Shown here: piece by piece, positions 1 to 48,586 of the stretch
How positions within the stretch are numbered: the stretch's first letter is position 1
Layout of the letters: each line of letters begins with the position of its first letter
DNA from: Sphingomonadales bacterium
Lineage (GTDB): Bacteria > Pseudomonadota > Alphaproteobacteria > SMXS01
Length of the DNA stretch: 48,586 bases
Direction of reading: 5' to 3'
NCBI GenBank assembly: GCA_022844405.1
Contig: JALHLV010000027.1
Coordinates: forward strand, 1 to 48,586
Position numbers and translations under genes: made by a program
The notes under the pieces: model-generated
Told to the model about the DNA's origin: nothing
The model's input: the letters and a program-made list of their open reading frames with translations, nothing else
The model's database searches: none

Positions 1-720
1 AACCGCAACCCGGCGTTCGCCCGCGTCCGCGCCCGGTCGGTCTGGTCGGCGCTGGCGCCGCTCGGCATCACCCCGCAACGGCTGACGCACACCGCCCGCC
101 AGATGGCCCGCGCCCGCGCCGCCCTCGATGCCGAGGCGCACGCGCTGATCGCCGCCGCAGCCAGGTTCGGCGACGGCGGCTGGTGCACGCTGCGGCCCGA
201 CGCCCTGCGCGCGGCCCACGAGGAAGTGGGCCTGCGGGCGCTGGCGCTGGTGCTGATGGCGGTCGGCGGCGGCGACTATACCCCGCGCCTCGACCGGCTG
301 GAGCGGCTGTGGGCGCATCTGCGCGCCGGCCCGCTTGAGGCCATGACGCTGGCGGGCTGCCGGATCATTCCGGCGGACGGCATCCTGCTGATCGTGCGCG
401 AGACCCGCGGCGTGCAGGGACCGCTGGCGCTCGCCGGCCGGCCGCAGATCTGGGACGGCCGCTTCATCGCCGCCGGGGAAGGCGTGACCGTCGACCGGCT
501 GCGCCCCGGCGCCATGGCGGCGCTGCGGACGGCGTTGCCCGATTCGGCGCTCAGGCGCGTGCCGGCCGCCGCGCGCCCGGCGCTTCCCGCGGTCTACGAC
601 CGGGACGGCCTGCTCGCCGTGCCGGCATTCGGATTTCGCCGCGACGGCGTCCAGGCGCCTGATGTAACGCTCGATTTCCTGCCCCGTCACCACCTGCCGG
701 CGGCTGCGTTTTCCGGTTGA
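1..720 (+). CDS. tilS: tRNA(Ile)-lysidine synthase, C-terminal part (5' truncated by window)
   Basis: The reading frame is open from base 1 and ends at a TGA at 718-720. Its first residues (NRNPAFARVRAR) resemble the region following the N-type ATP pyrophosphatase domain of alphaproteobacterial TilS. TilS adds lysine to the wobble cytidine of tRNA-Ile(CAU), which allows AUA decoding. The ATP-binding motif lies upstream of the window, so only the substrate-binding C-terminal region can be seen. The position directly before ftsH is the usual one for tilS and is the main support for the name. A start codon at 103 is only an internal ATG. Confidence 0.85.
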   Translation, partial: NRNPAFARVRARSVWSALAPLGITPQRLTHTARQMARARAALDAEAHALIAAAARFGDGGWCTLRPDALRAAHEEVGLRALALVLMAVGGGDYTPRLDRLERLWAHLRAGPLEAMTLAGCRIIPADGILLIVRETRGVQGPLALAGRPQIWDGRFIAAGEGVTVDRLRPGAMAALRTALPDSALRRVPAAARPALPAVYDRDGLLAVPAFGFRRDGVQAPDVTLDFLPRHHLPAAAFSG

Positions 721-821
721 CCGGCGCCGCCGCTCGGAGTGCTTGTCTGTCCCGGCAAACACCCTATCTTTGACGGACGGCCCGGAAGGCGGGCTCACCA
801 TGTCGAAAAACGGGAACTCCC

Positions 822-2744
<1,923 letters not shown>

Positions 2745-2747
2745 GGG

Positions 2748-3548
2748 TCAGGAGCGCAGGCGTTCCAGCACAGTAATGGCATCTCGTAGCGCGCCGGGAT
2801 CGTGCGTCCGGATGTAGTCCGCACCCTGTTCCCAGGCGAATAGCTCCGCAGCAATTGTCGCCGCGCCCGCCTGTTCGGCTGACCGCCCCACGATGTTCCG
2901 GAGGAATGACTTCCGCGACACGGAAATCATCACCGGTAACCCAAAGCGGCGCCGCAGATCGGGAATCTTTCGGAGGACTGTCAGCGACACCTCCGGATTG
3001 GTGCCGAGGAAGAATCCCATGCCCGGATCAAGGATGAATCGCTCGCGCGCGATGCCATTTTTCCCCGCCCTCGCGAGCAATCGTTCGAAGAATTCGATGA
3101 TCCTGTGGAAAATCTTGTCGGGTTCCATGTCGACCATCGAAGCGGTTTGGCCGGTGGAAACCGAATGCATGGCGATCAACCGGCATGATGAGCGGGCAAG
3201 GCCGTCATACATCGCCGGGTCCGCGAAGCCGCGGATGTCATTGAGGTAGGCCGCGCCGGCGGACAACGCAAACCGCTGCACCGACGTATCAGTCGCATCG
3301 ACCGCGACGGCGGCGCCTTTTGAAATCATGCTCTCGAGCACGGGTGCCAGCCGCCTGATCTGCTCGGTTGGCGGGACCAGGACCGCATTGGGAGCGCTCG
3401 ACGCGGGACCTAGTTCGATAATGTCGGCGCCGCCCGCCAGAAGGTCGTCCGCGTGTTGGATAGCGTCGGCGGCCGCGAGAAATCGGCCGCCGTCGGAGAA
3501 CGAATCCTCCGTGATGTTGACAATACCAACAATCCGTGGGCGGAGCAT
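2748..3548 (-). CDS. folP: Dihydropteroate synthase, Sul (sulfonamide-resistant) type
   Basis: A 266-residue TIM-barrel enzyme that joins 6-hydroxymethyl-dihydropterin diphosphate to p-aminobenzoate in folate synthesis. Seen: pterin/loop motif GIVNITEDSFSDGGR at 8-22, NDIRGF at 103-108, MHS at 127-129, DPGMGFFLG at 174-182, SVSRKSFLR at 209-217 and RTH at 247-249. From memory of the family, these read like plasmid Sul1/Sul2 rather than ordinary FolP: NxTEDSF or NITSDSF replaces NVTPDSF, and DPGMGFFLG carries two extra residues compared with the E. coli DPGFGFG region. It occupies the usual folP locus between ftsH and glmM but on the opposite strand, and its GC (about 60% in three lines I counted) is below that of glmM. 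Function as a DHPS is near certain; intrinsic sulfonamide resistance is inference. Confidence 0.93.
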   Translation of the reverse strand: MLRPRIVGIVNITEDSFSDGGRFLAAADAIQHADDLLAGGADIIELGPASSAPNAVLVPPTEQIRRLAPVLESMISKGAAVAVDATDTSVQRFALSAGAAYLNDIRGFADPAMYDGLARSSCRLIAMHSVSTGQTASMVDMEPDKIFHRIIEFFERLLARAGKNGIARERFILDPGMGFFLGTNPEVSLTVLRKIPDLRRRFGLPVMISVSRKSFLRNIVGRSAEQAGAATIAAELFAWEQGADYIRTHDPGALRDAITVLERLRS

Positions 3549-3565
3549 TGCGACTACCTATTTAG

Positions 3566-3595
3566 TCGTCATTCCCGCGCACGCGGGAATGACGA
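3566..3595. repeat. Perfect 14-bp palindrome between folP and glmM
   Basis: The arms at 3566-3579 and 3582-3595 are exact reverse complements with a two-base loop. The core (GTCATTCCCGCG and its complement) is a type of short palindrome scattered between genes in many alphaproteobacteria. It lies just upstream of the folP start on the minus strand and could be a hairpin in either transcript. The rest of the 3549-3744 gap shows no other gene. Confidence 0.85.
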
Positions 3596-3744
3596 TGGAT
3601 AGAAGCTCAATGGCCGAACCGTCAAGCACGCGCGTAACGGGTGGTCAGTCTGCTAGCCGCTGCGCTTGCGGCGATTCCGGACGGCGTGCATATTCTGCGG
3701 GTCCGTGACGGGGCCGTCCTCGAGCAACCCACGACAGAGAGTTC

Positions 3745-5097
3745 ATGAACAAGCGACACTATTTCGGGACCGACGGCATCCGCGGCACCGCCAATACGCC
3801 GCCGATGACGGCGGAGGTGGCGCTGCGCGTCGGCATGGCCGCGGGCGCCCAGTTCCGCCGCGGCGACCATCGCCACCGGGTGGTCATCGCCAAGGACACG
3901 CGGCTGTCCGGCTACATGCTGGAAGCGGCCATGACCGCGGGATTTACCTCGGTGGGCATGGACGTGGTGCTGGTCGGCCCCATGCCGACGCCGGCGACCG
4001 CCATGCTGACCCGGTCCATGCGCGCCGATCTGGGGGTGATGATCTCGGCGTCGCACAATCCGTTCGAGGACAACGGCATCAAGCTGTTCGGACCCGACGG
4101 CTTCAAGCTGTCCGATGCCATCGAGGCCGAGATCGAGGCGCGGCTGGAAAGTCGCAAGGGACTCGACGTCGCCGCCTCGCGCGACATCGGCCGCGCCCGC
4201 CGGCTCGACGACAACGGCCATGGCCGCTACATCGAGGTGGTCAAGAGCACCTTCCCGGCCGGCCGGGCGCTGGATGGCCTGAAGGTGGTGATCGATTGCG
4301 CCAACGGCGCCGCCTACAAGGTGGCGCCCACGGTGCTGACCGAGCTGGGCGCCGAGATCGTGCCCATCGGCGTCAGCCCGGACGGCGTCAACATCAACAA
4401 GGGCTGCGGCTCCACCGACACGGCGCTGATGCAGCGGACCGTGCGCGAGTCCGGCGCCCATCTGGGCATCGCCCTCGACGGCGACGCCGACCGGGTGCTG
4501 ATGGCCGACGAGAACGGCGACCTGCTCGACGGCGACCAGCTCATGGGCCTGATCGCCGCCTACTGGCATCGCACCGGCAGGCTGCGCGGCGGCTGCCTGG
4601 TCAGCACGGTGATGTCGAACCTGGGGCTGGAGAACTACCTGCACGGCCAGGGTATCGGCCTGGCGCGCACCGCCGTGGGCGACCGCTACGTCGTCGAGCA
4701 CATGCGCCGGCACGGCTGCAACCTGGGCGGCGAGCAGTCGGGCCACATCGTCATGACCGACTACACCACCACCGGCGACGGCCTGATCGCGGCGCTGCAG
4801 GTGATGGCGGTGATCCTGGACTCCGGCAGGCCCGCCAGCGAGACCTGCCGGGTGTTCACGCCGCTGCCGCAGGTGCTGAAGAACGTGAAGGTCAACGGTG
4901 GCGCGCCGCTGGAGGATGCTCTGGTCAAGGCCGCCATCGCCGACGGCGAGGCCCGGCTCAAAGGCACTGGCAGGGTGCTGATCCGCCCGTCCGGGACCGA
5001 ACCCAAGATACGGGTGATGGCCGAAGGCGAGGACCAGGCGCTGGTCAACGCGGTGGTCGACGACATCGCCGGCGCCATCTCGCGCGCGGCGGGCTAA
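3745..5097 (+). CDS. glmM: Phosphoglucosamine mutase GlmM
   Basis: A 450-residue cytoplasmic enzyme that interconverts glucosamine-6-phosphate and glucosamine-1-phosphate on the way to UDP-GlcNAc for peptidoglycan and lipopolysaccharide. The N-terminus [11 protein letters not shown] is typical. The active-site phosphoserine is Ser103 in ISASHNP, the metal-binding loop DGDADR is at 245-250, and the phosphate-binding [12 protein letters not shown] lies near the C-terminus. Length matches the family (about 445). A purine-rich stretch (agagag) precedes the ATG. Its TAA overlaps the ATG of thiD by one base, so the two are probably cotranscribed and translationally coupled. Confidence 0.97.
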
Positions 5098-5891
5098 TGA
5101 AAGGCCGCGTGCTGATCATCGCCGGCTCGGATTCCGGCGGCGGCGCTGGCATCCAGGCCGACATCAAGACCGTCACCATGCTCGGCGGCTTCGCGGCGAC
5201 GGCGATCACCGCGCTCACCGCCCAGAACACGCTGGGCGTCCACGGCATCCTCGGCGTCGATCCCGCGTTCATCCGCCAGCAGATGCAGGTGGTGCTGCGC
5301 GACATCGGCGCCGACTGCCTGAAGACCGGCATGCTGCACAGCGCCGAGGTGATCGAGACGGTCGCCGCCACCATCGACGAAGACGCCGCCGGCGTGCCCG
5401 TCGTGGTCGATCCGGTGATGGTGGCCAAGGGTGGCGCGGCGCTCCTGCAGGACAGCGCCGCCCATGCGCTGATCACCCTCATGGTACCCCGGGCCACCGT
5501 GCTGACGCCCAACCTGCCCGAGGCCGAGGCGCTGACCGGCCTGAAGGTCGCCGATCTCGACGGCATGCGCCGCGCCGGGGCCGCCCTGCTGAAGCTCGGG
5601 CCGAAAGCCGTGCTGGTGAAGGGTGGACACCTGGAAGGGCCGGTGCTGCACGACCTGCTGCTGACGGCCGACGGCGAGACGGTGTTCGAATCCCGCCGCA
5701 TCGACACCAGCCAGACCCATGGCACCGGCTGCACCCTCGCCAGCGCCATCGCCACCGGCCTCGCACAGGGCATGTCCATCGTGGATGCGGTGGCCCGTGC
5801 CCGGGACTATGTCCGCCACGCGATCGAGACCGCGCCGGGCCTCGGCAACGGGCATGGCCCGTTGAACCATGGTCATCCACTCGACCGCTGA
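5097..5891 (+). CDS. thiD: Hydroxymethylpyrimidine/phosphomethylpyrimidine kinase ThiD
   Basis: A 264-residue ribokinase-like enzyme that phosphorylates HMP and HMP-P in thiamine synthesis. The N-terminal IAGSDSGGGAGIQAD binds the pyrimidine substrate, VVDPVMVAKGG lies mid-protein, and the catalytic anion-hole region is the QTHGTGCTLASA motif near residue 205-215. Length and motifs are normal. The start ATG shares one base with the glmM stop (TAATG). No thiamine-phosphate synthase domain is fused, so it is monofunctional. Pairing with glmM is positional rather than a shared pathway. Confidence 0.95.
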   Translation: MKGRVLIIAGSDSGGGAGIQADIKTVTMLGGFAATAITALTAQNTLGVHGILGVDPAFIRQQMQVVLRDIGADCLKTGMLHSAEVIETVAATIDEDAAGVPVVVDPVMVAKGGAALLQDSAAHALITLMVPRATVLTPNLPEAEALTGLKVADLDGMRRAGAALLKLGPKAVLVKGGHLEGPVLHDLLLTADGETVFESRRIDTSQTHGTGCTLASAIATGLAQGMSIVDAVARARDYVRHAIETAPGLGNGHGPLNHGHPLDR

Positions 5892-5954
5892 ACCCGGAAA
5901 GGTTTCCACCCGTTTGATGCGCCTTGCGCACCCCTCGCGCGCGGAACTGCAACG

Positions 5955-5982
5955 TTGACATGATAGGGCCTCTCCCTATTAT
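5955..5982 (+). promoter_or_regulatory. Predicted sigma70-type promoter of serC-serA
   Basis: TTGACA at 5955-5960 and TATTAT at 5977-5982 are separated by 16 bases in the thiD-serC gap. The consensus -35 box stands out in this GC-rich DNA. The leader to the serC ATG would be about 60 bases. No attenuator or riboswitch is recognisable in it. Prediction by eye only. Confidence 0.55.
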
Positions 5983-6051
5983 CCGCCGCGAACCGATGAT
6001 CGCTCAAAAAGTGCGCTAACCAGACAGCCTGAACCTCACCGGAAAATCATC

Positions 6052-7200
6052 ATGAAACCGACCGAACGGCCCCGTTCGCCCTTCTTCTCGTCCGGCCCCT
6101 GCGCGAAGCGTCCGGGCTGGTCGGTCGATGCGCTGAAGGATGCCTGCATCGGCCGGTCGCACCGGTCCAAGCCGGGCAAGGCCAAGCTCGCCGAAGCCAT
6201 CGACCGGACCCGCGCCGTGCTCGGCGTGCCGGCCGACTACCGCATCGGCATCGTGCCGGCATCGGACACCGGCGCCGTCGAGATGGCGCTTTGGTCCATG
6301 CTGGGCGCGCGCGGCGTCGACATGCTGGCCTGGGAAAGCTTCGGCGCCGGCTGGGTGACCGACGTGGTCAAGCAGCTCAAGCTGCCGGACGTGCGCACCA
6401 TGGAAGCCGGCTACGGCGAGATCGTCGACCTTGCCAAGGTCGACACCGACCGTGACGTGGTCTTCACCTGGAACGGCACCACCTCGGGCGTGAAGGTGCC
6501 CAACGGCGACTGGATCAAATCCAACCGCCAGGGCCTGACCATCTGCGACGCCACCTCGGCCGTGTTCGCCATGGAGATGCCGTGGGACAAGCTCGACGTG
6601 GTCACCTTCTCCTGGCAGAAGGTGATGGGCGGCGAGGGCGGCCACGGCATGCTGATCCTCAGCCCGCGCGCCGTCGAGCGGCTGCTGACCTACAAGCCGG
6701 CCTGGCCGCTGCCCAAGATCTTCCGCATGACCTCGGGCGGCAAGCTGATCGAGGGCCTCTTCCAGGGGGAGACCATCAACACCCCGTCCATGATCTGCGT
6801 CGAGGACTACATCGACGCGCTGGTCTGGGCCGAGGGCATCGGCGGCCTGCCGGCGCTGATCGGGCGCTCGAGTGCCAATCTGGGCGTGCTCGAGGAATGG
6901 GTCGCATCGCGGAACTGGGTGAGCTTCCTCGCCGGGGACAAGAAGGTCCGCTCCAACACCTCGGTATGCTTCAAGATCGTCGACCCGTGGTTCGAAGGCC
7001 TGGGCGGCGACGACGCCAAGGCGGACGTGCCGAAGAAGATCGCCGCCATGCTCGAGAAGGAAGGCGTCGCCTACGACATCAACGGCTACCGGGACGCGCC
7101 GGCCGGCCTGCGCATCTGGGCCGGCGCCACGGTGGAAAGCAGCGACCTGAAGGCGCTGACGCCGTGGCTGGACTGGGCGTTCAACGAGGTAAAAGGCTGA
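6052..7200 (+). CDS. serC: Phosphoserine aminotransferase
   Basis: A 382-residue fold-type I PLP enzyme that converts 3-phosphohydroxypyruvate and glutamate to phosphoserine and 2-oxoglutarate, the second step of serine synthesis. The sequence has the PLP-lysine context SWQKVMGG with Lys190, the N-terminal [13 protein letters not shown], and a DATSAVFAM stretch holding the cofactor aspartate. It is the alphaproteobacterial type, longer than the roughly 360-residue E. coli enzyme. It is followed directly by serA (TGATG, one-base overlap), so the two consecutive pathway enzymes form an operon behind the promoter at 5955. Confidence 0.96.
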
Positions 7201-8783
7201 TGAGCAAGGTCCTGATTTCCGACAGCTTGAGCCCGCGGGCGGCTGAAATCTTCCGCGCGCGCGGCGTCGAGGTGGTCGAGAAGGTCGGCCTGAAGCCCGA
7301 GGAGCTGATCGCCATCATCGGCGAGTTCGACGGCCTTGCCATCCGCTCCAACACCAAGGTCACCGCCAAGGTGCTGGAAGCCGCCACCAATCTGAAGGTG
7401 ATCGGCCGCGCCGGCATCGGCGTCGACAATGTCGACATCCCGGCCGCCACCGCCCGCGGCGTGATCGTGATGAACACGCCGTTCGGCAACTCGATCACCA
7501 CCGCCGAGCACGCCATCGCCATGATGTTCGCGCTGGCCCGCGACATCCCGGCCGCCGACAAGTCGACCCAGGCTGGCAAGTGGGAGAAGTCCCGCTTCAT
7601 GGGCGTCGAGGTCACCGGCAAGACGCTGGGCCTGATCGGCTGCGGCAACATCGGCTCCATCGTCGCCGACCGCGCCATCGGCCTGAAGATGAAGGTCGTC
7701 GCCTTCGATCCCTATCTGTCGGCCGAGCGCGCCGTGGACCTGGGCGTGGAGAAGGTCGAGCTGGACGAGCTGTTCGCCCGCGCCGACTTCATCACCCTGC
7801 ACACCCCGCTGACCGACGGCACACGCGGCATCATCAACGCCAGGGCCATCGGCAAGATGAAGGACGGTGTGCGCATCATCAACTGCGCCCGCGGCGGCCT
7901 GGTCATCGAGGCGGACCTGCGCGACGCGCTCGACAGCGGCAAGGTGGCGGGCGCCGCCTTCGACGTGTTCGAGGTCGAGCCGGCGAAGGAGAACGTGCTG
8001 TTCGGCCGCGACAATTTGATCGCCACGCCGCATCTGGGCGCCTCGACCGAGGAAGCCCAGGAGAACGTGGCGCTGCAGGTGGCCGAGCAGATCGCCGACT
8101 ATCTGGTCGATGGCGCCGTGACCAACGCGCTCAACATGCCGTCGGTCAGCGCCGAGGAAGCGCCGCGCCTGCGCCCCTACATGAAGCTGGTCGAGCAGCT
8201 CGGCAGCTTCATGGGCCAGATCGTCGAGGGCAACATCGCCTGCGTCGAGGTCGAGTACCAGGGCGCCGCGACCCAGCTCAACACCCGGCCGCTCAACGCC
8301 ATCGTGCTGCAGAGCCTGCTGGCGCCGATCCTCGACCTGGCGGTCAACATGGTGAACGCGCCGGTGATCGCCAAGGAAAAGGGCATCGAGGTCACCGAGA
8401 AGAAGCTGAGCAAGGAGGCCGACTACCAGACGCTGGTCCGGCTGTCGGTGAACACCCAGGACAACAAGACCTATACCATCGCCGGCACCCTGTTCGCCGA
8501 CCGGCAGCCGCGCATCGTCGACATCCAGGGCATCGACATCGACGCCCAGCTCGGCAGGCACCTGCTGTTCGTGCGCAACGACGACAAGCCGGGCTTCATC
8601 GGCGCGCTGGGCACCATCCTGGGCGACGCCGGCGTCAACATCGCCAACTTCAACCTGGGGCGTGTCGGTCCGGGCCAGGGCGCGATCGCGCTGATCGACG
8701 TGGACCAGCCCATCGGCGACGACCTGCTGAAGAAGATCTGCGCGCTGCCGCATATGCGGCAGGCCAAGTCCCTGTCCTTTTAG
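7200..8783 (+). CDS. serA: D-3-phosphoglycerate dehydrogenase
   Basis: A 527-residue enzyme that oxidises 3-phosphoglycerate to 3-phosphohydroxypyruvate, the committed step of serine synthesis. It has a Rossmann motif GLIGCGNIGS near residues 143-152, the ring of 2-hydroxyacid dehydrogenase signatures (INCARGGLV; ATPHLGASTEEAQ with the catalytic His), an intervening domain, and a C-terminal ACT domain at about 450-527. This is the long form (type 1, as in Mycobacterium and Bacillus), usually feedback-regulated by serine through the intervening/ACT region. The start ATG overlaps the serC stop by one base. Confidence 0.96.
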   Translation: MSKVLISDSLSPRAAEIFRARGVEVVEKVGLKPEELIAIIGEFDGLAIRSNTKVTAKVLEAATNLKVIGRAGIGVDNVDIPAATARGVIVMNTPFGNSITTAEHAIAMMFALARDIPAADKSTQAGKWEKSRFMGVEVTGKTLGLIGCGNIGSIVADRAIGLKMKVVAFDPYLSAERAVDLGVEKVELDELFARADFITLHTPLTDGTRGIINARAIGKMKDGVRIINCARGGLVIEADLRDALDSGKVAGAAFDVFEVEPAKENVLFGRDNLIATPHLGASTEEAQENVALQVAEQIADYLVDGAVTNALNMPSVSAEEAPRLRPYMKLVEQLGSFMGQIVEGNIACVEVEYQGAATQLNTRPLNAIVLQSLLAPILDLAVNMVNAPVIAKEKGIEVTEKKLSKEADYQTLVRLSVNTQDNKTYTIAGTLFADRQPRIVDIQGIDIDAQLGRHLLFVRNDDKPGFIGALGTILGDAGVNIANFNLGRVGPGQGAIALIDVDQPIGDDLLKKICALPHMRQAKSLSF

Positions 8784-8822
8784 CACTCACCACGGCCCTG
8801 CCTTTGGGCTAGGTTCGGAACC

Positions 8823-9968
8823 ATGAACGACGCCGCGACACGCGCCCTCCTGCCGGAGGGCCTGCACGACACCTTGGCGCCCCGCGCCGAGCTGGAAAGC
8901 CGCACCGTCGCGGGCCTGCTGGCATGCTTTGCGTCGCAGGGCTACGAGCAGGTCGCCCCGCCGCTGGTCGAATTCGAGGACAGTCTGCTGGCCGGCGTCG
9001 GCTCCGCCGAAGGCCGCCGCATGTTCCGGCTGATGGACCCGGCGTCGCACCGGATGATGGGCGTGCGCACCGACATGACCACCCAGGTCGCCCGCGTCGC
9101 CACCACCCGTCTTGCCGCCGCGCCGCGCCCGCTCAGGCTGTGCTACGCTGGCCAGGTGCTGCGCGTCGAAAGCGGCAAGCTGCGCTCGGAGCGCGAATTC
9201 GGCCAGGCCGGCATCGAGCTGATCGGCACCGCCTCGACCGGCGCCGAGGCCGAGGTGCTGCTGCTGGCCGCCGAGGCGCTGCACGCCGTCGGCGCCGCCG
9301 ACTTCACCGTCGACCTGACCGTGCCCACGCTGGTGCCCGTGGTCGCGTCGGCCCTGGGCCTCGATCCTGCCGCCGCGTCGATCGCCCGCGAGGCACTCGA
9401 CGAGAAGGACATGGCCGGGCTCGCGCCGTTCACCGGCCGCGCCCGCGAGGTGCTGGAGGCCCTGCTGGTCGCCGGCGGCGAGGCCGACAAGGCGCTCGAC
9501 GCGCTGGTCCGGCTCGACCTGCCGGGGGAAGCCTCGGCGCTGGTCGAGGAACTGCGCGCCATGGTCGGCACCCTGCGCGGGGCGGCGCCCGAGTTGACCC
9601 TCACCGTCGATCCGGGCGAGTACCGCAATTTCGAGTACCACACGGGTATCTGCTTCACCGTCTTCGACCGCGCCACCAGCCGCGAGCTGGGCCGCGGCGG
9701 GCGCTACCAGGTGCAGGGCGCCAAGGGCGTCGAGCCGGCGGTGGGCTTCACGGTCTATGTGGATTCGCTGCTCCGGGCGCTGCCCGCCCCGCGCCGGGCG
9801 AACACGGTTTACGTGCCCGCGAGCACTCCTTTGAAAGACGCCCAGAAGCTCCGCGCGAGCGGATGGCGCACACTTGCCGGCCTCGATCCGGTGGGCGACG
9901 CGGCCGCCGAGGCGCGGCGCATGGGATGCAGCCATGTCTACCGCAACGGCGGTGTGGAAGGAGTCTGA
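8823..9968 (+). CDS. hisZ: ATP phosphoribosyltransferase regulatory subunit HisZ
   Basis: A 381-residue protein related to the catalytic core of histidyl-tRNA synthetase but lacking the anticodon-binding domain. In organisms with a short HisG, HisZ forms the hetero-octamer needed for the first step of histidine synthesis and its feedback inhibition. Seen: the class II motif 2-like stretch [13 protein letters not shown] followed by LCYAGQVLR, and a glycine-rich [12 protein letters not shown] near the C-terminal third. hisG is not in the window. It is two bases ahead of purA, so the pair is likely cotranscribed, a common alphaproteobacterial order. Confidence 0.92.
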
Positions 9969-9970
9969 TC

Positions 9971-11263
<1,293 letters not shown>

Positions 11264-11266
11264 GGA

Positions 11267-11647
11267 TCAGGCCCTGATCAGGTCGATCCCGTAGGCCGCG
11301 AAGTAACGGTCTCGGCTGAGGAGCGTCAAGCGTTCCACCTGGGCCTGCGCGATCATGATGCGGTCGAACGGATCTCCATGGTGCCGTGGCAACGACCTGA
11401 TGATCTCGATATGCGGCAAATCGATCTGCAGAAGGCGTATATCGTGCATGTCGAGCATTTCGGCCAAGTCACGCGGCGTCGTGAGCTTGCCAAGGTTTTC
11501 TTTGATGGCAAGCTCCCAGGCGGCGGCAATGCTCAGGAAAATCTCGTTCTCCGGAGCCGCCAGCATCGACCGTAGCGCAGGAGTCAGCTCTTCAGGCTGT
11601 TGCGCCCACCACAGGAATACATGGGAATCGAGGAGCAGCCTGCTCAA
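11267..11647 (-). CDS. PIN-domain toxin (VapC-like ribonuclease)
   Basis: A 126-residue PIN-domain protein. The acidic metal-binding residues expected of this fold can be placed at Asp7 (LLLDSHVFLWW), Glu45 (AAWELAIK), Asp92/Asp95 (GDPFDR) and Asp113 (LSRDRYF), so the nuclease centre looks intact. Proteins of this type act as RNA-cleaving toxins in type II toxin-antitoxin systems. It overlaps the upstream antitoxin gene by four bases (ATGA), and ends three bases from the convergent purA. GC is lower than in purA. The RNA target is unknown. Confidence 0.9.
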   Translation of the reverse strand: MSRLLLDSHVFLWWAQQPEELTPALRSMLAAPENEIFLSIAAAWELAIKENLGKLTTPRDLAEMLDMHDIRLLQIDLPHIEIIRSLPRHHGDPFDRIMIAQAQVERLTLLSRDRYFAAYGIDLIRA

Positions 11648-11925
11648 GGCTTTTTATTGCCGATATCGAATAGGTAATCGGTCGGGCTGCTTTCAAAGGC
11701 GTCCAGGATTTCCTGCGGCAACGGGTCGTAGAAATCGTCCGACAGCCAGACCTTGCCCTTCCAGAAGCCGCCTTTGCGCGGCTCCCTGCGTTTTTCGGGA
11801 AGTGGCATCAGGCGGGCGAGCGGCTTGCCGGCCTTGCAGATGATGATCTCCTCACCATCGGCGGCCTTGTCGACCAGTTCCGACAGCTTCGTCTTAGCCT
11901 CATAGAGATTGTACTGGATCGTCAT
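11644..11925 (-). CDS. Phd/YefM-family antitoxin
   Basis: A 93-residue protein whose N-terminal half (YNLYEAKTKLSELVDKA, then GEEIIICKAGKPLARLMPL) is the Phd/YefM DNA-binding and dimerisation fold; the rest is the extended tail that would wrap the PIN toxin. It precedes the toxin gene with a four-base overlap, the normal order for such pairs, and probably represses its own promoter. The ATG at 11925 is preferred; a GTG directly before it (11928) is also possible because the purine-rich AAAGGGA lies a few bases upstream of both. Confidence 0.88.
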   Translation of the reverse strand: MTIQYNLYEAKTKLSELVDKAADGEEIIICKAGKPLARLMPLPEKRREPRKGGFWKGKVWLSDDFYDPLPQEILDAFESSPTDYLFDIGNKKP

Positions 11926-12060
11926 CACGGTCCCTTTCCGATAATGGGAATATGGGCTCGCGGAACGGTTTGGTCAAGTTGGTCAAGGCTCGTCGACTTA
12001 CGCACGAGAGGTGACGGCAAACCGTTCCTCCGGCTATGCTGCGCCACATGGGAGGAACCG

Positions 12061-13353
12061 ATGAAGCCGATCAACCGCATGGACAACCCGGTCAGGCCCG
12101 CGACCGTGGCCGACGCCGCGCTGGCCGACGCCGAGGTGCTCGAATGCCCCTATCCCACCTACGAGCTGCTGCTGGAGCAGGCGCCGGTGTGGCGCGATCC
12201 GGCGACCGGCATGTACATGGTCAGCCGCTACGACGATCTGCGCGCGGTGCTCAAGGACACCGACACGTTTAGCAACTGGCGCACCGAACACGACCATGAT
12301 GCGCTGACCGGCCCGGCCCGCAAGGCCTATGAGCGGTTCCTGGAAAAGGGCTGGGTGCCGGCGCCGTCGCTCGCCGCCCGCGACGATCCCAATCATGCCG
12401 AAATGCGCGCCACCTTCGACAAGGCTTTCAGGGCCGGCCGGATCAAGGATCTGGAGCCGCTGGTGTCGGGCCTCGCCTGCGAGCTGATGGACGGCTTCGT
12501 CGGCGACGGCCATTGCGAATATGTGAAACAGTTCGCCATTCCGCTGCCGCTGATCGTCATCTGCCGCCAGATGGGCGCGCCCGACGAGGACGTCTGGACG
12601 ATCAAGCGCTGGACCGACGCCTGGATCAGGGGCAGGGGCATCGGCCTGTCGGAAGAAGAGGTGCTGTGGGCGACCGACATGGAGATCGAGGCCCAGCATT
12701 ATTTCCAGCCCCTGTTCGAGCGGCTGCGCCGCGAGCCGAACGAAACCCTGCTGTCCGACCTGGTCAACAACGTCATCCCGGAATGGGGCCGGCCGCTCAA
12801 CGATAACGAGCTGCACGCCCACATGATGCAGGACACCTTCGTGGGCGGCTCGGAAACCACCACCAACGCGCTGTCGGCCGGCATCATGATGCTGGCGCGC
12901 AACCCGGACGTCTGGCGCAAGCTGAAGTCCGACCCCGAGAAATATCTGAAAACCTTTTGCGAGGAAGTCGTCCGCCTCGAAGGCCCGGTGCAGGGCCTGA
13001 CCCGCATGGCGACCAGGGACACGGAAATCCAGGGCGTCGCGATTCCCAAAGGGTCCATCGTCCAGGTTCGCTTCGCCGCCGCCAACCGGGACCCGCGGCA
13101 CTTCGAATGCCCGCACGACATCGACCTGGAGCGCAAGAACGCCGGCTCGCATTTGGGCTTCAGCTCCGGCACGCATCACTGCCTGGGCGCGCCGCTCGCC
13201 CGGCGGGAGCTTTACTGGGGCTTCAAGGCGTTCGTCGACCGCATCGACGAGGTCTGGCTGGCGCCGGGCAAGAACGATTTGCGCCACCTGCCGAACTATC
13301 ACCTGCGGATTTTGAAGGAACTCCACATCGAGTTCACGCCGAGCCAACGGTAG
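12061..13353 (+). CDS. Cytochrome P450
   Basis: A 430-residue soluble bacterial P450 monooxygenase. The I-helix oxygen-activation motif GGSETT is at 262-267, the K-helix ExxR is Glu302-Arg305, and the haem-binding loop FSSGTHHCLG holds the thiolate ligand Cys374. No membrane anchor is present. A strong GGAGG lies 5-9 bases before the chosen ATG; the open frame extends to 11944 without a site. No ferredoxin or reductase gene is adjacent, so the electron donors lie elsewhere. The substrate cannot be told from sequence; a lipid, steroid or xenobiotic is possible. Confidence 0.94.
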   Translation: MKPINRMDNPVRPATVADAALADAEVLECPYPTYELLLEQAPVWRDPATGMYMVSRYDDLRAVLKDTDTFSNWRTEHDHDALTGPARKAYERFLEKGWVPAPSLAARDDPNHAEMRATFDKAFRAGRIKDLEPLVSGLACELMDGFVGDGHCEYVKQFAIPLPLIVICRQMGAPDEDVWTIKRWTDAWIRGRGIGLSEEEVLWATDMEIEAQHYFQPLFERLRREPNETLLSDLVNNVIPEWGRPLNDNELHAHMMQDTFVGGSETTTNALSAGIMMLARNPDVWRKLKSDPEKYLKTFCEEVVRLEGPVQGLTRMATRDTEIQGVAIPKGSIVQVRFAAANRDPRHFECPHDIDLERKNAGSHLGFSSGTHHCLGAPLARRELYWGFKAFVDRIDEVWLAPGKNDLRHLPNYHLRILKELHIEFTPSQR

Positions 13354-13357
13354 ACAC

Positions 13358-13906
13358 ATGAGTTTGTTCATTCTGCTCGGGACCATCGTGTTGACGGCGA
13401 TCCTGTCGCCCTTCTTCCTGGTGATGCTGAAGCGCGCGAGCCGCCGGCCGCCGCGCATCGATGGCGACGGCAGGACCGTCCTGGGGCTGACCATGGGGCT
13501 GGTGGTGCTGGGCATCTGCAGCGCCGCGTTCTGCCTGTCGCTGCTCTGGCTGATGGTGCTGCTGGCGCTCGATCCCGATCCCTGGGACATCGGCACCGCC
13601 ATGGTGCCGGTGCTCGGATCGCTGGTGTTCATCATTACCGGATGCGCCGTCTACGGCATGTTCTGCATCGGCGTACGGTTCGGACCCGATGGAATCCTCT
13701 ACCGCCGCCTCTTCGGCAAGCATCTGGTGCCGTGGAACGAGGTCGAGCAGGTGGTGGATCACCCGGTCCTCGGCACCTATCTGCGCACCGCCGCGGGCCG
13801 GCTCTATCTGTCGAAATACCGCACCGGGTTCCAGCAGCTCCTCGCCGAGCTGCGCAGTCGCGGCGTCAAGGGCGCCGAGCGGCGCAGCCTCGCGCGGCCG
13901 ACATAG
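13358..13906 (+). CDS. Membrane protein with C-terminal PH-like domain, unknown function
   Basis: A 182-residue protein with three likely transmembrane helices at about residues 2-24, 41-70 and 78-105, followed by a soluble part in which VRFGPDGILYRRLFGK and VPWNEVEQVV resemble the bacterial PH-like domains that follow membrane segments. It begins four bases after the P450 stop and may be cotranscribed with it. It ends one base from the convergent rpoH. I do not recognise a specific family; the PH-like assignment is tentative. Confidence 0.75.
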   Translation: MSLFILLGTIVLTAILSPFFLVMLKRASRRPPRIDGDGRTVLGLTMGLVVLGICSAAFCLSLLWLMVLLALDPDPWDIGTAMVPVLGSLVFIITGCAVYGMFCIGVRFGPDGILYRRLFGKHLVPWNEVEQVVDHPVLGTYLRTAAGRLYLSKYRTGFQQLLAELRSRGVKGAERRSLARPT

Positions 13907-13907
13907 G

Positions 13908-14816
13908 CTAGGCGCCCAGCGACCGCTGCTCGCCGGCGGCGATCTGGCGGTCCTTCATGGCGTTCTTCATGGCCTTTTGCAGCTTCTCGAAGGCGCGGAC
14001 CTCGATCTGGCGGACCCGCTCGCGGGAAATCTTGTATTCCTGGCTCAGGTCCTCCAGCGTCGCCGGCTCGTCCTTCAGCCGGCGCTCGGTCAGGATGTGC
14101 TTCTCGCGGTCGTTCAGCACCGACATGGCGTCACCGAGAAGCTGCTGGCGCAGCGACAGCTCGCTTCGCTCCACGAGGCGCTCCTCCTGGTCCATGCCCT
14201 CGTCGACCAGCATGTCCTGCCATTCGCTGTCGGATTCGTCGCGCAGCGGCGCGTTGAGCGAGCTGTCCGGCGCGGTCAGGCGCCGGTTCATGGAGACGAC
14301 CTCGTCCTCGGTCACGCCCAGGCGGCGGGCGATCTCGGCCACGTTCTCGGGCTTCAGGTCGCCTTCCTCGATGGCCTCGATCTGGCCCTTGATGCGCCGC
14401 AGGTTGAAGAACAGCTTCTTCTGCGCCGCCGTGGTGCCCATCTTCACCAGCGACCACGAGCGCAGCACGTATTCCTGGATCGAGGCGCGGATCCACCACA
14501 TGGCATAGGTCGCGAGGCGGAAGCCTTTTTCCGGATCGAAGCGCTTCACCGCCTGCATCATGCCCACATTGCCTTCCGAGATCAGCTCGCCCAGCGGCAG
14601 GCCGTAGCCCCGGTAGCCCATGGCGATCTTGGCCACCAGGCGCAGATGGCTGGTCACCAGCTTGTGGGCGGCCTCGGTGTCGCCATGCTCCTTCCAGGCG
14701 CGGGCGAGCATGTACTCCTCCTCCTGCGCCAGCATGGGGAACTTGCGGATTTCCTGCAGGTAGCGCGAAAGGCTTCCATCCGGGCTCAGCAGGGCCGGGA
14801 GCTGCGTGGTCGACAT
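13908..14816 (-). CDS. rpoH: RNA polymerase heat-shock sigma factor RpoH (sigma-32)
   Basis: A 302-residue sigma-70 family protein that directs polymerase to heat-shock promoters. Region 2 (SHLRLVAKIAMGYRGYGLP, LATYAMWWIRASIQEYVLRSW) and region 4 (SRERVRQIEVRAFEKLQKAM) are intact. The RpoH box QKKLFFNLR between them separates it from RpoD. In proteobacteria it is destroyed by FtsH, encoded 11 kb away. The start was put at the ATG at 14816 because the predicted promoter at 14841-14869 would begin transcription about 14834, at the upstream in-frame ATG, which would then have no leader. rluD upstream is a usual neighbour. Confidence 0.96.
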   Translation of the reverse strand: MSTTQLPALLSPDGSLSRYLQEIRKFPMLAQEEEYMLARAWKEHGDTEAAHKLVTSHLRLVAKIAMGYRGYGLPLGELISEGNVGMMQAVKRFDPEKGFRLATYAMWWIRASIQEYVLRSWSLVKMGTTAAQKKLFFNLRRIKGQIEAIEEGDLKPENVAEIARRLGVTEDEVVSMNRRLTAPDSSLNAPLRDESDSEWQDMLVDEGMDQEERLVERSELSLRQQLLGDAMSVLNDREKHILTERRLKDEPATLEDLSQEYKISRERVRQIEVRAFEKLQKAMKNAMKDRQIAAGEQRSLGA

Positions 14817-14840
14817 CTCGGATCTCTCGTTCATTTCGTC

Positions 14841-14869
14841 ATTCTAGGGGATAGCGCCGGAAACGCCAA
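14841..14869 (-). promoter_or_regulatory. Predicted promoter of rpoH
   Basis: On the minus strand TTGGCG (14864-14869) and TAGAAT (14841-14846) are separated by 17 bases in the gap between rluD and rpoH. Transcription would start near 14834, about 18 bases before the chosen ATG. It looks like a vegetative promoter rather than a sigma-32 one. Prediction by eye. Confidence 0.5.
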
Positions 14870-14920
14870 CACCACCCCTAAACCCCCGACGAACCGAACG
14901 ATCCATCGCACGCGCCGGCG

Positions 14921-15913
14921 TCAGGCGGACAGCACCCGCGCCAGCGCATCCATGTCACTTGGGAGTTCGCTTTGGAAGTTCAAGACCTTGCCGGTAACCG
15001 GGTGTTCGAAGCCGAGCACGCCGGCGTGCAGCGCCTGTCGGCTGAAGCTCTTGAGGAACTCCTGCGCCGCCGGCGTCAGGCCCTTCGCCCGGCGCCCGGC
15101 GCCATACATGGGGTCGCCGATCACCGTATGGCCGATATGCGCCATATGCACCCTGATCTGGTGCGTGCGGCCGGTCTCCAGCCGGCATTCGATCATGCTG
15201 GCGACCGGCGCCAGCCTGTCGCCATAGACCGCCTCCACCGCGTAGTGGGTCACCGCGTGCTTGCCGCCGGACTTCAGCACGGCGCGTTTCTGCCGGTTGC
15301 TGGTGCTGCGGCCGATCCGGGTGTCGACGGTGCCCTCGCGCGGCCGGGGCGCGCCCCAGCACACCGCCTTGTAGGCGCGCTCGATGCTGTGTTCGTGGAA
15401 CTGCGCGGCCAGGCCGTTGTGGGCCGCGTCGGTCTTGGCCGCCACCATCAGGCCCGAGGTGTCCTTGTCGAGCCGGTGGACGATGCCCGGGCGCTTCACA
15501 CCGCCGATGCCCGACAGGCTGGCGCCGCAATGGGCGATCAGCGCGTTGACCAGCGTGCCGCCCGCGTGCCCGGCGGCGGGATGCACCACCAGACCGGCCG
15601 GCTTGTCGATGACGATCAGATGGTTGTCCTCGAACACCACCGTCAGCGGGATGTCCTCGCCGCGCGGCGCGGCCTCGACGGCGGGCGGGACGGTGAGCAC
15701 GTAGCGCTCCCCCGGTTTGACCTTGGCGGAGGCGTTGTCTATGGTCCGCGCCACCGGGCCGTCCATGCGCGCGACGTGGCCCGCCGCCAGCAATTGCTGG
15801 ATGCGGGCGCGGGACATGCCGGGCAGGGCGGCGGCGAGCGCTTTGTCGAGCCGGTCGCCGGCGGCGCCGTCGTCGATGATCGCCTCGACCGTCTGATCGG
15901 AAAGCTGGGACAT
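14921..15913 (-). CDS. rluD: 23S rRNA pseudouridine synthase, RluD type
   Basis: A 330-residue enzyme of the RluA/RluD family that isomerises uridines in 23S rRNA helix 69. An N-terminal S4 RNA-binding domain (about 17-75) is followed by the catalytic domain; the catalytic aspartate is Asp149 in GIVHRLDKDTSGL, and RTHQIRVHMAHIGHTVIGDP is the family's second signature. Length matches E. coli RluD (326). The open frame runs on to 16516, but the extension reads over two plus-strand genes and is a shadow; the ATG at 15913 gives a proper N-terminus. Upstream of rpoH, as is common in alphaproteobacteria. Confidence 0.95.
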   Translation of the reverse strand: MSQLSDQTVEAIIDDGAAGDRLDKALAAALPGMSRARIQQLLAAGHVARMDGPVARTIDNASAKVKPGERYVLTVPPAVEAAPRGEDIPLTVVFEDNHLIVIDKPAGLVVHPAAGHAGGTLVNALIAHCGASLSGIGGVKRPGIVHRLDKDTSGLMVAAKTDAAHNGLAAQFHEHSIERAYKAVCWGAPRPREGTVDTRIGRSTSNRQKRAVLKSGGKHAVTHYAVEAVYGDRLAPVASMIECRLETGRTHQIRVHMAHIGHTVIGDPMYGAGRRAKGLTPAAQEFLKSFSRQALHAGVLGFEHPVTGKVLNFQSELPSDMDALARVLSA

Positions 15914-16268
15914 GAGCGAACAAGTGGACCAAAAGCAGCGCGTGCTCAAGATCATCGTGATCGCGCTGGGCATCCTGATCGTGATCTGCCTGGGCGTGAT
16001 CGTCGCCGGCATGGCCATGCAGGCCGCCAAGCTGGGCAAGCCCAAGCCGCTGGACTCCGCGGCCCCGCCGCCCGGCGCCGCTCGGGTGGCGGGCGACGTG
16101 ACCGTGCCGATCCCGCCGGGCGCCCAGGTTGTCGAGGTCACCGGTGATTCCAGGGAACTGCGCGTGCTGCTCGACCTGCCCGAGGGACGGGCGCTGATGC
16201 TGGTCGACCGCAAGACCGGTGCGGTACTCGGCACCCTGCATTTCGTGCCGGGCGTGCCCGCGCCGTGA
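15912..16268 (+). CDS. Small single-pass membrane protein, unknown function
   Basis: A 118-residue protein with one strong transmembrane helix at about residues 12-36 after a short charged start, a Pro/Ala-rich linker, and a small C-terminal domain of beta character ending in VLGTLHFVPGVPAP. The position between rluD and a JAMM protease gene recurs in alphaproteobacteria as far as I recall (DUF6476-type proteins), but this name is a guess. Its ATG lies inside the CATG that also carries the start codon of divergent rluD, and its stop overlaps the next gene's GTG by four bases. Confidence 0.75.
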   Translation: MSEQVDQKQRVLKIIVIALGILIVICLGVIVAGMAMQAAKLGKPKPLDSAAPPPGAARVAGDVTVPIPPGAQVVEVTGDSRELRVLLDLPEGRALMLVDRKTGAVLGTLHFVPGVPAP

Positions 16269-16687
16269 TCCGGCTGCCGCCCGAGCTGGCAGCGCGCATC
16301 CGCGAGGCGGCTTTCTCCGCCTATCCCGACGAATGCTGCGGCCTGCTGATCGGCCGCCAGGAAGGCGACATGCTGGTGATCGACGGCATCGCCGAAAGCG
16401 CCAACCTGTCGGCCAGCCCCCGCGACAGCTTCGAGATCGACCTGCGCCTGCGCCTGCGGCTGCAGAAGGAACTGCGCGGCACCGGCCGCGACATCGTCGG
16501 CCACTACCATTCCCACCCGGACGCGCCCGCCGCGCCGTCGCAGCGCGACCGCGCCCAGGCCTGGGAGCCTGAGATGATCTGGCTGATCGCTGGCGTGACG
16601 GACGGCGCGGTCGGCGAGCTCAATGCCTTCCGCCTCGACGAGGCCGCCGGCCGGTTCATCCCGGTGACCATCGCCATGCTGGCCTAA
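16265..16687 (+). CDS. JAMM/MPN+ (Mov34/PAD-1) family metalloprotease
   Basis: A 140-residue protein made only of an MPN+ domain. The JAMM zinc site is complete: Glu23 in DECCGLLIG, and His82-Ser-His84 followed at the right distance by Ser92 and Asp95 (HSHPDAPAAPSQRD). Bacterial relatives are isopeptidases or peptidases acting on C-terminal tails of ubiquitin-like or sulfur-carrier proteins (Mec+ type). No sulfur-carrier or E1-like gene is adjacent. It starts with a GTG overlapping the preceding stop (GTGA), so it is translationally coupled to the 118-residue membrane protein. Confidence 0.9.
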   Translation: MIRLPPELAARIREAAFSAYPDECCGLLIGRQEGDMLVIDGIAESANLSASPRDSFEIDLRLRLRLQKELRGTGRDIVGHYHSHPDAPAAPSQRDRAQAWEPEMIWLIAGVTDGAVGELNAFRLDEAAGRFIPVTIAMLA

Positions 16688-16752
16688 GCCCCGGCCTTTG
16701 GTTCATCGCGGCATAGCGGGAAATCCGGGTTTGATGCAGTTCGCTCCCGTAT

Positions 16753-16826
16753 CCGTGTCCCTGAGCCCGTCGAAGGGCCTTGCATCGGCATTCGCGCAAG
16801 GCCCTTCGACGGGCTCAGGGACACGG
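16753..16826. repeat. 31-bp perfect inverted repeat (long hairpin)
   Basis: Bases 16753-16783 and 16796-16826 are exact reverse complements around a 12-base loop. The arms contain CTGAGCCCGTCGAAGGGC, a repeat type often found between genes in alphaproteobacteria. It lies 66 bases after the JAMM gene and could end its transcript, but no T-run follows, so it is not a classical terminator. Confidence 0.93.
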
Positions 16827-16963
16827 TGAAAGTTATGTCCTGCCCATGGAAAGCCGGATAGCGACCAGGCCTGTCGGACGCGCCGCTATTGCGAGGTGAT
16901 CCCAACTTTTCCCTTGATCGCCATAGGCCATCCCGCCTATCTAGTGCGCCTGTTCGCGGCCAA

Positions 16964-17039
16964 GCTCCCTTCGTCTAGTGGCCCAGGACGTCGCCCTCTC
17001 ACGGCGAAAACAGGGGTTCGAGTCCCCTAGGGAGCGCCA
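16964..17039 (+). tRNA. tRNA-Glu (anticodon CTC)
   Basis: A complete 76-base cloverleaf including encoded CCA. The acceptor stem GCTCCCT pairs with AGGGAGC, the anticodon arm TCGCC-CTCTCAC-GGCGA puts CTC in the loop, and the T arm has GGTTCGAGTCC. The sequence closely follows bacterial tRNA-Glu. It reads GAG codons, the main Glu codon in this GC-rich genome. Its 3' end faces an accessory gene pair, so it could have been an integration site, but no second copy of its 3' end was noticed. Confidence 0.96.
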
Positions 17040-17265
17040 ATCTTTTCAATAGCTTAGACCACCATTCGCCGTTCTTGGCCGCCAGAGAGCAGCGGTCGGC
17101 TGTCGGGAATAGCATTGATTTTCAATGAGTTGAGCTATTCAGCGTGTTATCCTGATCCCTGCTGTTCAGTAGAGGCACATATCCGCTTCGCCTAAATCGT
17201 TCGACTGCCATTTCCAGCACAGCCCCGTCGGTTCGCGCCGGCTAGGTCACTCCACCAGCCCCTCG

Positions 17266-17814
17266 ATGAGCTTCGACCGGAAGAAGAGAGCCCGCTTCGA
17301 CGCCATCCTCTCGCAATCGCTGCGGGCGGCCGAGGCGCGCGTTCCGGACACGCTCGCCCTGCTCGGCATCGCCATCAACCCCAGGCCGATTAGGCTCTCT
17401 GTGATCGATGGCACGGCGCTGGATGCCTGGGACCAGGAGTGGAACCGGATACCGACCTTTGCGCGCGGCGGCTTCGACTGGCGCCGCGATCTCGGCATCA
17501 GGCAGCACGACTCGGCGCCTTTCCATGTCGCTGTCTGGTATGGCGGCACGCTCTGTGGCTTGGGGCTGGGCCGGATGCGCGGCAATCATGTCGACCTGGA
17601 AGAGATGGAGGGTTGCCCGGACCCAGCGCACCCGCTCAAGGCTGCCGTGCGCTTCTGCATCATGGAGGCAGCCCAGGCCTTCGCGGAAGCAGCCGGCGCC
17701 GCGCTGCTCCGGCTGATCGACCCGGAGCCTGCCCTGCTACCGCATTACCAGGCGATGCGGTTCACGGTTGTCACTCCGAGGAATGGCTCGATATACTGTG
17801 AGAGGAAGGTGTGA
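17266..17814 (+). CDS. Uncharacterised protein, possibly GNAT acetyltransferase fold
   Basis: A 182-residue protein I do not recognise. The central part (FHVAVWYGGTLCGLGLGRMR followed by a helix-rich AVRFCIMEAAQAFAEAAGA and then LLRLIDPEPALLPHYQAMRF) has the order of strands and helices of GNAT N-acetyltransferases, with a closing YQAMRF that resembles the typical Y..GF end. A clear acetyl-CoA loop (Q/RxxGxG/A) is not obvious. The GTG start of the next gene overlaps its stop by four bases (GTGA). It follows tRNA-Glu after a 226-base gap with no other gene. Base composition is slightly lower in GC. Confidence 0.65.
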   Translation: MSFDRKKRARFDAILSQSLRAAEARVPDTLALLGIAINPRPIRLSVIDGTALDAWDQEWNRIPTFARGGFDWRRDLGIRQHDSAPFHVAVWYGGTLCGLGLGRMRGNHVDLEEMEGCPDPAHPLKAAVRFCIMEAAQAFAEAAGAALLRLIDPEPALLPHYQAMRFTVVTPRNGSIYCERKV

Positions 17815-18098
17815 GCATGGCCCCCAAAAGCAAAACCAGCCGATCTGGATACGTGGCGACCGTTGGTCTGGGCACGCGGCGTCTTGCGCGCGCCGGAGGT
17901 TACACGTCCGCGCCGGAAGACGAACACACAACGGTGGTTCGGGATGCCAGGCCGCATGTGACGGCCGAGGTCACGAAGCCAAAGGTCGGCTTGTTCGCCA
18001 ATCTGAGCGCCGTCGAACTGGACCGGGTCCGCGCCACGATGGTGCCTTTAGGTGCCGAGGGCCGGCCCGCGAAGCCGAGAGCCAGGTCCAAGGGCTGA
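17811..18098 (+). CDS. Small basic protein, unknown function
   Basis: A 95-residue protein (93 if it starts at the ATG at 17817) with many Lys, Arg and Thr and a basic C-terminal tail (PAKPRARSKG). It has no membrane segment and no recognisable domain. The overlap of its GTG with the end of the preceding acetyltransferase-like gene argues that the two are translated together and perhaps work together. It could be a nucleic-acid-binding or partner protein; nothing more can be said from the sequence. Confidence 0.6.
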   Translation: MSMAPKSKTSRSGYVATVGLGTRRLARAGGYTSAPEDEHTTVVRDARPHVTAEVTKPKVGLFANLSAVELDRVRATMVPLGAEGRPAKPRARSKG

Positions 18099-18137
18099 AC
18101 GGCTGGGTGGGCGATCACGACATCTGGTAAAGCCAGG

Positions 18138-19109
18138 TCACCCCACGAACGCATCCAGCCTGAAGAACGCCAGCGGCATCTCGTCGCAGGTCAGGGCCAC
18201 CACCTTGTCGGTGCGGTCGATGTCGAGGCCTTTCGGCCCGCCTTCCTCCGGGTTGTGGCGGCCGCGCCGGAACGTCTCGTCGTCGACGACCACCATGTCG
18301 CGCACGGCGTCCCGTTGCCCGACCCAGCCGTCGCCGCGTTCGAAAACGTGGACCAGCGGCGCGCCCGCGCTGGCGACCAGCAGGTGCCTTCCATCGGCGG
18401 TGAAGCGCAGGCCGTGCGGATGGTCGAGGCCGCGCAGCAGGCAGGCCGGCGGCGTCCTGTGGTCGAGCGGCCGGGTTGTCGAATAAAGGGCGACGTCGTG
18501 GGTCGCGTGGTTGCTGACCGCGATCCAGTCATGATCAGCGCTGATCGCGATGCCGTCCGGTACGTGCAGCCCGCGCGCCAGCATGACGCCGTTGCGCTCC
18601 ACGCGGTGGCCGCGGCGCGGGTCGAGCACATGCCGGGTGACGCGGTCCTGATAGTTGTTGCACACCAGCAGGCTGGCGGTGCCGTCCGGCTCGTGCCTGA
18701 CGGCCACCGAGCCCGGCGCCTGCAACCGGCGGAACCGACCGCGGCGCGTCACCTCGGCGACCGGTTCGAGGTGGACGTGCCGGCCCGCCGGGTCTCCCGC
18801 GGGAAGCTCGAGGATCGACACCGGCCCCATGCGGTTGGCCACGGCGATGGTCCGGTCGTCGATGAAGTCGATGCCGTGAACGCCTCTCATCCCGGCCGAA
18901 GAAAGGGTCATGAAATCGCCGACGCGGACACGCGGCGCCTCGGCATCCGGTTCGACCTCGATCTCCAGGATCAGGCAACGGCGGCTGTGAAAGCCGGCGA
19001 TGGCCAACAGCCGGTTGTCCGGGGAAAAGCGGACGTCCTCGGTCCTGCCGATGTCGTCGAGCGCGCCGCGGACAGCGTCGCTCATCTCGATGTCGATCCG
19101 GGGTATCAT
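18138..19109 (-). CDS. Beta-propeller protein (YncE/SMP-30-like)
   Basis: About 323 residues of repeated blade-like units such as RTEDVRFSPDNRLLAIAGF, GVHGIDFIDDRTIAVANR, PDGIAISADHDWIAVSNH and HPHGLRFTADGRHLLVAS. These are typical of seven-bladed propellers of the lactonase/YncE class. No signal peptide is visible, so it is probably cytoplasmic. Starts at 19217 (TTG) or 19082 are also possible; none has a good ribosome site. Ligand or enzymatic function is unknown. Confidence 0.75.
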   Translation of the reverse strand: MIPRIDIEMSDAVRGALDDIGRTEDVRFSPDNRLLAIAGFHSRRCLILEIEVEPDAEAPRVRVGDFMTLSSAGMRGVHGIDFIDDRTIAVANRMGPVSILELPAGDPAGRHVHLEPVAEVTRRGRFRRLQAPGSVAVRHEPDGTASLLVCNNYQDRVTRHVLDPRRGHRVERNGVMLARGLHVPDGIAISADHDWIAVSNHATHDVALYSTTRPLDHRTPPACLLRGLDHPHGLRFTADGRHLLVASAGAPLVHVFERGDGWVGQRDAVRDMVVVDDETFRRGRHNPEEGGPKGLDIDRTDKVVALTCDEMPLAFFRLDAFVG

Positions 19110-19454
19110 GCCGTTGGCCGGTCTGGAGAATCCGCGGGCGGACGCGAGGCGCGGAGTCCCTGCCAGCCGCTGGACTGATGGTCCATCCAGTAGTTCAGGC
19201 ACGCCGGCGCCGGTCAAGCGGGGAATCGGGCCGCGAGATCGACCGGGGCGACATCAAGTGCCGCTGAAGCGCTTTTTTTGGGTTCTCCAGGAACGGCGGA
19301 GCGTCTGATCGGCTGGGTCCCTCGCCGCGTTCATGAGCACGGATGGAGGGCGGCCGCCATCAAACCCTGATTTCCCGCATTTTGCCGGATAGTTGGTGAC
19401 CGTCGCGGCACGACCGGTCATTGTTGCCCATCCGATACATCCGGTGCGCGGCGC

Positions 19455-20639
19455 TTGAACAGGAAATTCGTCTTCTTTGGGCCGACCTTTCTCAGCGGCA
19501 TCACCACGTTCTACGCCACGCTCGCCCGCGGCCTCGCCCCTCACGGCATCGAGCTGCATCGCATCGGTGTCCATGACCACAAGCCGGTCGATGTCGGTGC
19601 CGAAGGAACCCTGATCAGCCGCGCCGGCCTGACCGACAGACAGCTCTCCGAAGCGCTGTACCGGGCAACCATGGACGGCGGCTATGACGGCGTGTTCTTC
19701 AACATCTTCGTCGACCCGTACACCGCCAACCTGGCGCGCTACCTGCCCGACAGCATGACCAAGATACTGGTCCTGCATGGCATCACCAGCGGCACCTACA
19801 CCTGGGCGCGGTCGATCCGCGACTGGCTGCACCATACGGTCGCCATCGCGCCGCGCATCGCGTCCGACCTTGCCGCGCACTGGGGCTTCGACACCGCGCG
19901 CATGACGTTCATTCCGCACGGCGTCGGCGCGCCGTTTGACGCGGCGGGCCGGGTAGATCCCGACGGCGGACCGCTGCGCATCCTGTTCGCCGGCCGGGTA
20001 TCGGACGCCGACAAGGGCTCTCTGTGGATTCCGGACATCCTGGCGCCGCTGGCCGGCGTGCCGATCGAGCTGACCGTGGCCGGCGACGGCGGCGACCGCG
20101 CGGCACTGGAGCGGCGGCTCGCCTCGGCGCCGTTCAAGGTGACGTTCACCGGCGCCGTCGCCCCGCCGGTGCTCGCCGAGCTCTACCGTGGCAGCGACGT
20201 GCTGCTGCTCCCCAGCCGCACCGAGGGATTCGCGCTGGTGTTGCTGGAAGCCATGGCGAGCGGCTGCGTGCCGGTCGCATCGCTGATCAAGGGCGTCACC
20301 GACACGTCCGTCACCGACGGCAGGGACGGCCTGCTGTTTCCGATCGGACACAAGGCGGCGGCGACCTCGGCCCTGCGCCGCCTGGCCGGTGACCGCGCGC
20401 TGCTGCGGCGCCTGTCGGCGGCCGGCGTGGAGACGGCCACGACGCGGTTCACCCACGAGCGCCAGATGGCCACCTATGCCGATCTGATCCGCCGGCTCGA
20501 CGGCGCGCGTCCGCCGGTCGCGCCGGCCGAGGACATGGCCCGGTGGACCATGGCGCCAGGCTTCGCGCCGCGGCTGCGGTCGCATGTCCCTCGGCCGTTG
20601 AAGCTCTGGCTGCGCACGGCGGCGGAAAGGCTGCGGTAG
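19455..20639 (+). CDS. Glycosyltransferase family 4 (GT-B fold)
   Basis: A 394-residue soluble GT-B enzyme. The C-terminal donor-binding domain has ILFAGRVSDADKG, and the family motif with its catalytic glutamates, PSRTEGFALVLLEAMASGCVPVAS, near residues 253-276 (E-x7-E). The N-terminal domain starts with a strand and glycine turn, FVFFGPTFLSGITTF. The only reasonable start is a TTG at 19455, which sits right before that strand. It stands alone, not in a polysaccharide cluster, so donor and acceptor cannot be assigned. The 237-base gap upstream shows no gene. Confidence 0.88.
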   Translation: MNRKFVFFGPTFLSGITTFYATLARGLAPHGIELHRIGVHDHKPVDVGAEGTLISRAGLTDRQLSEALYRATMDGGYDGVFFNIFVDPYTANLARYLPDSMTKILVLHGITSGTYTWARSIRDWLHHTVAIAPRIASDLAAHWGFDTARMTFIPHGVGAPFDAAGRVDPDGGPLRILFAGRVSDADKGSLWIPDILAPLAGVPIELTVAGDGGDRAALERRLASAPFKVTFTGAVAPPVLAELYRGSDVLLLPSRTEGFALVLLEAMASGCVPVASLIKGVTDTSVTDGRDGLLFPIGHKAAATSALRRLAGDRALLRRLSAAGVETATTRFTHERQMATYADLIRRLDGARPPVAPAEDMARWTMAPGFAPRLRSHVPRPLKLWLRTAAERLR

Positions 20640-20677
20640 CGGCGTACCGTCGCGCTGTACCAGCCCAGAGCGATGGG

Positions 20678-21703
20678 TCAGGATCCAGATCTGCGAGCCG
20701 TCTGATCGCGGCGCCAGCTTGCTGGCGGAACGTCATGCTCGCGCCGGAATGCCCGGTTGAAAGCCGCCTCGGATTCGTAGCCCACATCATAGGCGATCCG
20801 GGCGATCGGATCGGTGGAATCCCGCAATTGCACCAAAGCCTGCTGCAATCGCTGCCGCGCGAGGTAGCGCATCGGAGGTTCGCCGATGACGCGCGTGAAG
20901 CGTTCGGCGAAGGCCGAGCGGGACAGCGCCAACTCTCGCGCCAGATCCTCGGTCGTCCAGCGCCGTGCGATCTCGCCGTGGAGGAGCGCGAGTGCGCGGC
21001 CAACCACCGGATCGCGCATTCCCGCCGCCCAGGCGTTCGCGGCCGGCGGCTGGGACACGAAGTAGCGGCGGACCGCCTCCATGAACAGGAGTTCCGCGAG
21101 CTTGGCAAGAATTGTCGACGAGTTGGCATGTCCCTCGGCCAGCTCCATCCCGGCAAAGCGGAAAGTGCTCTCTATCCACTTCCCCGACGCCCCATCGGTC
21201 ACGTCGAGCTTCAGGACGCTCGGCAGCAACGCTACGAAGGCGTTGTAGGGGAGATCGTTGCTGAGAAACCCGCAAAGGATCCTTGTCTGCTCTCCGCCGC
21301 CGCCGTAAACGATCTTGGCCAGCCCGCCGCCGGTCGCCGGCTGAATGAGATGTTCGGCACCGACCGCCCGCAGGTTCATCGCGCTGCCGATGACGTGATC
21401 GTCATTGCGCGGCAGAACGACGAGTTCGCCGCGTTCGACGGACACCGGGGGCTGCTTGCCCACTTTCACGAGGCAGCGGCCGGCGGTGACGTAGTGATAG
21501 GCGATGATGTGGCGCGGCTCGGGCGTGAACGGGATGCAATCTTCCGGCCCCACCTTGGCAGCAACACACCAGGGCGCCGTGAATTCGGCGTCGAGAAAGA
21601 TGCCGCCCGTGAGGCGCATCGCCCGCATCATGTCCAGTACGACATCCACCAGGCAACACCCCAAATTCGGCGGATCGGTCAAGAGTTCCGGCGTGTCGCT
21701 CAT
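20678..21703 (-). CDS. AraC-family transcriptional regulator
   Basis: A 341-residue regulator with an N-terminal cupin-type sensor (about 35-200; ITAGRCLVKV- and ERGELVVLPRND-like stretches) and a C-terminal pair of helix-turn-helix motifs (TTEDLARELALSRSAFAERF and IAYDVGYESEAAFNRAFRRE) at about 240-330. The sensor resembles that of AraC regulators with a cupin_6 domain. It is divergent from the TTC38-like and DsrE-like genes with 124 bases between, so it probably controls them and itself. The inducer is unknown. Confidence 0.92.
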   Translation of the reverse strand: MSDTPELLTDPPNLGCCLVDVVLDMMRAMRLTGGIFLDAEFTAPWCVAAKVGPEDCIPFTPEPRHIIAYHYVTAGRCLVKVGKQPPVSVERGELVVLPRNDDHVIGSAMNLRAVGAEHLIQPATGGGLAKIVYGGGGEQTRILCGFLSNDLPYNAFVALLPSVLKLDVTDGASGKWIESTFRFAGMELAEGHANSSTILAKLAELLFMEAVRRYFVSQPPAANAWAAGMRDPVVGRALALLHGEIARRWTTEDLARELALSRSAFAERFTRVIGEPPMRYLARQRLQQALVQLRDSTDPIARIAYDVGYESEAAFNRAFRREHDVPPASWRRDQTARRSGS

Positions 21704-21827
21704 TATCAGTTTCGCGGCGCCGGTTTATCTTGGCATCGAGATTACAGAACCGGCAGTTGATGGTCACGCTTCATGGGCTGGCGATCGACGCGATGACAGT
21801 ATCGTTGCTCAACAGGAGAAACCGATC

Positions 21828-23165
21828 ATGACGAGCGATGCACAGGGCAATGCGCTTTCGGGCGCGACGGTCGAGGCAACAGAGCTGTTCGACCAGGCCG
21901 TCGAGGCCTTCAACATCTATCGCGGCGACCCGGTCGGCCTGCTCGACCAGGCCGTCGAGGCCGCGCCCGAATTCGCCATGGCGCACATCCTGAAGGCACA
22001 TCTGCTTGGCGTGGCGACCGAGCCGGAAGCGGCCAGGGAGGCAAAAGCGATCCTCGGCAAAGTGAGGATGCTGCGGCTCTCGGAACGCGAGGCCTCGCAT
22101 GTCGCCGCGCTCGATCTGCTTCTTGCCAGACAATGGACCGCCGCCGCCGAGGCTCTCGATCGCCACAATGCGGATTATCCGCATGACATCGTCGCGCTTC
22201 AGTCGGGCCACCTGACGGATTTCTTCCGCGGCAATGCGCGGAGCCTGCGCGACCGCATCGCGCGGGTCCTGCCGAAATGGTCGGCAGACATACCGGGCTG
22301 TTCGATCCTGCTCGGAATGCGCGCGTTCGGCCTCGAGGAAAACGGCGACTATGCGCAGGCCGAAGACGCCGGCCGGCGCGCGCTCGACCTGCAGCCGCTG
22401 GATTGCTGGGCGCACCATGCCGTCGCCCATGTCATGGAAATGCAGGGCCGCGCCGAGGACGGCATTGGCTGGATGATCGCCCGCGAGCCGCATTGGTCCG
22501 GCGACGACAATTTCTTCAAGGTCCACAACTGGTGGCATCGTGCGCTCTATCATCTCGACCTCGGCCAGGTCGACGAGGTTTTCGCGCTCTATGACGGGCC
22601 GATCCGGCAGGACCGCAGCACGGTTGCTGTCGATATGATCGACGCCTCGGCGCTCCTCTGGCGGCTGCATCTCTCCGGCCATGATGCCGGTGACCGCTGG
22701 AACGAGCTGGCGGCGACCTGGGACAGCCATGCCGACGGCCGCCTCTATCCGTTCAATGACTGGCATGCGGTGATGGCCTATCTCGGCGCGGGCCGGGACG
22801 GCGACGTCGACCGGATTATCGGCGCTTACCGCGAGAGCGCGGATATTTCCGAAGTTGCCGATTGGGGGAAGCGGACCGCCGTGCCTCTGGTTGAAGGGTT
22901 CGCCGCATTCTGGCGCGGGGACTACCAGACCGCCGCCGACCGCCTGCACGGCGCGCGCTTCATCGCCAACAGCTTCGGCGGCAGCCACGCGCAGCGCGAC
23001 ATTATCGACTGGACGCTCTGTGAGGCGGCTGTGCGCGGCGGCCTGACCCGTCTCGCCGAGGCTCTCGCCAATGAACGTCTGGCGCTCAAGCCCCACAGTC
23101 TCGTGAACCGGGCGTTCCTGACGCGAGCAGGAGCAGGCGCATCGCTGGGCCAGCAGCAGGTTTGA
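21828..23165 (+). CDS. Tetratricopeptide-repeat protein, TTC38-like
   Basis: A 445-residue all-helical protein. It resembles the family of human TTC38: HHAVAHVMEMQGRAEDGIGW and then HNWWHRALYHLDLGQVDEVF followed by an aspartate-rich YDGPI stretch and NDWHAVMAYLGAGR. The repeated histidines and tryptophans are family-conserved and could form a site, but no activity is established that I know of. The ATG at 21828 has AGGAGA upstream; the open frame extends into the regulator gene as a shadow. It probably shares a transcript with the DsrE-like gene. Confidence 0.85.
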   Translation: MTSDAQGNALSGATVEATELFDQAVEAFNIYRGDPVGLLDQAVEAAPEFAMAHILKAHLLGVATEPEAAREAKAILGKVRMLRLSEREASHVAALDLLLARQWTAAAEALDRHNADYPHDIVALQSGHLTDFFRGNARSLRDRIARVLPKWSADIPGCSILLGMRAFGLEENGDYAQAEDAGRRALDLQPLDCWAHHAVAHVMEMQGRAEDGIGWMIAREPHWSGDDNFFKVHNWWHRALYHLDLGQVDEVFALYDGPIRQDRSTVAVDMIDASALLWRLHLSGHDAGDRWNELAATWDSHADGRLYPFNDWHAVMAYLGAGRDGDVDRIIGAYRESADISEVADWGKRTAVPLVEGFAAFWRGDYQTAADRLHGARFIANSFGGSHAQRDIIDWTLCEAAVRGGLTRLAEALANERLALKPHSLVNRAFLTRAGAGASLGQQQV

Positions 23166-23255
23166 TTTTGCCATGCGTCCCGCCGCTCTCCTGCATTCGG
23201 CGGCGGGACGCGATCCCGGGCGGGACGAACGCTCGCAACCATTGGAGATTTCACC

Positions 23256-23672
23256 ATGAAGCATCTTGCAATCGTCGTGCGCGACGACGCCTACGACAAG
23301 ATCCTCACGCCGCTGACATTCGCATACACGCAGGCCCAAAAGGGCGTGAAGGTCGACATGCTCTTTCTGCTCTGGGCCGTGCGGGCGCTGACCAGCAAGG
23401 GCGCCGCCTCGCTATCGATGGACGGTCGGCACAAGGATGACGCGGACTGGTTGCGCGCCCGGATGGCTGCGGCCGGCGAGCCGACCGAGATCGAGGACTT
23501 CCTGAAGCTACTCGTCGGAACCGGGAACGTTACCCTCTATGGCTGCCGATATGCGGCCGAAACCTTCGAGGTCGAACCCGCGGGTCTCATTGCCGAAGCG
23601 GAGGGCATCGTCGATCCGGGATGGTTCCTGACCGAGAAGGCCGTCAAGGCGGACCACTGTCAGTATTTCTGA
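23256..23672 (+). CDS. DsrE/DsrF-like family protein
   Basis: A 138-residue protein of the DsrE/F-like fold ([25 protein letters not shown], then [13 protein letters not shown]). Proteins of this fold include sulfur-relay carriers with a conserved cysteine; here Cys97 (in [10 protein letters not shown]) occupies the usual place, and a further Cys lies at the C-terminus (DHCQYF). It follows the TTC38-like gene after 90 bases and is probably in the same unit, facing the AraC regulator. A real sulfur-transfer role is unproven; relatives outside sulfur oxidisers are of unknown function. Confidence 0.82.
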
Positions 23673-23903
23673 CGATTTCGTGCCCGACGCGGCCGATCCG
23701 CCGCGCTAGGCCCGGCAAACCTCGCGGTGTACCTGTCTGTACAGCCGCACTCAAGGCCGGACGGATGTCAGAGCCCGACAACGTGCGCACTTTTTTAAAG
23801 GTTCCTCTTGCGTCGGCGTAAGCACCACGCCTTCTTAGCAACGACAGCTAGTGCCGGGGACGGCAGCCCGCCCGCTCACATGGAGCCAGATTGGAGGTCG
23901 GCG

Positions 23904-24365
23904 ATGGGTGTGTACGAGAACGCGATCGACATAGACGCGCCAGTGGGTGCGGTGCGTGCGGCGATCGCCGAGCGCGGCGATGAGTGGTGGACGACCAACG
24001 CGTTCATCGATTCAGGGGTAGGCGGAGTTTGCCGGTTTCGGTTTCCCTCGGCGGGTTTTCACGCAGACGTGAGGGTTACAGAAAACGATGATCAAGCGGT
24101 GGAGTGGGTTTGCACGGACGCTTCTCACCCTTCAGACAAGGGTTACCGCGACAGGCGCGAGTGGGTAGGCACGCGCATTCGATTCGAGTTCGATTCCATT
24201 GGGACCACGAGGACGAAGGTGCGGTTTCACCACTTCGGACTGGAGGAATCGCTCTCGCACTACATCGAGCCAAACGATCCGTGGGCGCACTTCCTTCGAA
24301 GCATCAAGCAACTGTGCGAGACGGGCGTCGGCACGCCGCATCAGGGCGGCCCGCCGGAAGGATAG
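23904..24365 (+). CDS. SRPBCC-domain protein (START/AHSA1-like)
   Basis: A 153-residue single-domain protein. YENAIDIDAPVGAVRAAI is the usual first strand and helix of SRPBCC ligand-binding folds, and the closing helix HFLRSIKQLCETG is also typical. The ATG at 23904 is chosen because GGAGG lies six bases before it; the frame is open back to 23808 without a site. GC is clearly lower (roughly 53-58% in lines I looked at) than in core genes. Such proteins bind small hydrophobic molecules; ligand unknown. The 231 bases upstream hold no gene I can support. Confidence 0.8.
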   Translation: MGVYENAIDIDAPVGAVRAAIAERGDEWWTTNAFIDSGVGGVCRFRFPSAGFHADVRVTENDDQAVEWVCTDASHPSDKGYRDRREWVGTRIRFEFDSIGTTRTKVRFHHFGLEESLSHYIEPNDPWAHFLRSIKQLCETGVGTPHQGGPPEG

Positions 24366-24477
24366 GCGTATTGGTGGCATTCATCATGACGAATTGGGCG
24401 CCGTGATCCGCCTCCTCTTGAGCCGATTCGCGCATCGCCGCACCATTCGCGATCAGCGCGGTCAGCCCTGGTGTCGT

Positions 24478-25125
24478 TTAATGGGTCTGGCCCTGGAGTG
24501 GCACGGTCGCTTGCGCTTTGCGCGCCAACACGCACACGACCGGCGCCGGACGCATGGCCAAATATTCGGTGCGCAGCTCGATAAACCCGGCGGCTTCAAG
24601 GGCTGCGGTGAAGGTCTGCGCCATGTCGAGCGCGTCAGCCTTGGTCGGCTTGGGCGTGCGCGGTTGGTAGGTCGTTGCCATCAGCCCGCCCGGCGCTATT
24701 GCCTCGGCCATGGCCCGAAACGCCGCCACCTTGTCCGGGAAAAACTGCGCCACGTTCACGCTGAACGCCTTTGTGAATTCGAGACTCAGCTTCGGCAGGA
24801 TGTCGAGCCCGCCAGTGTGGAGCGCAAGCGTTCCTTCGTTGAGCGCGGTCGCATTGCGCTTCGCGGCCTGCACGATCATCAGCTCGGAATGATCGATTCC
24901 GACCACGCGCCCGCCACCAAGCTTGGCGACGCACGCGGCCAAGGACAGCCCAGGTCCGCAGCCGATTTCGAGCACATGATCGTCGGGCTGTACATCCAGC
25001 AAGCCGACGGTCCATCGATTGCGCTCGACATTGGAGGGACGGTTCGCCATCACCCAGCCGGCGAGAGCACCAACAACACCGTGCGGCTTGCGGAATTGCG
25101 CCACGAGACCCGTGCGAATACTCAT
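24478..25125 (-). CDS. Class I SAM-dependent methyltransferase
   Basis: A 215-residue Rossmann methyltransferase. Motif I VLEIGCGPG is at 51-59, the acidic end of strand 2 at about residue 78 (VVGIDHS), and a later strand is followed by the PGGL turn typical of the fold. Last gene of a four-gene minus-strand operon (hydroxylase, MarR, small membrane protein, methyltransferase); its ATG overlaps the preceding stop. It could modify the product of the hydroxylase, but substrate class (lipid, quinone, small molecule) is not readable. In-frame open sequence continues after its TAA. Confidence 0.9.
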   Translation of the reverse strand: MSIRTGLVAQFRKPHGVVGALAGWVMANRPSNVERNRWTVGLLDVQPDDHVLEIGCGPGLSLAACVAKLGGGRVVGIDHSELMIVQAAKRNATALNEGTLALHTGGLDILPKLSLEFTKAFSVNVAQFFPDKVAAFRAMAEAIAPGGLMATTYQPRTPKPTKADALDMAQTFTAALEAAGFIELRTEYLAMRPAPVVCVLARKAQATVPLQGQTH

Positions 25126-25388
25126 GTGCGATCTCGCGGTCCGGCGCCAGCGCGCCAGGCAAGGCCAAGCATGACGACGATAAGCGTCAGCGCGAGCAGC
25201 GCGGCCACAGCGTCAACAAAGCGCAGGTCCGGCAATCCAGGCATTTGCACCTGGACCTTGGTCCATGTCCAATGCAGCGCAACAGACGCGCCGAGTGTCG
25301 CCAGCGTGATCACGCCGGCGCGGTGAAAACCGGCGCGCCAGCGCCCGCGTTCATGAGGTCCAATCTGGTGCCGGTCAGTCGTCGTCAT
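25122..25388 (-). CDS. Small two-helix membrane protein, unknown function
   Basis: An 88-residue protein with two predicted transmembrane helices at about residues 20-40 and 53-77 after a polar start. The ATG at 25388 has GGAGG nine bases upstream; a longer frame to 25508 would read through the regulator gene. It overlaps the end of the MarR gene by 14 bases and the methyltransferase start by four, so it is well embedded in the operon. I do not recognise the family. Confidence 0.75.
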   Translation of the reverse strand: MTTTDRHQIGPHERGRWRAGFHRAGVITLATLGASVALHWTWTKVQVQMPGLPDLRFVDAVAALLALTLIVVMLGLAWRAGAGPRDRT

Positions 25389-25839
25389 GTTCGCCTCCGT
25401 GGATGCGTGATTGAAGCGTGGTGCGCAGGGAAGCCAGGGTCTCGGCCGTCGTCTTGACGTCTCTCGCGTCGAGCGCCTCGGCCAGCTCGGCGAGCAGGGG
25501 ATTTTCACGCGCCTGAATCTTGCGAAATACCGCCTTGCCTTCGGGCGTCATTGCAACAAGCACCGAGCGATGGTGGATGGGGTTGTCGCGCACGGACACG
25601 AAGCCTAGTTCGTACAACCGATTAACCAACGCCTGGATAGACTGACGCCGGACGGCCTTTTCGCGGGCAATCTGTGGCACCGTCTGTGGGCCGAATTCGC
25701 TGAGATGCTCAAGCACGGCGCGCAGTGAGGCGGTAAGTCCGAGGTCGGCGATCATCTCGTCGCTGACTACGCCTAGGAGCCAAAAGCAGCGGCGGACGCC
25801 AGCGATGACGCGCGCGAGGTCTTTCGCCTTATCCGGCAT
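25375..25839 (-). CDS. MarR-family transcriptional regulator
   Basis: A 154-residue winged-helix repressor: TASLRAVLEHLSEFGPQTVPQIA and RQSIQALVNRLYELGFVSV form the helix-turn-helix, followed by the wing (NPIHHRSVLVAMTPEG). Flanking helices at both ends give the dimer. The ATG at 25839 gives the normal family length; a longer frame would overlap the hydroxylase. It is the second gene of its operon, and two matching palindromes cover the promoter upstream of the first gene, which fits autorepression relieved by a ligand. Confidence 0.92.
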   Translation of the reverse strand: MPDKAKDLARVIAGVRRCFWLLGVVSDEMIADLGLTASLRAVLEHLSEFGPQTVPQIAREKAVRRQSIQALVNRLYELGFVSVRDNPIHHRSVLVAMTPEGKAVFRKIQARENPLLAELAEALDARDVKTTAETLASLRTTLQSRIHGGEHDDD

Positions 25840-26698
25840 GGGCGCCCTGACGTTGCATCGAGCGGCGAAGCGATAGGAACGGCGAAGCCAGCAGCCATAG
25901 GGTGCGCTGCACGCGCTCGTCGCGCACCTCTTCAAGGCCCAATCTCAGTTCAGCCAATTCCACCTGGCTCTTGCGCCGATAGGTTCCAAACAGGCGGTCC
26001 CAAATCGATAGTGTTGCGCCATAATTGCTGTCGGTTTCGGGCTGATCGGCGCTGTGGTGAACGCGGTGCATGTCTGGCGTTACAAACACGAGGCTCAGTC
26101 CTCGGTCGAGCCAGCGCGGCAGGCGCATATTGGCGTGAGCCATGACCACCATGGCCGCGTCGAACACCTCGTAGAGCAGCACCGCCAAAGGCGAAACACC
26201 CAAAATCATGATTCCAGCAATGACGAGTGGCGCAGACGCCAAAGCTTCGAACGGATGGAAGCGCGTCGTCGTACTAACGTCTAGATGAGGATCAAGGTGA
26301 TGCACGCGGTGTATGCGCCATAGCAACGGCACCTTGTGCATCGCCACGTGGATTCCATAGGAAATGAGGCTGCGCGCGAGAATTCCGAGCGCGAAAGCAG
26401 GGAGCGGGTCTAGCCTGAACCAATTCATCATCCCCCAACCGCGCGCTTGGGCGATCTCTGAAGCGCCGAGCAGGGACAGAGGAAAGATCGGGGCGGTGAA
26501 CACCCAGAGTACGGTGAGAAGCGCGTTCGTGCTCCAACGGCGCGGCCTGTGCGCCGGCGCGCGCGATCGGGCTAGGACCAGTTCAGCGAAGCCCATGAGC
26601 GCGAACAGCCCGAGGAAAACGGCATAGGTGAGCGCCTCGGCATTGGCGCGCGCCCAGAGTTCCAAGGCGACATTGTCGAAAGGCAAGGTTTCCACCAT
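25829..26698 (-). CDS. Fatty acid hydroxylase/sterol desaturase family membrane di-iron enzyme
   Basis: A 289-residue integral membrane protein with four to five helices. The histidine clusters of the di-iron centre are present: HVAMH (His117, His121), HRVHH (130-134) plus His138, His188, and HRVHH (211-215). Relatives hydroxylate or desaturate sterols, carotenoids, fatty acids or ether lipids. First gene of the operon with MarR and a methyltransferase; overlaps the MarR gene by 11 bases. The predicted promoter puts transcription only about nine bases before its ATG. Substrate unknown. Confidence 0.9.
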   Translation of the reverse strand: MVETLPFDNVALELWARANAEALTYAVFLGLFALMGFAELVLARSRAPAHRPRRWSTNALLTVLWVFTAPIFPLSLLGASEIAQARGWGMMNWFRLDPLPAFALGILARSLISYGIHVAMHKVPLLWRIHRVHHLDPHLDVSTTTRFHPFEALASAPLVIAGIMILGVSPLAVLLYEVFDAAMVVMAHANMRLPRWLDRGLSLVFVTPDMHRVHHSADQPETDSNYGATLSIWDRLFGTYRRKSQVELAELRLGLEEVRDERVQRTLWLLASPFLSLRRSMQRQGAHAG

Positions 26699-26714
26699 GA
26701 CAGTTATCCTGTCA
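26698..26714. promoter_or_regulatory. Palindromic operator 1 (likely MarR site)
   Basis: TGACAG-TTATC-CTGTCA, a perfect six-base inverted repeat. It covers the start codon, the short leader and the edge of the -10 box of the minus-strand promoter at 26714-26743. A second copy with identical arms lies 28 bases away. Assignment to the MarR protein encoded in the operon is inference. Confidence 0.75.
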
Positions 26715-26743
26715 ATATAGACGAATGACAGTTAGGCTGTCAA
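26714..26743 (-). promoter_or_regulatory. Predicted promoter of the hydroxylase-MarR operon
   Basis: On the minus strand TTGACA (26738-26743) and TATATT (26714-26719) are separated by 18 bases. Both boxes overlap palindromic operators, so a bound repressor would block polymerase. The leader would be only about nine bases. Confidence 0.65.
26726..26742. promoter_or_regulatory. Palindromic operator 2 (likely MarR site)
   Basis: TGACAG-TTAGG-CTGTCA, with the same arms and spacer length as operator 1. It overlaps the -35 box and spacer of the operon promoter. The 28-base centre-to-centre distance is a little under three helical turns. Confidence 0.75.
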
Positions 26744-26887
26744 TTAAAATGTCAACTCATTGAAAAAATTCGTGATCTAGCGGTCGACCTTAGGTCATGT
26801 CCTGAGACGTGGCGTGGCTCGCCGACATGAGGCGTTTTGCGGGCAAACGACTCATAAATTCGCCATGTTGCCGCGCGACTGTCGCGC

Positions 26888-28054
26888 ATGGCTCTGAAGC
26901 AGGTCGTCCGCTGGATGCGCTCCATGACCCGGCCCCTGCCCGGTGCGGCCGGCATCGACGTGGACGCGCTCGCTACGGTTCCTCCCCGGCCCATCGCGGG
27001 CGCGGCGACCGGCGTGTGCGCCGTCGTCGGCGCGTTCTCGCATGGTCCGTCCGGCAAGGCCGCCGCGGTTTCCAGCCTGTTCGAGTTCGAGCGCGATTTC
27101 GGCGGCGCGCAAGGATTGGGCGAAGCGCCTCGAGCCGTTACCCAGTTTTTCCTCAATGGCGGCGGCGAGGCGCTGCTGGTGCGTACCCCGAGCAATTCCC
27201 AGGCGTCGCTGGAGGAAGGCCTCAACGTGCTGGCCGCTTCCCGCGCCGACGGGTTCGACCTGTTGTGCCTGCCCGACGCCGTGCATGTGGCGGACCGTGC
27301 CGTCGCCCTTTACGAGAAGGCGCTCGCCGTCTGCACGCTGCACCGGGCTACGCTGCTAGTGGATCCGCCGCCCGGCCTGGCGGGTGACGCGGACATGGCG
27401 GCGTGGCTGCGGCAGGCGGTGCCGCTGCGGTCGCCGGACGCGGCGCTCTACTATCCGCGGCTCAGGCTCGACAACGGCGCCGAGGCCGGCCCCAGCGGCA
27501 GTGTCGCGGGCATCATCGCGCGCTTCGGCCGCGAGCGGGGCGTGTGGAAGGCGCCGGCCGGGCCGGGCGCCACCATCTCGGGCGCCGGGCTCGACAGGAC
27601 CGTCACCGCTCAGCGGCAGGAGGTGCTCAACCCGCAGGGCATCAACGTGATCCGCGCCATGGGCTCGGCCGGGCCGCTGGTGTGGGGCTCGCGCACCCTT
27701 TCCATCGAGCCCGAATGGCGCCATCTGGCGGTGCGCCGCACAGTGCTGTTCCTCGAACGCTCGCTGCGCCGGGGCCTCGACTGGACGATGCGCGAGCCCA
27801 ATGACGAGCCGCTGTGGGATGGCATGCGCGCCAGCGCCGACGGTTTCCTCGAGGAGCTGTGGCGCGCCGGCGCGTTGATGGGCGCCGCGCCGCGCGACGC
27901 CTGGTTCGTCCAGTGCGGTCGCCAGACGACGACCGACGCCGACATCAGGCAGGGCCAGATCAACATGGTGGTCGGCTTCGCGCTGATCCGGCCCGGCGAG
28001 TTCCTGACCTTCCGGCTGGACCTGAAGGCCGCGCCGCCCGCCATTCATTCCTGA
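26888..28054 (+). CDS. Orphan contractile-tail sheath protein (phage/eCIS/T6SS-like)
   Basis: A 388-residue protein of the phage tail sheath family. The N-terminal region (PIAGAATGVCAVVGAFSHGP, then LFEFERDFGG and QFFLNGGGEALLVR) and the C-terminal polymerisation domain (LSIEPEWRHLAVRRTVLFLE, FLEELWRAGALMGAAPRDAW, then QGQINMVVGFALIRPGEFL) follow the usual order, so it looks full length and near the size of small extracellular injection-system sheaths. No tube, baseplate, spike or AAA gene is nearby: flanking genes are a hydroxylase operon and an SDR. It may be an exapted or relict protein, or belong to a locus elsewhere. Confidence 0.88.
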   Translation: MALKQVVRWMRSMTRPLPGAAGIDVDALATVPPRPIAGAATGVCAVVGAFSHGPSGKAAAVSSLFEFERDFGGAQGLGEAPRAVTQFFLNGGGEALLVRTPSNSQASLEEGLNVLAASRADGFDLLCLPDAVHVADRAVALYEKALAVCTLHRATLLVDPPPGLAGDADMAAWLRQAVPLRSPDAALYYPRLRLDNGAEAGPSGSVAGIIARFGRERGVWKAPAGPGATISGAGLDRTVTAQRQEVLNPQGINVIRAMGSAGPLVWGSRTLSIEPEWRHLAVRRTVLFLERSLRRGLDWTMREPNDEPLWDGMRASADGFLEELWRAGALMGAAPRDAWFVQCGRQTTTDADIRQGQINMVVGFALIRPGEFLTFRLDLKAAPPAIHS

Positions 28055-28130
28055 GCGCCGGCCATCCGGGCTTTTCCGCGCCGTCGATCCGGTCTAGCGT
28101 CGCGCCCGAAGCTCAGTGCGGGAGGCACCG

Positions 28131-28910
28131 TTGAAAAATCTGTTCGATCTGACCGGGAAGGTGGCGCTGGTCACCGGCGGCAATGGCGGCATCGGCATCG
28201 GCATGGCCGAGGGCCTCGCCATGCACGGCGCATCGGTGGTGATCTGGGGCACCAACGAGGACAAGAACGCCAGGGCGGTCGAGCGCCTGAAGCAGCACGG
28301 TGGCCAAGTGCGCGCGGCGAAAGTCGACGTGTCCGACGAGGACGCGGTGAAGGCGGGTGTCGGCGCCATCCTCGAGGAGTTCGGCAGGCTGGACCAGGCT
28401 ATCGCCAACGCCGGCATCTCGATCCGCCGCAAGGACCTGTTCGACATCTCCATCGAGGACTTCAGGAAGATGGAAGGCGTCAACCTGCACGGCGTGCTGT
28501 TCACCCTGCGCGAGGCGGCCCGCCATATGATCGAGCGCGCCGGGAGCGGTGACGGCGGCGGCTCGCTGGTGGGCATCGCCTCGACCGCCGCGGTCCACGG
28601 CGCGGCGCGCAACGAGCACTACGCGGCGACCAAGGGCGCGGTCGTCACCATGTGCCGCGCCATGGCGGTCGAGCTGGCGCGGCACAAGATCACCGTCAAC
28701 AGCATCTGCCCCGGCTGGGTACGCTCGGAGATGACCGCCGGCTCCCAGGCGTGGGACAAGTTCAACGAGAAGGTCATCAGCCGCGTGCCCATGGGCGGCT
28801 GGGCCGACGGCGAGGATTTCTCGGCCATCGCCGTCTACCTGGCCAGCCCGGCGTCGCGCTTCCACACCGGCGACACGCTGGTGATCGACGGCGGCTACAC
28901 GATCTATTGA
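28131..28910 (+). CDS. SDR-family oxidoreductase
   Basis: A 259-residue classical short-chain dehydrogenase. The cofactor loop TGGNGGIG is at 15-22, and the catalytic Ser151, Tyr164 and Lys168 (HYAATKGA) are present. The start is a TTG at 28131 with GGGAGG six bases ahead; a GTG at 28116 is possible but lies before that site. It is followed eight bases later by a thioesterase gene and is probably cotranscribed with it, which suggests acyl or hydroxyacyl-CoA substrates, but this is inference. Confidence 0.9.
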   Translation: MKNLFDLTGKVALVTGGNGGIGIGMAEGLAMHGASVVIWGTNEDKNARAVERLKQHGGQVRAAKVDVSDEDAVKAGVGAILEEFGRLDQAIANAGISIRRKDLFDISIEDFRKMEGVNLHGVLFTLREAARHMIERAGSGDGGGSLVGIASTAAVHGAARNEHYAATKGAVVTMCRAMAVELARHKITVNSICPGWVRSEMTAGSQAWDKFNEKVISRVPMGGWADGEDFSAIAVYLASPASRFHTGDTLVIDGGYTIY

Positions 28911-28917
28911 GAGGGCG

Positions 28918-29364
28918 ATGAGCAGCACCGACTGGGACGCGCTGGCCCGCCGGGACAGCTACACCGTGTTCACCCCGATCCGGGTGCGCATCCGCGACCT
29001 GGACCAGCAGGCGCACGTCAACAACAGCGTCGTCGCCGCCTATCTGGAGGAAGGCCGCTACCGGCTGCTGAACTTCACCGTCCGGCGGCAGCTTCCCCCC
29101 GACGCGGTCGGCGGCTTCGTCGTCGCCGAACAGACCATCCGCTACCTGAGGGAAATCCGCGAGACCGGCGAGCTCACCGTCGGCACGCGGGTCGAGCGCA
29201 TCGGCAACAGCTCGTTCGCCATGGGCCAGGGCATCTTCCTCGGCGACGCTTGCATGGCGTCGGCGCTGCTGACCATGGTCCATATCGGCCGCGAAAGCCG
29301 CAAGGGCGAGCGGCTGTCCGGACCGTTCCGCGCCGCGCTGGGAGCGTACCTCCCTGGATCGTGA
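28918..29364 (+). CDS. Hot-dog fold acyl-CoA thioesterase (4HBT/YbgC-like)
   Basis: A 148-residue hot-dog protein. IRVRIRDLDQQAHVNNSVVAAYLEEGR matches the 4-hydroxybenzoyl-CoA thioesterase type, with the catalytic-site aspartate in RDLDQQAHVNN and the following long helix. It probably hydrolyses a CoA or ACP thioester in the cytoplasm. It is eight bases after the SDR gene. Substrate chain length cannot be told. Confidence 0.87.
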   Translation: MSSTDWDALARRDSYTVFTPIRVRIRDLDQQAHVNNSVVAAYLEEGRYRLLNFTVRRQLPPDAVGGFVVAEQTIRYLREIRETGELTVGTRVERIGNSSFAMGQGIFLGDACMASALLTMVHIGRESRKGERLSGPFRAALGAYLPGS

Positions 29365-29446
29365 CCGCGACGTGGGACATTGTGGCGCTCCCGTGGCGAT
29401 CCCATATATGATTGTGCGCGTCCCGTGGCACACCTTGGGAGAACTC

Positions 29447-30781
29447 ATGCGGCCGATGTTCGGCATCGTCCTGATCGTGCTGACCCTGGTGACGGGGACG
29501 CGCGCTGCCGTGGCCGACCAGCCGCCGGCGCCGGAGATCGAGCGCTTCGCCGAACTGATCCTCTACCGGCTCGACCTGGGCGAGCACGTCGCCGCCTGGA
29601 AATGGCGCCACAACCGGCCCATCGAGGACCTGGAGCAGGAGGCGCGCGTGCTCGACGCCGCGGCCGCCCAGGCCGAGGCCTCGGGCCTGGATTTCCCGTC
29701 GGCCCGGCCGTTCCTCGCCGCCCAGATGGAAGCCTCCAAGGCGGTCCAGCGCAGTTGGTTCGCGGCCTGGAAGGCCAAAGGCCTGCCCGCCACCCAGCCC
29801 GACCTGGACCTGAACAACGTGCTGCGCCCGTCGATCGCCCGGGCCGGCGACGCGATCCTGTCACAGCTCGTGCTGGTGCGCCCGCTGCTCGACGTGCCGG
29901 ACCAGCGCGACCACCTGCTGTCGATCCTGGGTACCGCCGCCCGGCAGCGCGGCCTGGCGCCCGAGGCGCTGTCCGAGATTGCCCGGTCGGCGGGCAAGGT
30001 GGCCTACGCCGCGCAGGGCTCGCTGCTCGACCGGATCATCGCGCGCAAGCAGCTCCGCGTCGGCACCACCGGCGACTACGCGCCCTTTACCGTCAGGACC
30101 GGCGAGGTGTGGTCGGGCATCGATGTCGATCTGGCGCGCGACCTCGCCGACAGCCTGGGCGTCGAGCTGGTGTTCGTGCCGACGACCTGGCCGACCCTGA
30201 TGCAGGATCTCAAGTCCAGCAAGTTCGACATCGGCATGGGCGGCATCAGCAAGACCCAGGAGCGCCAGCGCGAAGCGTTCCAGACCCGCAGCTACCTCAA
30301 TGACGGCAAGGCGCCCATCGTTCGCTGCGGCGACGAGCAGAAATACGACACCCTGGATGAGATCAACCGCAAGGGCGTGAAGGCCATCGTCAATCCGGGT
30401 GGCACCAACGAGCGCTTCGCCCAGGCCAGGCTGCCCAATGCCGACGTGACGGTGTTCCCCGACAACACGAAAATCTTCGACGAGATCGCCGCCGGCCGCG
30501 CCGACGTCATGGTCACCGACAAGATCGAGGTGCAGTGGCAGGCGGCGCGCAACCCCAAGCTCTGCGCCGCCATGAACGGCGCGTTCAACCTGACGGAGAA
30601 GGCCTATGTCATGCCGCAGGACGACGCGCTGCTGAAGGCGGTGGACGCCTGGCTCGACAAGGCCGAGGCCGAGGGCACGCTCAAGGCGACCTTCGACAGG
30701 CACCTGAAGAAGGCGGCGCCGCCCGCCGCGGGAAGCGGCGACGATGCGGCGCGCAGGCCCAGGGCCGCCCCGGGCAGGTAG
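29447..30781 (+). CDS. Exported chorismate mutase (AroQ-gamma) / cyclohexadienyl dehydratase (PheC) fusion
   Basis: A 444-residue two-domain protein. A signal peptide (about 1-23) is followed by an all-helical chorismate mutase domain of the periplasmic gamma class (about 28-190; ILYRLDLGEHVAAWKW, RPIEDLEQEARVLD, AAQMEASKAVQRSW). Residues 191-425 are a periplasmic binding-protein fold very close to Pseudomonas PheC (LRVGTTGDYAPF, AIVNPGGTNERFA, TEKAYVMPQDDALLK). Together they could turn chorismate to prephenate and on to phenylpyruvate, or arogenate to phenylalanine, in the periplasm. The ATG at 29447 has GGGAGAA upstream. An amino-acid ABC binding protein is less likely because of PheC-specific stretches. 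Confidence 0.88.
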   Translation: MRPMFGIVLIVLTLVTGTRAAVADQPPAPEIERFAELILYRLDLGEHVAAWKWRHNRPIEDLEQEARVLDAAAAQAEASGLDFPSARPFLAAQMEASKAVQRSWFAAWKAKGLPATQPDLDLNNVLRPSIARAGDAILSQLVLVRPLLDVPDQRDHLLSILGTAARQRGLAPEALSEIARSAGKVAYAAQGSLLDRIIARKQLRVGTTGDYAPFTVRTGEVWSGIDVDLARDLADSLGVELVFVPTTWPTLMQDLKSSKFDIGMGGISKTQERQREAFQTRSYLNDGKAPIVRCGDEQKYDTLDEINRKGVKAIVNPGGTNERFAQARLPNADVTVFPDNTKIFDEIAAGRADVMVTDKIEVQWQAARNPKLCAAMNGAFNLTEKAYVMPQDDALLKAVDAWLDKAEAEGTLKATFDRHLKKAAPPAAGSGDDAARRPRAAPGR

Positions 30782-30796
30782 CCTGGCCGGACAGCG

Positions 30797-31255
30797 TCAG
30801 GGCGCGGCGGGATCGATGGCGGCAAAGGTGTCGGCCACCCGCTTGTTGTCCTTGTCGAGCAGCAGCACGTCGCCGTCCACCAGCCCGAAACCGTAACCCT
30901 CCGGCGCCATCATGGCGTCCGCCAGCGCCTTGGGCAGCGGCGCGGCCTCGATGCCCGCGGGCAGCGGCTTGCCGACGCGGTAGCGCGGCGCCGTCGCCGG
31001 GTCGCGGCGAGGGATGCAGCCGGCGACCGGCTCGTCCATGTCGCGGGCGCAACCCTTGCCCTTGTAGTAGGCGCGAATCGTGTCCCTCATCGACGGGGTG
31101 AAGCCGATCGTGGCGGTGGCCGGGACCGTTCTGGCCTCGGCCACGGGCGCGCGTTGCGACGGATCGCCCTCCGGTTCGGCGGCTGCGGCGGCGGCGGACA
31201 GGGACAGGCCCAAGGTCAGGGCGGCGGGCAGCAGCAGGATCGATAGCGTTGCCAT
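30797..31255 (-). CDS. Secreted protein, RcnB/CigR-like C-terminal region, unknown function
   Basis: A 152-residue protein with a clear signal peptide (about 1-25, ending in a run of alanines). The C-terminal half (RYRVGKPLP, then APEGYGFGLVDGDVLLLDKD) follows the pattern of small periplasmic RcnB/CigR-type proteins, which show a Y..G.PLP stretch, then PPGY and VDGDVLLID. Two cysteines (in KGCARDM and AGCIPRR) may form a disulfide. It converges on the AroQ-PheC gene. Function unknown. Confidence 0.75.
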   Translation of the reverse strand: MATLSILLLPAALTLGLSLSAAAAAAEPEGDPSQRAPVAEARTVPATATIGFTPSMRDTIRAYYKGKGCARDMDEPVAGCIPRRDPATAPRYRVGKPLPAGIEAAPLPKALADAMMAPEGYGFGLVDGDVLLLDKDNKRVADTFAAIDPAAP

Positions 31256-31389
31256 TTGTTCCTCCGGTTCATTTCCCCAGCAACAGGATATGTGATGTGC
31301 ACCGCCGGTTTCCCAATCGGGCCGCGTTTCCGGCTGTGCACGGGGCGGGTTGTGCTAATCTCTGAACGGGAAAACACAGGGAGAGTTGC

Positions 31390-32154
31390 ATGGGAATTCT
31401 GGACCAGTATCGGCTGGACGGCCAGGTTGCGGTCGTCACCGGTGGCGGGCGCGGCTTGGGCGAGGGCATCGCCCACGCGCTGTCGGACGCCGGCGCGGCG
31501 GTTGTCGTGGCCGCGCGTCGCGGCGCGGAAGTCGAGAAGGTGGCGGCCGACATCGTCGCCAAGGGCGGCCGGGCGTTGGCGGTGCCGACCGACGTCACCA
31601 ACTCCCAGGCGCTCGAGGCGCTGGCGCAGGCCGCCGTCGACACTTTCGGCACGCTGACCATCCTGGTGAACAACGCCGGCGGCTCGCGCGCCATGGGACC
31701 GCTGACCGAGCTGTCGCCGAAAGACTGGCAGGACTGCCTCGATCTCAACATCACCGCCGTCTGGGCCGCGACGGTCGCGGCGGTGAAGCGGATGACCGGG
31801 GGCGGCTCGATCGTCAATATCTCGTCGCTGGTGGCGCGCGGCCCCATCCCCGGCAGCGGCCACTACGGCGCGGCCAAGGCCGCCGTGAACAGCCTGACCG
31901 AGACTTTCGCCCGCGAACTGGCGCCCAGCATCCGGGTCAACGCCATCATGCCCGGCTACATCCCGACCGAGGTGATGATGGCCGCGCTGGGCGTCACCGA
32001 CGAAAGCGGCCTGCCGGCGCTGGCCAGGCAGCTCGCCATTCCCATGGGCACCTTTGGCAAGCCGCAGGATATTGGCGCCGCGGTGGTCTATCTGTGCTCC
32101 CCCGCGTCCGGCTGGGTGACCGGCCAGATGCTTCCGGTCACCGGAGGGCACTGA
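31390..32154 (+). CDS. SDR-family oxidoreductase (tandem copy 1)
   Basis: A 254-residue classical short-chain dehydrogenase: cofactor loop TGGGRGLG at 17-24, NNAGG at 94-98, catalytic Ser145/Ser146, Tyr159 and Lys163 (HYGAAKAAV). It is about 77% identical to the next gene over the whole length (my residue count), so the pair is a tandem duplication. Its stop overlaps the second copy's start by one base (TGATG). Substrate unknown; neighbours RidA and the second SDR probably share the transcript. Confidence 0.92.
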   Translation: MGILDQYRLDGQVAVVTGGGRGLGEGIAHALSDAGAAVVVAARRGAEVEKVAADIVAKGGRALAVPTDVTNSQALEALAQAAVDTFGTLTILVNNAGGSRAMGPLTELSPKDWQDCLDLNITAVWAATVAAVKRMTGGGSIVNISSLVARGPIPGSGHYGAAKAAVNSLTETFARELAPSIRVNAIMPGYIPTEVMMAALGVTDESGLPALARQLAIPMGTFGKPQDIGAAVVYLCSPASGWVTGQMLPVTGGH

Positions 32155-32915
32155 TGGGCATCCTCGACCAGTACCGGCTCGACGGGCAGGTGGCGGTGGT
32201 CACCGGTGGCGGTCGCGGCATCGGCGAAGGCATCGCCCATGCGTTGTCGGAAGCAGGGGCTTCGGTGGTGCTCGCGGCCCGGCGCAAGGACGACGTGGAC
32301 AAGGTCGCCGCCGACATCGTCGCCAAGGGCGGCAAGGCGCTGGCCATGCCCACCGACGTCACCAATTCCCAGGCGCTGGACGCGCTGGCCCAGGCCGCCG
32401 TCGATACGTTCGGCAAGCTCAGCATCTGGGTCAACAACGCCGGCGGCTCGACCTATATGGGCCCGCTGACCGGCGCGTCGCCCGGCGCCTGGCAGCACTG
32501 CATGGACACCAATCTTACCGCCGTCTGGGCGGGTACGGTCGCGGCGGTCAAGCGCATGGCCGACGGCGGCGCGGTCATCAACATCTCGTCGCGCGCGGCG
32601 CGCGGGCCGGTGCCGGGGAGCGGCCATTACGGCGCGGCCAAGGCCGCCGTGAACAGCCTGACCGAGACCTTCGCCCGCGAGCTGGCGCCGCGCATCCGCG
32701 TCAACGCCATCGAGCCGGCGTGGATTCCGACCGAGGTGGTGATGAACGCGCTGGGCATCGACGAGTCCGGCCTGCCGGACCTGCTGGAGAAGGCGAAGAT
32801 TCCGGCGGGCCGGTTCGGCACGCCCATGGATATCGGCGCGGCGGTCGTCTACCTCAGCGCGCCCGCGTCGGCATGGATCACCGGCCAGATCTGGCCGGTC
32901 ACCGGAGGTCTCTAA
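32154..32915 (+). CDS. SDR-family oxidoreductase (tandem copy 2)
   Basis: A 253-residue paralogue of the preceding gene, with TGGGRGIG at 17-24, catalytic Ser145, Tyr159 and Lys163. The first 20 residues are identical in both copies, while the substrate-side region (about 100-118 and 188-225) differs most: PGYIP in copy 1 is PAWIP here, and one residue is missing after position 201. This points to divergence of substrate or partner rather than simple redundancy. It is followed 15 bases later by the RidA gene. Confidence 0.92.
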   Translation: MGILDQYRLDGQVAVVTGGGRGIGEGIAHALSEAGASVVLAARRKDDVDKVAADIVAKGGKALAMPTDVTNSQALDALAQAAVDTFGKLSIWVNNAGGSTYMGPLTGASPGAWQHCMDTNLTAVWAGTVAAVKRMADGGAVINISSRAARGPVPGSGHYGAAKAAVNSLTETFARELAPRIRVNAIEPAWIPTEVVMNALGIDESGLPDLLEKAKIPAGRFGTPMDIGAAVVYLSAPASAWITGQIWPVTGGL

Positions 32916-32930
32916 CAGCAGGAGCGAGCG

Positions 32931-33317
32931 ATGCAGAAGCGGATGATCGTCCCCGACAGGCTGAAGAGTCTGCACGACAACTGGCATTACTCGCCCGGTG
33001 TACTGGTCGGCGACACGCTCTACATTTCCGGCGCCATCGGCATCAGGGCGGACGGCGTGATCCCGCGCAGCGCGGAGGCGCAGTATGAACTGTGCTTCGA
33101 GAACATGCAGGCGGTGCTCGAGGAAGTCGGCGCCACGTTCGACAACCTCGTCGACCTGAAGACCTACCATATCGAATTGCAGCACAGCATCGCCATCTTT
33201 GCCGAAGTGAAGGACCGCTATATCAGGGATCCCTATCCCACCTGGACCGCCATCGGGGTGCGCGAACTCGCCAATCGCGACCTGATGGTCGAGATCGACG
33301 GGGTCGCGAAGCTTTGA
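32931..33317 (+). CDS. RidA-family (YjgF/YER057c/UK114) protein
   Basis: A 128-residue Rid-family protein, typically a trimer that hydrolyses reactive enamine/imine intermediates. YSPGVLVGDTLYISGAIG and the closing PTWTAIGVREL with the arginine-containing loop fit the family. The key Arg of archetypal RidA (about residue 105) corresponds to the R in GVREL only approximately, so it may belong to another Rid subgroup. It lies in the SDR operon and its stop shares one base with the start of the next gene. Confidence 0.88.
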   Translation: MQKRMIVPDRLKSLHDNWHYSPGVLVGDTLYISGAIGIRADGVIPRSAEAQYELCFENMQAVLEEVGATFDNLVDLKTYHIELQHSIAIFAEVKDRYIRDPYPTWTAIGVRELANRDLMVEIDGVAKL

Positions 33318-33712
33318 TGGCGATCCGTCGATGGTGCGCAGCGAGCCTTGCAGCACTGACGCTCCTTTTCGGCTCGTCTCCGCTCGTGGCACAAACCCAA
33401 GCCGATATGAATGAGGAAGCATCCAGGTCCTACGCGGACGAGGACAAGAAATTGAACGAAACCTATGGAAGCCTCCTCAAGAATCTTGATCCCGAGAATC
33501 AGGACCTGCTGCGGCAGGCCCAGCGGTCGTGGATCAAGTTCCGCGACGATGAGTGCCGTTTTCGCAGCGCCGATAGTGTTGGCGGCTCCGTCCATCCGAT
33601 GATGGTGTCTGGATGCCTCGCTGAGCTCACCCACCGGCGGATCAAACAACTGGAGGCGCTGTCGGACTGCGAAGAAGGCGACCTGTCCTGCAAGGTGCCT
33701 CGGCGCAACTGA
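33317..33712 (+). CDS. Secreted LprI/DUF1311-type protein
   Basis: A 131-residue protein with a signal peptide (about 1-25) and a domain of the LprI N-terminal/DUF1311 kind: YADEDKKLNETYGSLLKNL, QAQRSWIKFRDDECRF, GGSVHPMM and CLAELTHRRIKQLEAL. Conserved cysteines probably form disulfides in the periplasm. The M. tuberculosis relative inhibits lysozyme; whether this one does is unknown. Coupled to the RidA gene by a one-base overlap (TGATG). It converges on the antiporter gene. Confidence 0.85.
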   Translation: MAIRRWCAASLAALTLLFGSSPLVAQTQADMNEEASRSYADEDKKLNETYGSLLKNLDPENQDLLRQAQRSWIKFRDDECRFRSADSVGGSVHPMMVSGCLAELTHRRIKQLEALSDCEEGDLSCKVPRRN

Positions 33713-33717
33713 GGTCG

Positions 33718-35568
33718 TTACCGCCGCCACCAGGCCGGCTTGGGCACCTTCGGCAGCAGGCGGCCGAGCCGTTTCTCCAGCGGCAGCCACAGCACCGAGC
33801 GCATCCAGATCAGCCACGGGTCCAACCGGCGGATCGACACTTCCATGGGCTCCAGCTCGATGGCGACGCGGGTGATGCGGCCCTTGCGGGTTTCGGCGAC
33901 GATCAGTTCAATGGCCCCCAGGCGCAGCCGCTTGCCGGCGCTGGGGCGCGTCAGCAGGTGGGTTTCCATGAACTGGCCCAGCGGCAGGTCGCGCTGGTTG
34001 GCGGGCACGCTGGCGGCATAAAGCTCGGTCACCGCGCCCACCGGCGTGTCGGCGGCGAAGGTGAACTCGCCCAGCAGCTCCACAGCCGTGTCGCGGGCGC
34101 CGTCCTTGGTGCCGAACACGCGGTCGAGCAGCGCCACATGCTCGGGCGGGGTAAGCAGCAGCACGTCGTCGCCCGGCGCCAGGTGCTCCAGTTCGCCGGC
34201 GCTCCTGATCCTGCCGTCGCGGATGATCGAGACCAGCGTCACCTCGTCGGGCAACGGCAGGCGCGCCATCGAGCGCCGCATCGCCAGGCTGCCCGGCTGC
34301 ACGGTATAGGCCAGCATGCCCTTGCCGATGTCGTGCGGCAGGTCGATGTCGACCCTGATCGGCGCGGCCGGCCGCGGCGGCAGCACCACGTTCAGCCAGC
34401 GGCCGGACAGACCGATGGTCCAGCCCTGCACCACCAGCGAGGTGATCACCACCATGTAGACCACGCTGAACCACTCCTGCGAGCCGGGGATGCCGGCCAG
34501 GATCGGAATGGTGCCGAGATAGATCGGCACCGCGCCGCGCAGGCCAACCCACGATACGAACGCGATCTCGCGCGGGCTGTACTTGAAGGGCCACAGGCAG
34601 AGGAAGGCCGCGACCGGGCGGGCGACGAAGATCAGCACGGCGGCGATGCCGATGGACGCCGCCAGCATGGGCAGCAGCTCCGACGGCGTGATTAGCAGGC
34701 CCAGGATCAGGAACATGGCGATCTGCGCCAGCCACGCCATGCCGTCGGTGAAGCGTTCGATGATCTGCGTCGCCTTGTGACGCCGCCGGCCGAACACGTA
34801 GCCGGCCAGGTAGACCGCGAGGAAGCCGCTGGCTCCGACCGTGTGCGCGGCGGCGAATACGAACAGCCCGCCCGCCACCGCCAGCACCGGATAGAGGCCC
34901 GCCGACAGCGTCACCCGGTTGACGACGGCGAGCAGCAGGCTGCCGCCCAGCACGCCGAACACGACGCCGCCCAGCAACTGGACGATGGCATGGGTCATCA
35001 GCGTCTGTGCCGTCGCTAGCGGGCTCGCGGCGCCGGCCTGCAGGATGGTCATGAAGGTGATGGTGAGGAACACGGCCATGGGGTCGTTGAGGCCGGCCTC
35101 GACTTCCAGCGTCGATCGCAGCCTGCCCTTGAGCCGCACGCCGCGGACGCTGAGCAGGAAGAACACCGCCGCGGCGTCGGTCGAGGCGACGATGGCGCCG
35201 ACCAGCAGGCCCTCGATCCAGCCGATGCCCATGAACCACTTGGCCGCCAGCCCGGTGATGGCGGCGGTGAGCACAACGCCGACGGTGGACAGGGCGGCGG
35301 CGGGTCCCAGCACCTCACGGAAGTCCCTGCGCTCGGTGCGCAGGCCGCCGTCGAACAGGATGATGGCGAGCGCGATGCTGCCGACCGTGTAGGCCATGTG
35401 GAAGTTGTCGAACTGGATGCCGCCCGGGCCGTCCTCGCCCGCCAGCATGCCGAGGATCAGGAAGACAAGCAGCAGCGGAGCGCCGAAGCGCGTCGAGACG
35501 AGCCCGACCAGGATGCTCAGCACGATCAGGCCGGAGGAGAGCAGTATGACGTGGTCGATCCACTCCAT
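33718..35568 (-). CDS. Potassium/proton antiporter, CPA1 family (CvrA/NhaP2-like)
   Basis: A 616-residue inner-membrane transporter. About twelve or thirteen helices occupy residues 5-400; the ion-binding region is seen in AIVASTDAAAVFFLL and EVEAGLNDPMAVFLT. The cytoplasmic part has a TrkA-C (RCK_C) domain at about 415-490 and a CorC/HlyC-type domain at about 495-590, the arrangement of NhaP2 antiporters. It would export K+ (or Na+) in exchange for protons in pH and osmotic balance. The C-terminal end converges on the LprI-like gene. Confidence 0.93.
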   Translation of the reverse strand: MEWIDHVILLSSGLIVLSILVGLVSTRFGAPLLLVFLILGMLAGEDGPGGIQFDNFHMAYTVGSIALAIILFDGGLRTERRDFREVLGPAAALSTVGVVLTAAITGLAAKWFMGIGWIEGLLVGAIVASTDAAAVFFLLSVRGVRLKGRLRSTLEVEAGLNDPMAVFLTITFMTILQAGAASPLATAQTLMTHAIVQLLGGVVFGVLGGSLLLAVVNRVTLSAGLYPVLAVAGGLFVFAAAHTVGASGFLAVYLAGYVFGRRRHKATQIIERFTDGMAWLAQIAMFLILGLLITPSELLPMLAASIGIAAVLIFVARPVAAFLCLWPFKYSPREIAFVSWVGLRGAVPIYLGTIPILAGIPGSQEWFSVVYMVVITSLVVQGWTIGLSGRWLNVVLPPRPAAPIRVDIDLPHDIGKGMLAYTVQPGSLAMRRSMARLPLPDEVTLVSIIRDGRIRSAGELEHLAPGDDVLLLTPPEHVALLDRVFGTKDGARDTAVELLGEFTFAADTPVGAVTELYAASVPANQRDLPLGQFMETHLLTRPSAGKRLRLGAIELIVAETRKGRITRVAIELEPMEVSIRRLDPWLIWMRSVLWLPLEKRLGRLLPKVPKPAWWRR

Positions 35569-35712
35569 CGGTCGGCGGTCCTCAGCTTACCGGGAATGGT
35601 AACATCGTGGGAAAGGGCTGGGCGAAATTATTACGGAACAAGGACAAAGCGCGTTACGGTGAAGGGGAATAATGTTGTTGGGTTTGTGCGCCGCTTTTTG
35701 CAACCTCTTCAG

Positions 35713-35865
35713 CCGTCATCCCGGCGCATGCCGGGACCCAGACGATCGTAGGGCTTGCTGACTGCGGCCGGGCCTCGTACCACAAAAAATGGTTTCTTCG
35801 TGACTGAGTGGTTGAGAGGCCACGTGAAGGCCCCAACTGGGTCCCGGCATGCGCCGGGATGACGG
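35713..35865. repeat. 153-bp element with 28-bp perfect terminal inverted repeats
   Basis: Bases 35713-35740 and 35838-35865 are exact reverse complements; each arm is itself partly palindromic (CCCGGCGCATGCCGGG). The 97-base core has no open reading frame worth calling. It fills much of the 322-base gap between the antiporter and the sulfurtransferase; the rest (35569-35712) is an AT-richer stretch likely to hold the antiporter promoter. It looks like a composite palindromic repeat or a small non-autonomous element. Confidence 0.9.
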
Positions 35866-35890
35866 TAGAGGTAGTGGTGCGACGGCAATC

Positions 35891-36751
35891 CTAACCCACC
35901 TCCATCGGCGCGCTCGGATCGGCGGCCCATTCGGACATGGAGCCGTCATAGACCGCCACGTCGCGGTGGCCCAGACGGGCCAGCGCGAATGCGGTCAGCG
36001 TGGCGGCGATGCCGCCGCCGCAATAGGTGATGATCCTGTGGTCCCTGTCGGCACCCACACCGCCCAGCCGTTCGCGCAGCACGGCGTCATCGAGCAGGCG
36101 CAGATCCTCGCCCAGCAGCTCCATGGCCGGCAGGTTGACGCTGCCGGTGATGCGGCCCGGTCGCGGCCCGGTCGCCACCTTGCCGGCATGCATCTCGCGC
36201 GACAGGCTGTTCAGCACGCAGGTCTGGCCGTCGGCGATGGCGGCGGCCACGTCGTCCTTGCCGACGAACAGGCCGGGTCGCGGCTTCGCGGTGAACGTCG
36301 CGGGCGGATAGCGCGGCGGCTCGACCGAGATCTCGCGCCCGTCGCGCTTCCACGTGCTCCAGCCGCCGTTCAGCACCGCGGCATCGTCGAAGCCGAAGGC
36401 GCGCAGCATCCACCAGACCCGCGTCGCCCACATGGGCGGCCCGGCGCAATAGAGCACAACGCGGCTGCCGTCGCCCAGCCCGGCCTTGCCGACAGACGCC
36501 GCGAATTTTTCGGCCGAGGGCATCATGAAGCGCAACTTCTGCCCGGTGTCGGACAGGTCCGAGATCAGGTCGAGGAAGCCGGCGCCCGGAATGTGGCCGC
36601 CCTCCCAGTGCGCCCGGCCGCTCTCGATCTTCACCGTGCCGTCGCCATTGGGCGTCAGGAACACGGTGCAGTCGTAGATGCGAAGGTCCGGATCGTCGAG
36701 ATGGGCGGCGAGCCAATCGGCTTCCACCAGGCCGCCAGCGGCGAATGTCAT
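35891..36751 (-). CDS. sseA: Sulfurtransferase, SseA type (3-mercaptopyruvate/thiosulfate)
   Basis: A 286-residue two-rhodanese protein. The C-terminal domain has the active-site loop CGGGIAAT with Cys244; the N-terminal domain has YCAGPPMWATRVWW and is the non-catalytic half, although it also holds a Cys (Cys102). Active loops of 3-mercaptopyruvate sulfurtransferases are usually CGxGVTA or CGSGVTA, so the specificity is not certain. The ATG at 36751 has GGGAGAAC upstream; the frame is open to 36790. It transfers sulfur from mercaptopyruvate or thiosulfate to thiols or cyanide. Confidence 0.87.
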   Translation of the reverse strand: MTFAAGGLVEADWLAAHLDDPDLRIYDCTVFLTPNGDGTVKIESGRAHWEGGHIPGAGFLDLISDLSDTGQKLRFMMPSAEKFAASVGKAGLGDGSRVVLYCAGPPMWATRVWWMLRAFGFDDAAVLNGGWSTWKRDGREISVEPPRYPPATFTAKPRPGLFVGKDDVAAAIADGQTCVLNSLSREMHAGKVATGPRPGRITGSVNLPAMELLGEDLRLLDDAVLRERLGGVGADRDHRIITYCGGGIAATLTAFALARLGHRDVAVYDGSMSEWAADPSAPMEVG

Positions 36752-36885
36752 GGTCGTTCTCCCGTTTCCCGTTCCCAGCATAACGGACATCCGGGCCGGA
36801 AGCCCAGCCTCGGCGCTTGGTGCCGCCGAACGGCCTGTGCTATGAACCGCGCGACCTTGGCGAGCAGTAAGGAACGGGGGAACTC

Positions 36886-38394
36886 GTGAGCAAGCACAAC
36901 GAAATCGTCGGCGTCCTCGGCGCCGGCGCCATGGGCCGCGGCATCGTCCAGATCGCTCTGCAGGCCGGCTGTCCGGTGCGCCTGTTCGATATGAACCGCG
37001 CCGCCATGGAAGAGGCCGCCGGCTTCATCTGCAAGATGCTGGACCGCGCCGCCGAGAAGGGCCAGCTGGACCAGGCCGCCGCTGCCGCCGCCAAGGCCAA
37101 CCTGAAACTGGCCGACAGCCTCGACGGCTTCGCCGACTGCACCGTGGTGGTCGAGGCGATCCTGGAAAATCTCGACGTGAAGAAGCAGGTGTTCTCCGAC
37201 CTCGAAGCCATCGTTTCGAACGACTGTATCCTGACCACCAACACCTCCTCGCTCAGCGTCACCGCCATCGCCGCCGCCTGCAAGAAGCCGGGCCGCGTCG
37301 CCGGCTTCCACTTCTTCAATCCCGTGCCGCTGATGAAGGTGGTCGAGGTGGTGAAGGCGCTGATGACCGAGGACTGGGTCGTCGACCGCCTCAACGCGCT
37401 GTCCGACGCCATGGGCCACCGCCCGGTCGGCGCCAAGGACACGCCCGGCTTCCTGGTGAACCACGCCGGCCGCGCCTACTACACCGAAGGCTTCCGCATT
37501 CTCTCCGAGGGCATCGCCGAATATCCGGTGATTGACGACGTGCTGCGCGACGCCTGCGGTTTCCGCATGGGCTGCTTCGAACTCCTCGACCTGACCGGCC
37601 TCGACGTGTCGTTCCCGGTGATGGTCAGCATCTGGCAGCAGTTCTTCAACGAGCCGCGCTACGTGCCGAACCCGCTGGCGCCGCAGCGCGTCGCCGCCGG
37701 CCTCTATGGCCGCAAGACCGGCCGCGGCTTCTATGAATATGCCGACGGCAAGCGCAGCACCTTCCCGCGCGATCCCGTGCCGACCGCGCTGCCCAAGGCG
37801 GTCTGGGTCGCCAACGCCACCTCCGAGGTGCAGGACATCGTCACTGCGCTGGCCAAGGCCAACGGGGTCGCGGTCGCGTCCGAGCCGGGTGACGGCGTTG
37901 TGAATATCATTTCGCCGATCGGCAAGGATGCGACCACCACGGCGCTGGAGCTGGGCATCGACCCGGCGAACACCGTCGCCATCGACCCGCTGTTCGGCCT
38001 CGCCACCCACCGCACGCTGATGACCACGCCGGTGACCAGGCCGGAAATCCGCGACGGCGCCCATGCGCTGCTGGCGAAAGCCGCCGAGGCGGTGACGGTG
38101 ATCCACGACAGCCCCGGTTTCATCGCCCAGCGGGTCATCGCCTGCATCGTCAATGTGGGCTGCGAGATCGCCCAGCAGCGTATCGCCACGCCCGACGACA
38201 TCAACGCCGCCGTGCGCCTGGGCCTGGGCTATCCGAAAGGCCCGCTGGAGTTTGGCGACGCGCTGGGCGCCAGCACCGTGCTGGGAATCCTCGACGCCAT
38301 GTACGCGTTCTACGGCGACCCGCGCTACCGCGCCAGCGCCTGGCTGAAGCGCCGCGCCCTGCTCGGCGTCCCGCTGACCACGCCGGAAGGCTGA
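36886..38394 (+). CDS. 3-hydroxyacyl-CoA dehydrogenase, PaaH-like
   Basis: A 502-residue two-unit protein. The N-terminal NAD domain starts with GVLGAGAMGRGI, followed by the catalytic His and Glu region FHFFNPVPLMKVVEVV and the dimerisation domain with PGFLVNHAGR. A second C-terminal dehydrogenase-type domain (ARLGLGYPKGPLEFGD-like, HDSPGFIAQRV) makes it the long PaaH form. It oxidises 3-hydroxyacyl-CoA (for example 3-hydroxyadipyl-CoA in phenylacetate breakdown), but no paa genes are nearby. Start is a GTG at 36886 after GGGGGAACTC. Confidence 0.92.
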   Translation: MSKHNEIVGVLGAGAMGRGIVQIALQAGCPVRLFDMNRAAMEEAAGFICKMLDRAAEKGQLDQAAAAAAKANLKLADSLDGFADCTVVVEAILENLDVKKQVFSDLEAIVSNDCILTTNTSSLSVTAIAAACKKPGRVAGFHFFNPVPLMKVVEVVKALMTEDWVVDRLNALSDAMGHRPVGAKDTPGFLVNHAGRAYYTEGFRILSEGIAEYPVIDDVLRDACGFRMGCFELLDLTGLDVSFPVMVSIWQQFFNEPRYVPNPLAPQRVAAGLYGRKTGRGFYEYADGKRSTFPRDPVPTALPKAVWVANATSEVQDIVTALAKANGVAVASEPGDGVVNIISPIGKDATTTALELGIDPANTVAIDPLFGLATHRTLMTTPVTRPEIRDGAHALLAKAAEAVTVIHDSPGFIAQRVIACIVNVGCEIAQQRIATPDDINAAVRLGLGYPKGPLEFGDALGASTVLGILDAMYAFYGDPRYRASAWLKRRALLGVPLTTPEG

Positions 38395-38395
38395 C

Positions 38396-38530
38396 CCTCA
38401 TCCGCCGCTTCGCGGCACCTTCTCCCCGGCGGGGAGAAGGGCTTTTCCTGGCAGCCGCTCCGGCCAAATCCCCTCGCCCCAACGGGGAAAGGATGGCCGC
38501 GCAGCGGTCAGGTGAGGGGGACCGCGAAGC
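38396..38530. repeat. Palindromic intergenic repeat, copy 1
   Basis: A block of nested palindromes after the dehydrogenase gene. The clearest hairpin has a 10-bp perfect stem at 38418-38427 and 38431-38440 with a 3-base loop; other arms pair less well. A related block lies at 41609-41740. The hairpin followed by GCTTTTC could act as a terminator. Such blocks are common between genes in Rhizobiales-like alphaproteobacteria. Confidence 0.8.
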
Positions 38531-38544
38531 GGTTCTCTATCGGC

Positions 38545-39456
38545 TTATCGCGCGCTGGCCGGCTGGATCAGGTTCAGTGTCTCCGGCGCGAGCGAAATCC
38601 GCGCTGGACCCGGACCGTGGAAGTCGCCGTCGATCTCGATCTGCGCCTGCGGGGCCGCCGGCACCAGCACCTCGCGTGCCTCGATGAACCGCACGTCCTT
38701 CTCCCGGTCCAGCCGGTCGCGGCCGATGGCGGCCAGGTAACGGAACATGTCGCCGCGGCCCGCGCCGGGCATCAGGCACACGGTCAGCGACGGCGCGTCG
38801 AGCCGGGCCATGGGCGCGACGATGTAGCGGCCCGCGTAGCGCCGGCCGTTGGCGGCGATCATCCAGGCTGTCTCGTAGGACCGGCCATCGACGATCACCT
38901 CGAACGGCGCCGCCGGCGGTTCCAGCCACTCCATCAGGCCGGCGATACCATAGGCGGCCTTGCCCCAGCGATACTTGGTGGCCGGGTCGATCCGCGCCGT
39001 CACCCGCGCGTCATAGCCGACGCCCGCCATCATCACGAAGCGGCGGCCGTCGATGTCGCCCATGTGGATCGGCTTTGCAACGCCCGCGATCAGCGTCCGC
39101 GACACCGGGCCGGACCAGGCGCCGATGCCCAGCTCGCTGGCCAGCACGTTGGCCGTGCCCATCGGAATGATGCCCATGGCCATGCCGGTGCCGACGAGGC
39201 CGTTCGCCACCTCGTTGATGGTGCCGTCGCCACCCGCCGCGACGACGGCGTCGGGCCGGTCGTCGCTCGTCGCCGCGCTCCGGGCGATGGCTTCCGCATC
39301 GCCGCGCCGCGCCGTCGCCGCGAAGGTCACGATGAATCCGGCGCGCTCCAAAGTCTCGATGGTCTTGCGCAAGAATACCTGCCGACGCCGCCCGGCGATC
39401 GGGTTTAGAATCACAAGAAATCGGCGCCGCCGACCGGTTTGTTCTGCGTTCGACAT
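38545..39456 (-). CDS. Diacylglycerol/lipid kinase (YegS/DgkB-like)
   Basis: A 303-residue cytoplasmic kinase of the NAD-kinase-like superfamily. Seen: FLVILNPIAGRRR at the N-terminus, the catalytic nucleotide loop VVAAGGDGTINEVANG near 91-106 and PMGTANVLASELG. It phosphorylates a lipid alcohol such as diacylglycerol with ATP. It is divergent from the LpxH-like gene; the intergenic distance is 81 bases, so regulation could be shared. Which lipid is used is not visible. Confidence 0.9.
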   Translation of the reverse strand: MSNAEQTGRRRRFLVILNPIAGRRRQVFLRKTIETLERAGFIVTFAATARRGDAEAIARSAATSDDRPDAVVAAGGDGTINEVANGLVGTGMAMGIIPMGTANVLASELGIGAWSGPVSRTLIAGVAKPIHMGDIDGRRFVMMAGVGYDARVTARIDPATKYRWGKAAYGIAGLMEWLEPPAAPFEVIVDGRSYETAWMIAANGRRYAGRYIVAPMARLDAPSLTVCLMPGAGRGDMFRYLAAIGRDRLDREKDVRFIEAREVLVPAAPQAQIEIDGDFHGPGPARISLAPETLNLIQPASAR

Positions 39457-39537
39457 AAAATTGTAACTGGCAGGAGGTACTGTGAAGACGCTGAATTAAG
39501 CGACCATCGGGATCATAGCAAGAAAGATTACGGTTTT

Positions 39538-40467
39538 ATGATCCGCCAGGCAGAAACATCGAGGCGCGACATCTCGTCCGAAGGCTGGGACGCCCGCGCG
39601 CCCGCGGGTTCGTTCCGAGGCAAGGCGCGCGGCACCGTCGCGGCGCTGCCCAAGCCGCCGCTGGAGGAGGGCGATCTCCGCTACCGCAGTATCTGGATCT
39701 CCGACATACATCTCGGCACCAAGGGCTCGCAGGCCGAGGCGCTGCTCGATTTCCTGAAATATACCGAATGCGACACGCTGTACCTGGTCGGCGACATCGT
39801 CGACGGCTGGCGGCTGAAGAAAAGCTGGTACTGGCCGCAGGCGCACAACGACGTGGTCCAGAAGGTGCTGCGCAAGGCGCGCAAGGGCACCGAGGTGATT
39901 TACATCACCGGCAACCACGACGAGGGGCTGCGCGACTTCGCCGGCCATTTCTTCGGCGGCGTGCTGGTCACCAACGAGACGGTCCATCAGATGGCCGACG
40001 GCCGCCGGTTCCTAGTGCTGCACGGCGATGCGTTCGACGCGGTGGTCAAGCATGCCCGCTGGCTCGCCTTCCTGGGCGACCATGCGTACACCGCCGCGCT
40101 GACGGTGAACCGGCTGGTCAATGCCGCCCGCCGCCGCCTGGGCTATTCCTACTGGTCGCTGTCGGCGTATCTGAAGCACAAGGTCAAGAACGCGGTCGAG
40201 TTCATCAGCCGGTTCGAGGACGCGGTGGCCCACGAATGCGCCGAGCGCGGCCTCGACGGCGTCATTTGCGGCCACATCCACCACGCCGAGATGCGCCGCA
40301 TCAACGGCATCCTCTACTGCAACGACGGCGACTGGGTGGAAAGCTGCACGGCGCTGGCCGAGCACGCCGACGGCCGGCTGGAGATCATCCGCTGGCAGGA
40401 CCTGACCGAGCGCTACGAGCTGGTCGGCAAGACCGTGCCGGCGACAGTCGAGCCCGTCACAGCCTGA
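39538..40467 (+). CDS. Calcineurin-like metallophosphoesterase, LpxH-like (COG2908)
   Basis: A 309-residue enzyme with the full binuclear metal site: Asp56 and His58 (SDIHLG), Asp86 (GDIVDG), the GNHDE motif at 125-129, HGDAFD at 162-167 and GHIHHAE later on. Close relatives are UDP-2,3-diacylglucosamine hydrolases of lipid A synthesis, but alphaproteobacteria usually use LpxI, so the substrate may differ. It has about 45 extra polar residues at the start; the ATG at 39538 was chosen, and another start may exist. It is followed 46 bases later by a glycosyltransferase, a recurrent pairing. Confidence 0.87.
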   Translation: MIRQAETSRRDISSEGWDARAPAGSFRGKARGTVAALPKPPLEEGDLRYRSIWISDIHLGTKGSQAEALLDFLKYTECDTLYLVGDIVDGWRLKKSWYWPQAHNDVVQKVLRKARKGTEVIYITGNHDEGLRDFAGHFFGGVLVTNETVHQMADGRRFLVLHGDAFDAVVKHARWLAFLGDHAYTAALTVNRLVNAARRRLGYSYWSLSAYLKHKVKNAVEFISRFEDAVAHECAERGLDGVICGHIHHAEMRRINGILYCNDGDWVESCTALAEHADGRLEIIRWQDLTERYELVGKTVPATVEPVTA

Positions 40468-40513
40468 TGCCGCGAGCTCCCTTTCCCCGATACGCTCCAC
40501 ACGAGGACGGTTC

Positions 40514-41551
40514 ATGAAAATCGCCATCGTCAGCGATGCCTGGTTCCCCCAGGTCAACGGCGTCGTGCGCACGCTGGACACCACCCGGACCGAGCTGCTG
40601 AAGCTGGGCCACGAGGTGTTGATGATCACCCCGGAGCTGTTCCGCACCATGCCGATGCCGACCTACCCGGAAATCAGGCTGGCGGTGCTGCCGCGCCGGC
40701 GGCTCCGCGCCATGATCGCCGCGTTCCAGCCCGATGCCATCCACATCGCCACCGAAGGTCCACTGGGCTGGGCGGCGCGGCGCATTTGCCTGAAGGCCGA
40801 CCTGTCCTTCACCACGGCGTTCCACACAAGGTTCGCCGAGTACATCGCGGCGCGGTTTCATATTCCGCTGTCGTGGGGCTACGCCATGCTGCGCCGGTTC
40901 CACAAGCCGTCCGACCGGGTGATGGCGGCCACCGAATCCCTGCGCAAGGAGCTGGAGCAGCGGGGCTTCGGCCGCACGGCGCTGTTCTCGCGCGGCGTCG
41001 ACATGACCGTGTTTCACCCGCGCGAGAAGACCAACCTGGACATGCTGCGGCCGGTCTACACCTATGTGGGGCGGGTCGCGGTCGAGAAGAACCTGGAGGC
41101 GTTCGTCAGCCTGGATCTGCCGGGCACCAAGGTCGTCGTCGGCGACGGGCCGCAGCTCGACGAGCTGCGCGCCGCCTATCCGGACGTGGTGTTCACCGGC
41201 GTCAAGCAGGGCGCCGAGCTGGCGGAGTACTACGCCCAGAGCGACGTGTTCGTGTTCCCGAGCCGGACCGACACCTTCGGCCTCGTCATCCTGGAGGCAT
41301 TGGCCTGCGGCGTGCCGGTGGCCGCCTATCCGGTGTCCGGCCCGCTCGACGTGCTGGGCGAGCACGCCTGCCGCGACGATCACACGGCGCGCGGCGCGGT
41401 CGGTTGTCTGTCGGACGATCTGGGCACGGCCATCGCCGGCGCGCTCAGGCTCGACCCGAAGGCCTGCCTCGCCTTCGCCGAGACCTTCAGCTGGGAGGCA
41501 TGCACCAGGCAGTTCGTGGAGAACCTCGCCCCTTTGGAGGCCGCCGCCTGA
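40514..41551 (+). CDS. Glycosyltransferase family 4/1 (mannosyl- or sulfoquinovosyl-transferase-like)
   Basis: A 345-residue GT-B enzyme. It opens with KIAIVSDAWFPQVNGVVRTL and has YVGRVAVEKNLEAF and the motif PSRTDTFGLVILEALACGVP with the E-x7-E-like arrangement (Asp replaces the first Glu). Such enzymes build glycolipids or sulfolipids with nucleotide-sugar donors. Its neighbour is the LpxH-like phosphoesterase, so both probably act on a membrane lipid or glycolipid. Donor and acceptor are not determined. Confidence 0.9.
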   Translation: MKIAIVSDAWFPQVNGVVRTLDTTRTELLKLGHEVLMITPELFRTMPMPTYPEIRLAVLPRRRLRAMIAAFQPDAIHIATEGPLGWAARRICLKADLSFTTAFHTRFAEYIAARFHIPLSWGYAMLRRFHKPSDRVMAATESLRKELEQRGFGRTALFSRGVDMTVFHPREKTNLDMLRPVYTYVGRVAVEKNLEAFVSLDLPGTKVVVGDGPQLDELRAAYPDVVFTGVKQGAELAEYYAQSDVFVFPSRTDTFGLVILEALACGVPVAAYPVSGPLDVLGEHACRDDHTARGAVGCLSDDLGTAIAGALRLDPKACLAFAETFSWEACTRQFVENLAPLEAAA

Positions 41552-41608
41552 CGCGCTGAGCGCGTCGGGTTGGGGTTCTGCGGCGTTGGGAAGCAGGCCG
41601 CTGCGCGG

Positions 41609-41740
41609 CGCCCCCTCATCCGGCCGCTGCGCGGCCACCTTCTCCCCGGCGGGGAGAAGGGATTGGCCATCGATGCCGGCGTCCCCTCGCCCCGCGGGGG
41701 AGAGGGTTAGGGTGAGGGTGGCCGCGAAGCGGCACAGCCC
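41609..41740. repeat. Palindromic intergenic repeat, copy 2
   Basis: Related to copy 1 at 38396-38530. The hairpin at 41638-41660 is identical in stem and loop to that at 38418-38440, and CGGCCGC-TG-CGCGGCC lies before it. It fills the gap between the glycosyltransferase and the GST genes, which shows no other gene. It could end the glycosyltransferase transcript. Confidence 0.82.
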
Positions 41741-41798
41741 TTTCCGACCGCCGCAAACCCCTTTAGAACTATGTCCGAGACTTCGAACGGGGGACTTC

Positions 41799-42449
41799 AT
41801 GAAGATCTACGGGCCGTCTTTTTCGCCCTTCGTGTCGCGCGTGCGCACGGCGCTGCATCACAAGGGGATCGCCTACGAGCAGGAGTTGCCGCCCGGCGGT
41901 TCGGCCCGGTCCGAGGAGTATCTGCGGATCAATCCCATCGGCAAGGTGCCGACCATGGTCGATGGCGGCGTCACCCTGCCCGAATCCGAGGTGATCTGCG
42001 AATATCTCGAGGAGAAGTATCCGCAAAAGCCGCTGATGCCCGCCGATCTGGCGGCGCGCGGCAAGGTGCGGCTGATCAACCGGGTCGGCGACATCTACAT
42101 CGTCGTGCCCCTGTTCACCCTGTTCGCGCAACTCAATCCGGCGACCCGCGACCAGGCGCTGGCGGATACGGGGCTTGCGGGCACGCGAACCGGCCTCTCC
42201 ATTCTCGAAGGCTTCATGGAAGGCGATGAATACGCCGTCGGCGGCGCGCTGACCCTGGCCGATTGCGCGGTGCCGCCGATCCTGTTCTTCGTCCACTATA
42301 TCCTGTCGCATTTCGGCGACAGCGAGCCGCTGACCAACTATCCCAGGCTCGACGCCTACTGGTGGAACATGAGCAAGCATCAGATCTGCGGCCCGATCCT
42401 CGACGACATGGACACCACCTTCAAGGCCCTGCTGGCCTCGCGCGCATAG
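41799..42449 (+). CDS. Glutathione S-transferase family protein
   Basis: A 216-residue protein with a thioredoxin-fold N-terminal half ([35 protein letters not shown] and the glutathione-binding [16 protein letters not shown]) and an all-helical C-terminal half. The N-terminal Ser8-Pro-Phe-Val pattern is the usual place for the thiol-activating residue. Cytoplasmic, detoxification or isomerisation. The next gene (SDR) starts 10 bases later and the two are likely cotranscribed. Confidence 0.92.
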
Positions 42450-42459
42450 GAGCACGAAC

Positions 42460-43299
42460 ATGAGCGAATCCAACGGCAAGGTTGCCATCGTCACCGGCGC
42501 GGGCCGCAAGCGCGGCCTCGGGCGCGCCATCGCCCTGCGTCTCGCCAGGGACGGCTTCGACGTGGCGGTGTCGGCGTTCCCGCGCGACCCGTCGACCTAC
42601 CCGGAGCACGAGAAGGCGGAAGGCTGGAAGGGCGCCGAGAGCGTCGCCGGGGAAATCCGCGCCATGGGCCGCAAGGCCGCCGCGATCCTATGCGACGTCA
42701 CCATGCGCGACCAGGTCGAGACCCTGATCGCCGAGACCGAGAGGCAGCTCGGTCCGGTCTATGCGGTGGTGAACAACGCCGGCGTGCCCAGCGACGCGGG
42801 CGCGGCGCCGATCATCGAGATGTCGGATGAGCTCTGGTACTCGACCGTCGACGTCAATTTGAACGGCGTTTACCTGGTGTCGAAGCTGGCCGCGAAAGCC
42901 ATGCTGAAGTCCGGCAGTGGCGGCGCCATCGTCAACATCTCCTCCATGGCCGGCCGGGTCGGCCTGCCGCTCTACGGCGCCTATTGCGCGTCGAAGTTCG
43001 CGGTGATCGGCCTGACCCAGCAGATGGCGCTCGAGCTGGCCAAGCAGGGTATCCGCGTCAACTGCGTCTGCCCCGGCTCCACCGACACCGACATGATGGA
43101 CAGCACCTTCAAGCGCTCGGCCGAGCTCTACCAGCGCGAGTTCATGGACGTGAAGAAGGGCGTCCGCGCCGCCATCCCCATGGGCCGCCAGGGCCAGCCG
43201 TCCGAACAGGCGTCGGCGGTGGCGTTCCTGTGCAGCCCGGATGCGTCCTACGTCACCGGCCAGACGCTGAACGTCGACGGCGGCCTGCGGATGGATTGA
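42460..43299 (+). CDS. SDR-family oxidoreductase
   Basis: A 279-residue short-chain dehydrogenase with cofactor loop [18 protein letters not shown], the serine in [10 protein letters not shown] and the Tyr-Lys pair in [11 protein letters not shown]. The insertion in the glycine loop and at about residues 40-65 (the region after AFPRDP) is longer than in the other SDRs here. Ends with [13 protein letters not shown] as usual. Probably cotranscribed with the GST gene 10 bases upstream. Substrate unknown. Confidence 0.92.
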
Positions 43300-43351
43300 A
43301 GCCGCGCATCTGCTATCGTGGGGGCGTAACGACGATCGAGGGGGTAGAAGC

Positions 43352-43870
43352 ATGAGCAACGTCCGCAGTCGCAGCATCGCATTCATGACCGGCATCGTGC
43401 TGGCGCTTGCCGCATCGAGCGCCATGGCGCAGTACATCAACGATCCGTCCATGGTCGAGGCTAAGGGCAAGAAGGAACGTGCCGCCCAGGAAGCCTGGGT
43501 GATGCTGCCGCCCAAGATGAAAATGTGCATGGACCAGGCGCTGGCCATGAGCCAGATGACCTTCGCGACGGTGATCAAGCAGAAGCTGACGCCCTACGAT
43601 CCCAGGTTCTCGACCCAGATCCAGCGCTGCCAGACCATTACCGCCCGCGAACCGCAGATGAACTTTCCCTGCACCATCGACGAGAACGGCCGCCCGGTGC
43701 AGACCATGTGCGACGAGGTCTATGCCCAGCTCGGTGGCCGCCAGCCGGTGCCGCTCACCTTCCAGCAATATATCGGCGCGCACCTGCACGCACGCGAGGT
43801 CGACATCATCCAGATGGAAAGCCCCGCGGCCCGCGACGCGCGTCTGGGCGATCAGCGGCCTTACAGGTAA
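43352..43870 (+). CDS. Secreted protein of unknown function
   Basis: A 172-residue protein with a clear signal peptide (about 1-26, ending in SAMA|Q). The mature part has four cysteines (MKMCMDQ, QRCQTI, FPCTID, TMCDEV) that could form two disulfides in the periplasm. I do not recognise the family. It follows the SDR by 52 bases. No regulatory motif is visible. Confidence 0.7.
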   Translation: MSNVRSRSIAFMTGIVLALAASSAMAQYINDPSMVEAKGKKERAAQEAWVMLPPKMKMCMDQALAMSQMTFATVIKQKLTPYDPRFSTQIQRCQTITAREPQMNFPCTIDENGRPVQTMCDEVYAQLGGRQPVPLTFQQYIGAHLHAREVDIIQMESPAARDARLGDQRPYR

Positions 43871-43883
43871 CCACCAAATCTCT

Positions 43884-43976
43884 GTGATTTTGCGAGCGCA
43901 GCGACGCAACCCAGCCCTTCGGCCACACGGCCTTCAACGGCTTGGCTGGATCGCTTCGCTACGCTCGCGAAGTCAC
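43884..43976. repeat. Imperfect inverted repeat reaching into a gene end
   Basis: The arms at 43884-43916 and 43944-43976 are each 33 bases and match in about 27 positions. It resembles intergenic repeats known as GCGAGCG-type elements. The right arm contains the last codons and the stop of the alpha/beta hydrolase on the minus strand. Confidence 0.7.
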
Positions 43977-44861
43977 GGTGGGTTGGTTCCTGGTGTCGGC
44001 ATCCCGCAGAAGTGCATCGATGGCCGGGGTTACCTCCGGCTCGTCGAGCAGCGGGACGTGGCCGCGGCCCGGCACCAGCACCAGCCGTGCGTCGGGGATG
44101 CGGCGGCCCATTTCCTCGAACACGTCCTGCTCAAGGATGTCCGAGAGCGCACCGCGCAGCACCACGGTCGGCACGTCTTTCAGGCGCTCGAACAGCGGCC
44201 ACGGATCGGCGTCCGGCGCGGGCGGCGGCAGCTCGCGAATGGCGTCGCCGATCCTCGGGTCGTAGTCGAGGCGGATGACGCCGCCGTCCTCGCGGTAGCC
44301 GCGCCGCGCGAATGCCTGCCATTCCGCGTCGGACAGGCCGGGCAGCGCGGGACCGTAGACGAATTTCGCCTGTTCCACGGCTTGGTCCCAGTTCTTCACC
44401 GGCGCGGCCTTGCCAGTGTAGCCCGCGATCCGGGCGATGCCCGGGCCGAGGACCGGACCCACGTCGTTCAGCACCGCACCGGCCAGGGTGACCGACTTGA
44501 TGCCGGCCAGCACCATGGTCATCAGGCCGCCCAGCGAGGTGCCGATCGACACGAAGCGGCTGATGCCCAGTTCGCCCAGCAGGGTCAGCGTGTCCTTCAC
44601 ATAGGTGCCCGGCACGTAGTTGGCCCAGGTCGGGTCATAGGCGGAGAACCCGCGGCCGCGCAGGTCGGGGCAGATCACCCGGCGCTGGGCCGAAAGCCGC
44701 CGCGCCAGCGTGACGAAATCGCGGGAATTGCGGGTCAGGCCGGGCAGGCAGACCACTGGAACAGCTTTCGAGTCGGGGTCGCCGAAATCGCGGTAGAACA
44801 GCTCCAGGCCGTCGGCGGACCGGTAGGTGGCGGTGCGTTCGGTGCGTGCGGTGCTCGACAT
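43959..44861 (-). CDS. Alpha/beta hydrolase
   Basis: A 300-residue cytoplasmic hydrolase. The nucleophile elbow GTSLGG gives the serine, VVCLPGLTRNSRDF the oxyanion-hole region, and the C-terminal GRGHVPLLDEP the catalytic histidine with an aspartate upstream. Length is usual. Its C-terminal residues (TVTSRA) and stop lie in the inverted repeat 43884-43976. It is divergent from the CxxC coiled-coil gene. Substrate unknown. Confidence 0.92.
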   Translation of the reverse strand: MSSTARTERTATYRSADGLELFYRDFGDPDSKAVPVVCLPGLTRNSRDFVTLARRLSAQRRVICPDLRGRGFSAYDPTWANYVPGTYVKDTLTLLGELGISRFVSIGTSLGGLMTMVLAGIKSVTLAGAVLNDVGPVLGPGIARIAGYTGKAAPVKNWDQAVEQAKFVYGPALPGLSDAEWQAFARRGYREDGGVIRLDYDPRIGDAIRELPPPAPDADPWPLFERLKDVPTVVLRGALSDILEQDVFEEMGRRIPDARLVLVPGRGHVPLLDEPEVTPAIDALLRDADTRNQPTVTSRA

Positions 44862-44891
44862 GGCTGGTTCCCTCCCAGGAGTTGTGCGAGT

Positions 44892-45572
44892 ATGCCGGCA
44901 CCGTCACTCAAGTGCGAGTTTTGCTTGGCAGACTTCGGCACCGACCCCGCTCTGGGCCGCTGGGCCACGCTCAGGGACGCTGCTAGCGTGCTGGAAACGC
45001 AGCCGGTGGACCTGCTCAGGCAGGTCAAAAAGGGCAAGCAGCGGGCCACCAAGATCGGCAACAACTGGTTCGTCTACCTGGATTCCGCGGTGCAGCAAGC
45101 GGCGGCCGACCGGTTGCGCGCGGCCGTGGAAAAGCAGGCCGTGCGCAAGAAGGCGCTGGAGCGCCTGCGGCGGGAGAACGAGCAGCTGCGCGCCGACGTC
45201 GCCAGTGCCCGCGCGGCCGCTCCGGCGCCAGCCGCGCCATCCGAGGGCATGGGCCGCCAGCTCGCGCCGCTGCTCGAGGGCATCGAGCGCCACCACCGCA
45301 GCATGAATGCCGAGATCGAGTTCCTGCGCTCCGAACTGGTCGCCACGCGCCAGCAGCATGCCGAGGAAATGCGCCGCAAGGACATCCTGCTGCAGCAGGC
45401 GCACAAGACCCTGCAGGACGTGGTCAAGCTGGGCCTGCCCGGCCCGAAGGCGCCGCCGCCGCAGGAGCTGGATCAGCTCCGCCGTGATCAGGCGCGGATG
45501 TCGCGGGTGATGGGCGAGATGTCGGAACTGCTGACGCTGATGTACAAGCGGCTGCGGCGGCCCGGCCAGTAG
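44892..45572 (+). CDS. CxxC/helix-turn-helix-like protein with coiled coil, unknown function
   Basis: A 226-residue protein. The N-terminus has Cys8-x2-Cys11 (half of a possible zinc site), then residues about 24-65 (WATLRDAASVLETQPVDLLR, then KIGNNWFVY) have the look of a small helix-turn-helix/excisionase-type fold. Residues about 65-110 and 120-220 are long charged helices, very likely a coiled coil. Together this suggests a DNA-binding or scaffolding protein. It starts 30 bases from the divergent hydrolase and converges on tonB. Confidence 0.75.
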   Translation: MPAPSLKCEFCLADFGTDPALGRWATLRDAASVLETQPVDLLRQVKKGKQRATKIGNNWFVYLDSAVQQAAADRLRAAVEKQAVRKKALERLRRENEQLRADVASARAAAPAPAAPSEGMGRQLAPLLEGIERHHRSMNAEIEFLRSELVATRQQHAEEMRRKDILLQQAHKTLQDVVKLGLPGPKAPPPQELDQLRRDQARMSRVMGEMSELLTLMYKRLRRPGQ

Positions 45573-45576
45573 CGCC

Positions 45577-46209
45577 TCAACGGATGGTGAACTCCACCGG
45601 AACCTGCACGCTCATCTTTTCGCCTGGGATTTCCTTGGGAACGGGGGGAAATGGCGAGGATCGCTGGACCATCTTGAGCGCGGCCTCGTCGAGTACCGGC
45701 GAACCGGAGCTCTTGAGTAGCTTGTAGTCCATCAGACGGCCGCTGCGGTCGAACACGAATTCCACCCAGGCGGTGGCCTGGCCACGGGTGGTTCGCGGTG
45801 TCCGTTTGTGACGCTCCAACCAGGCCAGGATGCGGCTGTTATAGTCTTCCTGAGCCTTGACGGCGCCGGGATTGGGCGGCGGAGGAGGAGGGGGAGGCGG
45901 CGGCATCACGGGCGCCACCGTTTCAGCCACCGACGTCGCGGCGCTGGCGATCACCTCGGGGGGTGGCTCGATCACAGGCTGTGGCACGGGCGGCGGCGTT
46001 TCACGGACGACGGGCTCAGGCTTTGGCTCGGGCCTGGACTCTTCGACCTTCGGCGCCGGCGGCTCGGGCGGCGTCATCATGGTCAGGGTGATGGGGATTT
46101 CCCTGGGCTCGGCCGGCGGTGCGCCGGGCGGCATGCTCATGGCGATGCCGATCCCGGCGGCGTGGAGCGCCAGCGCGGCCAGCGTCGACAGGTGCCGCAC
46201 CGTCGTCAT
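45577..46209 (-). CDS. tonB: Energy transducer TonB
   Basis: A 210-residue protein with an N-terminal membrane anchor (about 8-28), a Pro/Glu-rich periplasmic linker with PPP runs (about 28-115), and a C-terminal TonB domain (DRSGRLMDYKLLKSSGSPVLDE and QRSSPFPPVP). It passes energy from ExbB-ExbD to TonB-dependent outer-membrane transporters, for example for iron-siderophores, haem and cobalamin. Last gene of the exbB-exbD-tonB operon. Confidence 0.94.
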   Translation of the reverse strand: MTTVRHLSTLAALALHAAGIGIAMSMPPGAPPAEPREIPITLTMMTPPEPPAPKVEESRPEPKPEPVVRETPPPVPQPVIEPPPEVIASAATSVAETVAPVMPPPPPPPPPPNPGAVKAQEDYNSRILAWLERHKRTPRTTRGQATAWVEFVFDRSGRLMDYKLLKSSGSPVLDEAALKMVQRSSPFPPVPKEIPGEKMSVQVPVEFTIR

Positions 46210-46213
46210 GGCG

Positions 46214-46651
46214 CTACTTCCCGCCCGGGCGCTCGGCGATCAGCGAGATCTTGGCGAAGCCTGCCTCGCCAACCGTGCCCAGCAGCTCCATCACCGAGCC
46301 ATAGTCCACGCCCTTGTCGCCGCGCACGAAGATCACGTCGCTGCCCCGTTCGGCCGCCAGCGCCTGGAGGCGCGTCGCCAGCTCGTCGGCGGTCAGCTTC
46401 TCGTCCTTCAGGAAGATGTCGCCGTCCCTGTTCAGGCTGACCACGAGAGGGTCCTCGGGACGGTTCACGTTCCCGGCCGTCAGCTTGGGCAGCTCCAGCG
46501 GCACGTTCGACAGCATCAGCGGCGCGGTGATCATGAAGATGATCAGCAGCACCAGCATGACATCGACCAGCGGCGTGACGTTGATCTCCGCCAGTGGCTT
46601 GTAGCCGCCGCCGTCGTCGAAGCTCGGGGGATCGAGCAGGCCGCCGGCCAT
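46214..46651 (-). CDS. exbD: Biopolymer transporter ExbD/TolR
   Basis: A 145-residue protein with one membrane helix (about 24-44) holding the conserved aspartate in INVTPLVDVMLVLLIIF, and a periplasmic C-terminal domain. With ExbB it forms the proton channel that energises TonB. It starts one base after the exbB stop and is followed by tonB after four bases, so all three are cotranscribed. Confidence 0.95.
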   Translation of the reverse strand: MAGGLLDPPSFDDGGGYKPLAEINVTPLVDVMLVLLIIFMITAPLMLSNVPLELPKLTAGNVNRPEDPLVVSLNRDGDIFLKDEKLTADELATRLQALAAERGSDVIFVRGDKGVDYGSVMELLGTVGEAGFAKISLIAERPGGK

Positions 46652-46652
46652 G

Positions 46653-47315
46653 TCAGGCGGTCCGGCGCAGTGCGGGATGCGCCTCGGTGCGGAGCAGGCC
46701 CTTGGCGATGGCGACGATCAGGGTGTTGATCTCCTGGCCCAGGCGGCCCAGGTCGATGGCCAGCTTGTTGTAGGCGATCACCGCGGGGATGGCGGCGGCC
46801 AGGCCGATGGCGGTAGCGAACAGCGCCTCGGCGATGCCGGGGGCGACAACGGCCAGGCTGACGTTCTGGGCGCTCGCGATGCTGGCGAAGCTGTGCATGA
46901 TGCCCCAGACCGTGCCGAACAAGCCGATGAACGGCGCGGCGGACCCGACGGTCGCAAGGAACGGCAGGCCGGGTTCGATCTGGCGCAGCTCGCTCACCAT
47001 GGCGATTCGCATGGCGCGCTCGATACGGTCGCGCAGTTCGGTGCGGGTTTCGTCGCCCAGCCGGTCGGCGGCCTCGGCATGCGCCGCTTCCAGGATGGCC
47101 TTGGCGATGCCGGTCGCGCCGACGCCGGCGCCGGTCGCGGCGGCTTGCTGCAACTGCTTGATCTGCTTGCGTAAACCTGCCAGCCGAATGGCCTTCTCGA
47201 TGATGATCGACCAGCACATCACCGACAGCAGGATGAGCAGGGCGATAACCCCCTTGACGACGGGGCTGGCGTCCCAGAACAGGGCCCACAGCGACAGGTC
47301 AGGATGCACGGGCAT
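46653..47315 (-). CDS. exbB: MotA/TolQ/ExbB proton channel family protein
   Basis: A 220-residue three-helix membrane protein. Helices at about 16-36, 118-140 and 160-182 carry the ExbB pattern [26 protein letters not shown] and [20 protein letters not shown]. First gene of the operon. The ATG at 47315 gives the usual N-terminus; the frame is open to 47438. No strong ribosome site is seen. The promoter and a Fur-like box lie just upstream. Confidence 0.95.
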
Positions 47316-47352
47316 GGGACGGCGATTTCGAGTTGTTGATCCGGCTCCCAGC

Positions 47353-47380
47353 TTATTATGTAAGTGCGAGTGATTAGCAA
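47353..47380 (-). promoter_or_regulatory. Predicted promoter of exbB-exbD-tonB
   Basis: On the minus strand TTGCTA (47375-47380) and TAATAA (47353-47358) are separated by 16 bases. Transcription would start about 30 bases before the exbB ATG. The Fur-like box at 47365-47379 lies in the spacer. Confidence 0.45.
47365..47379. promoter_or_regulatory. Fur-box-like palindrome
   Basis: TGCGAGTGATTAGCA is an imperfect inverted repeat around ATGATTA-like centre and differs at two of 15 positions from TGCGAATGATTCGCA, the kind of Fur site I recall for alphaproteobacteria. Its place over the promoter of an iron-linked operon supports it. Binding is inferred only. Confidence 0.5.
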
Positions 47381-47503
47381 CTATCAAATTCGATAGTCGG
47401 AAAACGGCGGTTGACCCGGCCGCGCGAAGGATTTCCAACTGTCATGCGTTAAAGACATGGCCGCCGTAGAATGCGGACGGTTCACGGAAGGGTCTCGAAG
47501 GCA

Positions 47504-48586
47504 ATGCAGGCAGAGCAATCGACGGCGCGCCCCGGCGCGGGCAGGCCGGTGCCGGGACCGCGCCGGTGGCTTTGGATCGGACTGGCTGCTGCCGCCGTGC
47601 TGATCCTGCTCGTGCTGCTGCTGTCGGGGCTGTTCGGCGAGCGTGAGCCCGAGCCGGAGACCGCCGAGGTCACACGCGGCGACATCGAGAAGACGGTCAA
47701 CTCGCTGGGCTCGCTGCAACCCAAGAACTACGTCGACGTAGGCGCGCAGGTCTCGGGCCAGCTCGTGAAAGTCCACTTCACCGTCGGCGACAAGGTCGAG
47801 AAGGGCGAGCTGCTTGCCGAGATCGACGCGCGGGTGCTCGAATCGAGAGTGCGCACCGGCAAGGCCAACATCCAGAACTTCCAGTCCCAGCTCGCGCTGC
47901 AGCGCGCCGAGGCGGCGCTGGCGCAGCAGCAGGCGGCGCGCAACCGGCGGCTCTTCGAGGGCAACGCGGTCAGCCAGGACGCGCTGCAGACCACCGACAC
48001 GGCGGCCGACGTGGCCAAGGCACGGGTGGCGGCGACGACGGCGCAGATGGCGTCGGCCCAGGCGACGCTCGACGGCGACATGGCGCAGCTCGGCTACACC
48101 CAGATCTATGCGCCGATCGACGGCGCGGTGGTGTCGCAGACCGCCTATCTGGGCCAGACCCTCAACGCCAACCAGACCGCGCCCATCGTGCTCCGCGTCG
48201 CCGACCTGACCCAGATGACGGTCGAGGCCGAGGTGTCCGAGGCCGACGTGGTCAAGCTCACGCCCGGCATGCAGGCCTATTTCACCACGCTGGGCGATCC
48301 CAACCGGCGCTGGAGGGCGACCGTGCGCCAGATCATGCCGACGCCCGAGGTGACCAACGAGGTGGTGCTCTACAAGGTGCTGCTCGACGTCGACAACACC
48401 GACGGCGCGCTGATGACCAACATGACCGCCCAGGTGTTCTTCGTTCTCGGCGAGGCGAAGGGCGCGCTGATCGTCCCGGTCGCCGCGCTGGAAAAGGGCA
48501 AGGGCGGCGACGGCGGCGGCGGCGACGGTGCCGGCGGCGAGCGCCGCCGCGCCGAAGCCGGCCAGCCTCGCGGGCATCGCGGCGAA
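47504..48586 (+). CDS. MacA-like periplasmic adaptor (HlyD family), 3' end cut by window
   Basis: 361 codons run to the window end. One N-terminal membrane anchor (about 23-45) is followed by a lipoyl half-motif (GAQVSGQLVKVHFTVGDKVE), a long coiled-coil hairpin (about 115-205), the second lipoyl half and a beta-barrel domain. MacA proteins link an inner-membrane MacB-type ABC exporter to an outer-membrane channel to export macrolides, peptides or siderophores. The visible end is an unusual Gly/Asp/Arg-rich stretch. The partner macB would lie just beyond the window. It diverges from exbB across 188 bases. Confidence 0.9.
   Translation, partial: MQAEQSTARPGAGRPVPGPRRWLWIGLAAAAVLILLVLLLSGLFGEREPEPETAEVTRGDIEKTVNSLGSLQPKNYVDVGAQVSGQLVKVHFTVGDKVEKGELLAEIDARVLESRVRTGKANIQNFQSQLALQRAEAALAQQQAARNRRLFEGNAVSQDALQTTDTAADVAKARVAATTAQMASAQATLDGDMAQLGYTQIYAPIDGAVVSQTAYLGQTLNANQTAPIVLRVADLTQMTVEAEVSEADVVKLTPGMQAYFTTLGDPNRRWRATVRQIMPTPEVTNEVVLYKVLLDVDNTDGALMTNMTAQVFFVLGEAKGALIVPVAALEKGKGGDGGGGDGAGGERRRAEAGQPRGHRGE

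Follow-up and report, generated by a model that had tools for sequence, protein, structure and literature searches.

Paired palindromes over the promoter of a hydroxylase–MarR operon: candidate operators of a proteobacterial MarR subfamily with two half-site spacings

The presence of two identical palindromes, TGACAG-N5-CTGTCA, across the predicted promoter of a four-gene operon in a Sphingomonadales bacterium (GCA_022844405.1, contig JALHLV010000027.1, positions 1 to 48,586; the whole 48,586-nucleotide stretch is referred to here as the window) raises the question of which regulator they serve and what that regulator does there. The second gene of the operon encodes a MarR-family protein, and the first-pass annotation of this DNA had read promoter, palindromes and regulator together as an autoregulated MarR operon. 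Our analysis makes it very probable that the palindromes are operators for this MarR, whose dimers would block the promoter so that the protein represses its own gene and an associated pathway until released by a small molecule. The features concerned are listed in Table 1. Upstream of the operon and divergent from it, at 26888-28054 on the plus strand, lies a gene whose product has phage tail sheath domains (PF17482, 33.4 bits), which is then followed by a short-chain dehydrogenase gene.

Table 1. Genes, candidate operators and predicted promoter of the operon, in window coordinates
Feature	Position	Strand	Basis or remark
Fatty acid hydroxylase/sterol desaturase superfamily gene, 289 aa, first gene	25829..26698	-	PF04116, 110.5 bits
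MarR-family regulator, 154 aa, second gene	25375..25839	-	Pfam and fold matches; predicted binder of both operators
Small protein, 88 aa, third gene	25122..25388	-	Relatives adjoin related MarRs
Class I SAM-dependent methyltransferase, 215 aa, fourth gene	24478..25125	-	PF13649, 48.2 bits
Downstream candidate operator, TGACAG-N5-CTGTCA	26698..26714		Exact match, TGACAGTTATCCTGTCA
Upstream candidate operator, TGACAG-N5-CTGTCA	26726..26742		Exact match, TGACAGTTAGGCTGTCA
Sigma-70-like promoter, TTGACA-18-TATATT	26714..26743	-	Promoter scan, 11/12 matches
Extra half-site, TTGACA	26750..26755	-	Directly repeats the -35 half-site at 12 bp

The computed overlaps between the genes (11 bases between the MarR start and the hydroxylase stop, 14 between the small-protein and MarR genes and 4 between the methyltransferase and small-protein genes) make a single transcript likely. 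That the operon encodes a MarR was borne out: Pfam MarR_2 (PF12802) matched at 32.8 bits against a cut-off of 27 when the protein was scanned as its 186-residue longest frame, with a score of 20.5 bits against PF01047 that lies under that family's own cut-off of 24.6, and an AlphaFold2 monomer model (pLDDT 86.8) aligned with solved MarR-type proteins at Z scores of 15.5-17.6 across the 50 PDB entries listed. This monomer model has the N- and C-terminal dimerisation helices of the MarR fold placed around a winged helix. The closest solved relative by sequence profile is 3bj6 (MarR family SP03579; E 2.9e-22, fold Z 17.1), from which the window MarR differs in being only 24% identical to it over the fold match. 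The description as a MarR operon holds in so far as the regulator is present, but the gene lies second, behind the hydroxylase gene, and not first. The hydroxylase scored 76.4 bits against the OlsE ornithine lipid hydroxylase model (NCBIfam NF052566), below the curated cut-off of 475, and was accordingly assigned to the FA_hydroxylase superfamily only, an OlsE identity being rejected. The small protein has two hydrophobic stretches, as judged by eye, and a Pfam scan of the longer reading frame of its region returned no match; the methyltransferase is a recurrent neighbour of related MarRs.

Both palindromes are exact and start 28 bp apart, as the first-pass annotation had it, and the promoter that it proposed is the sole sigma-70-like site in a scan of 24300-26900 (11 of 12 matches, where shuffles expect 0.6). 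The hexamers lie on the minus strand, TTGACA at 26743-26738 and TATATT at 26719-26714, with a spacer of 18 bp. The TGACA of the -35 hexamer sits within the upstream palindrome, and the downstream palindrome has the last T of the -10 hexamer as its first base and the A of the hydroxylase ATG at 26698 as its last. The extra TTGACA half-site at 26755-26750 gives rise to a third palindrome with one mismatch, starting 12 bp upstream; no such third palindrome was found in the closest relative (L015, 86% identical in MarR) when searched at up to one mismatch.

From this arrangement we infer MarR binding and repression, together with the ligand and the point of transcription start. A MarR dimer on the upstream site would cover the -35 region, one half-site being the -35 hexamer itself, and a dimer on the downstream site would extend from the edge of the -10 hexamer across the start point to the A of the ATG. 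Both would block RNA polymerase at the promoter that serves all four genes, and the MarR would hold down its own expression along with that of the pathway until freed from the DNA by a small molecule, probably one that the hydroxylase/methyltransferase pathway consumes or makes. Counting against an operator reading, 28 bp corresponds to about 2.7 helical turns, which would place the two dimers on different faces of the helix. Some MarR proteins act as activators, and several homologues have a single site only; it is conceivable, then, that the MarR activates at the upstream site or that the two sites set different levels of repression. We consider this very unlikely, however, as both sites overlap core promoter elements and the downstream one lies at or past the expected start, which are positions at which polymerase would be occluded.

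The downstream palindrome might instead act mainly at the RNA level, limiting translation through a hairpin that takes in the start codon, given that TGACAGGATAACTGTCA ends on the ATG and has arms able to pair in a transcript. The expected start point, however, falls inside the palindrome, so that the transcript would lack the 5' arm; the same motif is found away from the start codon in other loci (the start lies 14 bases past the site in L020); and its spacer follows the protein tree described below. An RNA role is therefore exceedingly improbable. The overlap with the start codon, emphasized in the first-pass annotation, is present, but amounts to one base and is shared with other loci: of 68 loci that have a site, 11 show an in-frame ATG within it or at its edge, and in six of these 11 the site's last base is the A of the ATG, as in the window. 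Counted in this way, with in-frame ATGs as candidate starts, overlap with the start codon is a repeated feature but not a general one. The downstream site of L015 contains an in-frame ATG at the presumed position of the transcription start. From the positions of these ATGs, the leaders of the window and L015 operons would be very short or absent if the start point is as assumed; a window leader of about 9 nt would follow only if transcription begins 7 nt past the -10 hexamer.

The design fits that of a textbook MarR system and would, by analogy with marO and other MarR operons, amount to simple repression by occlusion; from its sequence the window on its own reads as an ordinary autoregulated MarR operon. 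In E. coli marO the two MarR sites lie over the promoter, and the operator sequence differs from that of the window. The likeness is that a MarR dimer regulates its own operon via sites over the promoter, whereas the window MarR gene follows a hydroxylase gene, and no MarA-like or AraC activator was found among the genes of the window operon. Two MarR binding sites in marO of marRAB are described in passages of PMC11259696. The relevant passages of a report on the Mycobacterium smegmatis MarR Ms6508 likewise place a palindromic site, ATACCTCTGT-N-ACAGAGGTAT, upstream of its own operon, with a footprint directly 5' of the start codon, and mention no further genomic target found (PMC4143341). 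The position next to the start codon is shared with the window; the site sequence is different, and ABC transporters are described in those passages where the window has a hydroxylase and a methyltransferase (PMC4143341).

A palindrome that serves a single regulator should be considered against its frequency in the genome. At the base composition of the window, exact copies are expected 0.0014 times per window and 0.11 times per genome, and the 3.78-Mb genome contains these two copies and no other exact site; the many unrelated copies that the first-pass annotation had named as telling against its reading are not there. Places with one mismatch number three elsewhere in the genome, on C5, C10 and C23. 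Matches in the window with up to three mismatches were no more frequent than in shuffles (14 observed, 13.9 expected), and enrichment of the motif by such a loose search was rejected; it is the two exact copies side by side that are notable. The relaxed core TGACA-N7-TGTCA occurs at three places in the genome, where a reversed control occurs at one, and the third of these (G000:C1:34014-34030) lies about 20 bp 5' of the first ATG of a second MarR gene (L011, G000:C1:33515-34030), the product of which is 32% identical to the window MarR and belongs to the same subfamily. A GFA-domain gene is directly downstream of L011, a pairing found again in L042. The possession of its own TGACA-N7-TGTCA by this paralogue makes cross-binding plausible, its site differing only in the base pair next to the core (G/C in the window, unpaired there), and the window palindromes could conceivably bind the second MarR, or a TetR- or GntR-type protein, with the MarR gene a mere passenger. 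This is nevertheless highly improbable, since the site goes with genes of this MarR subfamily even where the surrounding genes differ from genome to genome, and the length of its spacer tracks the MarR tree.

The assignment of the sites to the window MarR draws support from its relatives, in which such a palindrome at the promoter of the MarR operon itself, as is typical of the family, is usually kept. A search of genome contigs found five loci encoding relatives (L015-L019). All four genes recur in L015 (86% identical), together with a pair of exact sites at 28 bp; in L016 (65%), which is without the hydroxylase gene, the pair is likewise exact, has a spacing of 27 bp and lies directly 5' of MarR; L017 (45%), also without the hydroxylase gene, has one exact site 5' of MarR. 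Computed co-conservation thus extends to MarR operons of 86, 65 and 45% homologues, headed by exact TGACAG-N5-CTGTCA with or without a hydroxylase gene, and, together with the site at the second MarR gene, it strongly favours the MarR as the putative regulator, as first proposed. The site of L018 (41%) is TGACAATAAACATGTCA, and L019 (31%) has a one-mismatch site only. Among nine further genomes from the same family as the window, the closest protein to the window MarR was 33% identical, and viral contigs that were searched encoded no relative. A search with the double palindrome (the window's 11-bp linker, up to three mismatches) was of no use for finding relatives: it returned only the window's own genome among 385, because homologues vary both arms and linker. 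The G+C content of the operon is 62.5% and that of the window 67.3%, which makes acquisition from outside plausible.

A wider survey used a profile built from seven MarRs, with a match threshold of E 1e-15 or better and up to nine candidates scored per genome, as in a later phylum-wide search; all seven are proteins with TGACA-N7-TGTCA (N7) sites, so distant members with TGACA-N6-TGTCA (N6) sites may have been missed. The profile matched 57 genes in 50 of 385 genomes of the class, and all 57 loci were read by script for palindromes with any of 1,024 five-base arms and spacers of 0-14 (15,360 combinations). The N7 palindrome was the commonest of all, occurring in 27 of the 57 loci against a mean over combinations of 0.38. 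Exact N6 sites were present in 16 loci and both kinds in none; the 14 loci with neither count against the operator reading, several of them having one-mismatch sites only or none. Remote MarR homologues taken as controls had an N6 or N7 site in none of seven cases. In 87 loci of the family, read from 400 bp before to 300 bp after MarR, N6 occurred in 33 and N7 in 26, where base shuffles expect 0.07 and 0.05. Six plasmid records, one per species, taken from the 20 listed of 23 with a match, included an N7 site in Phaeobacter inhibens and N6 sites in Pseudoroseomonas cervicalis and Vibrio fortis, with no exact site in those of Ideonella, Rhizobium etli and Pantoea, although R. etli has a one-mismatch N6. 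In the P. inhibens plasmid (L077, NZ_CP081244.1) the annotated start codon of the related MarR lies inside the N7 site, the gene adjoins an isochorismatase-domain gene, and the defence genes drt3a/drt3b are nearby.

The two spacings are distributed according to the protein tree. A maximum-likelihood tree of 68 rows (the 57 homologues, the seven controls, and L015, L017, L018 and L019; L016, with the same sites as L020, and L006, the same gene as L021, were left out) contains a branch, supported at 100/98, that divides all 30 N7 rows from all 16 N6 rows, which corresponds to one change. On the N7 side 11 rows lack a site; five of them have a one-mismatch N7 near MarR and none a one-mismatch N6. 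On the N6 side, three of four such rows have a one-mismatch N6, and two of the four (L071 and L073) also have a one-mismatch N7. The split was tested later with 26 added loci, 20 from the phylum-wide search and the six plasmid records, of which four have N7, 17 have N6 and five have no site in the counted span; one of the last, L106, has an N6 site 941 bp upstream, beyond that span. All 21 site-bearing additions fell on the predicted side of the corresponding branch (95/96) in a 94-row tree, a figure that represents fewer independent cases because the L082 and L100 proteins are identical and several rows share a genus. N6 may be the ancestral state and not a clade, since the N6 row L069 groups, weakly (79/68), beside the remote controls.

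Comparison of the proteins suggests where the difference in spacing may reside. In the first set the most divergent residues were at positions 37, 39, 41, 44 and 62, and at 16 and 19 where present, with some overlap between the groups; in the added rows N7 and N6 proteins do not overlap at any of these positions, residue 44 being G in 14 and A in three of the 17 N6 proteins and E in all four N7 proteins. R65, Q66 and Q69 of the predicted recognition helix are identical in all added rows. As the predicted recognition helix is fixed while other residues switch, the comparison, read on the monomer model, suggests that dimer geometry, rather than base reading, differs between the N6 and N7 sides. 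Variation in spacer length has precedents outside the MarR family: sections of one report describe conserved half-sites with lineage-dependent spacer length for the GntR-family regulator GlcC (PMC5343134), and sections of another describe LacI-family motifs of even and, rarely, odd lengths (PMC4052901). As with GlcC, the half-sites here are kept while the spacer differs between lineages of one regulator, the difference from what those sections describe being the protein family and the split between 6 and 7 bp along a MarR subfamily branch (PMC5343134). The open-access literature searched yielded no recognised account of such an operator family or of a split between 6 and 7 bp among MarR proteins.

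We consider it somewhat more probable than its converse that these proteins form a large proteobacterial MarR subfamily with the half-site TTGACA, in which a single change of spacing, between 6 and 7 bp, took place on one branch, with R65, Q66 and Q69 fixed and residues of helices 1 and 2 (e.g. 16, 39, 41 and 44) switching, so that spacing is set by dimer geometry and predictable from sequence. If so, the family would be a natural experiment on operator spacing by winged-helix dimers. The 6/7-bp split itself appears to set the reading of bases apart from the spacing of the dimer. For this MarR subfamily, whose operator was not found in the literature searched, sequence allows a regulator to be matched with a candidate operator and target genes. 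The operon also draws attention to a hydroxylase/methyltransferase pathway that is uncharacterised and from which the MarR ligand, as a substrate or product, probably comes.

Sites away from MarR genes are few and in part accompany the same enzymes. TTGACA-N7-TGTCA was counted by hand, with strands merged, in 24 of the 25 further genomes that have an exact N7 locus (all but G307), and occurs at 50 distinct places, 27 at a MarR locus and 23 elsewhere. As the genomes were picked for N7 at MarR, the first figure is partly the result of selection and the low background of 23 is the informative one, although about one place per genome away from MarR does count against the operator reading. The 23 include two pairs with a 26-bp spacing, in two genomes and each on a contig that does not carry the MarR gene: one (L083) heads a methyltransferase gene homologous to that of the operon (E 1.2e-68) and the other (L084) precedes a hydroxylase gene homologous to the operon's (E 4.4e-88), so that sites accompany pathway genes as well as the regulator. 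Two single off-contig sites are of uncertain meaning, one (L085) beside a glutathione synthetase gene, away from the gene start, and one (L086) preceding a PAS/HWE histidine kinase gene. Beside N7 MarR genes stand, among others, genes for the hydroxylase, the small protein and the methyltransferase, and one for an isoprenylcysteine-methyltransferase-like protein that scores below its NCBIfam cut-off.

The geometry of the window's pair recurs in part of the family. Eighteen site pairs are present in 41 N7-side loci, spaced 26, 27 and 28 bp apart in five, four and two cases, 20 bp in four and otherwise in three. A spacing of 26-28 bp corresponds to a promoter spacer of 16-18 bp, the upstream half-site being taken as the -35 hexamer and the hexamer ending on the first T of the downstream site as the -10. 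The linkers of these 11 pairs resemble TATAAT (45 matched bases against 32.8 in shuffles, one of 5000 as high); L022, one of the 11, has one of six matches at the fixed -10 position and CATATT one base upstream. A strict test for TTGACA as -35 with a good -10 hexamer succeeded in 4 of 29 N7 loci (1.8 shuffled) and 1 of 16 N6 loci (1.1 shuffled), and the proposal that the half-site serves as -35 in all members was abandoned, as it fits the pairs spaced 26-28 bp only; the four loci with pairs at 20 bp fall outside this geometry. N6 pairs in L053, L058 and L090 start 19 bp apart and the close N7 pairs 20 bp apart, so that neighbouring sites are separated by 3 bp in either group.
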